Assembly (NCBI GenBank): GCA_017616655.1
Contig: JAFZXU010000050.1
Location: 1-49,302, forward strand
Direction: 5' to 3'
Source of the DNA: Bacteroidales bacterium
GTDB lineage: Bacteria; Bacteroidota; Bacteroidia; Bacteroidales; UBA932
Length of the DNA: 49,302 nucleotides
Under the pieces are notes generated by a model that saw only the letters and a program-made list of their open reading frames with translations, was not told the DNA's origin and made no database searches. Position 1 is the stretch's first letter. Each line of letters starts with the position of its first letter. This document shows, piece after piece, positions 1-49,302 of this stretch. A program made the translations under genes and the position numbers.

Positions 1-39
1 CGGGTGACCGTACCGGGGGTTCGAATCCCTCACTCACCG
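1..39 (+). tRNA. tRNA-Ser, 3' part only (window starts inside it)
   Basis: The first 39 bases fit the 3' third of a class II tRNA. A long variable arm comes first (CGG/CCG pairing around 1-15), then a T-stem GGGGG/CCCTC closing a canonical TTCGAAT loop, then the 3' acceptor strand ACTCACC and a G discriminator. A long variable arm with a G discriminator points to serine. The anticodon lies outside the window, so the isoacceptor is unknown. The CCA end is not encoded. Confidence 0.75.
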
Positions 40-50
40 CAAAGCGGAAT

Positions 51-90
51 AAACAATCAGCGCCAAGCTTGCTTGAGCGCTGATTGTTTT
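51..90 (+). terminator. hairpin terminator after tRNA-Ser
   Basis: Perfect 13-bp inverted repeat, left arm 51-63 and right arm 77-89, with a 13-nt loop and a short T run at the end of the right arm. Its place 12 nt after the tRNA fits an intrinsic terminator. Confidence 0.7.
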
Positions 91-149
91 ATGACGGTTT
101 GCAAAGCCCGCCGCAGGCGGGGCAGGGATGTCGGAGGGCCTTCGGCCCG

Positions 150-255
150 ACGAAATCCCGGTGAGCGAGATAATAATAGCATCGCTCGTGGCTTCCTTCG
201 CCTCTATTTGCAGGGCCCCGCGGCGAGCGTTCAGGGATGTCGGAGCGAAGCGACG
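150..255. repeat. 106-bp interspersed repeat, copy A (REP-like)
   Basis: The 106 bases match 2275-2380 with a single mismatch (GAGCGAGA here, GAGTGAGA there). A 28-bp core around GCAGGGCCCCGCGGCGAGCG recurs at 6151-6178. The unit and its left flank contain several short hairpins, such as GGGCC-TTC-GGCCC around 137-147 and a GTCG/CGAC stem around 239-254. This resembles REP/BIME-type extragenic palindromes rather than an insertion sequence. No coding potential is evident. Confidence 0.75.
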
Positions 256-265
256 AAATCCCTCA

Positions 266-277
266 GGTGAGTGAGGG
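266..277 (-). repeat. inverted copy of the tRNA-Ser 3' end
   Basis: GGTGAGTGAGGG is the exact reverse complement of tRNA positions 27-38, that is, the 3' half of the T-stem plus the acceptor strand. It sits at the outer edge of repeat copy A, just before the 281-1126 gene. It may be a relic of a tRNA-targeted insertion or a chance match of 12 bases. Confidence 0.4.
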
Positions 278-280
278 AAA

Positions 281-1126
281 TCAATGACTGCTCTTTCCCT
301 GCCGTCTTTCCAGATACGCTTGCTTACCCGGGAAAGCTATATCCCCAAATGCCGGACTGCCGTAAACAAAACAGACGTGAGGATTATAAACGATCCTGGT
401 ACAGTCACCGACATCTACCGCTTCCATTTCGGTTTCCGTCATAGCTACATTATGGATATCATAGTGATAGGCAGAACCCATATCTCTCCGGAACATCAAA
501 GTAGCTACATCATAAGTACCATCTTGTTTGATAATCCGAATGGAGTGACAGCCAGCCTTTTGAAGCCTCTCGCGAATTCCATTCAGAATCTCCCGATTGA
601 GGCCAATTTCCGCTGCCAATGAATCGACTTTATCTCTTGAAGGATCCCATGCGCCATCCCAGATGCCATCTTTCCCAATGTGAAATATGCTCACTTGCCC
701 ATTCTCTTCGAACTCGATGTCCAGCCCCCTTCCGTCCTCCAGGCATGACAGCGTATAATCTATGGCCTGCTCCATCTCAGAAGAGTGCCTGCGATAGTTC
801 TCTTCCAATTCTTCCACATTAGCGCCACCCTTAAGCAACAAAAAACCACACAGAATCAACAAGGCTATTCCCGCTCCGGAGAGCCCCATCAACAGTATTC
901 TTCTTGAATCTTTTGAGAAAAAAGACGTAATGAATCCTGCAAAATCAAGGAGGAAGACAGGAAGTATAATTACGGAGGAGAATGCGCTTATCATAAAAAT
1001 GACAAACTTGGTACTTTCTCCAAGCATCATTGCCACGCACCAAACAGAATCACAGAGCAAAGCTATGGCAGCTACTGCCAAAGAAAAGGTTACCCAACCA
1101 CTATGATTTAAATTTCCTTCCATCAC
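281..1126 (-). CDS. hypothetical membrane protein with C-terminal soluble domain
   Basis: 281 aa; I do not recognise the family. The first 100 residues hold three hydrophobic stretches (about 12-35, 41-68 and 76-99), so the protein is probably anchored in the inner membrane. A short acidic, coiled-coil-like segment (about 104-118) leads to a mixed alpha/beta domain of about 160 residues with no catalytic motif that I can name. The start could be either of the first two Met codons. The gene is divergent from the DUF1016 gene at 1209 and the pair lies between two copies of the 106-bp repeat, which suggests accessory cargo. A defence or stress role would be a guess. Confidence 0.65.
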   Translation of the reverse strand: MMEGNLNHSGWVTFSLAVAAIALLCDSVWCVAMMLGESTKFVIFMISAFSSVIILPVFLLDFAGFITSFFSKDSRRILLMGLSGAGIALLILCGFLLLKGGANVEELEENYRRHSSEMEQAIDYTLSCLEDGRGLDIEFEENGQVSIFHIGKDGIWDGAWDPSRDKVDSLAAEIGLNREILNGIRERLQKAGCHSIRIIKQDGTYDVATLMFRRDMGSAYHYDIHNVAMTETEMEAVDVGDCTRIVYNPHVCFVYGSPAFGDIAFPGKQAYLERRQGKSSH

Positions 1127-1158
1127 CCAAATACTATCTCATTCCATCAACGAGTTTA

Positions 1159-1190
1159 CAAAGGTACGTGAGAATGATTTTCTTTGCAAA
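1159..1190 (-). promoter_or_regulatory. Bacteroidetes-type promoter for the 281-1126 gene
   Basis: Read on the minus strand, TTTG (complement of 1187-1190) is followed by 20 nt and TACCTTTG (complement of 1159-1166). This matches the TTTG-N19-21-TAnnTTTG consensus and lies about 35 nt upstream of the start codon. Confidence 0.6.
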
Positions 1191-1208
1191 TATGATGATT
1201 GAGAGTCT

Positions 1209-2156
1209 ATGAGCCAGAATGAGATAAGCATCAGTTCCCCTGCGGGTTTGTTCAAGGATGTCTGCCAGATTATAGAAACTGCCCGTCAGCGGGTTGCCAT
1301 CAGCGTCAACAGCGAGTTGACACTGATGTACTGGCATATCGGAGAGCGCATCAACAAGGAAGTTCTGCACGATAAGAGGGCCGAGTACGGCAAGGCAATT
1401 GTGTCAACGCTGTCGACACAATTGCCGTGGTCTGCTTTTCTGGAAGTGCTTCCTGTAGATGATGCCCTTGCTCGGGAGTTCTACGTGACTATGGCTGCTA
1501 CAGAAAGGTGGAGTGTCCGTAAGCTCCGCGACCAGATGGAAGGGATGCTGTATGAACGTACCCTTATCAGCCGTAAGCCGGAAGAAACCATCCGTGCAGA
1601 ACTCACTAACGCACGCCAGGGCGGCTCCATTTCTCCGGAACTGGTGTTCAAGAGCCCCTACTTTCTGGACTTCACCGGTCTCAAAGGGTACTACAGCGAA
1701 AAAGACCTGGAAGACATGATTATCAGCGGCATGCAGCAGTTCCTGATAGAGCTGGGCAGCGGATTCTCATTTGTCGACAGGCAAAAGCGTATGATTATCG
1801 ATGGAGAAGATTTCTACCTGGACCTTCTCTTCTATCATCGGAAGCTGCATCGCCTGGTAGCAATCGACCTAAAGAAAACCAAGTTCAAGGCCGCTTACAA
1901 GGGCCAAATGGAGTTATATCTGCGATGGCTTGATAAATACGAGCGCCAACCCGGAGAAGATAGTCCGCTGGGGCTTCTGCTATGTGCTGCAGGGAACGAT
2001 GAGCAAATCCAACTCCTACAATTAGGAGAAGCGGGCATTCAAGTTTCCCAGTACTATACTGAACTACCGGACAAGAGCATCCTCAAGTCTCAGTTGCATA
2101 AACAAATTGAACAGGCCAAACTACGGCTTGAGAACAAGAAAGATGAGGGCCTCTAA
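1209..2156 (+). CDS. YhcG/DUF1016-family PDDEXK nuclease with internal deletion
   Basis: 315 aa. The C-terminal half is a clear DUF1016 PD-(D/E)XK nuclease domain: motifs FSFVDRQKRM, FYLDLLFYHR and AIDLKK supply the acidic and Lys residues of the fold. The N-terminal helical domain starts normally (TLMYWHIGERINKEVL) but then jumps. Full-length relatives, as I remember them, have two similar IVSTLS-QL segments about 30-35 residues apart, with a GxG(F/W)SE region between. Here only one such segment is present and is followed at once by the sequence expected after the second (PWSAFLEVLP). The frame is kept. The cellular role is unsettled; relatives occur in defence islands and beside restriction-modification genes. 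Activity after the deletion is uncertain. Confidence 0.85.
   Translation: MSQNEISISSPAGLFKDVCQIIETARQRVAISVNSELTLMYWHIGERINKEVLHDKRAEYGKAIVSTLSTQLPWSAFLEVLPVDDALAREFYVTMAATERWSVRKLRDQMEGMLYERTLISRKPEETIRAELTNARQGGSISPELVFKSPYFLDFTGLKGYYSEKDLEDMIISGMQQFLIELGSGFSFVDRQKRMIIDGEDFYLDLLFYHRKLHRLVAIDLKKTKFKAAYKGQMELYLRWLDKYERQPGEDSPLGLLLCAAGNDEQIQLLQLGEAGIQVSQYYTELPDKSILKSQLHKQIEQAKLRLENKKDEGL
1394..1426. repeat. perfect 12-bp inverted repeat inside the DUF1016 gene
   Basis: Left arm 1394-1405 (GGCAATTGTGTC), 9-nt loop and right arm 1415-1426, exactly complementary. It coincides with the point where the encoded protein appears to lack about 30 residues compared with full-length relatives. Confidence 0.8.
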
Positions 2157-2274
2157 CGATCCGATTAGCTGCCGGCTTCTTAGATTTATACACAATTTTG
2201 TACACAAGCTGCTGGTAATTCCATTATACCATGGTCAACTGTTCTATACGATACCAACTGATTATTAGCCAGAT

Positions 2275-2380
2275 ACGAAATCCCGGTGAGTGAGATAATA
2301 ATAGCATCGCTCGTGGCTTCCTTCGCCTCTATTTGCAGGGCCCCGCGGCGAGCGTTCAGGGATGTCGGAGCGAAGCGACG
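2275..2380. repeat. 106-bp interspersed repeat, copy B (REP-like)
   Basis: Same unit and orientation as 150-255, one mismatch. It occupies much of the 280-bp gene-free stretch 2157-2436; the rest of that stretch shows no gene. Together with copy A it brackets the two divergent genes at 281-2156. Confidence 0.75.
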
Positions 2381-2436
2381 TAGTCCCGCCCCTATTTATT
2401 CATCCCACCACCAATCTTCTCTCTCCACGAAGGATC

Positions 2437-2775
2437 TTATACGGTTGTAGGTATATAATTTTTGGACAATCTGTCCCCATCTAATGAATAATTGTACGTA
2501 GCAGCAGTTTTCCACTCAGCATCTTCGCGAACATACAAATGTGGATCACCATCATAATGTCTGGCCCATTGACCTTGCGGCAACTTGAACTCCGTCATTA
2601 CCCCATCTTCGCCAAACTCAACATAATCGCTCAACATTATGTAATCCCAACCGGATGGTACATCCTGAAGCCGAACCCAATTATCCTGTATGTACTCACC
2701 TCCTTCACTCTTTGTACAAGAGCTAACGATATTCACCGCCAGCAAGAACACCACTGTATAAAGGACTTTATACAT
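2437..2775 (-). CDS. small hypothetical lipoprotein
   Basis: 112 aa from the Met at 2775 (MYKVLYTVVFLLAVNIVSSC). I chose this start because it gives a proper SpII signal peptide with lipobox VSSC and Cys at residue 20; the frame extends upstream only to a TTG at 2823. The mature part is about 90 residues, rich in Asp, Tyr and Trp. It resembles the small beta-rich Bacteroidales lipoproteins that report lipocalin-like folds, but I see no motif that allows assignment. It stands alone, upstream of repeat copy B, with its own candidate promoter. Confidence 0.6.
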   Translation of the reverse strand: MYKVLYTVVFLLAVNIVSSCTKSEGGEYIQDNWVRLQDVPSGWDYIMLSDYVEFGEDGVMTEFKLPQGQWARHYDGDPHLYVREDAEWKTAATYNYSLDGDRLSKNYIPTTV

Positions 2776-2842
2776 ATAGCCAATTTTCACATTACAAAAA
2801 TATCCCCACCTTTGAATCACCAATTCGGGTGGGATTCGTTTA

Positions 2843-2850
2843 CAAAGGTA
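2843..2850 (-). promoter_or_regulatory. -7 box for the 2437-2775 lipoprotein
   Basis: The complement reads TACCTTTG, matching TAnnTTTG. The element about 19 nt upstream is only partly TTTG-like (TTGC). Transcription would leave a leader of about 60 nt before the ATG at 2775. Confidence 0.45.
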
Positions 2851-3129
2851 GCTTTTTCTATATGGACGCGCAATAGGATTTCGGAAGGTGTTGATAAGTA
2901 TTTATGCGTTGAGCTATAAAAAACCTGAAGTGCCGGGACTCCAGGTTGAGATAAGATACGTCGTTCCTCTCAGTCACATGACGGTCACATAAAAGCTATG
3001 CCCAGATAGGAATTTCTTAGAATGTAGATAGTAATCCAAAATTCCCCCACCAAAATAATTGAAAAAGGGACCACTTGAAAAGTTGTTAGCAAAGGGGCGG
3101 GTAAATAATTATCAACAAATTTGTTTATT

Positions 3130-3137
3130 ATTTTTGT
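3130..3137 (+). promoter_or_regulatory. -7 box for the toxin-antitoxin operon
   Basis: TATTTTTG in an AT-rich stretch 21 nt upstream of the ATG at 3158 fits TAnnTTTG. I see no good TTTG at the -33 position. The stretch 2851-3129 upstream holds no gene that I can support. Confidence 0.4.
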
Positions 3138-3157
3138 ATTGATTATTTTTGCAGGTG

Positions 3158-3727
3158 ATGAATGAGCAAGGACAATATGATGTGCAAGCGGCCGGGGAGA
3201 TGATCCGGGGACGGTTGGCCAGTATGGGGATGAGCCAGGTGGAGCTGGCGAACCGCTGCAGCGAACACGTTCAGGTCATTTCTGCCATCCTGAACGGACA
3301 GCGGGAAATCCCCATCCCCCTCTCCGTGAAGCTCGACTGTGCTTTGGAATTGGAGCAAGGATCCATCGCCGTAGCACAGGCCCGGTATTTGGCATTCCAG
3401 GAAGCACAGAACCTGAAGATTCCGGATATGCAAAGTCGGAAAAGGGCTGTCCTGGAGAAGATCAAGGCGGCGGGCGGCTTTTGGTCTTATCAAGGAATTC
3501 CGGAGCATTTGGACGATGACGACATCATCGAAGCAGCGCTGGTGCACTTGGAATTGGAAGACTTGCCAATGCTGCAAAAAATTTGGAGCAAGTCGCATCT
3601 GAAGCGGGTCTGGAAGGAGCGTCTCGTCAGCCAGGGAAAGAGAATGAATATCCTGAATTATATCTTAGCCGTTAAACTTTTCGGGGTAAGACATCCCGAC
3701 AAATACCTGATTCGTTATGCCCACTGA
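3158..3727 (+). CDS. HTH-type antitoxin with DUF6922-like C-terminus
   Basis: 189 aa from the ATG at 3158; a TTG nine bases upstream is the alternative start. Residues about 10-60 form an XRE/HigA-type helix-turn-helix (GMSQVELANRC, then HVQVISAILNGQREIP). The C-terminal part (from about residue 105: GFWSYQG, DDDIIEAALVHLELEDLP, then KRVWKERLV and ILNYILAVKLFG) follows the pattern of the small DUF6922-type proteins found beside AbiEii/DUF1814 toxins in Bacteroidetes. The 3' end overlaps the toxin start by 11 bp, so the two are translationally coupled. Likely role: antitoxin and autorepressor of the operon. The fusion of an HTH with the antitoxin-like tail is inferred from pattern, not from a search. 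Confidence 0.7.
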   Translation: MNEQGQYDVQAAGEMIRGRLASMGMSQVELANRCSEHVQVISAILNGQREIPIPLSVKLDCALELEQGSIAVAQARYLAFQEAQNLKIPDMQSRKRAVLEKIKAAGGFWSYQGIPEHLDDDDIIEAALVHLELEDLPMLQKIWSKSHLKRVWKERLVSQGKRMNILNYILAVKLFGVRHPDKYLIRYAH

Positions 3728-4394
3728 AAACAACTTGTCGGAAATTACGGGACTGACGCCTGCCACACAGGAAGTGTTCGAACAGGTCTCCCAACTGGAT
3801 TGTATCAAGGATCTGTTTCTCTGCGGAGGCACAGGCCAGTCGCTCCAGATGAATCATCGTCTGAGCGAAGATCTTGATTTTGAACTCATCGGCTTGCGGA
3901 AGGAAAGGCCGGAGCTGGATTTCGGTGCCATTCTCGGCGAGATCAAGTTGAAGTTTCCCGACGCAAGGGAGGAGATCATGGGAGAAGACCATTTCCTCGT
4001 ATTCATCAACGAGGGGCGAGTCAAGCTGTCGTTCTTCCGTCCGGAAAACCCGGTGAAAACGATGAAAGTGGGTTGGCAACACAACAATCTGAAAATCCCC
4101 ACGCTGCAGGAACTGCTGGGAATGAAGGTCTATGCCATCTGTGTGCGGACGGTATTCCGGGACTATTATGACATCTATTGCCTCCTGAAAGCCGGTTGCA
4201 ACCTGACGGAAGCCGTGAGCTATGCAAGCTATCTTTTCCGCCATACCATCCGTTCTAAAGCGATGTATACGAAGTTGCTCTCCCCTCAGTTATTCCGAAA
4301 GGACGAGGACTTCCAGCGTATGTCTCCGGCAGAAGACGTCAGCCCCGAGACTATCCGGGACTATATCAAAACCGTTATGGAGAACGGACTTTAA
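3717..4394 (+). CDS. AbiEii/AbiGii-family nucleotidyltransferase toxin (DUF1814)
   Basis: 225 aa. The nucleotidyltransferase signature is visible: GGTGQSLQMNHRLSEDLDFE (residues 37-56), where GG and the Asp-Leu-Asp pair (D52, D54) form the metal site, and later MKVYAICVRTVFRDYYDIY (about 136-154), the Lys and the RD(Y)YD motif of the family. Members of the family transfer nucleotides, in the studied cases to tRNA acceptor ends or with GTP preference, and are neutralised by a partner encoded just upstream. Here the partner overlaps by 11 bp. No truncation: the family motifs are in order and the length is normal. Probably a toxin-antitoxin or abortive-infection module. Confidence 0.85.
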   Translation: MPTENNLSEITGLTPATQEVFEQVSQLDCIKDLFLCGGTGQSLQMNHRLSEDLDFELIGLRKERPELDFGAILGEIKLKFPDAREEIMGEDHFLVFINEGRVKLSFFRPENPVKTMKVGWQHNNLKIPTLQELLGMKVYAICVRTVFRDYYDIYCLLKAGCNLTEAVSYASYLFRHTIRSKAMYTKLLSPQLFRKDEDFQRMSPAEDVSPETIRDYIKTVMENGL

Positions 4395-4418
4395 TAATTA
4401 GCCCCGCCGCCTAGCACA

Positions 4419-4463
4419 ATCCCTCCGGTGAGCGAAATCGGTCTTTCTGCTCACCGGAGGGAT
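4419..4463. terminator. bidirectional hairpin between convergent genes
   Basis: Perfect 15-bp inverted repeat (arms 4419-4433 and 4449-4463) with a 15-nt loop, between the ends of the toxin gene (4394) and the M56 gene (4487). No long T run follows on either side. The arm sequence CCGGTGAGCGA resembles part of the 106-bp repeat, so it may be a repeat-derived palindrome acting as a terminator. Confidence 0.6.
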
Positions 4464-4486
4464 GTTCTGAAGCTGTGCAGGGGCCT

Positions 4487-5689
4487 TTACTTCAGCTGGA
4501 AGATTACGGGGAAAATGTAAGTCACTCGGACAGGTTTGCCGCCTACATAGCCCGGGGTCCACTTGGGTGACTGGGAGACGATCCTCACCGCTTCCTCGTC
4601 AAGGACGGAATCAGTACCGCGCAAGACCTTGACATTGGTTACGGAGCCGTCCTTCTCAATGACGAACTGGAGAGTGACCCTGCCCTGGAGTTTATTATCC
4701 TTCGCCTCCTTCGGATATGTCAGGTGTTCGTTTACCCAGTATGCGAAATGGCTGGCTTCTTCGCCCTGGAAAAGAGGCTTGATCTCAAGGAGAGAGTATC
4801 TGACGGGCTCGTCATCGTCGGTAGCGGTGTTCTCGGCAAAGAGCAGAGAGGTTCCGGCCAGCAGGGGAATCAGGAGCAGCAGGAAAAGCTTCTTCCACGC
4901 TGCCCGGGAAGTGTTTTGCATCATCATAATACGGTTTTTGAGTTGAGCGTGATTGAAGCCGTTGGCCAGGAGGAAACGCTTTTCCCCCACGGCTTTTTTC
5001 ACTAACAAAAGTTGGTATTGTGTTGCATTAATGCCTTGGTAGAGGACGAAGTCGTCGGCTTCGTATTCGTGCAGCAGCTTGAGTTCACTGCGGCATATCC
5101 ACACCAGCGGATTGAACCACTGGAGGACCGTAAGTGCAGAAGAGAGCAGCAGGTCGTGCGAGTGACCGTAGCGGACATGCGCCTGTTCGTGCAGACAGAT
5201 GGCCGGATGACGCTCAAAATCCTCTCTGTTTATCACAATGTGCCGCATCCAGCTGAAAGAGGGTGTCTCGTAAGGAACGAGATGGAGGATGAATCCGTCC
5301 CGCCGTTCGGAGTGGGTGTGCCGCAGCAGGCGGAACATCCTTCCGTATGAGTAAAGGTAGAACCCCAGTGTTACCAGTGCGCCTGTCAGGAAGAGAAAGA
5401 GTATGACCGCCTGCCAGGAAAGCGAGAGGCCGCTTGCGGTTGCAGCCACTTCGGGTGCAGACTCTTCTCCGGTCGCTACGGTTGCAGGCTCCAGGTACTC
5501 TGAATAAAGTGTCGGCAGGTTTATCCGCAGATGCAGGAGGGGCAGCAGCAGGCAGAGCGCGCTGCCACCGAGCAGGGTGAATCGGTTGAAGCGGAAATGC
5601 TCGCTGCGCCGCATTACCAGCAGGAAGAAGGAGAGGAAGACCGACAGCAGGACGCTGCTCTTCAGAAGATATAATAAGAAGGTATTCAT
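4487..5689 (-). CDS. BlaR1-type M56 metallopeptidase with TonB C-terminal domain
   Basis: 400 aa. N-terminal membrane segments (about 5-25, 36-53, 92-116) are followed by the M56 zinc motif HEQAH (167-171) and the downstream EYEAD glutamate. After another membrane segment near 270-290 comes a periplasmic TonB-like C-terminal domain (about 310-400, YPKEAKDNKLQGRVTLQFVI ... GYVGGKPVRVTYIFP). The combination M56 plus TonB_C is common in Bacteroidetes. By analogy with BlaR1, the protease responds to an envelope signal and removes the partner repressor. Its start overlaps the end of the BlaI-like gene by 4 bp, so the pair forms one transcription unit. There is no beta-lactamase nearby, so the signal and target are unknown. 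Confidence 0.88.
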   Translation of the reverse strand: MNTFLLYLLKSSVLLSVFLSFFLLVMRRSEHFRFNRFTLLGGSALCLLLPLLHLRINLPTLYSEYLEPATVATGEESAPEVAATASGLSLSWQAVILFLFLTGALVTLGFYLYSYGRMFRLLRHTHSERRDGFILHLVPYETPSFSWMRHIVINREDFERHPAICLHEQAHVRYGHSHDLLLSSALTVLQWFNPLVWICRSELKLLHEYEADDFVLYQGINATQYQLLLVKKAVGEKRFLLANGFNHAQLKNRIMMMQNTSRAAWKKLFLLLLIPLLAGTSLLFAENTATDDDEPVRYSLLEIKPLFQGEEASHFAYWVNEHLTYPKEAKDNKLQGRVTLQFVIEKDGSVTNVKVLRGTDSVLDEEAVRIVSQSPKWTPGYVGGKPVRVTYIFPVIFQLK

Positions 5690-6048
5690 TTTCTTTGGCT
5701 TTCAATCCGGGCAATCAGGGCCTTGAGTTCGTCGAGATCCATTTTCTCGTCCTGAACGAAGCGCGAGACCACGCTGCTGTATGAATTCCTGTAAAACCTG
5801 TCCACCACGTGGTCGATGACAATGTCGCCGAAATCCTGTTCGCTCACGAGGGCGTGGTAACGGTAGGCGTTGGCGAACTTCTCCCTCGAGATGTAACCTT
5901 TCTCTTCGAGGAATCCCAGCTGGGTGGCCAGCGTGTTGTGGTGGGGCTTGGGATCGGGATAATGGTTCACCAGTTCCTGGATGAACATATCTCCGTGCGC
6001 CCAGAGAAGACGCATTATTTCTTCTTCCTTTGCTGTCAGTTTTTTCAT
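5686..6048 (-). CDS. BlaI/MecI/CopY-family transcriptional repressor
   Basis: 120 aa, the usual length. The N-terminal winged helix starts with LTAKEEEIMRLLW, followed by the recognition region KPHHNTLATQLGFLEEKGYI; the C-terminal helices serve dimerisation (VVSRFVQDEKMDLDELKALI). It is the first gene of a two-gene operon with the M56 protease, which would inactivate it on signalling. An imperfect palindrome at 6101-6123 lies at its promoter, so autoregulation is likely. No other obvious target occurs in the window. Confidence 0.9.
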   Translation of the reverse strand: MKKLTAKEEEIMRLLWAHGDMFIQELVNHYPDPKPHHNTLATQLGFLEEKGYISREKFANAYRYHALVSEQDFGDIVIDHVVDRFYRNSYSSVVSRFVQDEKMDLDELKALIARIESQRK

Positions 6049-6077
6049 TATACCTCCCGGTTTAAGTTGTCTGACAG

Positions 6078-6123
6078 CAAAGGTAGAAAATAATTCTAAT
6101 ATCTACTAAATTTTTTAGGAGAT
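6078..6123 (-). promoter_or_regulatory. promoter and candidate BlaI operator
   Basis: On the minus strand the -7 box is TACCTTTG (complement of 6078-6085). A 23-bp imperfect palindrome covers 6101-6123: two 10-base half sites ATCTACTAAA and TTTAGGAGAT, 9 of 10 symmetric, separated by TTT. It contains the -33 region (TTTA, 21 nt from the -7 box). The TACTA/TAGGA half sites resemble BlaI/MecI operators. Binding would block RNA polymerase. Confidence 0.6.
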
Positions 6124-6150
6124 TTATTTCCCTGTGAAAAGTCTGTATCT

Positions 6151-6178
6151 ATGCAGGGCCCCGCGGCGAGCGTTTAGG
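6151..6178. repeat. 28-bp partial copy of the interspersed repeat
   Basis: The core ATGCAGGGCCCCGCGGCGAG and eight following bases match the 3' part of the 106-bp unit with two differences. The surrounding bases do not match, so it is a degraded third copy. Confidence 0.6.
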
Positions 6179-6221
6179 AATGCGCAACGCCAGAGAGGAT
6201 CGCTTGCGTCGCTGCAAGAAA

Positions 6222-7347
6222 TCACATCAGTTTCTTCATCTCTTCCTCATCAGGAAGCAGTTCTTTCAATTTCTCCTGGGTCTTGTATGTGGCGACGCCC
6301 ATCGGCCGGTTATAGTCTTGAAGGACATATTCTACGAAAGTCCTATCTGCATCCTTACAGAGAATGATACCAACTGACGGGTTCTCTCCCTCAAGCCGTT
6401 CATCATCGTCAAGGACATGAAGGTAATGGGAAAGCTGGCCCAAATAGCTTGGTTTGAATGAACCTTTCTTCAATTCCACCACTACAAGGGATCTGAGGAT
6501 TCGGTTAAAGAAGAGCAGGTCCACCCAATGGTCGTGGCCGAACTTGTCGAAGTGGACCTGGTTTCCTCTGTAGGTGAATCCCTTGCCGAAGGTCATGATA
6601 AAGTTCTTGATATTGTGGACAATTTCATTTTCAATGACCTTCTCATCAATGTCCTCCTCGCGAATCCCGAGCTGCTCTACATTGAGGTAATCCAACAGAT
6701 ACTCATCCTTGAACATCTGAATGGCCCTGAATGCCTGTTTGTATTCGGGAATTGTGGCGACAAAGTTGTTTGGCATATTCCCTTGATTATGAAATGCATC
6801 TTCGGCTATCTTCTTTTGCAGTGCCTCTACTGTTAAACTCTGTTCATGGCAAAGCCGGATGTAGTAGTATCTTTCATCTGGAGATTTCGTGCCCGATAGA
6901 ATAGCAATATGATGTGTAAAACCTATGCTGAAAAATGCCGCTACCGGGACATCGTTTATAGGCACTACCATCAAATGATTCTCTGAATCCAAATTGGCAG
7001 TTAATAACTGCCGAATTACTCATAGCGTCGCTTTTGGCAGTCGCAACTGCCAAATTCGTATCAAGGACTTGCCATTGTTCATAAAAGGTCCTCATGTTTC
7101 GCAAGTTACGAGGAGAGAAGCCTCTTAATCCGGGCATCTCGGCCGCCAATTGGCGGCTAATTGTGTCGACTGCATCTTTCCCCCAGAATCCAGCACGAGA
7201 ATTCTGAGAGATAAAACGCCCAATACCAAAGTAGAGGGCAAGTTGTTCCTGGTTTATCCCAGCGAGCGCCTTGGCCTGACTCCGTAGAATAGCCGTCTTG
7301 ATTTGCTGTACGGCTTCATTGTATTTAGGGTTGAGCTTTTCTTCCAT
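6222..7347 (-). pseudogene. YhcG/DUF1016-family nuclease gene broken by a frameshift
   Basis: Two overlapping minus-strand frames together make one DUF1016 protein. The first (from the ATG at 7347) carries the N-terminal helical domain: QIKTAILRSQAKALAGINQE, LYFGIGRFIS, GFSPRNLRNMRTFYEQW. It leaves the family after about residue 117 (SNSAVINCQ). The second (6222 to about 6992) continues exactly where the family should: FFSIGFTHHIAILSG, then the nuclease domain with GKGFTYRGNQVHFD, WVDLLFFNRIL and VVVELKKG. The shift is at about 6993-7000; one T too many in CAATTTGG would explain it. I see no canonical slippery site, so it is probably a disrupted gene or a sequencing error. The repaired length would be about 370 aa, normal for the family. 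Confidence 0.8.
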
Positions 7348-7384
7348 AGTTTTATCCTATTATCAGTTTTACCACGACGGCAAA

Positions 7385-7413
7385 CAAAGATAAAAATAAA
7401 AATAAAAATAAAG
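7385..7413 (-). promoter_or_regulatory. -7 box with hexamer repeat filling the spacer
   Basis: The complement of 7385-7392 reads TATCTTTG. The next bases upstream are a short tandem repeat of ATAAAA units (7390-7413, three perfect units plus one with a final G). The repeat therefore fills the spacer between the -7 and -33 positions of the promoter that would drive the broken DUF1016 gene. The -33 element itself is weak. Confidence 0.45.
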
Positions 7414-7535
7414 ACATGCCACCCGCTCGGGTATCCTCTTGATATTAGCCTGAAATAAGAGGAGCAAGACCACATCGACTCCGTTGCGGAGGAGCCGGGA
7501 GAGGAGCGTAGACAGGCTCGCATCGTTGATATCTT

Positions 7536-7641
7536 GAAGATGACGGGGAAAATGTAAGTCACGCGGACAGATTTGCCGCCTACATAGCCCGGGGTCCACT
7601 TGGGTGACTGGGAGACGACCTTCACCGCTTCCTCGTCAAGG
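7536..7641 (-). pseudogene. orphan fragment of a TonB C-terminal domain gene
   Basis: The 106 bases match 4499-4604, the 3' end of the M56/TonB gene, with five mismatches, same strand. On the minus strand they encode DEEAVKVVSQSPKWTPGYVG and the following VRVTYIFPVIF, i.e. the last 35 codons of such a gene without the rest. The flanks (7414-7535 and 7642-7712) hold no gene that I can support. This is the debris of a second copy or a segmental duplication. Confidence 0.8.
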
Positions 7642-7712
7642 GGTATACCGTATCGGGCAGTGTGGGCTTGCGTTATTACCATCTATAGTTTCGGTTGTAT
7701 AGATAGTGATTA

Positions 7713-8771
7713 TTAGTCGTTATACCGATAATTGAGGATATCCCAGAACTCTTTCGGGAGATGGACGTTCCTGAGACAGCTGGCTCCGGCGAAGAGCGGG
7801 GCGATCTGCCTTGCGTTGAAGCCGGCAACGCCGCAGCCGATGCGGGTGACCAGGAAGGTCAGTTCCGGATGCATGTCGGCGAAGATGGTGAATTCGTTGA
7901 CCTCCCGGGCAATCTGCTGCAGCGACAGATTCATTGTCGGGATAGCATAGCTCTGCCCCTGCAGGCCTCTTCCCTGTCCATAGACGGCTCCGAAACGCTC
8001 ATGAGCAAGTCGTGCTGCACCACCGTCGTGATGTCCGGCCTCGTTGCTGCCGAAGACGAAGATCTGCCCTTCCCGGAGGGATGAGATGCGTTCGGGCGTG
8101 ATTCGCATATACGACATCTTCTCCGCGTAGAAGTCCTCCTCGTAGTCAACCTGTTCGCCGGCTTTTTCACGGCGTACCTTCTTGTAATACTCACGGTTGC
8201 TGTAACGCATCTTGTCGAACATGATGACCGACCCCTCCACCGTGGCCTTGAAGTCCATCGTGCTGCGGATGCCCAGGCCGCTGGCGGTCCGCTCGGAGTC
8301 CTGGTTCGCGCCGATATAGGTGAAGACCCAGCCCTGGGCAGTCAACTCATCGACCAGCGACTTGACCATTTCGGCCGAGAAAAATCGGGAACTGTTTTCA
8401 TAGCCGTCGGTGATGACTGTCACAAGCACATGGTCGCCCTCTTTCACCTTTTTGCGCAGTTCCGTGATGGACTGTCCCATCGCGTCGTAGAGCGGCGTAC
8501 AGCCACTCGGCCGGTATTGATCCGGCGTGAGGTCAGCCACCTTCTCGACAGGCTCCGCATCAATGAGCGTGCGGACGGCCGGCCGACCACCCCCCGTGTC
8601 GAAGGTCACGAATGTAATCATCTGATTGTCGTCGGGATTCTCCTGCTGTGCAGCGCGGATGGTCTGAAGGGTCTCGTTGGCACCGGTAAATGCCTGGTTG
8701 CGGATAGAATTCATGGAACCGCTCTCATCGAGGATGATGAGGTTGTAGATGTAGTTAGTCGTCTCTTTCAT
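7713..8771 (-). CDS. VWA domain fused to A1S_2505-type macro-like domain
   Basis: 352 aa from the ATG at 8771 (MKETTNYIYNLIILDESGSM); an upstream in-frame ATG at 8828 would run through the promoter, so I reject it. Residues about 8-190 are a von Willebrand A domain with MIDAS motif DESGS, Thr in SGCTPLYDA and Asp in TVITDGYEN. After a linker, residues about 230-330 match the A1S_2505 phage non-structural family as I know it: IFVFGSNEAGHHDGGAARLA, GQGRGLQGQSYAIPT, VTRIGCGVAGF. That family looks macro-domain-like, so a nucleotide or ADP-ribose-related ligand is possible. The protein has no signal peptide and should be cytoplasmic. It is divergent from a Nudix-type regulator with operators between. 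Confidence 0.75.
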   Translation of the reverse strand: MKETTNYIYNLIILDESGSMNSIRNQAFTGANETLQTIRAAQQENPDDNQMITFVTFDTGGGRPAVRTLIDAEPVEKVADLTPDQYRPSGCTPLYDAMGQSITELRKKVKEGDHVLVTVITDGYENSSRFFSAEMVKSLVDELTAQGWVFTYIGANQDSERTASGLGIRSTMDFKATVEGSVIMFDKMRYSNREYYKKVRREKAGEQVDYEEDFYAEKMSYMRITPERISSLREGQIFVFGSNEAGHHDGGAARLAHERFGAVYGQGRGLQGQSYAIPTMNLSLQQIAREVNEFTIFADMHPELTFLVTRIGCGVAGFNARQIAPLFAGASCLRNVHLPKEFWDILNYRYND

Positions 8772-8790
8772 GGCTATGAATTTTTTTGTT

Positions 8791-8813
8791 TGTGTAATTT
8801 TTACGCAAAGATA
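8791..8813 (-). promoter_or_regulatory. VWA gene promoter with operator site 1
   Basis: The -7 box for the minus-strand gene is TATCTTTG (complement of 8806-8813). The palindrome TGTGTAATTTTTACGCA (8791-8807) covers the region just downstream, where transcription would start: half sites GTGTAA and TTACGC around TTT. Binding here should repress the VWA gene. Confidence 0.65.
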
Positions 8814-8842
8814 CGCCATCGTTTTCATATCTCCAAATTTTA

Positions 8843-8859
8843 TGCGTAATTTTTACACA
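8843..8859 (+). promoter_or_regulatory. operator site 2 upstream of the Nudix regulator
   Basis: TGCGTAATTTTTACACA is site 1 read on the other strand except for the central TTT. The centre-to-centre distance to site 1 is 52 bp, close to five helical turns, so two bound dimers would face the same side. It ends six bases before the -33 element of the Nudix gene. Confidence 0.65.
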
Positions 8860-8864
8860 ACTTT

Positions 8865-8896
8865 TTTGCAACTCTGGCAGAATAGTCCTACATTTG
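8865..8896 (+). promoter_or_regulatory. promoter of the Nudix regulator
   Basis: TTTG (8865-8868), 20 nt, TACATTTG (8889-8896): a good match to the Bacteroidetes consensus. The ATG at 8918 is 22 nt after the -7 box. Confidence 0.7.
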
Positions 8897-8917
8897 CAGA
8901 AACAAAGCTCAACAACT

Positions 8918-9643
8918 ATGGCAAAGAAAGGTCAATACACATACGAGTATCCGCATCCGGCCGTGACGGCTGACTGCGTGGTATTTGGTTACGACGGCAA
9001 GGAACTGAAGGTGCTTCTTATCAAGCGTGGGCAGGAAAAGGAAGCCAGTGCTACCGCCTACGTGGGCGAATGGGCGCTGCCCGGCGGGTTCCTCGATGTA
9101 GAGAAGGACAAGACGGTCGCACATACGGCTGCTCGGGAACTGAAGGAAGAAACCGGCCTCAAATTATCCATCAGGGATTTCGAGGAGGTCGGTACCTTCA
9201 GTGATATCAAGCGCGACCCGCGCGAGCGCGTGATTACCATTGCCCATTATGCCCTGGTCAAGCTCGCCGAAGTGGAAGCCAATACCGACGCCGACAAAGC
9301 CGAATGGTTCTGCTGGACCGACATCCCGCATCTGGCCTTCGACCACGACAAAATCCTGAGAGTAGCCTTCTCCCGCCTGAAGCAGAACATCCATTTCGAG
9401 CCGGTCGGATTCGAACTCCTCCCGGAAGTCTTTACCCTGCCTCAACTGCAGAACCTCTATGAGTCCATTCTTGAGGTGAAATTCGACAGAAGGAACTTCG
9501 CCAATAAGATGAAGCATTACGGGATCTTGACCGAGGTTCCGGATGATTCACCCCGCCGCGGCACGCGGACGCCTGTCAAATATCGCTTCGACAAAGAAAA
9601 TTACGACCGGCTGAAGAGCAACGGGTTCCAGCTGGAGTTCTAG
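8918..9643 (+). CDS. NrtR/AraR-type Nudix-winged-helix regulator
   Basis: 241 aa from the ATG at 8918 (MAKKGQYTYEYPHP), which lies properly downstream of a strong promoter. Residues about 12-150 are a Nudix domain (KVLLIKRGQ, WALPGGFLDVE, AARELKEETGL). Compared with the Nudix box the spacing from GG to REL is two residues too long, which suggests ligand sensing more than hydrolysis. The C-terminus (about 160-241, FELLPEVFTLPQLQNLYESI then RRNFANKMKHYGIL) is the winged helix typical of NrtR-like regulators of NAD or sugar metabolism. Two matching palindromes in the divergent intergenic region are its probable operators. Its effector could be an ADP-ribose-type nucleotide; this is inference. 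Confidence 0.85.
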   Translation: MAKKGQYTYEYPHPAVTADCVVFGYDGKELKVLLIKRGQEKEASATAYVGEWALPGGFLDVEKDKTVAHTAARELKEETGLKLSIRDFEEVGTFSDIKRDPRERVITIAHYALVKLAEVEANTDADKAEWFCWTDIPHLAFDHDKILRVAFSRLKQNIHFEPVGFELLPEVFTLPQLQNLYESILEVKFDRRNFANKMKHYGILTEVPDDSPRRGTRTPVKYRFDKENYDRLKSNGFQLEF

Positions 9644-9646
9644 CAA

Positions 9647-10930
9647 ATGCGGACGATTATGAAATACTGTTTTTCTTTTATACCTGCGACGCTGGTTGCG
9701 ATGGTGCTGCTGGCGGCGTGCGGGAAGGAAGACGAGCATGTCACTCCCGAAGATACTTATACCGACGTGCCCTATCTTGGGGGGGAAGGCGGCGTGCAGC
9801 CGATGACAGGCATCGTTTTCTGGAATGACAGTGACTACCTTGAGACCGACGCCATACAGTTGGAATATGCTTACGTGCGCTACAGCGACATCTGCTCGCA
9901 GAAGGACAGCTACATTTGGGACGCGGTGGAGCGGATCCTGGCCGGCGCAGCTTCGCGGAAGCATCAGGCCATCGTGCGGTTTTACTATACCTATCCGGGC
10001 AAGAAAAGTGCTGTGCCGGACTATATCAAGGCCCTGCCGGACTATAAGGAAACCGTCGGCAAAAGCGAAGGATTGCGGACCTGGTTCCCTGACTGGCGAT
10101 GCGGCGAACTGCAACGCTTCCACAAAGAGTTCTACCGGTTGTTTGCCGAACGTTATGACAGCGACCCGCGACTGGCCTTCCTGGAGACCGGATTCGGCCT
10201 CTGGGCGGAGTACCATATCTATGACGGGCCATTCATCGCCGGGCAGACTTTCCCTTCCGAAGCCTTCCAGGCAGAATGGCTGCAGGCGATGGACGGCTGG
10301 TTCCGTCAGACACCCTGGTGCATCTCCATCGATGCTGCGCAATACGGCCCGTTCGAAAAAAAACCGGCTCTGCTGGCCGGCGGTTTCGGTAACTTCGACG
10401 ATTCGTTCATGTGCGAAGAACACGACCGATACAATGCGGAGGACTGGCTGTTCTTCGGCAAAGACCGCTACCTGCGCGCGCCGCTGGGCGGCGAATTCAG
10501 CTACTATACAGACTATGACCAGGAGCACTGTCTGGACGCCGCCGGCATATACGGACGCTCCTTCGAGAGCGAAGCGGCCCGCTTCCACCTGACGTTTATA
10601 ATCGGCAATGACCAGCCTGACTATCAGCCCATGTCCCGCATCAGGAGTGCGTCGACGGCCACCGGCTACAGGTTCCAGCTCGTCCGTTTTGCCGTCAAAG
10701 AAGGGGATTCGGCCGTCCTGACCATCAAAAACATAGGTGTGGCCCCGATTTATCAGGACGCGTTTCCGACAGTAGACGGTGTCCGGGGAGAATTCAACCT
10801 GCGCACGCTGATGCCCGGCGACACGGCCACCGTTACCATCGCCACTCCCACAGCCTCGGCCGCCTCCGTCCCAGGCGTCATCTGCGACCGCCTGGTCCAG
10901 GGGCAGCACATCGATCTCGTCTCGCATTAG
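9647..10930 (+). CDS. DUF4832-like secreted lipoprotein
   Basis: 427 aa; the start may be the ATG at 9647 or the one at 9659 (MKYCFSFIPATLVAMVLLAAC). The SpII signal ends with lipobox LLAAC. The mature protein looks like the DUF4832 group of glycoside-hydrolase-like proteins: VRYSDI near 83, a long region with FLETGFGLWAEYHIYDG, SIDAAQYG, then a beta-rich tail with TIKNIGVAPIYQDAFP and LMPGDTATV. DUF4832 proteins are thought to act on extracellular carbohydrate; no substrate can be read from the sequence. It starts 3 nt after the Nudix regulator, so it may be co-transcribed with it by read-through. Confidence 0.6.
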   Translation: MRTIMKYCFSFIPATLVAMVLLAACGKEDEHVTPEDTYTDVPYLGGEGGVQPMTGIVFWNDSDYLETDAIQLEYAYVRYSDICSQKDSYIWDAVERILAGAASRKHQAIVRFYYTYPGKKSAVPDYIKALPDYKETVGKSEGLRTWFPDWRCGELQRFHKEFYRLFAERYDSDPRLAFLETGFGLWAEYHIYDGPFIAGQTFPSEAFQAEWLQAMDGWFRQTPWCISIDAAQYGPFEKKPALLAGGFGNFDDSFMCEEHDRYNAEDWLFFGKDRYLRAPLGGEFSYYTDYDQEHCLDAAGIYGRSFESEAARFHLTFIIGNDQPDYQPMSRIRSASTATGYRFQLVRFAVKEGDSAVLTIKNIGVAPIYQDAFPTVDGVRGEFNLRTLMPGDTATVTIATPTASAASVPGVICDRLVQGQHIDLVSH

Positions 10931-10981
10931 CGCAAATTATGGGCGGAATAAGGGCATTGTTTTCAATTATTACAAAATAAC

Positions 10982-10989
10982 TATCTTTG
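10982..10989 (+). promoter_or_regulatory. -7 box of the S41 protease operon, possibly leaderless
   Basis: TATCTTTG matches TAnnTTTG. Its last G is only seven bases before the A of the ATG at 10996, the distance at which Bacteroidetes transcripts usually start, so the mRNA may have no 5' leader. The -33 element is weak. Confidence 0.55.
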
Positions 10990-10995
10990 CAAGAT

Positions 10996-12633
10996 ATGAT
11001 TAAATTAGCAAGAGTAGCCTTTGTTTCGTTATTGTGCCTGGTTTCAGGCATGGCACAGGCCCAGGATTCCTCCCAGAGCAGTATGTTCAAGCTCGGGAAG
11101 AACCTTGATATACAATATTCCATATTGAGGAATATAGCTTCGTCGTATGTGGATACCGTCGATTTCGACAAGATGATTCCCGCGGGGATAGAGGCGATGC
11201 TGCAGTCGCTCGACCCGTATACCACATATATTGCCGAGGCCGAGGAGGAGGATTTCGCGCTGATGACCACCGGCATCTACGGCGGAGTGGGTTCCACCAT
11301 CAAGAAGCGTCCCAATGAAGGCGTGCTGATCTTCGAGCCCTACGAGAACTCCCCCATACTCAAGGCGGGCCTCCAGCCGGGCGACACCATCATCGCCATC
11401 GACGGCATCCCTGTTTACGGCGAGACTTCGGAGCAGAGTTCATCCCGCATGAAGGGACAGCCGGGCACCGATGTCACTTTCAAGGTGATCAAGGGACGCA
11501 CCGGAGACACCCTCGACGTGGTGGTGACCCGTGAGCGAATCCACGTTTCCGACATTGCATACTCCGGCATAATCCGCGATTCAATAGGTTATGTCCGGGT
11601 TTCGGGCTTCACCGACAAGGTTTCCGACGAGTTCAGGAGCAGTTTCCTCGATCTTCGCAAGCGCGGAATCAGCCGCCTGGTAATCGACCTTCGCGACAAC
11701 GGCGGCGGCATAATGGACGAAGCCATAAAGATGCTTTCGTTCTTTGTTCCAAAGGGCACCCTCGTGGTCTCTTCGAAGGGGCGCAATGAGCAGATGAACC
11801 AGGAGTACCGCACCAAGGACGAGCCCATCGATACGGAGATTCCCCTTCTGGTGATGGTCAACAGCAGTTCGGCATCTGCATCGGAGATCTTCGCAGGGGC
11901 GATCCAGGATCTGGACCGCGGAATCATCGCCGGCAGGCGTACCTTCGGCAAGGGACTCATCCAGTCGGTGATCACCACTCCCTACGACGGCAAGGTGAAG
12001 ATTACGACAGGCAAATATTACACTCCCAGCGGCCGCTGCGTGCAGGCTTTGGATTACAGCCACCGCAACGAGGACGGCAGCGTCGGCTTCATTCCCGATT
12101 CCCTGAAGAAGGAGTTCAGGACCGCCGGAGGCCGCAGCGTCTATGACGGCGGCGGAATCACCCCCGACATAGAGGCTGAGGCCCATATCTACAGCCGCCC
12201 GGCTTATTCACTGGTTTACAACGACATACTCGGAGAGTACTCCATCCGCTACTTCAAGTCGCATCCCGAAATCGCACCAGCGGAGGATTTCCGCCTCAGC
12301 GACGCCGAATACGATGAGTTCGTCAAATTTGCGGAGAAAAAGGAGTTCGACAGCAGGGGAGGCGCTGCAGCCTATCTCGACCAGCTGGTCTCCGCTGCAA
12401 AACTCGATGGTCTCTACGATACCTATAAGACTGAGATAGAGGCGCTTAAGAAAAAGATAGAGACCGACAAGCGCACCATGCTCCTGACCAAGAAGGATGA
12501 GATCCGTCCCCTTCTGGAGGAGGAGATAGCGGTCAAGTATTACTGCCTCAAGGCGGGCGAGGTGATACGCCTGCGCGACGACGACCAACTTTTCAAGGCC
12601 CTCGACAAGTGGCCCGACAGAATAATCGAATGA
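10996..12633 (+). CDS. S41 carboxyl-terminal processing protease
   Basis: 545 aa. Signal peptide MIKLARVAFVSLLCLVSGMA QA, then an N-terminal helical region, a PDZ domain (about 80-175, GIYGGVG ... LKAGLQPGDTIIAIDGIPV) and the S41 core. The catalytic Ser (about S292, in VNSSSASASEIFAG) and the Lys (about K319, in RRTFGKGLIQ) are present. CtpA-like proteases cleave C-terminal regions of envelope proteins in the periplasm. The stop codon overlaps the start of the 53-aa peptide gene (ATGA), which is followed closely by a fimbrillin-like lipoprotein and a C10 peptidase, so this protease heads a small surface operon. Confidence 0.92.
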   Translation: MIKLARVAFVSLLCLVSGMAQAQDSSQSSMFKLGKNLDIQYSILRNIASSYVDTVDFDKMIPAGIEAMLQSLDPYTTYIAEAEEEDFALMTTGIYGGVGSTIKKRPNEGVLIFEPYENSPILKAGLQPGDTIIAIDGIPVYGETSEQSSSRMKGQPGTDVTFKVIKGRTGDTLDVVVTRERIHVSDIAYSGIIRDSIGYVRVSGFTDKVSDEFRSSFLDLRKRGISRLVIDLRDNGGGIMDEAIKMLSFFVPKGTLVVSSKGRNEQMNQEYRTKDEPIDTEIPLLVMVNSSSASASEIFAGAIQDLDRGIIAGRRTFGKGLIQSVITTPYDGKVKITTGKYYTPSGRCVQALDYSHRNEDGSVGFIPDSLKKEFRTAGGRSVYDGGGITPDIEAEAHIYSRPAYSLVYNDILGEYSIRYFKSHPEIAPAEDFRLSDAEYDEFVKFAEKKEFDSRGGAAAYLDQLVSAAKLDGLYDTYKTEIEALKKKIETDKRTMLLTKKDEIRPLLEEEIAVKYYCLKAGEVIRLRDDDQLFKALDKWPDRIIE

Positions 12634-12791
12634 AACAGATAAAGATGAAATTATTAATTGACTACGAAGCTCCCGTGACCTGGACCGTGGAGCTGGAGCC
12701 CTCGTCCATGCTCGCCAATTCCTATATTGACGGCGGAGACGGCTTCTCGACAAGCTGGAAGAAGGATTCCGGCGAGAAATACAACTGGTAG
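12630..12791 (+). CDS. 53-aa conserved-type small peptide
   Basis: Starts in an ATGA overlap with the S41 stop codon and ends 11 nt before the lipoprotein. Sequence features: a basic N-terminus (MKQIKMKLLIDYEAP), then VELEPSSMLANS, a glycine-acid stretch IDGGDGF and a Trp-rich end. It has no signal peptide or membrane segment. It shares layout (MK.., Tyr, Pro, Glu, Ser-x-x-x-(A/L)-A-S/N, Gly-Asp-Phe) with the peptide at 22193 and the N-terminus of the 27382 gene. Such peptides occur before surface-lipoprotein genes in Bacteroidales; I know of no function. Confidence 0.65.
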   Translation: MKQIKMKLLIDYEAPVTWTVELEPSSMLANSYIDGGDGFSTSWKKDSGEKYNW

Positions 12792-12802
12792 GAGGAACGG
12801 AT

Positions 12803-14044
12803 ATGAGAAAAAGCATTTTATCAGCACTTCTCCTTACTGCCGTACTCTTCGGCTGCCAGCAGGAAAATGAAAGCGATTTGGGGAACATCAGTTCCAGGCG
12901 TTCTTCCAAGATCGAGATAATCGGCAAGATAGTGTCGCCCGAAACCAGGACCACCCTCGACGGTCTTGTGATCAGGTGGGCCGAGAACGATGCCATCGGC
13001 GTATTCAGCTCGACGGAGAGGAATGTGAAGGGAACCCTGGTCTCCTCGAGCGCCGGTTCCACCGAGGGCCTCTTCTCCGGAATGTTCTCCGGCGGAACCC
13101 CCACCAGCGCCTATTATCCCTATACCGCAGGCGCCACCTGCACCAAGAACAGCGTCACCCTGACCCTCCCTCCGGCCCAGGAGCAGTCAGGCAGCGGTCC
13201 CGATATGAATTATGATGTGAAGGCCGGCCGTTTCGTGAGCGGCAATGTTATCGACAAGTACAAATTCGAATTCAAGGAGAAACTCTCGCTTCTGAACTTC
13301 GTATTACTTCCGGGCAGCGATCTCGACGGCGACCATCTCCAGAGCATCTCCTTCACCGCGACGGGACGCGCCCTGGCAGGCACCTACACTATGGGCCTGT
13401 CGAATATCGATGCGGCCCTCTCGTTCGCTTCGGATTACTCTTCGACCGTGACCCTCAGTTTCACCTCGTCCCCCGCGCTCTCCGCGGCGGTGAATACCGA
13501 CGGCTGGATGTTCGTGAATCCCGCCGTGGCATCGGGTGACGCGCTCGAAATCAAGGTCAGGACCGACAACCATCTGGTGACGGTCAATGTGGCCGCTTCG
13601 AAGGCTTATCTCGCCGGTTACAAGTACAATATGCCGCTCGACATCGCTGCTCTCGTAGCTTCTGGCAAGGCAACGGTCTCTTCGACCCTTCCCGCATACG
13701 ACATCACGACCCTGACCGATGCCGGCGTCTTCGATATGGCGAACGGTGCATATACCTGCAAGTATGAGGCAGGCGTCAACCAGTACGCCCTCTATACCAA
13801 GACCGTCTCCTCCCAGAGCCGGGGATTCTACCGCGTCCAGAGCCTTCCCGGCGGATATGCCGTCGAGATGTCGGCTCCCGCATCCCTTTCCCTCAACGAC
13901 GAGGTGGCCGTGACGGTTACCGCCTACGGCACCACTCCGGTGGCTGCAGGTTCGTTTACAGCTACCGTGGTCAAGGTCAACGCAGATATGGTATGGCTTT
14001 CCGATGCCGAGCACCAGACGGGTTACATAATGATGAGGAGGTAA
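12803..14044 (+). CDS. fimbrillin-like lipoprotein
   Basis: 413 aa with SpII signal (MRKSILSALLLTAVLFGC, Cys18). The N-terminal domain carries the fimbrillin-family pattern TRTTLDGLVIRWAENDAIGV, followed by beta-rich repeats as in Mfa/FimA-like proteins; the C-terminal about 110 residues form an additional domain (DITTLTDAGVFDMANG...), of unknown kind but with OB-like alternation of strands. It is preceded by GGAGGA nine nt before the ATG and followed four nt later by a C10 peptidase. A role as a surface-exposed or fimbria-associated protein is likely; an inhibitor or anchor role for the neighbouring peptidase is possible but unproved. Confidence 0.7.
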   Translation: MRKSILSALLLTAVLFGCQQENESDLGNISSRRSSKIEIIGKIVSPETRTTLDGLVIRWAENDAIGVFSSTERNVKGTLVSSSAGSTEGLFSGMFSGGTPTSAYYPYTAGATCTKNSVTLTLPPAQEQSGSGPDMNYDVKAGRFVSGNVIDKYKFEFKEKLSLLNFVLLPGSDLDGDHLQSISFTATGRALAGTYTMGLSNIDAALSFASDYSSTVTLSFTSSPALSAAVNTDGWMFVNPAVASGDALEIKVRTDNHLVTVNVAASKAYLAGYKYNMPLDIAALVASGKATVSSTLPAYDITTLTDAGVFDMANGAYTCKYEAGVNQYALYTKTVSSQSRGFYRVQSLPGGYAVEMSAPASLSLNDEVAVTVTAYGTTPVAAGSFTATVVKVNADMVWLSDAEHQTGYIMMRR

Positions 14045-14048
14045 GGCT

Positions 14049-15824
14049 ATGAAAAGAATCGCAACATTTATCCTTCTTATCGGCTTCGCCTTCCAGGCTT
14101 TTGCAGACAATGTCTCCCTGAACAGGGCTGAATACCTTGCCAAGTCTTTCTTCAGCGGCAGTTCCACCCGCGCCTCCTTGGTCAAGGTAGAGATGGTATG
14201 GGACGGCACCGACGGGCAGACCCGTGCCGGTGAGGCTCCCGCATTCTATGTCTTCAACCGGGATGGCGGCGGATTCGTCGTCATCGCGGGCGACGATGCC
14301 GCAGTTCCCGTGCTCGGTTACTCCGACAACGGCGGTTTCAATTCCGAAAACATCCATCCCAACGTGAAGGGTTGGTTCGATATGTATAAGCGCGAGATAG
14401 AATTCCTGCGCAGCAACGGCATCTCTCCCGATGCCGGGATGGAGGCCAAGTGGGATGCTTCGTCGGTCCGCGCAATACGCAAGTCCACCGGCAAGACCCT
14501 CAATACCAGGAGCTGGGGCCAGGATGCGCCCTATAACCTCCGCTGCCCCGTCGTCGACGGCCTTCAGTCGGTGACCGGATGCGTCGCCACCGCAGTATGC
14601 GAGGTGATGTGCTTCCACCAGTGGCCCCAGACCGTTACCGGCCTCCTGCCTTCCTACTCCTACCGCACCGACAAGAATCATAACAGGACCGAACCCGAAC
14701 ACCGCCTGGATACCACTTACAACTGGAGCCAGATGCCTGTCAGCCGCCTCTCCTACACCTCCGAGCAGGCTCAGAATGTGTCGAAACTCATGTTCGACGT
14801 GGCCGTGATGCTCGAGTCCTCCTTCAACGGCGTGGACAACCAGGCTTCCGGAACCGGCGCATACAGCGAAAGCATCGTCGCGGCGATGGTCAAATATATG
14901 GATTACGACTCTTCCGCAATCCTCCTCTACAGGGACAACTACAGCACCCTGCGCTGGGCGGAGATACTGAGGAGCGAAATCGACGAAAACCGCCCCATGC
15001 CCTATTCGGGCGATGACGGACAGTACGGCCACCAGTTCGTGGTGGACGGCTACGACTCCAACGGCGATTTCCACATCAACTGGGGTTGGGACGGCGAGGA
15101 CAACGGTTTCTTTGCCATCTCCTCGTTCTATCTCGACAAGGATTACGACTTCCGTTACGACCAGAGTGCCGTGATAGGCCTCAAGCCCGATGAAGGCGGA
15201 CATCCGATCAGCGACTTCGCATTCTATGCAGAGTCGGGTACTGCCGGCGTCTCACTCGCCAGCGGCACCATAGAGTCGGGCTCTTTCTCGTTGAAAATCG
15301 GTGACTTCTACAATTTCGGAGCATTCGACATCACTGCCGATTTTGCAGTCCTTCTGCTCGATTACGACGACAATGCAAAATGCGCCGCTTCGGGTCTTGC
15401 ATCTGAGACCATTCCTTTCGGCGCCGGTGTTCAGGCATTCTCCTTCCCCTGCAGCCTTTCCCAGGAATACCTGGCTTCCCTCAGCTTCGGCGACAAGCTG
15501 GCCTTCTGCTACTGCCCCGTGGGTGAAGGATGGCGGAAGATGGAGGTGGACGGCTACAGCCGCCCCGGCCTCTCGGATTATCCGGTATATGACGTGCCCT
15601 GCATCAAGGTCAATGCTACAGCTACCTACTCGGCTTCGGATTACATTCCGCTCGAGATAGTCAATACCCGCACCGTGCCCACCTCGGTTACCTGGTATAT
15701 AGACGGCAGCCAGTATAACGACACCGAGGTCGTGCTTCCTGCCGGCGTGCACACCATCAAGTGCGTGGCGAAGATCTCGAACGTCAACCAGACGCTCGTA
15801 CAGCAGATAACGGTAACTCCTTAA
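14049..15824 (+). CDS. C10-family cysteine peptidase (streptopain-like)
   Basis: 591 aa. Signal peptide to about residue 19 (FAFQAFAD), a Spi-like propeptide region (about 24-140, VFNRDGGGFVVIAGDD), then the mature peptidase. The catalytic Cys178 is in SVTGCVATAVCEVM and His328 in YGHQFVVDGYD; Asn344 and Trp345 (HINWGW) complete the site. The last 200 residues are a beta-rich tail of the kind found in Bacteroidales C10 enzymes. The propeptide must be cut for activity. It is the last gene of the S41-peptide-lipoprotein operon; its stop lies only three bases from the stop of the convergent U32 gene, so the two transcripts have no room for separate terminators. Confidence 0.9.
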   Translation: MKRIATFILLIGFAFQAFADNVSLNRAEYLAKSFFSGSSTRASLVKVEMVWDGTDGQTRAGEAPAFYVFNRDGGGFVVIAGDDAAVPVLGYSDNGGFNSENIHPNVKGWFDMYKREIEFLRSNGISPDAGMEAKWDASSVRAIRKSTGKTLNTRSWGQDAPYNLRCPVVDGLQSVTGCVATAVCEVMCFHQWPQTVTGLLPSYSYRTDKNHNRTEPEHRLDTTYNWSQMPVSRLSYTSEQAQNVSKLMFDVAVMLESSFNGVDNQASGTGAYSESIVAAMVKYMDYDSSAILLYRDNYSTLRWAEILRSEIDENRPMPYSGDDGQYGHQFVVDGYDSNGDFHINWGWDGEDNGFFAISSFYLDKDYDFRYDQSAVIGLKPDEGGHPISDFAFYAESGTAGVSLASGTIESGSFSLKIGDFYNFGAFDITADFAVLLLDYDDNAKCAASGLASETIPFGAGVQAFSFPCSLSQEYLASLSFGDKLAFCYCPVGEGWRKMEVDGYSRPGLSDYPVYDVPCIKVNATATYSASDYIPLEIVNTRTVPTSVTWYIDGSQYNDTEVVLPAGVHTIKCVAKISNVNQTLVQQITVTP

Positions 15825-15827
15825 GGA

Positions 15828-17075
15828 TTACTGATATAGATAGACTTTGTCGCCTCGGCGGACTTTGTCGGAAAGGGGGATGGATGAGACGTCCCCCTTT
15901 TTCGTCTCCTGAACCGACTGCACGGCGGCCCCTTCGCCGAGGCGGATCTCCGTGACGTCGCATTCCACCACGCCCGTCGTGGCGCCGGAGATGAGCAGGT
16001 GGTCGCCCACCTTGAAAGAGCCCGTTTCGAGAGTTATTTCGGCTACGCCCAGCCGGGCGAAATAATTGGACACCTTGCCCAGAAAGACCTTTGAGCGGGT
16101 GGCTCGGTTGCCGTAAACTTCGCTCCATTCGCCGAGGCGCGCGCCCTGGTAGTAGCCGTCCCAGAAGCCGCGGTTGAAGACAGTTTCAAGGCTCCCCCTG
16201 AGGCCTATGGCCATTTCACGGGTGAAGGTGCCGTCGAGGACGGCGTCTGCGGCGCGGCGGTAAGCCTGCGTCACGGTCTTGACATATTCCCCGCTGCGGG
16301 CACGCCCCTCTATCTTGAAAACGGTCACTCCCGCCTCCGCCATCTTGTCGAGGAACTCGATGGTGCAGAGGTCCTTGGGCGACATTATATATTTGTTGTC
16401 AATCTCCAGCTTCATTCCCGTCTCGAGGTCGGTGACCTCATAGCCGCGGCGGCAGAGCTGGTAGCAGCTGCCCCGGTTTGCGGAGGCGTTGTATTCGTGC
16501 AGGGAGAGGTAGCATTTACCGGAAATGGCCATGCAGAGGGCTCCGTGGCAGAACATCTCTATCTGCACCCGCTTCCCGGAGGGGCCCTTTATGTTTTCTT
16601 CCTCGATGGCGCGCGAAATCTCCGCCACCTGCTTCAGGTTGAGCTCCCGGGCCAGCACTATGACGTCGGCGAACTGCGCATAGAAGCGCAGGCTCTCGAG
16701 GTTCGAGATGCTCAGTTGCGTGGAGATGTGCACTTCCACGCCGATATGCCGGGCATAGGCGATGGCTGCCATGTCGGAGGCTATCACGGCGGTGATTCCT
16801 GCCTCCTTAGCCGCCCGCAGGGCCTCCCTCATCGGCTCGAGGTCCTCGTCGTAGAGCACGATGTTGAGGGTGAGGTAGGAACGGATTCCCGCCTCGCGGC
16901 AGATGCGGCACACCTCAGCCAGGTCCTCCGGCGCGAAGTTGTTGGCGGAATGGGAACGCATGTTGAGGTTCCCGACTCCGAAATAGACGGAATCGGCCCC
17001 TCCCTGAATGGCGGCCCTCAGGCACTCGAAGTTGCCTGCAGGTGCCATTATCTCCAGTTTTCTGCTATCTTTCAC
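15828..17075 (-). CDS. U32-family protein (RlhA/TrhP-like)
   Basis: 415 aa. The TIM-barrel start MAPAGNFECLRAAIQGGADS and the U32 signature FCHGALCMAISGKCYLS followed by ANRGSCYQLCRR are clear; the Cys residues of this region match the iron-sulphur ligands of the family. Members such as RlhA and TrhP hydroxylate rRNA or tRNA cytidine/uridine using prephenate; others are called collagenase-like from early reports. The C-terminal beta domain (about 330-415) is present. Its start overlaps the upstream polyprenyl synthase by 11 bp, so they share a transcript. The RNA-hydroxylation role is family knowledge, the exact substrate cannot be read. Confidence 0.85.
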   Translation of the reverse strand: MKDSRKLEIMAPAGNFECLRAAIQGGADSVYFGVGNLNMRSHSANNFAPEDLAEVCRICREAGIRSYLTLNIVLYDEDLEPMREALRAAKEAGITAVIASDMAAIAYARHIGVEVHISTQLSISNLESLRFYAQFADVIVLARELNLKQVAEISRAIEEENIKGPSGKRVQIEMFCHGALCMAISGKCYLSLHEYNASANRGSCYQLCRRGYEVTDLETGMKLEIDNKYIMSPKDLCTIEFLDKMAEAGVTVFKIEGRARSGEYVKTVTQAYRRAADAVLDGTFTREMAIGLRGSLETVFNRGFWDGYYQGARLGEWSEVYGNRATRSKVFLGKVSNYFARLGVAEITLETGSFKVGDHLLISGATTGVVECDVTEIRLGEGAAVQSVQETKKGDVSSIPLSDKVRRGDKVYLYQ

Positions 17076-18045
17076 GATGTATGAGTGCTTCTGCGAACTC
17101 TTTCATGCACTGGACCTGAGCCTCGTCGAGCCCGCCCTTTTCGAGGGCCTCCACAGCCTTTGCATGGCACTCGAGGATGGCATCTTCGGCCGCCTCCTTC
17201 ACTCCGAGATCGATGTACATTCCGGTGACGGCCTCGATCTTCTCCTGCCTTTTATCCTCTCCGAGGGCCAGAAGGGCTGCAAACTCGGCATAACGGCCGG
17301 CAGCCTTGGCGCGGTGGAGCGCTTCCACCAGCAGCCAGCTCTTCTTGTTGAGGGCGATGTCGCCTCCGATGGGCTTGCCGAAGGTGACTGGGTCTCCGAA
17401 TGTATCGAGGAAGTCGTCGGTAATCTGGAACGCCAGTCCGGTGTTGTATCCGAAGTCGTAGAGGGCCTTGACCTTCTCCTCGTCAGCGCCTGCCAGCAGG
17501 GCTCCCATCGCGGCCGAGCAGGCCAGCAGCACGCCGGTCTTCTGCCCCACCATATCGAGGTATTCGTCCATAGTTACGAAGGGCTGTTCTTCGAAATCCA
17601 TATCCTTGCGCTGCCCCTCGCATACTCCCATAGCCGTGTCCGTAAAGAGTTTGAAGACCTCCTGACGCTTGTCGGCGGGGCAGAGGGCGAGGTACCGGTA
17701 GGCGAGGATCGACATGGCGTCTCCGCTGAGTATGGCGGTATTTTCATCCCACTTGACGTGCACAGTGGGCTGGTTGCGGCGGGTGTCGGAACGGTCCATT
17801 ATGTCGTCGTGTACAAGGGTGAATTCGTGGAAGACCTCGAGGGCAACGGCGGGATAGACTATCTCGTCGGTGACATCATCGCTGAAGAGGCCGAATGCGG
17901 TGAGGCAGAGTTTGGGCCTCAGATGCTTTCCTCCAAGCCCCAGGATATAGCCTATCGGTTCGTACAGAGTCTGGGGTTCGCCCTTGAGATCCAGGGCCAT
18001 CAGCCCCTTGTTCACTATGAAATTTATTTGCTCTGGAGTCAACAT
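17065..18045 (-). CDS. polyprenyl (farnesyl/geranylgeranyl-type) diphosphate synthase
   Basis: 326 aa. GGKHLRPKL (39-47) is the IPP-binding motif; the two aspartate-rich motifs are DDIMD (80-84) and DDFLD (210-214), and GDAMS and GQKTG lie between them. The enzyme adds isopentenyl diphosphate to allylic diphosphates in the cytoplasm. A Phe at position -5 from the first Asp motif suggests a short product (C15-C20), though that rule is only a guide. A -7 box TATCTTTG on the minus strand (complement of 18082-18089) lies about 37 nt upstream of the start. It forms an operon with the U32 gene. Confidence 0.92.
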   Translation of the reverse strand: MLTPEQINFIVNKGLMALDLKGEPQTLYEPIGYILGLGGKHLRPKLCLTAFGLFSDDVTDEIVYPAVALEVFHEFTLVHDDIMDRSDTRRNQPTVHVKWDENTAILSGDAMSILAYRYLALCPADKRQEVFKLFTDTAMGVCEGQRKDMDFEEQPFVTMDEYLDMVGQKTGVLLACSAAMGALLAGADEEKVKALYDFGYNTGLAFQITDDFLDTFGDPVTFGKPIGGDIALNKKSWLLVEALHRAKAAGRYAEFAALLALGEDKRQEKIEAVTGMYIDLGVKEAAEDAILECHAKAVEALEKGGLDEAQVQCMKEFAEALIHRER

Positions 18046-18081
18046 TTTTATGTAACTTTACAAGTCAAGCCTGATTTAACG

Positions 18082-18089
18082 CAAAGATA
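18082..18089 (-). promoter_or_regulatory. -7 box of the polyprenyl synthase operon
   Basis: The complement reads TATCTTTG. The 70-bp gap is divergent; I find no equally good promoter for the plus-strand gene at 18116. Confidence 0.55.
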
Positions 18090-18115
18090 GGAATCATATC
18101 ACCAATAACCAAACT

Positions 18116-20275
18116 ATGAAGACCGGGAAACGCTCACAAATCCGCCGTCTGCTGCTATTTCTTCCTGTAGCCGCAGCGGTGGTCTCGTGCGATCTCCAGG
18201 TTTTTGAGAATCCCGTTTCCCCGGAGGGCTTTATGGCATATGCCGAGGAGCATTCCGCAGCGGATACCAGAACCTCGCTGGACAAGGCGGGTGCGGTTCT
18301 CTGGACCAAAGGAGACGTTATCAGAGTCTATAAGGCTTCGGCCATAACGGCCGGTTATCATGGCCACGACTTCACAATCGATCCTTCCTGCGACGGCAAG
18401 GAAAGGGGCATATTCAGCGAAGAGGGTTATGATGATTATTACACGGAACCCTGCTACGCCGTATTTCCGCCCTCCGTGGCGGTCGGAATGGACGGGCAGA
18501 TGCTTTCCGTCAGCCTTCCCCGGGTACAGAAGGGAATGGAGAACAGTTTCGGCCGCAGCGCCAGCCCCGCGGTAAGCAACTCCCCCGGCAACGGAATGCT
18601 GCCCTTCTCCAACCTGTGCGGCCTTGTGGCGATAAGGGTGACGGGGGCGGCGCCGATTTCGGAGATCAAGATAACCACCGCGGCGGACGAAGCCCTCTGG
18701 GGTACCGGCAAGGTGGATATGAATTACAAATCCAGGCCTTTCCTGATAATGGACAAGATTACCTCGGAAGATCAGAAGAGCCTGATACTCGAAATAGAGG
18801 ACCCTGATTCCCCTGACGGGCAGTTTATCTCCTCCGGCGCCTCTTCTTCAGCTTCGGGCGGCGTCCTGACCGGAGATGCGGAGCGCGAAAGGGTCTATTA
18901 TATGGCAATTCCGGCCGGAACCCTTTCGCAGGGATTTACCGTCACGGTGGTCACTTCCGACAAGAAGTACATGCAGAAATATGCCGTTCCTTCGGAATCG
19001 AACCGCATCGAGCGTTCCGTCTGCACGGTGATGCCGGATGTCCGCTTCGAGGATGAATCGAAAGTGAAGATCCGGACCGACGTGCTGAACAAGGCCTTCT
19101 ACAAGGACCTCTTCATGGATTCCGGCGCAGGTATCGGAAAATTCAGGACTCAGCCCTTCATCAACTATATGGGCCTTGAATACGAGTATTTCTTCGCACC
19201 CAGGGAGAACTTCACCGCGGCCGACCTCGCCAAGCAGAAGCTTGCCTTCGCCGGTTCGCCCGAAGACCTGAACGGTGTTCTGCTCTATCCTGACGGCGAA
19301 CCGAGGTTCAGGATGATCTACGTCAACGGCGGATACTCCACCGAGCACGGCCGCAATCTCTTCGCAGAGGCCCGTGAGAATTTCAACAAGTTCTTCTACA
19401 ACGGAGGAAGCTACTGCGGCTCCTGTGCGGGAGCTATGGTCTCCGCCAGGGGCTCCGTAGGCAACGCCTTTACCTCTACGGCAGGATATCTCGGTTTCTG
19501 GCCCGGATTCCACAACAGCCTCAGCATCACCGATATCTATCCTACCTACATCCTTCCCGACGACAGCCCCGTGCTGCGCTACTATGATTTCGGAGGCGAC
19601 CATAAGGTGGAGGAAATAAAGCACTGGAACGGCCCTTACTTCAAATTCTGGGAAGACGCCCCCGGAACGGAGGTGCTCTGCGTCAACGACCTTTCCGGCT
19701 ATGATTTCGACGGATACCCTTCTGTGATCGCCTACAAGCCTTCAATCTGGTCGGGGCGCGTGATTCCGGTAGGAGGCCATCCCGAGCAGTCCGAAGAGAA
19801 GGAGCAGCTCGACCTGATGGCGTCGTTCGTCAAGTATTGCTTCGACGGCCAGGGCATCGCCAAAGCCAAGGGAGTGCTCCGTAACGGAGAGGTCAGGCTG
19901 ATGACCAAATCGACGGAAGAGAACGATCCCGATTTCACGAAAGTGGGCGACAGGCAGTGTCACCATTTCGTCTTCGCCCTTCCCGAGGGGGCCCGCAACA
20001 TCAGGGTGCGGCTCGAGTCCCTGGAAGGGTTCAACCTCAGCCTGAGGCTCGCAGAGGGCACATTCGCATTCAAGGAGGATGCAAAATATTCCCTTGAGAA
20101 CGGCGACAAGGTGAAGGAGCTCTCCTTCGACAAACTCCCCGCCGGAACCTGGTATGTGGGAGTCCAGTGCGAGGATGCTCCTGAAGTCTCCTTCGGCGAC
20201 TACGGATATATCTACAGCGGCAACACCGCGGTGCTTAACGGCGCGCCTTATTCAATCAGCGTAAAATGGGAGTAA
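18116..20275 (+). CDS. lipoprotein with fimbrillin-like, GATase1-like and PPC-like domains (copy 1)
   Basis: 719 aa. SpII signal with lipobox VVSC (Cys25). Residues about 48-310 have the fimbrillin-like pattern (TRTSLDKAGAVLWTKGDVIR) seen in the neighbouring lipoproteins. From about 320 a class-I glutamine-amidotransferase-like domain follows: MIYVNGGYSTEHG, then the nucleophile elbow FYNGGSYCGSCAGAM with Cys437, and PVGGHPEQ with His555 and Glu557. Cys, His and Glu thus match the GATase1/BPL_N triad. The last 110 residues (CHHFVFALPEGARNIRVRLE ... LPAGTWYVGVQC) resemble a pre-peptidase C-terminal (PPC) beta domain. A lipid-anchored enzyme of this kind is exported, so the substrate is outside the cytoplasm; perhaps amide or peptide bonds. 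The 22348 gene is a full-length paralogue. Confidence 0.75.
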   Translation: MKTGKRSQIRRLLLFLPVAAAVVSCDLQVFENPVSPEGFMAYAEEHSAADTRTSLDKAGAVLWTKGDVIRVYKASAITAGYHGHDFTIDPSCDGKERGIFSEEGYDDYYTEPCYAVFPPSVAVGMDGQMLSVSLPRVQKGMENSFGRSASPAVSNSPGNGMLPFSNLCGLVAIRVTGAAPISEIKITTAADEALWGTGKVDMNYKSRPFLIMDKITSEDQKSLILEIEDPDSPDGQFISSGASSSASGGVLTGDAERERVYYMAIPAGTLSQGFTVTVVTSDKKYMQKYAVPSESNRIERSVCTVMPDVRFEDESKVKIRTDVLNKAFYKDLFMDSGAGIGKFRTQPFINYMGLEYEYFFAPRENFTAADLAKQKLAFAGSPEDLNGVLLYPDGEPRFRMIYVNGGYSTEHGRNLFAEARENFNKFFYNGGSYCGSCAGAMVSARGSVGNAFTSTAGYLGFWPGFHNSLSITDIYPTYILPDDSPVLRYYDFGGDHKVEEIKHWNGPYFKFWEDAPGTEVLCVNDLSGYDFDGYPSVIAYKPSIWSGRVIPVGGHPEQSEEKEQLDLMASFVKYCFDGQGIAKAKGVLRNGEVRLMTKSTEENDPDFTKVGDRQCHHFVFALPEGARNIRVRLESLEGFNLSLRLAEGTFAFKEDAKYSLENGDKVKELSFDKLPAGTWYVGVQCEDAPEVSFGDYGYIYSGNTAVLNGAPYSISVKWE

Positions 20276-20280
20276 CGGCT

Positions 20281-22179
20281 ATGAAAAAGAGATTATTGTT
20301 CTTTGCTGCGGCTGCCCTTGCCGTCCTCTCCTGCACGGTTGAAGAGCGTGTGGACCGCGATACTATCATTGCTGAAATAGAGAATCTGTCAACCCGTACC
20401 GCTCTCGAGGCGACGGAAGGCGGATATATTATAAACTGGATTGCGGGAGACCGCATCACAGTCACCGACGGAGTCTCCGAAGCGGTTTACGAGGCCGCTA
20501 CCGGCGGTTCCTCCTCATCCGAATTCAACAAGGTGTCGGGTTCCGTGAGCGGAAACAGCCTGAGAGGTTACTACCCCGCCGAACTCATCTCCGGAGTCCT
20601 GCCTTCCGTCCAGAAGTGGTATCCCGCCAGGGAGGTCAGGATTCCCATGGCCACCGATGAGGTATCCGACATAAAGCTTCTGAAGTTCAAGCCTATATGC
20701 GGCGTGCTTCATTTTACTGTTGTCTCCAGTATCAAAACCCTAAAAATCAGGGAGATACGCGTATCTGCCGACCAGCCGATGAGCGGTCCTTTCGTTATCT
20801 CGGACGGCGTTGCGGCCCTTTCCGGCACCGCCGGGGTCAGCCTCGACTGCGGTGAAGATGGTGTGGTAGTAGGGTTGGAAGAGACGCCTTTCTGCGTTTC
20901 GGTTCCCGCCGATACCTACACCGGATTGAAAATCACCCTGGTGGATGTGAACGGCAAGGTGGCCGAGGTCAAGCTTCAGGAAAACGCGGTCTTCACCGTC
21001 CGCAGGGCGGAGGCGCGCCGGATAGAGATCGAGGCCAATACCTTCTCGGATCCTGCCGGTTCGGGAGAGGCGACCCTGATGTACGGTCCCGATTTCAACG
21101 AACTCATCAAGAATCTGGCTAATCCCGGCTGCATGGCCATAGACAACGACTCCACCATCACCCATATCGTCTTCAGGACAGGCGTCTCCGAGGAGGGGCA
21201 GGTGCTGGTGAGCGACTATCGCAGCGACAATCCGGTATGGGCTTCGTTTGATTCCAAGACGGGTACCGTAACCATCACCTCGCCGGCTGCAGTGCTCTAT
21301 GCGAACGCTCAGGCGTCGCATATGTTCCGCGGTTTCTGCCTGGTCAGGGAGATCGAGAACATGAAGGTGATCAATACTTCCAGGGCCCAGAACCTCTCCT
21401 ACTTCTTCCACCGCTGCTTCAACCTCAAGTCGGTGGACCTCAGCAATTTCGATACATCGAACTGCGACAGCTTCGGCTTTATGTTCAGCTACTGCCAGTC
21501 GCTTGAATCGCTGGATGTATCGCATTTCAATACTGCGAAGGCCATCACCATGGCCAATATGTTCCAGCACTGCGAGAAGGTGGAGACGATAGACGTTTCC
21601 GGCTTCAAGACCGACAATGTCCGTTCGCTGGACAACACCTTCAGCGACTGCTGGGCCCTCAAAACCCTCGACCTCTCGGGTTGGAACACCGACCAGGTGA
21701 CCGATACCCGCAGCCTTTTCAACCGCTGCAAGTCCATCAAGGAACTCGACATCCGCAAGATGTCCTTCCCCAACACGACCAGGATGACCTATATGTTCTA
21801 CCAGATGGAGAGCCTCGAGACCCTGCATTTCGAGGGGATGGACTTCTCGCGGTGGAAAGCCGGAACGGGAACGGCACTTGTCTACATGTTCCAGCGCATC
21901 CCGAACCTGAAAGACCTTTATCTGGGAGATAACGGCGTGAGCCCCGACGGCATCACCCCTTCGCCCTTCTTTACCTCCAACAGCGACGCCAACGGCGTGC
22001 GCACCGCATCCAAGAGCGGCAAGCTCACCATACACTGCCACAGGGATGCCGTCAACTGGCTGGCGAAGGGCAACCTGCGCTGGATCCACAGCGGCTACAA
22101 GAACCAGACTCCGATAGATGTCATATTTCTGGACTACAAGACAGGAGAAGCATATACCCCGACATGGGCAGCAGACTGA
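20281..22179 (+). CDS. BspA-type leucine-rich-repeat surface lipoprotein (copy 1)
   Basis: 632 aa from the ATG at 20281 (MKKRLLFFAAAALAVLSC, Cys18); the in-frame ATG at 20266 would overlap the upstream gene and spoil the signal. Residues about 30-250 are a fimbrillin-like domain (LSTRTALEATEGGYIINWIA). Residues about 340-540 are BspA/DUF285-type repeats of about 22-24 residues (LKSVDLSNFDTSNCDSFGFM, then LESLDVSHFNTAKAITMANM). The C-terminus DYKTGEAYTPTW recurs in the two paralogues. BspA-like proteins bind host or partner-cell ligands. It follows the GATase-like gene by five bases, and this order is repeated at 22348-26409. Confidence 0.8.
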   Translation: MKKRLLFFAAAALAVLSCTVEERVDRDTIIAEIENLSTRTALEATEGGYIINWIAGDRITVTDGVSEAVYEAATGGSSSSEFNKVSGSVSGNSLRGYYPAELISGVLPSVQKWYPAREVRIPMATDEVSDIKLLKFKPICGVLHFTVVSSIKTLKIREIRVSADQPMSGPFVISDGVAALSGTAGVSLDCGEDGVVVGLEETPFCVSVPADTYTGLKITLVDVNGKVAEVKLQENAVFTVRRAEARRIEIEANTFSDPAGSGEATLMYGPDFNELIKNLANPGCMAIDNDSTITHIVFRTGVSEEGQVLVSDYRSDNPVWASFDSKTGTVTITSPAAVLYANAQASHMFRGFCLVREIENMKVINTSRAQNLSYFFHRCFNLKSVDLSNFDTSNCDSFGFMFSYCQSLESLDVSHFNTAKAITMANMFQHCEKVETIDVSGFKTDNVRSLDNTFSDCWALKTLDLSGWNTDQVTDTRSLFNRCKSIKELDIRKMSFPNTTRMTYMFYQMESLETLHFEGMDFSRWKAGTGTALVYMFQRIPNLKDLYLGDNGVSPDGITPSPFFTSNSDANGVRTASKSGKLTIHCHRDAVNWLAKGNLRWIHSGYKNQTPIDVIFLDYKTGEAYTPTWAAD

Positions 22180-22192
22180 TAATTATCCAATT

Positions 22193-22345
22193 ATGAAAGC
22201 ACAATACATCGTTCCCGTCACCGAGTGCGTTTCCACTGAGGCGCAGTCGATTTTCGCCGCTTCCGGCAACAATGAGGATTTCGGCAGCAAGCCCGGAACC
22301 TACGACCTTCTTAAACCCGGCGGTCTCTTCCAAGAAAAGTTCTGA
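22193..22345 (+). CDS. 50-aa small peptide of the MK-Y-P-E...ASGNxDFG type
   Basis: The ATG at 22193 follows the BspA stop by 13 nt; the stop codon precedes the next lipoprotein ATG by two bases. MKAQYIVPVTECVSTEAQSI then FAASGNNEDFG, and a Gly/Pro/Lys-rich end. No signal peptide. Residues 1-30 align without gaps over most of their length to the N-terminus of the 27382 protein (MKTTYINPKIEVSDIESKKV then FCASGNEDFG). The context, directly before a surface-lipoprotein gene, is the same in both. Possibly a regulatory or coupling leader peptide, possibly a peptide product; not known. Confidence 0.75.
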   Translation: MKAQYIVPVTECVSTEAQSIFAASGNNEDFGSKPGTYDLLKPGGLFQEKF

Positions 22346-22347
22346 TC

Positions 22348-24498
22348 ATGAAATCATTACGACTCTTTTTCCTGATTCCCGCGATACTTCTCTGCGCTGC
22401 CTCCTGCCAGATCGGCGAGGTATGGCCGGGTGATTCCGGGGATGGCTTCACGGCTTCCCTCGAATCGCAGAGCGGAGCCAGCAGGACCACGCTCTCCGGT
22501 TCTTCGGTTCTCTGGACCGAAGGTGATACCATCGTGGTTTACAAGAGCGCTTCCACTGCGGATTCGCACCTTTTCGCACTCGATCCTGCCGACGACGGCA
22601 AGGCGAAAGGACACTTCAGCGAAGCTGGATATGAGGAGTATTACAACTCTTCATGCTATGCTTTCTATCCCGCCTCCATGGCGGGAAGCGTATCCGGTTC
22701 CATCCTTACCGTGAACCTCCCGCCGGTACAGTATTACAGGGAAGGCTCCTTCGACAGGAACGCCAATCCCGCCGTCGCTCTCTCCGACGGCAATGGCACG
22801 CTGGCTTTCAAGAACCTCTGCGGTCTGATTTCCGTGGCGGTAAACACCTCCGAGGCCATCTCCGAAGTGAAGATCACTACTGCTGCCGAAGAGGCTCTCT
22901 GGGGCACCGGAACCGTGGATATGAACTTTACTTCGAAGCCTGAACTGGTTATGGACAAGAGTGTCACCGAGGCGCAGAAGAGCCTGGTGCTCAAGGTTTA
23001 CAAGGCGGGCGACGACGGCCAGTTCGTCACAGTCGGCCCCGGTTCGACGGTGACTGACGGCACTCTGGGCGGCGATACCACTCCCACGCAAACCTTCTTC
23101 TTCGTGGTCCCTGCCGGCACCCTCGCCCAGGGATTCACCGTGACGACGACCACCACTACCGGCAAGTTCATGCAGAAATATGCCGTCGCCAAGGCGGCCA
23201 ATGCCATAGAGCGCTCCGTCTGCACCGTGATGCCGGGCATCGATTTCGAGGACGAGTCCGAAGTGGAAATACGTACCGACGTACCCAACAAGGCCTTCTA
23301 CAAGGACCTTTTTGCAGATGCCGGCACCAATCTTTCCAAGTACAAGACGATGCCGATAGTTTCGTATCTCAACCTGTCGTATGAGTACTTCTACACCGAC
23401 AGCTATACCAATTCATATAACGAGACCGAAGAACTGGAACAGGCCAAAGTCTTCATAGGCAGCGACGAGGATCTCAACGGGGTGCTTCTCTATCCCGACG
23501 GAGAGCCCCGCTTCAGGGCGCTTTATGAGAACGGCGGCTACTCTACAACCCACGGCCGCGCCCTCTGGGCCGGAGGCCGCCAGAATATCCGCAAGTTCTT
23601 CTATAACGGAGGCAGTTATGTCGGCTCATGCGCGGGCGCATTCTTCTCATCCCGGGGGGTCATCGACAATGACTATTCTTCTACGAACGGTTATCTGGGT
23701 CTCTGGCCGGGATATGTCAACGATACCAATATTTACGACATTTACCCCGACTATATAATTCCGGACGACAGTCCATTGTTGAAATATTACGACTTCGGCG
23801 GAGACCATCGCGTAGCCCAGGTGAAGCATTGGAACGGCCCCTACTTCGCGGAGTACGCCATGGTGCCGGGTACCGAGGTGCTCTGCATCAACGACTATCC
23901 CGCATACAAATATCATATGCTGCCCTCTGTCATCGCTTACAAGCCCTCAATCTGGTCCGGACGCGTTATTCCTTCCGGAGGTCACCCGGAGCAGTATCCC
24001 GACGGAGAGCGCCGCGACCTGATGGCTTCCTACATCAAGTATGCGTTCGACGGAGTCGGCATTGCAAAAGCCAAGGGAGTGCTCCACAACGGCGAGGTGC
24101 GCCGGATGACCAAGTCCACCACGGACGATGACCCCGCATACACCAAGGTGGGCGACAAACAGTGCCACCACTTCGTCTTCGCCCTTCCCGAAGGGGCGCG
24201 CAACATCTGCGTGAGAATGGAATCCCTCGAGAATTTCAACATCAGCCTGCACCTTGCAGAAGGCACCTTCGCCTTCAAGGAGGATGCCCAATACAAGGTG
24301 GAGAATACCGACAAGGTCAAGGAACTCAAGTTCGACACCCTGCCTTCAGGTACCTGGTATGTGGGCGTGCAGTGCGAGGATACCCCCACCTGCACCCTCG
24401 GGGACTACGGCGGCGGCAAATACAGCGGCTATCAGTACAGTGGCAATGTCGCGGTGCTGAACGGCGCGCCTTACACAATCAGCGTAACCTGGGAATAA
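22348..24498 (+). CDS. lipoprotein with fimbrillin-like, GATase1-like and PPC-like domains (copy 2)
   Basis: 716 aa, a paralogue of the 18116 gene with the same domain order. SpII signal with lipobox AASC (Cys20), fimbrillin-like region (SRTTLSGSSVLWTEGDTIVV), GATase1-like core with FYNGGSYVGSCAGAF (Cys428) and IPSGGHPEQY (His546, Glu548), and the PPC-like tail (QCHHFVFALPEGARNI ... GTWYVGVQCEDTP). The residues around the triad are the best-conserved part between the copies, while the N-terminal domain has drifted, which suggests selection for catalysis. The gene begins two bases after the 50-aa peptide gene and is followed 15 bases later by a BspA-type gene. Confidence 0.75.
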   Translation: MKSLRLFFLIPAILLCAASCQIGEVWPGDSGDGFTASLESQSGASRTTLSGSSVLWTEGDTIVVYKSASTADSHLFALDPADDGKAKGHFSEAGYEEYYNSSCYAFYPASMAGSVSGSILTVNLPPVQYYREGSFDRNANPAVALSDGNGTLAFKNLCGLISVAVNTSEAISEVKITTAAEEALWGTGTVDMNFTSKPELVMDKSVTEAQKSLVLKVYKAGDDGQFVTVGPGSTVTDGTLGGDTTPTQTFFFVVPAGTLAQGFTVTTTTTTGKFMQKYAVAKAANAIERSVCTVMPGIDFEDESEVEIRTDVPNKAFYKDLFADAGTNLSKYKTMPIVSYLNLSYEYFYTDSYTNSYNETEELEQAKVFIGSDEDLNGVLLYPDGEPRFRALYENGGYSTTHGRALWAGGRQNIRKFFYNGGSYVGSCAGAFFSSRGVIDNDYSSTNGYLGLWPGYVNDTNIYDIYPDYIIPDDSPLLKYYDFGGDHRVAQVKHWNGPYFAEYAMVPGTEVLCINDYPAYKYHMLPSVIAYKPSIWSGRVIPSGGHPEQYPDGERRDLMASYIKYAFDGVGIAKAKGVLHNGEVRRMTKSTTDDDPAYTKVGDKQCHHFVFALPEGARNICVRMESLENFNISLHLAEGTFAFKEDAQYKVENTDKVKELKFDTLPSGTWYVGVQCEDTPTCTLGDYGGGKYSGYQYSGNVAVLNGAPYTISVTWE

Positions 24499-24513
24499 AT
24501 GGAGGAGAGAGCT

Positions 24514-26409
24514 ATGAAAAAGATACTGTTTTCACTCGTTGCCATAGCGCTGTTTGCAGCCGCTTCCTGCACCGTGGATGAAATGGTGCAGGACAACGAA
24601 ACCATCATCGCTTCCATCGAGGCCGTATCTACGCGTACCGCTCTCGCGGATGCGGGAGACCACTATGACGTAAATTGGGTGGCCGGCGACCAGATAACCG
24701 TCGACAACGGCACCAAAACGGCTATTTACCAGACCACGACCGGCGGTTCGACCACAGGCGAGTTCCATAAGATTACCTGGGGCGCCTTCACGGGAGACTC
24801 CTTTACCGGCTACTATCCTTCCGAGATCGCGAACGGATACCTGCCGTTCACCCAGACCTATGCGGCCGGCAACGTATTCAAGGTCCCCATGGTTTCCGAC
24901 CCCGCGGTGGACTTGACAAACCTGAGGTTCAAACCCGTTACCGGCATCCTGAAACTCAGCATTACCACGGGAATCAAGACATTGAAGATCAAGAGTATAA
25001 GGGTTTCTGCCGATCAGGGTTTGAGCGGTTCGTTCACCCTTGTCGACGGCGCCGCCATAGTAGCTGACGACCGTGCCGGAGTACTTCTCGACTGCGGCGA
25101 CGGCGTAGAGATCGGAGGCACGGCGACACCGTTCTACATCGCGGTTCCCGCCAATCTATATACCGGAATCAGGATAACCCTCTACAACACCGAGGGCAGG
25201 GCCTGCGTGGTCAAGCTCCAGGACAACACTTCATATTCAGTCAGGAATGCCGAGCTCCGCGAAATCAAGATTGCGGCCAACTCCTTCTCCGCTCCAGACA
25301 ATGGCGGAGAGGCCCTTCTATGCTATGGTACGGCATTCAACGAAGCCTTGAAGCAGCTGGTGGTCCCCCGTAAGCGTTCCCATGTCGAGGATTCCGTTGT
25401 CACGAAGATCGTATTCAAGACTAACGACTATACCGCGGGCACCGTCAAGGTGAGCAACTTCGATTCGGAGTTTCCCATCTATGCGAGCCTGGAGGGTACC
25501 GTGGTGACGGTCACCACTCCTGCCTCGTCCATCCGTACTGCAGAGAATGCCTGCCACATGTTCGCCGGATTCACCCTTGTCGAAGAGATAGAGAACATCA
25601 ACGTGCTGAACACCTCCGCGACGCAGGATTTCTCATATATGTTCAGCCACTGCACGAAACTCAAGAGCGTCGACCTGAGCCGTTTTGAGACCTCCGCCTC
25701 GATGACCTTCGCCTATATGTTCTCCTACTGCCAGAGCCTGAAGGTGATAGACGTCTCGAAGTTCGACACCTCCAACGCCCTCTCGCTCGGCTTTATGTTC
25801 TACCACTGCGAATCGGCTGAAACCCTGCCCGTAGGCAATTTCAATACGGCCAAGTCGAACAATTTCGACAATGTCTTCTCCGACTGCTGGGCGGTCAAGT
25901 CCCTCGACCTCTCGAAGTGGAACACCGACAGGGGAAGGGAGACCCGCAGCATGTTCAACCGCTGCCGTGCCCTGAAGGAGCTCGACCTGAGCCATATGTC
26001 GTTTGCCAGCGCGGAGCTGCAGACCTATATGTTCTACCAGATGTCGAGCCTCGAGGTGCTGCATCTCGAGAGCATGGACTGCTCGCGCTGGACCGATATG
26101 GCCAACAAGATCCATATGTTCCGCCAGATTCCCAACCTCAAGGATCTCTACCTCGGGGAGAAGGGATACAATACCGACAGTTTCAAGCCCTCGTACTTCT
26201 TCTCGGCTACCGACGACAAAGCCGGCGCGCGTACCTCTTCGCTGAGCGGTTCGCTGACGATCCACTGCACGCAGAAGGGTGCCGACTGGCTCTCCAAGAC
26301 CAACCTGCGCTGGATAAACAGCGGTTACAGCGGAATGGCTCCGGTACCTGTCAAATTCGTGGACTACAAGACGGGAGCAGAACTTACAGTCACCTGGCCT
26401 GCTAATTAA
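24514..26409 (+). CDS. BspA-type leucine-rich-repeat surface lipoprotein (copy 2)
   Basis: 631 aa from the ATG at 24514 (MKKILFSLVAIALFAAASC, Cys19); a GGAGGAG stretch lies about 8 bases upstream, while the in-frame ATG at 24499 directly after the previous stop gives a poorer signal. Fimbrillin-like domain about 30-255 (VSTRTALADAGDHYDVNWVA), BspA/DUF285 repeats about 345-540 (LKSVDLSRFETSASMTFAYM, LKVIDVSKFDTSNALSLGFM), and the shared end VDYKTGAELTVTWPAN. It is a close paralogue of the 20281 protein. rsgA starts three bases after its stop. Confidence 0.8.
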   Translation: MKKILFSLVAIALFAAASCTVDEMVQDNETIIASIEAVSTRTALADAGDHYDVNWVAGDQITVDNGTKTAIYQTTTGGSTTGEFHKITWGAFTGDSFTGYYPSEIANGYLPFTQTYAAGNVFKVPMVSDPAVDLTNLRFKPVTGILKLSITTGIKTLKIKSIRVSADQGLSGSFTLVDGAAIVADDRAGVLLDCGDGVEIGGTATPFYIAVPANLYTGIRITLYNTEGRACVVKLQDNTSYSVRNAELREIKIAANSFSAPDNGGEALLCYGTAFNEALKQLVVPRKRSHVEDSVVTKIVFKTNDYTAGTVKVSNFDSEFPIYASLEGTVVTVTTPASSIRTAENACHMFAGFTLVEEIENINVLNTSATQDFSYMFSHCTKLKSVDLSRFETSASMTFAYMFSYCQSLKVIDVSKFDTSNALSLGFMFYHCESAETLPVGNFNTAKSNNFDNVFSDCWAVKSLDLSKWNTDRGRETRSMFNRCRALKELDLSHMSFASAELQTYMFYQMSSLEVLHLESMDCSRWTDMANKIHMFRQIPNLKDLYLGEKGYNTDSFKPSYFFSATDDKAGARTSSLSGSLTIHCTQKGADWLSKTNLRWINSGYSGMAPVPVKFVDYKTGAELTVTWPAN

Positions 26410-26412
26410 AGT

Positions 26413-27357
26413 ATGTTGAAAAAGGGCGTCGCAACAGTAGTCAAGCATACCGGAAGCCATTACCTGCTCTCCGAACTGCCGCAGTGGAATCTCTTTCCCG
26501 CGGTGATAAGGGGGCGGATAAGGCTGAAGGGCTCCTCCTCCACCAACCCTGTGGCGGTGGGGGATGTGGTAGACTACTCCATAGATGAAGATGCGGAGGA
26601 GCCGATGGGAACCATCGAGAAAATCCACCCCCGCCGCAACTACATCATCCGCCGCAGCGCCAACCTCTCCCGCGAATCGCACATCATCGCCGCCAACCTC
26701 GACAGGGTCTTCCTGATTGTCACGATGGCCTTCCCGGAGGTCAAGAGGGCCTTCGTGGACCGATTCCTGGTCACCTGCGAGGCCTACCGCATCAAGACCA
26801 CCATCCTGATAAACAAGACCGACCTAATCTCCGATTTCCTTGAGGACGAGATGCGTGAGTTCGAAGGGGTTTACCGCGGCGCGGGTTACGAAGTCATAGA
26901 GGTATCGGCCCGCACCGGGGAGAACGTGGATCTGGTTAGGGAGATGTGCAGGGATTCGGTTTCCCTCTTCTCCGGTGTTTCCGGAGTGGGCAAATCGACC
27001 CTCATCAAGGCGATAGACCCCACCCTTACGGGTATCAAGACCGGCGAGATCTCCCTTTCCCACCTGCAGGGCAAGCATACCACCACCTTCTACGAGATGC
27101 ATCCGCTCTCCGGCGGAGGGTTTATGATAGACACCCCCGGTATCCGCGGCTTCGGCCTGGTGGATATGGAAAAGGAGGAGCTGAGCACCTATTTCCCCGA
27201 GATGTTCAGGGTTATGGACAATTGCCGCTACAAGCCCTGCACCCATACCCACGAACCCGGATGCGCCGTCAAGGCGGCGGTGGAATCGGGCGAAATCGCC
27301 GCCCAGCGCTACGAATCCTACCTCGGAATGCTGGAGGAGGAGAACAAATACAGATGA
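26413..27357 (+). CDS. rsgA: small ribosomal subunit biogenesis GTPase RsgA
   Basis: 314 aa. N-terminal OB fold, then a circularly permuted GTPase: G4 NKTD (about 137-140) comes before G1 GVSGVGKST (about 191-199) and G3 DTPG (about 241-244). The C-terminal zinc finger is CRYKPCTHTHEPGC. RsgA helps late maturation of the 30S subunit. It begins three bases after a surface lipoprotein stop codon and is followed after 24 bases by another surface lipoprotein, so a housekeeping gene is locked inside the surface-protein transcription unit. Confidence 0.95.
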   Translation: MLKKGVATVVKHTGSHYLLSELPQWNLFPAVIRGRIRLKGSSSTNPVAVGDVVDYSIDEDAEEPMGTIEKIHPRRNYIIRRSANLSRESHIIAANLDRVFLIVTMAFPEVKRAFVDRFLVTCEAYRIKTTILINKTDLISDFLEDEMREFEGVYRGAGYEVIEVSARTGENVDLVREMCRDSVSLFSGVSGVGKSTLIKAIDPTLTGIKTGEISLSHLQGKHTTTFYEMHPLSGGGFMIDTPGIRGFGLVDMEKEELSTYFPEMFRVMDNCRYKPCTHTHEPGCAVKAAVESGEIAAQRYESYLGMLEEENKYR

Positions 27358-27381
27358 TCAAGTTAACAAATACCACACCTT

Positions 27382-29610
27382 ATGAAAACCACTTACATCA
27401 ATCCGAAAATCGAAGTTTCGGACATTGAAAGCAAGAAAGTCTTCTGCGCTTCGGGCAATGAGGATTTCGGAAAGGGTTCCGATTACGGAATGGGCATTTT
27501 TGAAATGGCTTCGCCGGCCAAATGGTTCTCGATAGCCTTTCTGGCCATGCTGCTGCTCGGCTCCTGCAGCCTCGACAATCTGGTTCCGAAAGAGTCCAAG
27601 ACCTACAGGGGAACCATCGAACCGTGCGAAACCCGTACCTATGTCACCGCCGACGGTGACGTGCTGCATGTCAACTGGCGGAGCGGCGATCAGATCGCCA
27701 TCACCGACGGTACCGACACCGCCGTCTACGCTGCCGAATATGGCGGATCCAATACAACCTCTTTCTCCAAGGTGAGCGGAACCGATCCTACCGGCGTGCC
27801 GACGGCATATTACCCCGCGACCATTGCGGCCGGAACTCTGCCTGCCGTCCAGAAGTATGCAGCCAACAACATCAAGGAGTCCCCGATGGTAGGAACCATC
27901 GTCGACGATGATATCGCCTTCAAGAATCTCTGCGGCCTGGCAATATTCAAGATATCGACAACTATGAGCGAAGTCAATGTCAAGAGTATTACCGTCACTG
28001 CCGACAAGGGACTCAGCGGTGCCTTCACCGTGGTCGACAATGCTGCAGTCGTCTCCGGCTCTGCCGGCGTCACCCTGGCATGCGACGAGCCGGTGGCTAT
28101 CGGAGATGTGTCCACCAACTTCCATATGGCCATTCCTGCGGGTGAATACTCCACTTTCGAGGTGAAGGTCTCCACCTGGGACGGCAGGAGCCAGACCCTC
28201 AAGGCAAAATCCGCCATAAAGATAGAACGCTCCAAGTACAGCAACATCTCATTGGAGTGCAACAACTTCGTTGAAGAGAAGGCCGGGGTGGCCCTGCTTC
28301 CTTCGGGCCCTGATTTCGCAACCGCCCTCAAGATGCTGAACAACCCTTCGGCAGACGCCAATACGGTGGATGACTTCATCAAAAAGATCGTCTTCCAGAC
28401 CGGAAGCAGCCTGATTGCAGGCACCGACATAGCCGATCTCTCCTCGGAGGAAAAGGCGTATCTGATATGGGATGCCGGTACCGGAACCGTAACCGTCAGC
28501 ACCAGGGGAACCGGATTCGTGCTGCCTGAGAATGCCTCCAGGATGTTCGGTGATTTCGCGGTCCTTGAATCCATCGAGAACATCGCCGCCCTCAATACGG
28601 AGAACGTCACCGACATGAGCTATATGTTCACCGGCGTCTCCTGCGATACCACTGCCCTTACCTCCCTCGACCTCTCGACCTTCAAGACCGGGAATGTCAC
28701 TACGATGGAGAGGATGTTCGCGCACAGCTGCGCCCTCACCTCCCTCAATGTGACCGGATGGGACACCGGGAATGTGGAGAGCATGAAATATATGTTCAGC
28801 AGGGTCACCGTGCTTGAGAACCTGGATCTTTCCAACTGGGACAACAAATCCTGCGAGGACTTCACCTATATGTTCGATCATGCGGTTTCGCTCAGGACTC
28901 TCAATCTGGCGAACTTCAATACGGAGATGGCTTCCTCGATAGCCTATATGTTCTATTTCTGCGAGAGCCTTGAAAGCCTTGACGTCTCTTCGTTCGATAC
29001 CGAGAATGTGACGAACATGGATAATGTGTTCAGGAGCTGCTATAAACTCCAATCCCTTACCGGCCTCAAGAATTTCGACACCAGCAACTGCACCTATTTC
29101 CGCAGCATGTTCAACCGTTGCGACTCGCTGACGGAACTTGACTGTTCGTCGTTCGACGTCTCGTCTTCGACCAACTGCCAGTACATGTTCTACAAGTGTA
29201 TGAGCCTGCAGAAACTCAATGTCTCATCGTTCGACATAAGCGGCATGAAGGCCAGCACCGTTGCTTACAGCATGCCCAAGCTGCAGTCCATCCGGGAGAT
29301 AAACTTCGGCGACAGCTTCATTCCTGCCAACGTTCCTTCGGTTCCCGACGGCTTCACGATGTATTATGCCGACCTCGAGGACGAGAGCATGGCCTGCCAG
29401 AACCCTACCAGGACGGTTACCGTATACTGCTCTTCGGATGTGGCCAACTATCTGGTCACCACCGATATGCATTATCCTCACAACGGATGGCACTATATCT
29501 ACAATGGTATCGACCGCATCCACCAGCCGATTACCATCAACCTCGTCGACTGGAAGACCAACCAGCCCATCAATCTGGTATGGCCGGCTAACGAAAAATA
29601 TCCGTTGTAA
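27382..29610 (+). CDS. BspA-type lipoprotein with in-frame small-peptide N-terminus (copy 3)
   Basis: 742 aa from the ATG at 27382. Residues 1-41 are a member of the small-peptide family (MKTTYINPKIEVSDIESKKV, FCASGNEDFG). Then an ordinary lipoprotein begins in the same frame: M42, signal segment to LLLGSC (Cys62). The ATG at 27505 would give a normal SpII lipoprotein of 701 aa. Either the two are one polypeptide with a buried signal, or translation restarts at 27505. A fimbrillin-like domain (CETRTYVTADGDVLHVNW) is followed by BspA repeats (about 410-610, LTSLDLSTFKTGNVTTMERM). The end (VDWKTNQPINLVWPAN) is shared with copies 1 and 2, but no GATase-like partner accompanies this copy. Confidence 0.75.
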   Translation: MKTTYINPKIEVSDIESKKVFCASGNEDFGKGSDYGMGIFEMASPAKWFSIAFLAMLLLGSCSLDNLVPKESKTYRGTIEPCETRTYVTADGDVLHVNWRSGDQIAITDGTDTAVYAAEYGGSNTTSFSKVSGTDPTGVPTAYYPATIAAGTLPAVQKYAANNIKESPMVGTIVDDDIAFKNLCGLAIFKISTTMSEVNVKSITVTADKGLSGAFTVVDNAAVVSGSAGVTLACDEPVAIGDVSTNFHMAIPAGEYSTFEVKVSTWDGRSQTLKAKSAIKIERSKYSNISLECNNFVEEKAGVALLPSGPDFATALKMLNNPSADANTVDDFIKKIVFQTGSSLIAGTDIADLSSEEKAYLIWDAGTGTVTVSTRGTGFVLPENASRMFGDFAVLESIENIAALNTENVTDMSYMFTGVSCDTTALTSLDLSTFKTGNVTTMERMFAHSCALTSLNVTGWDTGNVESMKYMFSRVTVLENLDLSNWDNKSCEDFTYMFDHAVSLRTLNLANFNTEMASSIAYMFYFCESLESLDVSSFDTENVTNMDNVFRSCYKLQSLTGLKNFDTSNCTYFRSMFNRCDSLTELDCSSFDVSSSTNCQYMFYKCMSLQKLNVSSFDISGMKASTVAYSMPKLQSIREINFGDSFIPANVPSVPDGFTMYYADLEDESMACQNPTRTVTVYCSSDVANYLVTTDMHYPHNGWHYIYNGIDRIHQPITINLVDWKTNQPINLVWPANEKYPL

Positions 29611-29635
29611 TGTAACGACTTTAAAAAATAAAATG

Positions 29636-29643
29636 TACATTTG
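29636..29643 (+). promoter_or_regulatory. -7 box of the histidine operon
   Basis: TACATTTG fits TAnnTTTG. The final G lies seven bases before the A of the leader-peptide ATG at 29650, so the transcript may begin at that ATG. The -33 element is poor. Confidence 0.55.
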
Positions 29644-29649
29644 CAGCAA

Positions 29650-29703
29650 ATGAGGACAATCAGCGCATATCACCTTCACCACCGAATCCTTCCGGTCCGG
29701 TAG
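29650..29703 (+). CDS. histidine operon leader peptide
   Basis: 17 codons plus TAG: MRTISAYHLHHRILPVR. Three of four consecutive codons after Tyr are His (CAC CTT CAC CAC). It is followed 26 nt later by an intrinsic terminator and then hisG. This is the arrangement of an attenuator in which ribosome stalling at His codons, when charged tRNA-His is scarce, prevents the terminator from forming. The frame is too short to be a normal gene and shows no other function. The His-codon clustering in front of a his operon is hard to explain by chance. Confidence 0.8.
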   Translation: MRTISAYHLHHRILPVR

Positions 29704-29729
29704 TTCGGGGTGTGTTTGCGTGACGCATC

Positions 29730-29768
29730 GAGGCTTGCCGGATGTTTCGGCAAGCCTCATTTTTTATT
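29730..29768 (+). terminator. his operon attenuator (intrinsic terminator)
   Basis: Perfect 11-bp stem, left arm GAGGCTTGCCG (29730-29740), 7-nt loop, right arm 29748-29758, then AT and a T run. It stands eight bases before the hisG ATG, too close to be the end of another gene. An alternative pairing of TCCGG near 29691-29699 with CCGGA at 29738-29742 could disrupt it; this antiterminator is a hypothesis. Confidence 0.85.
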
Positions 29769-29775
29769 TGAAAAG

Positions 29776-30633
29776 ATGAACAGGTTAAGATTAGCAATCC
29801 AGTCCAAAGGGCGTCTGAGCGAAGAGAGCGTCGCCCTGCTCCGCGAGATCGGCATCGATATCGACGAGGCCTCCCGCAAGTTCCTTTCGCAGGCCCCCAA
29901 TTTCCCGCTCGAGCTGCTCTATATGCGGGATGACGACATTCCACAGGTGGTCTCCGGCGGTACGGCCGCCCTCGGCATCGTGGGGCTCAACGAGGTGGAG
30001 GAGAGGGGTTTCGACGTGAAGGTCGCGGCCCGTCTGGGATTCGGCAGGTGCCGCATCTCCCTTGCCATTCCCCGGAACGAGGAGTACACGGGGCCGCAGT
30101 GGTTCTCCGGCAGGCGCATCGCCACCTCCTATCCCAATATCCTGCGCCGCTGGCTTTCCGACAAGGGGGTCGATGCCAGGATAGAGGTTATCACCGGTTC
30201 GGTGGAGGTCGCTCCCGCAGCCGACATAGCGGATGCCATATTCGACATCGTATCTTCAGGAGGGACTCTGGTTTCCAACGGGTTGAAGGAGGTGGAGCAG
30301 GTGTTTCAGTCCGAAGCGGTCCTCATCGCCAACGGCAATCTGGATTCAGGCCAGCAGGAGGTGCTCGACGAGATGCTCTTCCGCATCGAATCGGCCGGCA
30401 TCAGCCGCCGCAAGAAGTATATCCTGATGAATCTGCCCGAATCGGCGATGGAGGAGGCGAAGAGGATTCTCCCCGCGATGCGCAGCCCTACGGTGATGCC
30501 GCTTGCTGCAAAGGGGTGGTGCTCCATGCACTCCGTCGTGGAGGAGCCGGTGCTCTGGGAGAAGATACACCAGCTCAAGGCCATAGGTGCCGAGGGAATA
30601 CTTGTTCTGAACATCGACAAAATAGTTCCGTAA
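29776..30633 (+). CDS. hisG: ATP phosphoribosyltransferase
   Basis: 285 aa from the ATG at 29776 (MNRLRLAIQSKGRL); the upstream in-frame start would run through the terminator stem. Long-form HisG: catalytic domain with GGTAALGIVG and the PRPP-binding region around ADAIFDIVSSGGTLVSNGL, and a C-terminal ACT-like regulatory domain (about 210-285) that binds histidine. It catalyses the first step, ATP plus PRPP. No HisZ is needed for the long form. It is the first structural gene of the operon, right after the attenuator, and is one base from hisD. Confidence 0.96.
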   Translation: MNRLRLAIQSKGRLSEESVALLREIGIDIDEASRKFLSQAPNFPLELLYMRDDDIPQVVSGGTAALGIVGLNEVEERGFDVKVAARLGFGRCRISLAIPRNEEYTGPQWFSGRRIATSYPNILRRWLSDKGVDARIEVITGSVEVAPAADIADAIFDIVSSGGTLVSNGLKEVEQVFQSEAVLIANGNLDSGQQEVLDEMLFRIESAGISRRKKYILMNLPESAMEEAKRILPAMRSPTVMPLAAKGWCSMHSVVEEPVLWEKIHQLKAIGAEGILVLNIDKIVP

Positions 30634-30634
30634 T

Positions 30635-31918
30635 ATGAAAAGCTATTTCAATCCGCCGAAGTCGCAGTGGGAGAGCCTCTGCCGCCGTCCTTCCGATGAG
30701 AATGCGGAGGTCCGCAGCCGCGTAGGGGCCATCCTGAAGAGGGTGCGCGAAGATGGCGACAAGGCCCTGCGCGAGCTTTCCCTTGAGATAGAGGGGAGGT
30801 CGCTGGAGGCTCCGAAGGTATCCAGGGAGGAGATTCTTGAGGCCTCGAAGAGGGTCGCGCCCGAGGTAAAAAAGGCAATCGCGGCCGCTGAACGCAATAT
30901 CCGCGCCTTCCACGAGGCCCAGCGTCCCCGCGAGATAACCGTCGGGACTGCCCCGGGAGTGCGTTGCATCCAGCGTCCCGTGCCTATCGGCAGGGTAGGG
31001 CTCTATATCCCCGGAGGAAGCGCCCCCCTGTTTTCCACCGTGCTGATGCTGGCAGTTCCCGCCTCCATCGCGGGATGCCCGGAAGTGGTGCTCTGCACTC
31101 CTGCGGGCCGCGACGGAAAGGTCTCGCCCGAGGTGCTCTATGCTGCCTCTTATTGCGGGGTTAAGCGCATCTTCAAGCTGGGCGGGGCGCAGGCAATCGC
31201 CGCCATGGCATATGGGACGGCCATCGTTCCCCGCGTGGACAAGATTTTCGGCCCGGGCAACCAGTATGTCACCGCCGCGAAGCAGATCCTCTCCGCAGGA
31301 ACGGTGGCCATCGACATGCCGGCAGGCCCTTCGGAGGTGATGGTGATAGCCGATGATGCCACCCCGCCCGCCTTTGCCGCCGCCGACCTTCTCTCCCAGG
31401 CAGAGCACGGCCCCGACAGCCAGGTGGTGCTGGTCTGCGTCTGCAATGAGACCGCAAACCGGATCCTGGCTGAGGTGGAGCGGCAGAGGACTCTTCTCGA
31501 ACGCGGAGCGATAGCCTCCAGGGCGCTGGAAAACAGTATCGCGGTGGTCTTCTCCGACGAAGACGACATAGTGGATTTCGCCAACACATACGCTCCGGAG
31601 CACCTGATTGTCGCCACCCGGGAGCCCTGGCGCATAGCCGACAGGATTACCGCCGCTGGCAGCCTCTTCGTCGGCCTCTGGACTCCGGAAAGCGCCGGCG
31701 ACTATGCCTCCGGTACCAACCACACCCTTCCAACAAGCGGCTGGGCCCGCTCCTTCAGCGGAGTGAATCTGGACAGTTTCTGCCGGAAGATGACCATCCA
31801 GGAGATTTCCCGGGAGGGGTTGAAGGGGCTCTCCGATACGATAGTGACAATGGCGGATGCCGAAGGGCTTCAGGCGCACGCCGCCGCAGTAACCGTAAGG
31901 ACAGGATATGAAAACTGA
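30635..31918 (+). CDS. hisD: histidinol dehydrogenase
   Basis: 427 aa, normal length. PIGRVGLYIPGG, the signature FKLGGAQAIAAMAYGT, GPGNQYVTAAK and DMPAGPSEVMVIAD, then the zinc- and proton-relay region AEHGPDSQ and YAPEHLI. It oxidises histidinol to histidine in two steps using NAD and zinc, the last reactions of the pathway. The 3' end overlaps hisC by 11 bp. Confidence 0.96.
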   Translation: MKSYFNPPKSQWESLCRRPSDENAEVRSRVGAILKRVREDGDKALRELSLEIEGRSLEAPKVSREEILEASKRVAPEVKKAIAAAERNIRAFHEAQRPREITVGTAPGVRCIQRPVPIGRVGLYIPGGSAPLFSTVLMLAVPASIAGCPEVVLCTPAGRDGKVSPEVLYAASYCGVKRIFKLGGAQAIAAMAYGTAIVPRVDKIFGPGNQYVTAAKQILSAGTVAIDMPAGPSEVMVIADDATPPAFAAADLLSQAEHGPDSQVVLVCVCNETANRILAEVERQRTLLERGAIASRALENSIAVVFSDEDDIVDFANTYAPEHLIVATREPWRIADRITAAGSLFVGLWTPESAGDYASGTNHTLPTSGWARSFSGVNLDSFCRKMTIQEISREGLKGLSDTIVTMADAEGLQAHAAAVTVRTGYEN

Positions 31919-32951
31919 CATCGAAGCGCTGGTGCGCCCCAACATCCGCACCCTGTGCCCCTACAGTACCGCCAGGGATGAATACAAAGGCTCGGTCGGC
32001 ATCTTCCTGGATGCCAACGAGAGCCCCTATCCCACGGGGTACAACCGCTATCCCGACCCGCGCCAGCAGGCCCTCAAGGAGCAGATTTCCGCCATTAAAG
32101 GGATGCCTGCGGCCAACATCTTCCTCGGCAACGGCAGCGACGAGGCCATCGACCTGATGTTCCGCATCTTCTGCTCGCCGGGAGAGAACGCCGTGGCCAT
32201 ATCGCCGAGCTACGGGATGTACTCCGTCGCGGCTGCGATAAACGACGTGGAGATGCGTCCCGTACAGCTGGGAGAGGATTTCTCCCTCCCGGTTGAGGAA
32301 CTTCTTGCGGCCTGCGACGCGAAAACCAAACTGCTCTTCCTCTGCAGTCCCAACAACCCTTCGGGAAACGCCTTCGCCCAGGAGGATCTGGAGTTCCTGA
32401 TCAGGGAATTCCGGGGCATCGTGGTTCTGGACGAGGCCTACGCCGACTTTAGCTCCAGAGAAAGCTTGCGCTCCAAAGTGCAGGAATATCCCAACCTGGT
32501 GGTGCTGCAGACCCTTTCGAAGGCGTGGGGTCTTGCCGGGCTGAGGCTCGGGATGGCCTTTGCCGACGAATATATAATACGGCTTATGTCGGCGGTGAAA
32601 TACCCCTACAATATCAGCCAGGCGGCCCTGCAGCTGGCATCCAAAGCCCTTTCGCAGCCGGTCGGGGAGAGGCTTGAGGAGATAAAGGCCCAGCGCAGCC
32701 GCCTCTTCGACGCGCTGCCCTCTTTCGGCTTCGTCCGCCGCGTCTATCCGAGCGAGGCCAATTTCCTGCTGGTGAAGGTGGACGATGCCGACGCCCTCTA
32801 CAATCACCTCCTTTCGGATGGAATCATAGTGCGCAACCGTTCCCGCGTGAAGGGCTGCGAAGGGTGCCTGCGCATCACGGTGGGGCTCCCCGAAGAAAAC
32901 GACAAACTCCTGCAATCCCTTGACAATTATGAAAAAGGCAATATTCGTTGA
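31908..32951 (+). CDS. hisC: histidinol-phosphate aminotransferase
   Basis: 347 aa. Class-II-type PLP enzyme: LGNGSDEAIDLMFRIF, SPNNPSGN, VVLDEAYADF (the Asp that pairs with the PLP nitrogen) and TLSKAWGLAGLRLGM, whose Lys forms the Schiff base. It transfers an amino group from glutamate to imidazole-acetol phosphate. The start overlaps hisD by 11 bp and the end overlaps hisB by 23 bp. Confidence 0.95.
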   Translation: MKTDIEALVRPNIRTLCPYSTARDEYKGSVGIFLDANESPYPTGYNRYPDPRQQALKEQISAIKGMPAANIFLGNGSDEAIDLMFRIFCSPGENAVAISPSYGMYSVAAAINDVEMRPVQLGEDFSLPVEELLAACDAKTKLLFLCSPNNPSGNAFAQEDLEFLIREFRGIVVLDEAYADFSSRESLRSKVQEYPNLVVLQTLSKAWGLAGLRLGMAFADEYIIRLMSAVKYPYNISQAALQLASKALSQPVGERLEEIKAQRSRLFDALPSFGFVRRVYPSEANFLLVKVDDADALYNHLLSDGIIVRNRSRVKGCEGCLRITVGLPEENDKLLQSLDNYEKGNIR

Positions 32952-33987
32952 CAGGGACGGAACCCTGCTGAAGGAACCTTCCGACGAACAAATAGATTCG
33001 CTGGAAAAGACGGAATTCGTGCCGGGTGCCATCTCCGGAATGAAAGCCCTTGCGGCCCTGGATTATGAGCTGGTGATGGCCTCCAACCAGGACGGGCTCG
33101 GGACTTCCGCCTTCCCCGAAGAGGCGTTCCTGCCTCCGCAGAACCTGCTTCTGCGCACCCTGGAAGGGGAGGGCGTGGTCTTCGACGACATCCTGATAGA
33201 CCCCTCTTTCCCGGAGGAGGATTCCCCCAACCGTAAGCCCCGTACAGGGATGTTCGGCAAATACCTTGACGGCAGCTATGATATGGCTTCGAGCTGGGTG
33301 ATAGGCGACCGTGAGACCGACCGCCTGCTGGCGCAGAATCTCGGCGCCAAGGCGCTCCTGGTGGGAGAAAAGAGCTGGGATGAGATAGTCGCGATAATCA
33401 GCCGGGGCTCCCGCAGCGCCCTTGTGGAGCGCCGCACGGCCGAGACGGACATCCGCATCAAGGTGGACCTCGACTGCGGCGGTCCATCATTCTCGGATAC
33501 GGGGCTCAGGTTCTTCGACCACATGCTCGACCAGATTGCGCGCCACGGCGGCATCTCCCTTGAAATCTCCTGCAAGGGCGACCTGGAGGTGGACGAGCAC
33601 CACACCATCGAAGATGTCGGAATCGCCCTCGGAACGGCGCTGCGCCAGGCTCTCGGTGACAAACGCGGAATAGGCCGCTACGGCTTCGCCCTCCCCATGG
33701 ACGAAAGCCGCGCACTGGTGCTGCTCGATTTCGGAGGCAGGAGCTCCCTGGTGTGGGATGCCGTTTTCACGAGGGAATATGTCGGCGACACCCCTACCGA
33801 GATGCTGCGCCACTTCTTCAAATCCCTCTCCGATGCGATGGGAGCCAACATCTACGTGCAGGCCCGGGGTGAGAACAACCACCACCTGGCCGAGAGCATA
33901 TTCAAGGCCTTCGCCCGTTCTCTGCGTCAGGCGGTGAGGCGCGAACCCTTCAATTACGAATTACCCTCCAGCAAAGGCCTCCTATGA
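32929..33987 (+). CDS. hisB: bifunctional histidinol-phosphatase / imidazoleglycerol-phosphate dehydratase
   Basis: 352 aa from the ATG at 32929 (MKKAIFVDRDGTLL); a TTG nine bases upstream is less likely. Residues 1-165 are a HAD phosphatase (D8 and D10 in VDRDGT, SNQDGLGT, RKPRTGMF, IGDRETD). The rest is the dehydratase with FFDHMLDQIARHGG, DEHHTIEDVG and NNHHLAESIFKAF. In enterobacterial HisB the phosphatase half binds zinc through a CxH...CxC cluster before the RKP motif; here that segment reads FPEEDSPNRKP and has no Cys, so the zinc site is missing. The pathway is otherwise complete, so the phosphatase is presumably active. Confidence 0.95.
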   Translation: MKKAIFVDRDGTLLKEPSDEQIDSLEKTEFVPGAISGMKALAALDYELVMASNQDGLGTSAFPEEAFLPPQNLLLRTLEGEGVVFDDILIDPSFPEEDSPNRKPRTGMFGKYLDGSYDMASSWVIGDRETDRLLAQNLGAKALLVGEKSWDEIVAIISRGSRSALVERRTAETDIRIKVDLDCGGPSFSDTGLRFFDHMLDQIARHGGISLEISCKGDLEVDEHHTIEDVGIALGTALRQALGDKRGIGRYGFALPMDESRALVLLDFGGRSSLVWDAVFTREYVGDTPTEMLRHFFKSLSDAMGANIYVQARGENNHHLAESIFKAFARSLRQAVRREPFNYELPSSKGLL

Positions 33988-34571
33988 TAACGATAATCGA
34001 TTACGGCTCCGGCAATATCTGCTCGGTGGAGAACGCCCTCTCGCGCCTGGGTGCGGAGTATGAGTTGACTGCAGACCCCGCAAGGATACTTCAGGCCGAC
34101 AAGGTGATTCTGCCCGGAGTGGGCAATGCCGCCGCCGCTATGGAAAACCTGCGCGAAAAGGGGCTCTGCGAGGTTGTCAGGAGCATCCGCCGCCCGGTTC
34201 TGGGCATCTGCGTAGGGATGCAGCTGATGTGCCGCTCTTCGGAGGAGGGGCCGGTCAGCTGCCTCGGAATCTTCGACACCGAAGTGAAGCGCTTCGTCGA
34301 GACGCCCGACGCCAAGGTGCCCCATATGGGGTGGAACTCCCTCGGGAATACCGAAGGTAAACTCTTCAAAGGGCTTCCGAAAGAGAGCTTCGTCTATTTC
34401 GTCCACTCCTATTATGCCGGGCTCTGCCCCGACACGATAGCCGTCTGCAGCCACGGCGGGGTGATGTTCAGCGCCGCACTGCGATATGAGAATTTCTACG
34501 GCACACAGTTCCACCCGGAGAAGAGCGGTACCGCCGGTGAGCTGATACTCAGTAACTTCCTTGCCTTATGA
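33984..34571 (+). CDS. hisH: imidazole glycerol phosphate synthase, glutaminase subunit
   Basis: 195 aa. Class-I amidotransferase: nucleophile Cys in LGICVGMQLM, and the His/Glu pair in QFHPEKSG. It releases ammonia from glutamine and passes it to HisF. ATGA overlap with hisB before and with hisA after. Its triad is a useful in-window comparison for the GATase-like lipoproteins, which share the HPE motif. Confidence 0.96.
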   Translation: MITIIDYGSGNICSVENALSRLGAEYELTADPARILQADKVILPGVGNAAAAMENLREKGLCEVVRSIRRPVLGICVGMQLMCRSSEEGPVSCLGIFDTEVKRFVETPDAKVPHMGWNSLGNTEGKLFKGLPKESFVYFVHSYYAGLCPDTIAVCSHGGVMFSAALRYENFYGTQFHPEKSGTAGELILSNFLAL

Positions 34572-35293
34572 TAAAGATTATTCCCGCCATTGACCTGATT
34601 GGAGGGCGCTGCGTGCGCCTCTCGCAGGGGGATTACAGCCAGAAAAAGGTTTATTCCGGCGACCCTGCCGAAATAGCCCGCCGATATGCCGGCTGCGGGG
34701 TGAAGCGCATCCACCTGGTGGACCTGGACGGGGCGAAGGCCGGCAGTCCGGTCAACCTGCGCACCCTGGAAAAGATAGCCTCAGCAGTCTCCTGCGAATT
34801 GGAATGGGGCGGCGGAATCTCCACTTCCGAGGCTCTGGAGGCCGTTTTTGATGCCGGTGCTACGCACTCCATAGCGGGCAGCATTGCTGCCCTTCAGCCC
34901 GACCTCTTCGGAGAGTGGCTTTCAAAATATGGCCCCCGGATGATTCTGGGAGCCGATGTGCGCGACGGACGGGTGGCGGTGCGCGGCTGGCAGGAGACAG
35001 CCCCCCTGGGCGTAGAGGATCTCGTGGAGCGCTTCCTTCCCTTCGGCCTGAATGAGTGCATCGTGACCGACATCTCCCGCGACGGTATGCTTCAGGGGGC
35101 CGCTTCGGAGCTCTACGTGCGCCTGCAGGAATCCTTCCCGAATCTCTCCTTCACCGTGAGCGGCGGCATTTCCTCGATGGAGGATATCCGCCTGCTGGAC
35201 TCTCTTGGCCTTCGCAGCGTCATCGTAGGCAAGGCAATCTATGAAAACCGAATAACCCTCGAGGAGATAAGTCAATGGTCGCAAAACGCATAA
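34568..35293 (+). CDS. hisA: phosphoribosylformimino-5-aminoimidazole carboxamide ribotide isomerase
   Basis: 241 aa TIM barrel. IIPAIDLIGGRCVRLSQGDY holds the catalytic Asp; the second is in ECIVTDISRDGML. Phosphate-binding ends SGGISSMEDI and IVGKAIYE are present. It isomerises ProFAR to PRFAR. Overlaps hisH by 4 bp and hisF by 19 bp. Confidence 0.96.
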   Translation: MIKIIPAIDLIGGRCVRLSQGDYSQKKVYSGDPAEIARRYAGCGVKRIHLVDLDGAKAGSPVNLRTLEKIASAVSCELEWGGGISTSEALEAVFDAGATHSIAGSIAALQPDLFGEWLSKYGPRMILGADVRDGRVAVRGWQETAPLGVEDLVERFLPFGLNECIVTDISRDGMLQGAASELYVRLQESFPNLSFTVSGGISSMEDIRLLDSLGLRSVIVGKAIYENRITLEEISQWSQNA

Positions 35294-36030
35294 TCCCCTG
35301 CCTCGACGTCAAGGACGGACAGGTGGTCAAGGGCATCAATTTCGAAGGGCTGCGCGAAGTGGGCGACGCCGTCGGAATGGGGGTCCAGTATGCCGCCGAC
35401 GGGGCTGACGAACTGGTCTATCTCGACATAAGCGCCACCCGCGAAGGGCGCAACACATTTACGCAGCTGGTCAGGAGGATTGCAGCAGGCATAAATATCC
35501 CCTTTACGGTGGGCGGCGGAATCGCCGCCGTCGAGGATGCAGCCCGCCTGCTCGAGGCCGGAGCCGACAAGATCTCCGTAAACAGCGCAGCGATCGCGGA
35601 CCCCTCGCTGATAAGCCGAATCGCGGAAAAATATGGCAGCCAGTTCGTCGTGGTGGCCATTGACGCCAAGTGCATCGACGGCCAGTGGCGCTGCACCACC
35701 CACGGCGGCTCGCGTCTCACCGGCCTCGAACTCTTCTCCTGGGCCCTGGAGGCGCAGGAGCGCGGAGCCGGGGAGATACTCTTTACCTCGATGGACCACG
35801 ACGGCACCTGCGCCGGCTATGCCGACGAGGTCTATGCCCGCCTCTCCGATATGCTCTCCATCCCGATTATAGCCTCCGGCGGGGCGGGATGCGTCGAAGA
35901 TATCCGCCGTGTACTCACCGAAGGACGCGCCGACGCCGCCCTGGCGGCCAGCATATTCCACTACGGCCAGATACCGATTCCCGGACTCAAAAGGGCTCTC
36001 AAAGCCGCAAATGTCAATGTAAGATTATGA
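35275..36030 (+). CDS. hisF: imidazole glycerol phosphate synthase, cyclase subunit
   Basis: 251 aa TIM barrel, normal length. RIIPCLDVKDGQVVKGINFE carries the first catalytic Asp, and LFTSMDHDGT the second; VGGGIAAVED and ASGGAGCVEDI bind phosphate. It uses ammonia from HisH to make imidazole glycerol phosphate and AICAR. Confidence 0.96.
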   Translation: MVAKRIIPCLDVKDGQVVKGINFEGLREVGDAVGMGVQYAADGADELVYLDISATREGRNTFTQLVRRIAAGINIPFTVGGGIAAVEDAARLLEAGADKISVNSAAIADPSLISRIAEKYGSQFVVVAIDAKCIDGQWRCTTHGGSRLTGLELFSWALEAQERGAGEILFTSMDHDGTCAGYADEVYARLSDMLSIPIIASGGAGCVEDIRRVLTEGRADAALAASIFHYGQIPIPGLKRALKAANVNVRL

Positions 36031-36626
36031 AATTCAGTGATTTCGATTTGAAAAAGACGGGGGACGGCCTTCTCCCCGCAATAGTGCAGGACGCCCGCAC
36101 CCTCAAGGTGCTGATGCTGGGCTATATGAACGAAGAGGCCTTCGAGAAGACTCTCTCCGGCGGCCTTGTGACCTTCTTCTCGCGCAGCCGAAACCGTCTC
36201 TGGACCAAGGGCGAGACAAGCGGCAACTACCTCCGCGTGGTGGAGATGCTGCCCGACTGCGACGGCGATACTCTGCTGGTGAAGGCCATTCCCGACGGTC
36301 CCGTATGCCACCGCGGTACGACAGCCTGCTTCGATACTCCTGAAGACGAGGGCTTCATAAGGTCGCTTTCCGCGCTGGTGAAGGAGCGCCGCGAAAAGAT
36401 GCCGGATGGCTCCTATACCACAAGCCTCTTCATAAAGGGGCCGAAAGTCATAGGCAAAAAGGTTTGCGAGGAGGCTGCCGAGGCGGTCATCGAGGCGGTG
36501 GACGGTAACCGCGAGCGGTTCATCTACGAGGCCTCCGACCTGGTTTACCACCTGCTTGTGCTGATGGAGCAGCAGGGTGTTTCCATTTCGGATCTTGAGC
36601 GGGAACTTGCCCTACGCCACAGATGA
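36027..36626 (+). CDS. hisI: bifunctional phosphoribosyl-AMP cyclohydrolase / phosphoribosyl-ATP diphosphatase
   Basis: 199 aa from the ATG at 36027, in an ATGA overlap with hisF; the frame is open much further upstream but that is inside hisF. HisI half (about 1-100): AIVQDARTLKVLMLGYMNEE, the GETSGN motif, and the metal-binding Cys/Asp in LPDCDGDTLL and VCHRGTTACF. HisE half (about 110-199): KVCEEAAEAVIEAV and DLVYHLLVLM. It performs steps two and three of the pathway. Often called hisIE. Confidence 0.95.
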   Translation: MKFSDFDLKKTGDGLLPAIVQDARTLKVLMLGYMNEEAFEKTLSGGLVTFFSRSRNRLWTKGETSGNYLRVVEMLPDCDGDTLLVKAIPDGPVCHRGTTACFDTPEDEGFIRSLSALVKERREKMPDGSYTTSLFIKGPKVIGKKVCEEAAEAVIEAVDGNRERFIYEASDLVYHLLVLMEQQGVSISDLERELALRHR

Positions 36627-37960
36627 TTATGGACGGTGCGGCAAGAGGCATAAACCGCGGAGTCCTGAAACTTGCGGTACCCAGCATCCTGGCCAATATC
36701 ACGGTGCCCCTCGTGGGCATCGTGGACCTCGCCATCGCCGGTCACATAGGCGACGCCGCCTCCATAGGCGGCCTTGCCGTCGCCTCCATGCTCTTCGACC
36801 TGCTCTACTGGAACATGGGCTTCCTGCGGGTAGGAACTGGGGGCATCACGGCGCAGGCATTCGGCCGCAGGGACAACCGCAGCATTGTCGATACCCTTAC
36901 CCAGGGGCTTGCCACAGCATGGGGCGCGGCCTTCGTTTTCCTGGCCATACAGTGGCTCTTCGTCGAGGTCGCATTCAAGTTGATTGTCTGCTCCCCCGAG
37001 GTTGAGGCCGTGGCAAGACAGTACTTCTTCATCCGCATCTGGGCGGCCCCGGCCACGCTCTCCCTCTTCGCCTTCAAAGGGTGGTTCATCGGGATGCAGA
37101 ACACGGTATTCTCGATGATTGTCGACCTCTGGGTGAACATCGTCAATATGGCGGTCTCCTGGCTGCTGGCCTTCCACACCCCGCTGGGAATGGCCGGAAT
37201 CGCATACGGCACCCTCATAGCCCAGTGGACCGGATTCCTGCTGGCGGTGGCTCTCGCGCTGGTCAGGTACCGCTCCCTGCTGCCGGAGATCTCCCTCTCG
37301 CGCAGCGTCAAGTGGAAGTATATCCGCCACTTCTTCAAGATAAACACCGACCTCTTCGTGCGCTCCCTCGCCTTTATGGTCATATATGTGGGATTCACCT
37401 CGCTTGCGGCCACATACGGCGACGTGGACCTTGCGGTGAGTTCGGTGATGATGAAGCTCTTCATGCTATTCTCCTATTTCATAGACGGCTTCGCCTATGC
37501 CGGAGAGGCGCTTACGGGGCGCTTCATAGGGGAGGACGACCGCCCTTCGGTACGCGTCACTGTGCGGGTCCTCTTTATGTGGGGGCTGATTATCAGCGCC
37601 CTCTTCACCCTGGCCTACATAATCTTCCCGATGCCGATAATCCGCCTTCTTACAGACGATTCACAGGTGCTGGAGGGGTGCGGACCCTTCCTTTTCTGGC
37701 TCGCCCTGATGCCGGTGGCAAGCTGCATCGCCTTTCTCTGGGACGGCGTATATATCGGCGCCACCGCCTCCGCTCAGATGCGCAACTGCATGCTCCTTTC
37801 GGCCGCCCTCTTCGTGCTGACCTATCTGCTGCTCCGCCGCCCGCTGGGCGTGCAGTCGCTCTACGCGGCCTATTTCGCCCACCTCCTGTGCCGTTCGGCG
37901 TATCTTTCTGCAGGTTACCGTAAAAATATTATCCTGAAAGGATGCAATTTTCAGGAATAG
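36623..37960 (+). CDS. MATE-family efflux transporter
   Basis: 445 aa with about twelve membrane segments. The MATE pattern is visible: LKLAVPSILANITVPLVGIV, DLAIAGHIGDAASIGGLAVA and GTGGITAQAFGRRDNRS. Best fit is the DinF-like branch, which uses a sodium or proton gradient to export organic cations or other compounds. The start overlaps the hisI stop (ATGA), so it is translationally coupled to the his operon and shares its attenuator. There is no obvious link between its unknown substrate and histidine. Confidence 0.92.
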   Translation: MIMDGAARGINRGVLKLAVPSILANITVPLVGIVDLAIAGHIGDAASIGGLAVASMLFDLLYWNMGFLRVGTGGITAQAFGRRDNRSIVDTLTQGLATAWGAAFVFLAIQWLFVEVAFKLIVCSPEVEAVARQYFFIRIWAAPATLSLFAFKGWFIGMQNTVFSMIVDLWVNIVNMAVSWLLAFHTPLGMAGIAYGTLIAQWTGFLLAVALALVRYRSLLPEISLSRSVKWKYIRHFFKINTDLFVRSLAFMVIYVGFTSLAATYGDVDLAVSSVMMKLFMLFSYFIDGFAYAGEALTGRFIGEDDRPSVRVTVRVLFMWGLIISALFTLAYIIFPMPIIRLLTDDSQVLEGCGPFLFWLALMPVASCIAFLWDGVYIGATASAQMRNCMLLSAALFVLTYLLLRRPLGVQSLYAAYFAHLLCRSAYLSAGYRKNIILKGCNFQE

Positions 37961-37996
37961 TCGCATTTGTTAAGATGGAGCTTCTGTAATTATTCA

Positions 37997-38004
37997 TATC
38001 TTTG
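37997..38004 (+). promoter_or_regulatory. -7 box of the TonB-dependent receptor operon
   Basis: TATCTTTG, 21 nt before the ATG at 38026. The nearest TTTG upstream is 27 nt away, too far, so the -33 part is degenerate. Confidence 0.5.
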
Positions 38005-38025
38005 CACATCCATGCTCACCTTATT

Positions 38026-40701
38026 ATGAGATTCCGTTTTGTTGCCACGTTGCTTATTCTGTTCCTTGTCCTCGGCTCTTCCCGGGCGCAGGGCAGGCAG
38101 GATTATGGCGTATCCAACGTGTCGGCCGACTCCCTGGTGAGTTTCCTGAGGAACAGATGCGGGGTACCTGTCTATGCGCCCAGGGACACCTCTGACAAGG
38201 GGCTGTTTTCGATTCCTTCCAGGGAGCCTCTCGAAGGGGCTCGTCTCAAGGCGTTTGTCGAGGAGGCTTTCAGCAAGATAAAGGCCGGCGGTTATTCGGT
38301 TTCAGAGTATGACGGAAGGTACTTCGTGATGCCCGGTCTCGGCCTCAATACCGGCCTTCCGGCAGGTTATTTCCTGGCAGAAGAGGTGGCTGACGACGGC
38401 TCGATGCTGAAGTATGCGGGCCAGCAGAACGTGGAGACCACCTTCCAGAACAAGATTTACGAGATAGGAGACAGGAATTCCGGCCGCAAGGGCAGGGTTC
38501 TCGTCTCGGGTTATGTCCGCGATGCGGTATCAGGCGAACCCCTGGCTGGAGTTTCGGTCTATGACGACAAGGGCGCCTATGCCATCACCGACAGCTACGG
38601 GGCATACAAGATAATGTTGCCGGTCGGCTCAAATACGGTCAATTTCAGCGGTTATTCGCTCGATGACATGAAGTTCTCCCTCCAGGTTTTCGGTGAAGGA
38701 GGCTTCGACGTGACAATGAAGGAGAAGGTCTTCGCCCTCACTGGCGCAGTGGTCACATCCGAGAGCCAGAACCGCCACAAGGTGTCGCAGATGGGCATCG
38801 AGAGGGTCCGCATCAACGCCATAAAGAATGTCCCCGTGGCATTCGGTGAGGCGGACGTGCTCAAGGTGGTGATGACCCTTCCGGGTGTCAAGACGGTGGG
38901 CGAGGCCTCCAACGGATTCAACGTCCGCGGTGGTTCCGCCGACCAGAACCTGATCCTTTTCAACGGCGCCACTGTTTACAATCCCAGCCACATGTTCGGA
39001 ATCCTCTCTTCGTTCAACTCCGACGTGATAAACGACGTGGAGCTCTACAAGAGTTCGATTCCCGTGGAATATGGCGGCCATATCTCTTCGGTACTCGAAG
39101 TGCGCAGCCGCGACGGAAACAGCAAGAAGGTATCCGGCACCCTGGGACTCGGCCTCCTTACCTCCCGTGCCCATATAGAAGGCCCCCTTGGAAGCAAGAC
39201 CACCTTCAATGCAGGCGTGAGGACCACCTATTCCGACTACCTGCTCCGCTTCATCCCCAAGGAATCGGGCTATTCCGACGGCGCCGCAACCTTCCAGGAT
39301 GCCAATATCGGCATCAGCCACAGGTTCAACGCCTCGAATTCCCTTCACGTCTACGGCTATCTCTCCGGCGACCGCTTCCGCTTCTCGGGAGATACTGCAT
39401 ACCAGTATACCAATGCTGCCGCCTCCCTCAAGTGGCGCAGCAATTTCAGCGACAAGCACTCGGTGAACTTTACCGCGGGCTGGAGCAAATTCGCCTATGC
39501 GGTATCGGATTTCTTCAATCCGGCAACCGCATACTCCCTCTCGAGCGGGGTCGGCCAGTATTTCTTCCGGAGCACCTTCTCCTCGGTTCTCGGGGCGGGC
39601 AATACCCTCACCTACGGTTTGGGATCGAGCTATTACGACCTTGACAGGGGAACGGTTTCTCCCCTCAGCCCGGAGTCGATAGTGGAGCAGCGCGCCCTTA
39701 CCCACGACAAGGGGGTGGAGAGCGCCCTGTATCTGAACGATACCTGGAATATAACCCCTGCAATAGCCCTGGATGCCGGAATAAGGCTCTCCCACTACTA
39801 TTCTCTCAACGACGGCAGCAACTTCCTCGACCCGGAGTACAGGGTGTCGGGAAAGGTTTCCATTACGCCGAATTTCTCCTGGAAAGCCGGTTTCAACACG
39901 ATGCACCAGTATATCCACAAGATATCCAACAGCATCAACATATCGCCTACCGATACCTGGAAGATGAGCGATTCCAGGCTGAAACCCCAGTCGGGCTGGC
40001 AGGCGGCAACCGGCCTCTATGCCACCCTCGCAGGCAATACGGTGGAGTTCTCGGTGGAGGGATACTACAAGTACGTGGACAACTTCGTGGATTACAAGAG
40101 CGGGGCGATCCTGGAGATGAACGAAAACCTCTCCGACGAGCTGGTGCCTACGGAGTGCCGCGCCTACGGTGTAGAGGTGATGCTCCGCAAGAATGTAGGA
40201 AAGCTCAACGGCTGGGTCTCCTATACCTATTCCAGCTCGATGCAGAAGGAGATGCTCGACAGGGGCTTCGAGACCATCAATGCCGGCGACTGGTATCCCA
40301 CCTCGTATGACAAGCCCCACGACGTGAAACTTGTGGGAAACTACAAGTTCACCCACCGCTTCAGCCTCTCCGCAAATCTGGACTACTCCACCGGACGCCC
40401 GGTCACCATCCCCGTGGGGGTCTATCAGCTGGCAGGTGTCCCGAGGCTGCTCTATTCCAACCGCAACGGCTACCGCATTCCGGATTATTTCCGCCTCGAC
40501 ATGGCCATGATAATCGAAGGCGGCCACTATTTGAAGCAGGTCGCCCACCTCTCGTGGACTTTCGGAGTATATAACGTAACGGGAAGGCACAATCCTTATT
40601 CCGTATTCTATACTCCCGGAGGCCCTATGGGAATCCAGGGCAAGATGCTGAGCGTGCTGGGAACGCAGATACCCTATGTCAATTTTAACCTGAAGTTCTG
40701 A
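38026..40701 (+). CDS. TonB-dependent outer-membrane receptor with carboxypeptidase-like domain
   Basis: 891 aa from the ATG at 38026 (MRFRFVATLLILFLVLGSSR, signal peptide); the TTG at 38002 lies in the promoter. Order of domains: an STN-like secretin/TonB N-terminal region (about 25-110), a CarboxypepD_reg-like beta sandwich (about 158-240, VSGYVRDAVSGEPLAGVSVY), the plug (about 260-370, FNVRGGSADQNLILFNGATV) and a beta-barrel that ends FNLKF. Such receptors import a ligand across the outer membrane with energy from TonB-ExbBD. The DUF4249 lipoprotein follows in a TGATG overlap. There is no SusD partner and no degradative enzyme, so the ligand is unlikely to be a standard glycan. Confidence 0.9.
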   Translation: MRFRFVATLLILFLVLGSSRAQGRQDYGVSNVSADSLVSFLRNRCGVPVYAPRDTSDKGLFSIPSREPLEGARLKAFVEEAFSKIKAGGYSVSEYDGRYFVMPGLGLNTGLPAGYFLAEEVADDGSMLKYAGQQNVETTFQNKIYEIGDRNSGRKGRVLVSGYVRDAVSGEPLAGVSVYDDKGAYAITDSYGAYKIMLPVGSNTVNFSGYSLDDMKFSLQVFGEGGFDVTMKEKVFALTGAVVTSESQNRHKVSQMGIERVRINAIKNVPVAFGEADVLKVVMTLPGVKTVGEASNGFNVRGGSADQNLILFNGATVYNPSHMFGILSSFNSDVINDVELYKSSIPVEYGGHISSVLEVRSRDGNSKKVSGTLGLGLLTSRAHIEGPLGSKTTFNAGVRTTYSDYLLRFIPKESGYSDGAATFQDANIGISHRFNASNSLHVYGYLSGDRFRFSGDTAYQYTNAAASLKWRSNFSDKHSVNFTAGWSKFAYAVSDFFNPATAYSLSSGVGQYFFRSTFSSVLGAGNTLTYGLGSSYYDLDRGTVSPLSPESIVEQRALTHDKGVESALYLNDTWNITPAIALDAGIRLSHYYSLNDGSNFLDPEYRVSGKVSITPNFSWKAGFNTMHQYIHKISNSINISPTDTWKMSDSRLKPQSGWQAATGLYATLAGNTVEFSVEGYYKYVDNFVDYKSGAILEMNENLSDELVPTECRAYGVEVMLRKNVGKLNGWVSYTYSSSMQKEMLDRGFETINAGDWYPTSYDKPHDVKLVGNYKFTHRFSLSANLDYSTGRPVTIPVGVYQLAGVPRLLYSNRNGYRIPDYFRLDMAMIIEGGHYLKQVAHLSWTFGVYNVTGRHNPYSVFYTPGGPMGIQGKMLSVLGTQIPYVNFNLKF

Positions 40702-41957
40702 TGCGCGGATTCAAACATATGCTCACGGTTGCGGCGGCGGTAATCCTTACCTCCGTCTCCTGCATTTATGATTTCAATCCGCTGCAGTCGCTCGACAGCT
40801 CTTTCTGGGTGGATGTTTATGTATTCGAAGGGGATATCCTGGCCGGCGATATTACTGAAATCTCAATCAGAAGCGCCTCGCCCATATATGATAATATGTC
40901 CGGGCACTCAGGCTTGATGCTCGGAGGCACTTCGTACGATTACGCCCCCTACACTGTATACTTTGATGTTTCCGTCGAGTGCAGCGACGGTACTGTCATC
41001 CCTGCGGTGTTTAATGGCAGCCGTTACAGGATCGACACCCGCAATATCGATCTTGACAAAGAGTACCGGCTTGTGGCAAAACGCTCAGGGAGCGAATACG
41101 GGGTTGCCCTCGAGCCCAGGGAGTATGTCTCCGCCTGGCTCCCGGTAATGAAGGCATCGGCCATAGATTCCGTTTCCTTCGAGATACTCGACGAAGAGCG
41201 TCTGGCCGTGGAGGTCAGTGCCGGCGGCGCCGAGCCGCTGGGCGGAAAATACTTCCGCTGGACGGGAAAGGAGACGTGGGAGTACACGGCTCCGCTCTAT
41301 GCTTCTGCATATTACGACTGGAATACGAACACCATCAAGTACTATAAGTGGGACGAGAACAACAACTTCTACTGCTGGAAGTCGGCCGTCGCTCCCTTCG
41401 TGAAGGTGGGCAAGGTTGAGGATTATGACGGAGGCCGAATCATAGGCAGGAAGCTTTTCGAATATGACAATATGAATTCCAAGCTTCAGTATGTCTATTC
41501 GGTGGAAATTCTGCAGGAGACCATTTCCGAAGAGGCCTACCGGTTCTGGACCGCCTTGGAGAAGAATACCTTCGACGTCGGCGGCCTCTTCTCCCCGCAG
41601 CCTTCCGAAATCAGGGGAAATATCGTCAATCCGGCAGACTCTTCGGAGCTGGTTATCGGCTATATAAGCGCATCGCAGGTGAGCCGGGCGAAGGTTTATA
41701 TCGATCAGAGACTGACTCGTTTCTACAAAGGAAAGACGTTACTTCCCGACCCTGAGGTTCTTTGGCCCGACAACTGGCTCTATTGGTATTGGAACGGATA
41801 TTGCCCGTTCGCCATCCATGAGGAGCCGAACGCCTCCTTTGTCGATGACAGGATATGGGACTGGTATCCGCGCCGTTGCCTCGACTGCACGCTGCAGGGC
41901 GGTACGACCCAAAAGCCGGAGGGATGGGATTATTCGTATCAGGAGTCATTATTATGA
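40701..41957 (+). CDS. DUF4249 lipoprotein
   Basis: 418 aa. Signal with lipobox VSC (MRGFKHMLTVAAAVILTSVS then Cys21). The layout, an N-terminal beta domain with VYVFEGDILAGDITEISI followed by Tyr- and Trp-rich segments and LVIGYISASQVSRAKVYID, agrees with DUF4249, a family that is encoded next to receptors of the type upstream and may act as its surface lid. Start and stop overlap both neighbours. No known ligand. Confidence 0.8.
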   Translation: MRGFKHMLTVAAAVILTSVSCIYDFNPLQSLDSSFWVDVYVFEGDILAGDITEISIRSASPIYDNMSGHSGLMLGGTSYDYAPYTVYFDVSVECSDGTVIPAVFNGSRYRIDTRNIDLDKEYRLVAKRSGSEYGVALEPREYVSAWLPVMKASAIDSVSFEILDEERLAVEVSAGGAEPLGGKYFRWTGKETWEYTAPLYASAYYDWNTNTIKYYKWDENNNFYCWKSAVAPFVKVGKVEDYDGGRIIGRKLFEYDNMNSKLQYVYSVEILQETISEEAYRFWTALEKNTFDVGGLFSPQPSEIRGNIVNPADSSELVIGYISASQVSRAKVYIDQRLTRFYKGKTLLPDPEVLWPDNWLYWYWNGYCPFAIHEEPNASFVDDRIWDWYPRRCLDCTLQGGTTQKPEGWDYSYQESLL

Positions 41958-42700
41958 GGATGCTTACGAAGATAAATGCCAAATGGCTTCCGGTCGCGCT
42001 GCTTCTGTGCCTCCGCTTCCTGCCCGCTTCGGGGCAGCCCGGTGAGGATTATGCAGTGTACCGCGAAGCGGCTGGCCTGGAATCCCTGATCTACCGCGGC
42101 AGGCAGGCCCCTTCCTACAATTTCGTCCATAACGGCACCTGTTTTTGGAACTCTCCCCGGTTCCTTCCGGGCAAGGTCGTTTATGACGGAAGGGTCTATG
42201 AAGGGCTGGATTTCAATATCGATGCCGCCGCCCAGAAGCTGGAGTGCCGCTATTCCCACTTTGCGGCCACCGGCCTTCTCGACGGGGATTTCGTCACCCG
42301 CCTCGAGATGGGCGGCAGGAACTACATAAGCAGCCGCGGATGCGGCTATGACGAGCTGCCGGAGGGCTATTTCGAAGTGCTCTACGAAGGTTCCGCGATG
42401 ATACTCAAGCAGGTGGTCAAGACTCTCAAGCATGACAGGGACGGCTCCCTCAAGGTGCAGACGGGCTATGACGGGCCTTTCAGGCCGAATGTCACCGATG
42501 TCTTCGTGCAGACGATCCGGTATTATCATCTGTCCGGGACCGGAGAGGTGACCCAGCTCAAGCGCGGCCGCGACATCAAGCGGCTCTACCCTGAAAAGAA
42601 GAAGGCTCTCAACAGGCACATGCGGTTGCTCCAGAGGGAGGGCCTTCTTGACATCGACTCCTATCTTGTGGCGGCTATGTACTTAATCGATGCGGAATGA
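41954..42700 (+). CDS. secreted protein of unknown function in the receptor operon
   Basis: 248 aa from the ATG at 41954, in an ATGA overlap with the DUF4249 gene; the longer frame lies inside that gene. Signal peptide MRMLTKINAKWLPVALLLCL to about residue 26 (ASGQ). The mature part is beta-rich with NGTCFWNSPRFLPGKVVYDG, resembling a plug- or YARHG-less small Bacteroidetes secreted family; I do not recognise it. A basic helical tail (KRLYPEKKKALNRHMRLLQR) ends it. Its stop overlaps the next gene (ATGA). It probably works with the receptor. Confidence 0.75.
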   Translation: MRMLTKINAKWLPVALLLCLRFLPASGQPGEDYAVYREAAGLESLIYRGRQAPSYNFVHNGTCFWNSPRFLPGKVVYDGRVYEGLDFNIDAAAQKLECRYSHFAATGLLDGDFVTRLEMGGRNYISSRGCGYDELPEGYFEVLYEGSAMILKQVVKTLKHDRDGSLKVQTGYDGPFRPNVTDVFVQTIRYYHLSGTGEVTQLKRGRDIKRLYPEKKKALNRHMRLLQREGLLDIDSYLVAAMYLIDAE

Positions 42701-44382
42701 AAAGGTATCTTTTATTATTGATATGCTTCGCAGGCCTCGGCCTGGCCGCTGAAGGGCGGGTGGCCGAGCGTACATACCTTACCACCGACAGGGATGTCTA
42801 TGTCGCCGGCGACAGGGTCTGGTGCTCCGCATTCTGTATGGATGCCGCTACCGGCCGCTACTCGGGTGTCAGCGCAGTCCTCTACCTGGAACTCCACTCC
42901 GCAGAGGGTATGGTCCAGACTGCCAAGATCGCGCTTCGCGACGGCCGTGGCGCCGGATGCTTCACCCTTCTCGCGGGACTCCCCACCGGCAACTACCGGA
43001 TAGTGGCATATACCGCCCAGAACCGCAACGAGACGGGCTACGACTACGAAGGGCTGGCATCCAGGACCATTTCCGTCTTCAACGTCCTCTCAAAGAGCCG
43101 CGTAAAGGGCGGCGTAAAGGTGGTCGTCGCCGATGAGTACGGTGCAGCCGAAACCGCTTCTCCGCAGGCAGGGGAGGGCATCTCCGTGTTCTTCAGCAGG
43201 GAGGACGGCCTTCTGAGGGTGGCCTCCACCAGGGATGACAGGGCGCGGCTGAGCGTATCGGTATATCACGAAGACGGTATCCGCCATCCCGGCAACGTTT
43301 CCGCGCCCGGTTTCGCATCCCGTCTCAAGGGCGCAGGCAGCGTCTCCTTTGTCCCCGGCTTCGTTCCGGAGTATGAGGGAGAGCTCATCAAGGGCCGCAT
43401 CGCGGGCGCCAGCCCTGAGGTTCTTGCCGGCCTGAAGGGCAAATATGCCTTTATCTCGGCACCCGGCGACGGGTTTGACATCTATTGTTCACCCATAGGT
43501 GCGGACGGGAGCGTCTCGTTCCGCACCGGCAATATATACGGCGACAGGGATCTCGTCTGCGAAATAGAGGGACTTGATTCCACCGCAGCATGCCACCTGG
43601 AGTTCGAAGACCCCTTCGTGGGGGCAAAGGTCTCCGATCCCGCGCCGCTTCTCCTTTCGGAGTGCCTGGCGCCGGCTCTCGAAAAACGCGGCACCGCGAT
43701 GCAGATAGAGCGCCGCTTCATGTCCGACACCCTCATGTCGTGGTTCAGGGTGAGGCACAACACCTTCCTGGGTTCGGAGCGTACCAGTTTCATCCTGGAT
43801 GATTATACCCGCTTCCCCCTGATGAAGGAGGTCTTCACGGAATTCATCCATCAGATAAAGGTCTCCGGCAACGCGAGGCGGGGCAGGACTATCTCCATCG
43901 CCCTCGAGGATACCTACGGCCGTTCGATTCCCTCGACCAACCCGACCCTCGTGCTGCTCGACGGAGTGCCGGTATTCAACCACGACAAGATATACGACTA
44001 CGATCCGCTGCTGGTGAAGCGTATCGACCTCTATCCGTATCCCCACCTCGTGGGAACCCGTTTCTTCGACGGGGTCATCAATTTCGTCACCTATAAGGGT
44101 AATATGCCGTCATACACCTTCGACGGCAACGTAAGGATCGTCAATTTCAATGGAGTCTCCTTCCCGCAGGCATATACCTGCAGTTCCGTCGGCCCCGACA
44201 GCGGCTATCCCGACTACCGCCAGACAATCTACTGGGACCCCCTCGTGGAGATATCCGCAGGAGGTTCCTATGAGGCGCAGGTGAAGCTGCCCGACTATAA
44301 GGGAGAGTTTACGGTCGTAGTGGAAGGCTTCTGCTCCGACGGCACGCCCGTTTACCAAAAAAACACCTTCTGCATCGATTAG
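42697..44382 (+). CDS. MG2-like secreted protein of the receptor operon
   Basis: 561 aa. Signal peptide MKRYLLLLICFAGLGLAAEG. Residues about 22-130 look like an alpha-2-macroglobulin MG2 domain (TYLTTDRDVYVAGDRVWCSA, LPTGNYRIVAYTAQNRNE). Near residues 420-460 there is a receptor-plug-like segment: TLVLLDGVPVFNHDKIYDYD, IDLYPYPHLVGTRFFDGVIN. No thioester motif is present, so it is not a true macroglobulin. Such MG2 proteins with plug-like parts are found next to TonB-dependent receptor genes in Bacteroidetes and presumably sit in the periplasm or at the outer membrane. Last gene of a four-gene operon with overlapping starts. Confidence 0.75.
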   Translation: MKRYLLLLICFAGLGLAAEGRVAERTYLTTDRDVYVAGDRVWCSAFCMDAATGRYSGVSAVLYLELHSAEGMVQTAKIALRDGRGAGCFTLLAGLPTGNYRIVAYTAQNRNETGYDYEGLASRTISVFNVLSKSRVKGGVKVVVADEYGAAETASPQAGEGISVFFSREDGLLRVASTRDDRARLSVSVYHEDGIRHPGNVSAPGFASRLKGAGSVSFVPGFVPEYEGELIKGRIAGASPEVLAGLKGKYAFISAPGDGFDIYCSPIGADGSVSFRTGNIYGDRDLVCEIEGLDSTAACHLEFEDPFVGAKVSDPAPLLLSECLAPALEKRGTAMQIERRFMSDTLMSWFRVRHNTFLGSERTSFILDDYTRFPLMKEVFTEFIHQIKVSGNARRGRTISIALEDTYGRSIPSTNPTLVLLDGVPVFNHDKIYDYDPLLVKRIDLYPYPHLVGTRFFDGVINFVTYKGNMPSYTFDGNVRIVNFNGVSFPQAYTCSSVGPDSGYPDYRQTIYWDPLVEISAGGSYEAQVKLPDYKGEFTVVVEGFCSDGTPVYQKNTFCID

Positions 44383-44405
44383 GGTGCGATTTTGTCAAAA
44401 TCTTG

Positions 44406-44436
44406 TTTGTAAATCGGAATATTTATTCTATCTTTG
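44406..44436 (+). promoter_or_regulatory. str operon promoter
   Basis: TTTG (44406-44409), exactly 19 nt, TATCTTTG (44429-44436): a perfect match to the Bacteroidetes housekeeping consensus. The leader to rpsL is about 45 nt and contains a small hairpin CCGCA/TGCGG (44441-44455). Confidence 0.85.
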
Positions 44437-44488
44437 CAACCCGCAAAAAATGCGGCAGAAAACATAAATATAAGATTTACAAGCATTT

Positions 44489-44872
44489 ATGCCTACAATT
44501 CAGCAATTAGTTCGCAAAGGACGCGAGGTTATCGTCGAGAAGAGCAAATCTCGCGCGTTGGATGCTTGTCCTCAGAGGCGCGGTGTCTGTGTGCGTGTTT
44601 ACACGACCACACCCAAAAAGCCTAACTCCGCCATGCGTAAAGTGGCGCGTGTAAGGCTCACCAACCAGAAAGAGGTCAATGCATACATACCTGGCGAGGG
44701 CCACAACCTTCAGGAACACAGCATCGTGCTGGTTCGTGGCGGTCGTGTCAAGGACCTTCCGGGTGTTCGCTACCACATCCTTAGAGGAGCTTTGGATACC
44801 GCTGGCGTTGAGGGCAGGACCCAGTCCCGTTCCCTTTATGGCGCAAAGAGGCCGAAGAAATCTAAGAAGTAA
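44489..44872 (+). CDS. rpsL: 30S ribosomal protein S12
   Basis: 127 aa, normal length. [13 protein letters not shown] start; [20 protein letters not shown] and [20 protein letters not shown] are the decoding-centre loops. Position 43 region reads TTPKKPN with Lys, the streptomycin-sensitive form. S12 monitors codon-anticodon pairing. First gene of rpsL-rpsG-fusA-rpsJ. Confidence 0.98.
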
Positions 44873-44902
44873 CCGTTTCATTAACTTTTAATTCCTTTAA
44901 CA

Positions 44903-45379
44903 ATGAGAAAATCGAAGCCTAAAAAGAGGATTCTACTTCCTGATCCTAAGTTTCACGATATCGAGGTTACCCGCTTCGTGAACAATCTTATGTTGCAGGG
45001 GAAGAAGAGTATCGCTTATTCTATTTTCTACGATGCCATCGACATCGTCGGCGAGAAGATGAAAGATTCTGACCAGGCTCCTCTCGATATTTGGAAAAAA
45101 GCATTGGAAAACGTCACTCCGCAGGTCGAAGTAAAGTCCCGCAGGGTGGGTGGTGCGAACTTCCAGGTCCCGACTGAGGTGCGTCCGGAGCGTAAAGTCT
45201 CTCTCTCCATGAAGAATATGATACTTTACTCCCGCAAGCGTGCCGGCCACTCTATGGCAGAAAAGTTGGCAGCTGAAATAATGGCCGCATACAACAACGA
45301 AGGTGCGGCATTCAAGAGGAAAGAGGAAATGCACCGTATGGCCGAGGCCAACAAGGCGTTTGCTCATTTCCGCTTCTAA
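44903..45379 (+). CDS. rpsG: 30S ribosomal protein S7
   Basis: 158 aa, normal length. [20 protein letters not shown] and [20 protein letters not shown] are typical. S7 starts assembly of the 30S head. 30 bases after rpsL, 18 before fusA. Confidence 0.98.
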
Positions 45380-45397
45380 GAATCTATTGAGAGATAG

Positions 45398-47515
45398 ATG
45401 GCAAGAGATCTTACATACACCAGGAACATCGGTATCATGGCCCACATCGATGCGGGCAAGACCACCACGTCCGAGCGTATCCTTTACTACACCGGCAAGA
45501 CCCACAAGATCGGTGAGGTCCACGACGGTGCGGCTACGATGGACTGGATGGTGCAGGAGCAGGAGCGTGGCATCACCATCACTTCCGCCGCTACCACCGC
45601 TTTCTGGCGTTATGCAAACCAGCAGTATCAGATCAACCTCATCGACACTCCCGGTCACGTGGATTTCACCGTGGAGGTGGAGCGTTCCCTTCGAGTCCTC
45701 GACGGAACCGTCGCCACTTTCTGCGCGGTAGGACGCGTACAGCCTCAGAGCGAGACGGTATGGCGCCAGGCCGACAAGTACCACGTGCCCAAGATTGCCT
45801 ATGTGAACAAGATGGACCGCACCGGTGCCGACTTCCTCGCAGTGGTCGAAGAGATCCGCGAGAAGCTCGGGGCCAAGAGCGTTCCCATCTGCCTCCCCAT
45901 CGGAGCGGAGGACAAGTTCGAAGGCATCGTGGACCTTATCTCCAAGAAGGCCTATGTCTATGACTCGGCCAGCAAGGAGCTGGTCAACTACAAGGAGGTC
46001 GAAGTTCCCGCCGAAATGGCGTCGGAGGTGGAGGAGTGGCGAGGCAACCTCATCGAGTCCGTGGCCGAATATGACGACAACATTCTCGAGAAGTTCTTCG
46101 ACAATCCCGACTCCATCACCGAGGAGGAGATCATCGCCGCGCTCCGCAAGGCTACCATCGACATGGCGGTAGTCCCCACCTGCTGCGGTTCCTCCTTCAA
46201 GAACAAGGGCGTCCAGTATCTGCTTGACGCGGTTGTCCGTTATCTTCCCTCGCCGCTCGACAAGGGCAGCGTGAAGGGGACGGATCTCCGCACCAATGCG
46301 GAGGTGGAGCGCAAGCCTGAGGCTTCGCAGCCCTTCTGCGCGCTGGTGTTCAAGATCGCGACCGATCCTTTTGTCGGACGTTTGGCATTCCTCAGGGCAT
46401 ATTCGGGCCGCCTCGATGCTGGCTCCTATGTGCTGAATGCACGTACCGGCAAGAAGGAGCGCGTAGCCCGGCTTTACCAGATGCACTCCAACAAGCAGAA
46501 CCCCATCGACTTTGTCGAGGCCGGCGATATTTGCGCCGCAGTGGGATTCAAGGAGCTGCGCACGGGTGATACCATTTGCGACGAGAATCATCCCGTCGTG
46601 CTCGAGGCGATTTCGTTCCCCGATCCGGTGATCGGACTCGCAGTCGAGCCCAAGACGCAGGCTGACCTCGACAAGCTTGGCATCGCCCTGGGAAAGCTGT
46701 CGGAAGAAGACCCGACCTTTACCGTCAAATCCGATACCGAGACCGGTCAGACGGTCATCAGCGGTATGGGAGAGCTTCATTTGGATATCATCGTGGACCG
46801 TCTCCGCCGTGAATTCGGAGTGGAGATCAACCAGGGTGCTCCCCAGGTCAACTACAAGGAGGCCATCACGAAGAGCTACCAGCACCGCGAGGTATTCAAG
46901 AAGCAGACGGGCGGCCGCGGTAAATTCGCAGACATCATTGTCGAAATCGGTCCTGCGGACGAGGGTGTCACCGGCCTCCAGTTCATCGACGAGGTCAAGG
47001 GCGGAAATATTCCGCGCGAGTACATCCCCGCAGTCGAGAAGGGCTTCAAGTCCGCGATGGCCAACGGCGTCCTCGCAGGATACGAGGTTACCTCCATGAA
47101 GGTCCGCCTTCTGGACGGCAGCTTCCATCCCGTGGATTCCGACCAGCTGTCGTTCGAGATTTGCGCCCGCATGGCATTCCGTCACGCCCTGCCGAAGTGC
47201 GGTCCCGTCCTGATGGAGCCTATCATGTCCCTCGAGGTGGTTACCCCGGAGGATTATATGGGCGACGTCGTGGGCGATTTGAACCGCCGCCGCGGCCAGA
47301 TCGTGAATATGGACTCGAAGGGCAATGCAAGAATCGTCAAGGCCAACGTGCCTCTGTCCGAGCAGTTCGGTTATGTTACCGTACTGAGGACGCTCTCCTC
47401 CGGCCGCGCGACGAGTTCGATGGAGTTCTCCCACTATGCGGAGGTTCCCGCGAACATCGCGCAGGAGGTGATCAGCAAGTCGGGCCACCGCCACAGTCTT
47501 GACGATGACGAGTAA
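45398..47515 (+). CDS. fusA: elongation factor G
   Basis: 705 aa, full length. GTPase motifs [23 protein letters not shown] and NKMDR in order; domain IV contains GGRGKFADI and the end carries [20 protein letters not shown]. It drives translocation on the ribosome. A single copy is seen here; the canonical arrangement with rpsL/rpsG suggests it is the main EF-G. Confidence 0.98.
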
Positions 47516-47535
47516 AATAGTAAAAACAATATACA

Positions 47536-47841
47536 ATGAGCCAGAAAATCAGAATTAAACTCAAATCTTACGATCACGCGCTGGTGGACAAGTCCGCCGA
47601 CAAGATCGTGAAGACTGTAAAGGCTACCGGTGCGGTTGTCAGCGGACCAGTTCCCCTTCCGACCGACAAGAAGATCTTTACCGTCAACCGCTCGACCTTC
47701 GTCAACAAGAAGGCGCGCGAGCAGTTTGAACTCAATTCTTTCCGCCGCCTGCTCGACATCTACAGCTCGACTCCCAAGACTGTCGACGCTCTGATGAAGC
47801 TCGAGCTCCCCAGCGGTGTCGAGGTTGAGATCAAGGTCTGA
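47536..47841 (+). CDS. rpsJ: 30S ribosomal protein S10
   Basis: 101 aa, normal. [40 protein letters not shown] and the KAREQFEL helix are typical. S10 is also NusE in antitermination. It lies 20 bases after fusA as in other Bacteroidetes, but the ribosomal protein genes expected next (rplC, rplD and so on) are missing. Confidence 0.97.
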
Positions 47842-47847
47842 CGATGA

Positions 47848-47866
47848 ATCGGGGTTAGGCCCCGAT
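47848..47866 (+). terminator. small hairpin after rpsJ
   Basis: Perfect 7-bp stem ATCGGGG/CCCCGAT with a 5-nt loop, seven bases after the rpsJ stop and just before the tRNA. No T run, so it may only slow or process the transcript. Confidence 0.4.
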
Positions 47867-47872
47867 GGATTC

Positions 47873-47946
47873 GGTCCCATAGCTCAGTTGGTTAGAGCAT
47901 CTGACTCATAATCAGGGGGTCGCAGGATCATGCCCTGCTGGGACCA
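47873..47946 (+). tRNA. tRNA-Met (CAT anticodon), unusual T-loop
   Basis: 74-nt cloverleaf: acceptor GGTCCCA/TGGGACC, D-arm GCTC/GAGC, anticodon stem TCTGA/TCAGG with loop CTCATAA, T-stem GCAGG/CCTGC, discriminator A. The CAT anticodon means elongator Met, or Ile2 if lysidine-modified; I cannot separate them. The T-loop is ATCATGC instead of TTCRAnn, so T54 and A58 are both replaced. CCA is not encoded. It is 31 nt after rpsJ and may be co-transcribed. Confidence 0.85.
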
Positions 47947-47982
47947 CAAAAATAGCCGCATTTTTGCGGCTATTTTTGTTGG
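47946..47982 (+). terminator. intrinsic terminator after the tRNA
   Basis: Perfect 15-bp inverted repeat, arms 47946-47960 and 47965-47979, 4-nt loop, with an A-rich start and a TTTTTGTT end. It starts at the last base of the tRNA, so it ends the str-tRNA transcript. Confidence 0.8.
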
Positions 47983-48124
47983 TCCCTCCGTGAGGGGGCT
48001 CTGCCCCCTAGATCCTCCGCCGCTCCCGCATGGCCGGGACGCCATGCTCCGCCGGGCGCCTGAGGGTGCCTTTTATTCACTGCTCGGGGATGGGGTGTAA
48101 GTTGCTGTATATCAACGTTTTGCT

Positions 48125-48160
48125 TACATTTGGGTGCTAAAAATCCAGCACCCAAATGTA
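48125..48160. repeat. perfect 14-bp inverted repeat in non-coding DNA
   Basis: Arms TACATTTGGGTGCT (48125-48138) and its exact complement (48147-48160) around an 8-nt AAAAATCC loop. It lies in the 440-bp gene-free stretch 47980-48421. No gene ends here, so it is not an ordinary terminator; a regulatory RNA, a repeat palindrome or an operator are all possible. A second small palindrome AGGGGGC/GCCCCCT lies at about 47993-48010. Confidence 0.65.
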
Positions 48161-48317
48161 ATCTATCGGCTGATAGTCATATAGTTATGCTCCAGCGTTG
48201 ATTTGGCCGCTCCGCCTCCCAGTCGGGCCTTTGCTATTACGCCACTCTAAATCACAAGCCTGACGCCTCGACAGATGTGTTTACACACCGACAATACACT
48301 TCTGACAAGGCAAATTA

Positions 48318-48392
48318 GGAAAAGCGCTCTTTTTACGCCTTGAAATCTTTGGAAAAGCGTCGTTTTTATGTTTGTTTTTTTATAGAAAAGCG
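48318..48392 (+). repeat. three GGAAAAGCG-type direct repeats at 33-bp spacing
   Basis: GGAAAAGCG at 48318, GGAAAAGCG at 48351 and AGAAAAGCG at 48384: two intervals of exactly 33 bp. The second and third units are partly T-rich between the boxes. The last box touches the -7 element of the ATPase promoter. 33 bp is close to three helical turns, so the boxes face one side of the DNA. Confidence 0.7.
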
Positions 48393-48400
48393 TACCTTTG
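48371..48400 (+). promoter_or_regulatory. promoter of the AAA ATPase gene
   Basis: TTTG (48371-48374), 18 nt, TACCTTTG (48393-48400); the ATG is 22 nt downstream. The third GAAAAGCG box occupies the end of the spacer. Confidence 0.65.
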
Positions 48401-48421
48401 TCTTGTAAACGATGTGATTCC

Positions 48422-49302
48422 ATGCTAAAAAGAAAGATACGATCTTATATCTTTGACCATCTGGCCAGCAGGAACGGCAAGATTCTGGTTATCGATGGCG
48501 CCCGTCAAATCGGGAAATCATACATCATCCGTGACGTTGCGAAGTCTCTCTTCCGGAACTATGTCGAGATCAACTTTGCAGAGGACAAGAATGGTCCCAG
48601 GTTATTTGAGGCAGCAACGACCAGGGACGAATTCTATTTCCGGCTGAGCACGGTCGCCGGTGACCGGTTAAAGGGAACAAAGGAAGATACGATCATCTTC
48701 CTTGATGAGATCCAGGCCTATCCTCATCTTCTGACCTTGCTGAAGTTCTTGAAGGAAGATGGACGTTATACTTATATTGCCAGCGGTTCCCTTCTTGGAG
48801 TAACTCTTCGACGGACGACATCCGTACCTGCCGGAAGTGTTATCATCAAGCAAATGTTCCAGCTTGACTTCGAGGAGTTTCTTTGGGCTAACGGGTTTTC
48901 CGAAGAGGCTGTCTCTGCTTTGGAGGAAAAGTTCAGGCAGAGGGCTTCCCTTGACGAGGCTATGCATGAAAAGATGATGGATCTCTTCAAGAAGTACCTG
49001 CTTGTGGGAGGACTGCCTGATGCCGTGAACGAGTTCTTGACTTCCAGGAACCTCATGGCTGTCAGGGACATCCACGAGGCAATCCATACCTTGTATGGGA
49101 TTGATGCAGCCCAGTACGACGAAGAGCATAAACTCAAGATAACCCGGATATACAATATGATTCCGTCCTTGATGGGCAATAAAAAGAAACGCATTGTCTA
49201 TCGTGACGTAGAGAATAAAAAGAGTAAACGGAACGAAGACTATCAGGATGAGTTCGACTATGTTTCCGGGGCAGGAATTGCCATCGAGGTGAAAGCCGTC
49301 TC
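48422..49302 (+). CDS. AAA_14/DUF4143-type ATPase, 3' end outside the window
   Basis: Open from the ATG at 48422 to the window end, about 293 codons. MLKRKIRSYIFDHLASRNGK leads to Walker A DGARQIGKSY (about 21-31) and Walker B TIIFLDEIQ (about 96-104), followed by YIASGSLLGV and the winged-helix part (FQLDFEEFLWANGF, KYLLVGGLPDAVNEFL). The last visible residues, DEFDYV then AGIAIEVKAV, belong to the start of DUF4143. These ATPases occur in many near-identical copies in Bacteroidales genomes and their role is unknown. The nuclease-like C-terminus lies beyond the window. The gene has its own promoter. Confidence 0.88.
   Translation, partial: MLKRKIRSYIFDHLASRNGKILVIDGARQIGKSYIIRDVAKSLFRNYVEINFAEDKNGPRLFEAATTRDEFYFRLSTVAGDRLKGTKEDTIIFLDEIQAYPHLLTLLKFLKEDGRYTYIASGSLLGVTLRRTTSVPAGSVIIKQMFQLDFEEFLWANGFSEEAVSALEEKFRQRASLDEAMHEKMMDLFKKYLLVGGLPDAVNEFLTSRNLMAVRDIHEAIHTLYGIDAAQYDEEHKLKITRIYNMIPSLMGNKKKRIVYRDVENKKSKRNEDYQDEFDYVSGAGIAIEVKAV

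What the first reader, a model, noticed from the sequence alone, without database searches (positions are those of the whole stretch)
18116..26409. Tandem two-gene module: GATase1-like lipoprotein plus BspA-type LRR lipoprotein
The pair 18116/20281 is repeated as 22348/24514 with the same order, spacing and domain make-up. The first gene joins a fimbrillin-like N-terminus, a Cys/His/Glu amidotransferase-like core (GSCAG and GGHPEQ in both copies) and a PPC-like tail. I do not know of a described lipid-anchored surface system with this architecture. Conservation of the triad while the N-terminus drifts suggests an exported enzyme whose activity matters, with the BspA protein as its partner or target-recognising adhesin.
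Basis: partly seen in the sequence, partly recalled or inferred. Interest (0 to 1): 0.8.

Follow-up and report, generated by a model that had tools for sequence, protein, structure and literature searches.

The report
Surface amidase paired with repeat protein
A gut bacterium carries two copies of a gene pair in which a lipid-anchored protein that looks like an amide-cutting enzyme is coupled to a leucine-rich repeat surface protein; the pairing recurs in related species and sometimes as one fused protein, which points to a surface enzyme with its own target-binding partner.

Summary
Two head-to-tail pairs (18116/20281, 22348/24514) each encode a lipoprotein with a class I amidotransferase-like (BPL_N-type) core and a PPC-like tail, then a DUF285/PARCEL leucine-rich lipoprotein.

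The genome has 17 core genes. In seven related genomes the window's lineage has 32: 24 with a DUF285-type lipoprotein gene directly 3' on the same strand (one seen only by its N-terminal domain at a contig end), 7 one-gene fusions (5 clear, 2 eroded), 1 with neither. A 3 kb count gave 24 of 32, 1.6 expected. A clade of six has the reverse order.

Some relatives outside this lineage lie beside SusC/SusD transporters and peptide or amide hydrolases.

Best reading: a surface amidohydrolase with an LRR binding subunit, in trans or fused, expanded to 5-35 genes per genome. Catalysis, substrate and physical interaction are inferred. Ten searches of a partial paper library showed no such pairing.

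The parts
18116..20275 (+). GATase1-like lipoprotein, copy 1 (719 aa): lipobox Cys25, N-terminal domain ~41-317, amidotransferase-like core ~319-600, PPC-like tail ~601-719
19424..19426 (+). putative catalytic Cys437 in GSCAG
   Evidence: 103 of 104 aligned cores; 62 of 62 in the smaller set
19778..19786 (+). putative catalytic His555 and Glu557 (HPE)
   Evidence: His 103 of 104, Glu 104 of 104
19946..19966 (+). G-D-x-Q-x-H-H motif at the start of the PPC-like tail
   Evidence: G611, D612, Q614, H616 in 104 of 104, H617 in 97 of 104
20281..22179 (+). DUF285/PARCEL leucine-rich lipoprotein, partner of copy 1 (open frame from 20266): N-terminal domain, linker domain, LRR
22193..22345 (+). small ORF of 50 aa ending 2 bases before copy 2; possible leader peptide gene of the second pair
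   Evidence: no NCBIfam match, no Pfam match at E up to 5
22348..24498 (+). GATase1-like lipoprotein, copy 2 (716 aa), triad Cys428, His546, Glu548
24514..26409 (+). DUF285/PARCEL leucine-rich lipoprotein, partner of copy 2 (open frame from 24499)
27382..29610 (+). third DUF285 lipoprotein, after the RsgA-type gene; related to the partners but without an adjacent GATase-like gene; same arrangement in genome G013

Best explanation
Each pair is a two-subunit, lipid-anchored surface enzyme system. The first protein is an exported amidohydrolase with a class I glutamine amidotransferase-type core and a Cys-His-Glu triad. Exported and without a visible synthase partner, it most likely hydrolyses amide bonds (gamma-glutamyl, glutaminyl or similar) in extracellular peptides or peptide-bearing polymers. 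The second protein is a DUF285 leucine-rich repeat lipoprotein that binds the target or holds the enzyme at it. In some relatives the LRR is fused to the enzyme's C-terminus and does the same job in cis, much as a binding module does on a secreted hydrolase. Shown by computation: export signals, conserved triad, homology to BPL_N proteins, tight same-strand pairing, fusions, purifying selection. Inferred: catalysis, substrate class, surface exposure and physical interaction.
For: Core homology: the 104-sequence core profile matches 13 Bacteroidales BPL_N lipoproteins (probability 98.8, E 9.4e-17), Cys on Cys and HPE on HPE; those match 13 proteins found with the SNO model (96.7, 3.7e-10), again with Cys and HPE aligned; six column-shuffled controls against the core gave E 0.07-0.62. 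Triad intact in 103 of 104. Pairing: 24 of 32 genes of the window's lineage had a DUF285 match within 3 kb, all 24 on the same strand and 3' (1.6 expected); domain scanning resolves the 32 as 24 adjacent (one at a contig end), 7 fused, 1 alone. A separate clade of six has the LRR gene 5'. Gaps: 18 of 23 3' pairs lie between -9 and 16 bases, 6 of 6 5' pairs between 0 and 19. Fusions as one clade are rejected (AU p 6.3e-8; p 4.0e-4 with the nested L097 added). Core and LRR distances correlate (23 pairs, r 0.79, p 1e-4; 11 representatives, r 0.34, p 0.03) and the nearest neighbour agrees in 16 of 23. Substrate lead: some relatives lie in SusC-SusD-AAT-FGase-core-M14 (L182), AAT-like-SusC-SusD-core-core (L082), core-core-C69 (L083-L085) and SusC-SusD-core-core-beta-lactamase-like x2 (L061, L121) arrangements. 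Two non-Bacteroidales relatives match the Por secretion tail, L087 over the Pfam cut-off, L088 below it.
Against: No structure model and no assay. A direct comparison of the core with the SNO-model proteins was not significant (probability 4.7, E 0.0086). Copy 1 falls below Pfam's BPL_N cut-off (15.0 against 24.2), and both window copies fall below PPC's. None of the 32 genes of the window's lineage lies within 4 kb of a listed SusD gene, so the transporter and peptidase context belongs to relatives, not to this lineage. 46 of the 76 DUF285 ORFs entered have no enzyme within 3 kb. The genes are related by descent, so 24 of 32 is not 24 independent events. All LRR-linked genes may form one clade (AU p 0.55), so the pairing may have arisen once. 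Two of the 7 fusions (L060, L073) keep only the partner's linker domain and the start of the LRR; of the other five only one passes Pfam's DUF285 cut-off and one TIGR02167's.
Confidence: 0.5

Rival explanations
1. The enzyme works alone and the LRR lipoprotein is an independent surface adhesin or antigen. The two are neighbours because surface protein genes with a shared N-terminal domain duplicate together.
For: The N-terminal domain alone matches further places in the genome. 46 of 76 entered DUF285 ORFs have no enzyme within 3 kb, and 64 of the 70 core genes outside the window's lineage have no listed DUF285 match within 3 kb (capped list). Vertical inheritance of one ancestral pairing is not excluded.
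Against: Fixed order, strand and short gaps, a second arrangement with reversed order, and fusions that do not form one clade.
Confidence: 0.25
2. The LRR lipoprotein is the enzyme's substrate or regulator: the enzyme deamidates or processes its partner, or is held inactive by it.
For: One-to-one pairing, lipoboxes on most members of both groups (31 of 33 LRR and 30 of 37 N-terminal-domain enzyme rows by a regular expression) and correlated divergence would fit this as well.
Against: Most core genes in the seven genomes (64 of the 70 outside the lineage) and the relatives in other phyla have no LRR gene seen nearby. Fusion gives no obvious advantage to a substrate.
Confidence: 0.12
3. The core has lost or changed chemistry and acts as a binding or structural domain of a pilus-like or capsule-related surface assembly.
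For: An N-terminal domain with a weak match to a solved protein (3ufi); relatives in loci with a polysaccharide flippase (L178) and GDP-mannose dehydratase (L179); one naturally triad-less copy in genome G031 (L103).
Against: Triad intact in 103 of 104 cores, and the core under the lowest dN/dS of the domains compared with G013.
Confidence: 0.1

Closest known systems
Biotin-protein ligase N-terminal domain family (Pfam PF09825, BPL_N), including ~380 aa Bacteroidales lipoproteins
   Same: Homologous core with the nucleophile elbow G-x-C-A-G and the H-P-E motif; 25 of 27 members of the window family match at E up to 0.01; profile match 9.4e-17
   Different: The window family has further conserved core blocks, an invariant G-D-x-Q-x-H tail motif, a PPC-like domain, and in the window's lineage an extra N-terminal domain and an LRR partner; copy 1 scores below the Pfam cut-off
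Class I glutamine amidotransferases (PdxT/SNO; HisH is my recalled name for most proteins found with the SNO model)
   Same: Cys and HPE motifs aligned, reached through BPL_N
   Different: Exported, no synthase subunit recognised nearby, direct profile match not significant
DUF285 / TIGR02167 PARCEL repeat surface proteins (Roske et al. 2010, PMC2996958; passages and section 5 read)
   Same: Tandem repeats of this family on surface lipoproteins, patchy distribution, abundance in some small genomes
   Different: Roske et al. report that only nine of 406 ORFs were assigned to COGs, and 'amidotransferase' does not occur in the main text; here the repeat protein is paired with or fused to an enzyme-like protein
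BspA-type LRR lipoproteins (Pfam LRR_5)
   Same: LRR surface lipoprotein; LRR_5 over its cut-off in 24499
   Different: 20266 has no LRR_5 match at E up to 1; the DUF285 model scores highest in both
SusC/SusD-type uptake loci of Bacteroidota
   Same: Some relatives of the enzyme lie in such loci with peptidases; 12 of 83 core genes outside the lineage lie within 4 kb of a listed SusD gene, 4.2 expected
   Different: 0 of 32 genes of the window's lineage do

Membership tests
Pfam BPL_N (PF09825) | Score over the curated cut-off of 24.2 bits, copy 2 (22348) | tested here: met
   24.3 bits
Pfam BPL_N (PF09825) | Score over the curated cut-off, copy 1 (18116) | tested here: not met
   15.0 bits; related to copy 2 at 60% identity
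Class I glutamine amidotransferase-like fold | Cys nucleophile elbow plus His-x-Glu triad | tested here: met
   103 of 104 cores keep Cys and His, 104 of 104 Glu; the exception is L103 4859-7378
Class I glutamine amidotransferase-like fold | Alpha/beta fold with the triad assembled in space | not testable with these tools
Class I glutamine amidotransferase-like fold | Synthase or acceptor subunit | not tested
   Neighbouring genes were looked at only in part; none was recognised as a synthase
DUF285 / PARCEL | Model match over cut-off | tested here: met
   DUF285 120.6 and 70.9 bits against 25; TIGR02167 119.2 and 102.7 against 30
DUF285 / PARCEL | Dyad symmetry of the repeat DNA | not tested
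   Only a tandem-repeat scan was run, with no array found
BspA LRR_5 (PF13306) | Score over 27.7 bits | tested here: inconclusive
   28.7 bits for 24499; no match at E up to 1 for 20266
PPC (PF04151) | Score over 25.9 bits | tested here: not met
   22.8 and 19.4 bits in the window; relatives L086 1424, L088 and L087 reach 31.6, 32.9 and 36.0
Fimbrillin | Pfam fimbrillin model match of the N-terminal domain | tested here: not met
   No fimbrillin model among matches of 30 N-terminal domains at E up to 0.1; weak profile match to 3ufi, E 6.5e-4
SusC/SusD uptake locus | SusD gene adjacent | tested here: not met

The most novel reading that the evidence does not exclude
The pairs are an expanded arsenal of LRR-targeted surface amidases: a common catalytic lipoprotein is combined with faster-diverging LRR subunits, each pair directed at a different extracellular peptide-bearing target (other microbes' walls, host or dietary glycoproteins), so that one lineage of gut Bacteroidales has turned a single-copy peptide-scavenging enzyme into a diversified targeting system of up to 35 enzyme genes per genome.
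Probability: 0.25. Interest if true: 0.85.

Novelty: new variant of a known kind. Interest (0 to 1): 0.62.

Why it matters
DUF285/PARCEL repeat proteins are widespread on microbial surfaces but little is known of their role (PMC2996958, passages). An enzyme-like protein that is repeatedly paired with, or fused to, such repeats gives a direct handle: the repeat can be tested as the targeting part of a measurable reaction. It also opens an uncharacterised exported amidotransferase-type family that takes up an unusual share of some gut Bacteroidales genomes (35 genes in a 1.9 Mb assembly).

Tried and rejected
I then used profile-profile comparison; one search read some loci on the wrong strand and one search replaced it. 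The shuffled controls were run against the core only, not for the BPL_N-to-SNO step.

A search of the PDB with copy 1 or with one relative gave nothing. With the family profile the best hit was PdxT at E 0.07, not significant alone.

Plasmid and phage collections held no relative, so a mobile-element origin is not supported. In 395 genomes of the phylum only the own genome had a strong match; two others were marginal (E 2.8e-4 and 7e-4). One search found relatives in 59 of 299 genomes of the family, in 6 of 25 genera.

I first thought that the enzyme-LRR link had arisen at least twice, because the six reverse-order genes sit apart in the tree, and a first AU test seemed to agree (p 5.5e-5). 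That test had left out L097, which lies inside the lineage; with it included, one clade is not rejected (p 0.55). I dropped that claim. The test on fusions had the same flaw; with L097 added they are still rejected as one clade (p 4.0e-4, against 6.3e-8). These groups were named after the tree was seen, which the test does not allow for. Fission of an ancestral fusion is as possible as repeated fusion.

Rows dropped before counts: one search dropped cores under 330 residues, among them the gene of G013 contig 18, which lies in two frames and was left so, cores without the tail, and identical sequences. One search skipped three duplicate loci. Searches skipped duplicates and also L090, L091 and L093, which are not exact duplicates. 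The DUF285 and SusD listings were cut at 150 rows and copied by hand, so counts are lower bounds for those genes. In one search the fused gene of G022 contig 57 counts as having a neighbour and the broken gene of G013 contig 18 as none; one search corrects both, so 24 stands by either count with one member exchanged. One 35-bit fragment (G019 contig 116) was left out of the gene counts.

Choice of genomes: three of the eight few-copy genomes (G003, G023, G029) had already shown a SusD neighbour when I chose them. Without these three the count is 3 of 7 genes instead of 6 of 13. The family seeds came from loci seen first, so that call is a description and not a test.

No tandem repeat array and no Rfam element other than a tRNA were found. 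Paper searches: not all aimed at the pairing; of the papers listed only PMC2996958 was opened (passages and section 5), the rest were seen as listings with abstract openings.
Full report
WHAT IS THERE. The window (contig 20 of a 2.09 Mb, 73-contig assembly) holds two head-to-tail pairs on the + strand: 18116-20275 with 20281-22179, and 22348-24498 with 24514-26409. They lie between a divergent polyprenyl synthetase-type gene (17065-18045) and an RsgA-type GTPase gene (26413-27357); these two names are my reading of the sequences, from no call. A third DUF285 lipoprotein follows at 27382. The same order is kept in genome G013, and in G022 an enzyme gene also sits beside the polyprenyl synthetase-type gene. 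All four pair proteins start with a lipobox-type signal.

THE ENZYME-LIKE PROTEIN. Domain scanning gives lipobox, N-terminal domain (~41-317), core (~319-600) and PPC-like tail (~601-719). Pfam is weak for copy 1 (BPL_N 15.0 bits, PPC 22.8) and reaches the BPL_N cut-off for copy 2 (24.3 against 24.2). Of 27 family members 25 match BPL_N and 16 match PPC at E up to 0.01. Profile comparison gave a two-step chain: core to 13 Bacteroidales BPL_N lipoproteins (probability 98.8, E 9.4e-17), these to 13 proteins found with the SNO model (two PdxT-like, the rest by my recall HisH-like; 96.7, 3.7e-10), with Cys and HPE aligned in both steps; the direct step was not significant (4.7, E 0.0086); six column-shuffled controls against the core gave E 0.07-0.62. 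In 104 aligned cores Cys437 and His555 are kept in 103 and Glu557 in 104; the exception, L103 4859-7378 of genome G031, lacks both Cys and His and lies next to a copy that keeps them. The tail motif G611, D612, Q614, H616 is kept in 104 of 104, so I read the PPC-like tail as a working part of the enzyme and not an add-on.

SELECTION. Against the orthologues in G013, dN/dS is 0.089 and 0.080 in the two cores, 0.156 and 0.116 in their N-terminal domains, 0.130 and 0.133 in the tails, and 0.154 and 0.157 in the LRR parts of the two partners (partner N-terminal domains 0.232 and 0.131). Around Cys437 it is 0.055 over 23 codons, and around HPE there is no amino acid change in 26 codons. Between the two copies of the window the core is 0.150 and the N-terminal domain 0.337. 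dS by domain runs from 0.75 to 2.2, partly saturated, so the ratios are rough. Over 23 pairs mean pairwise identity is 0.56 for the core, 0.66 for the tail, 0.37 and 0.44 for the N-terminal domains of enzyme and partner, and 0.41 for the LRR. The enzyme part is kept; the display and repeat parts change faster.

DISTRIBUTION. The genome holds 17 core genes; seven genomes of the same genus hold 5 to 35 (102 in all, from the matches). In the genus 32 of 40 genomes have a match, 25 of these with one to three. DUF285 was found in 9 of 40: the seven expanded genomes (7-45 domain matches each) and two others with 1 and 2. This correlation is confounded by descent. In the family 59 of 299 genomes, 6 of 25 genera, have the core; in the phylum 3 of 395, two of them marginal. 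Named records include goat and sheep rumen and horse faeces Bacteroidales, rumen MAGs labelled Prevotella, and single loci in Neomarinimicrobiota, Fibrobacterota, WOR-3 and Akkermansiaceae MAGs. By equal contig lengths three of the seven expanded genomes can be tied to such records: G013 to goat rumen, G016 to sheep rumen, G022 to horse faeces; the source of the other four, the window's own among them, is unknown to me.

THE PAIRING. In the seven genomes the window's lineage (at least 430 bits to the query) has 32 genes. By a 3 kb count 24 have a DUF285 match, all 24 on the same strand and 3', 1.6 expected for uniform placement; of the other 70 core genes 6 have one, all 6 on the 5' side. Domain scanning of the loci gives 24 adjacent pairs (in one, at a contig end, only the partner's N-terminal domain is seen), 7 fusions signal-core-PPC-LRR and one gene with neither (L097). 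Five fusions carry a clear LRR (72-153 bits with my profile); L060 and L073 carry the partner's linker domain and only the start of the LRR. Pfam's DUF285 cut-off is passed by one fusion (L099), TIGR02167's by one (L096 8906-11002); the rest are below or without a match. L099 holds a fused gene and a closely related unfused pair on one short contig. In the tree the lineage has support 100 and the fused state needs at least four gains or losses. Fusions as one clade are rejected (p 6.3e-8; p 4.0e-4 with the nested L097 added); all LRR-linked genes as one clade are not (p 0.55). Gaps between the genes are -9 to 16 bases in 18 of 23 3' pairs; the five larger overlaps come, I think, from choosing the longest open frame. 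Core and LRR distance matrices correlate (23 pairs, r 0.79, p 1e-4; 11 representatives, r 0.34, p 0.03), as expected if pairs travel together.

THE SUBSTRATE LEAD. L182: SusC, SusD, AAT-type, N-formylglutamate amidohydrolase-type, core and M14 carboxypeptidase genes, all on one strand. L082: AAT-like (by similarity only; no Pfam match), SusC, SusD, core, core. L083-L085: core, core, C69 peptidase. L061 and L121: SusC, SusD, core, core, two class C beta-lactamase-type genes. L124: M14 and AAT genes on the opposite strand on either side of two cores. The Pfam names were checked on one to four examples each, the others by similarity. Of 74 loci, by my count, 19 of 48 outside the window's lineage had one of these families within 6 kb of a core, and 2 of 26 in it, both over 5 kb away; the seeds came from loci seen first, so this is not a test. 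In 8 few-copy genomes 6 of 13 genes lie within 4 kb of a listed SusD gene, 0.7 expected; four of the six are convergent with it, and three of the eight genomes were chosen after their SusD neighbour had been seen (3 of 7 without these). For all 83 genes outside the lineage it is 12, 4.2 expected; for the lineage 0 of 32. This favours an amide or peptide hydrolase in nutrient scavenging as the ancestral role. Relatives in other genera of the family lie beside polysaccharide genes (L178, L179), so a role in surface polysaccharide biology is also open.

HOW IT MOST LIKELY WORKS. Shown: export signals, conserved triad, homology to BPL_N, tight pairing, fusion. Inferred: the core hydrolyses an amide bond outside the cell, the LRR partner binds the target or docks the enzyme, and expansion reflects many targets. 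I put this at 0.5. The largest doubts are the missing fold and activity, and that 46 of 76 entered DUF285 ORFs occur without the enzyme.

NOVELTY. Each domain but the N-terminal one is known to databases. The combination, as a repeated two-gene module and as a fusion, was not found in ten searches of a partial paper library, not all aimed at it. The one paper opened on DUF285/PARCEL, read in passages and one section, does not contain the word amidotransferase in its main text and says that little is known of the ORFs that carry the repeat. I file it as a new variant of a known kind: an exported enzyme with a surface binding partner.

Noticed in passing
window 22193-22345 and 27382-27549: A conserved small ORF of about 50 aa (M..Y..P..E...ASG.NEDFG.K.GTYD..KP...F) was found by a pattern upstream of 7 of 38 enzyme rows with an N-terminal domain and 4 of 33 LRR rows, 0 of 58 short and 0 of 7 fused; at 27382 it is in frame with the LRR lipoprotein, in G013 it is a separate ORF. 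A DNA pattern for it hit three places in 11 genomes, all three just before or at the start of core genes by their coordinates. No NCBIfam match; Pfam gave one chance-level match.
   Followed up: partly
L103 4859-7378 and 7210-9921 (genome G031): A natural copy of the core that lacks both Cys and His of the triad lies beside one that keeps them.
   Followed up: no
L074 5937-12540 and L075 4635-12882 (genome G022): Tandem arrays of five short and four N-terminal-domain core genes, without LRR partners in the fetched stretch.
   Followed up: no
L091 (Oscillospiraceae-labelled MAG contig): Its core gene is very close to Bacteroidales copies (end branches 0.03-0.05), so the contig is probably mis-binned.
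   Followed up: no
L087 4529-6076, L088 620-2095: Relatives in Neomarinimicrobiota and Fibrobacterota MAGs match a Por secretion tail (over the Pfam cut-off in L087, below it in L088), which would fit extracellular action of the family.
   Followed up: partly
window 47873-47946: A tRNA gene, the only Rfam match over its gathering score in the window.
   Followed up: no
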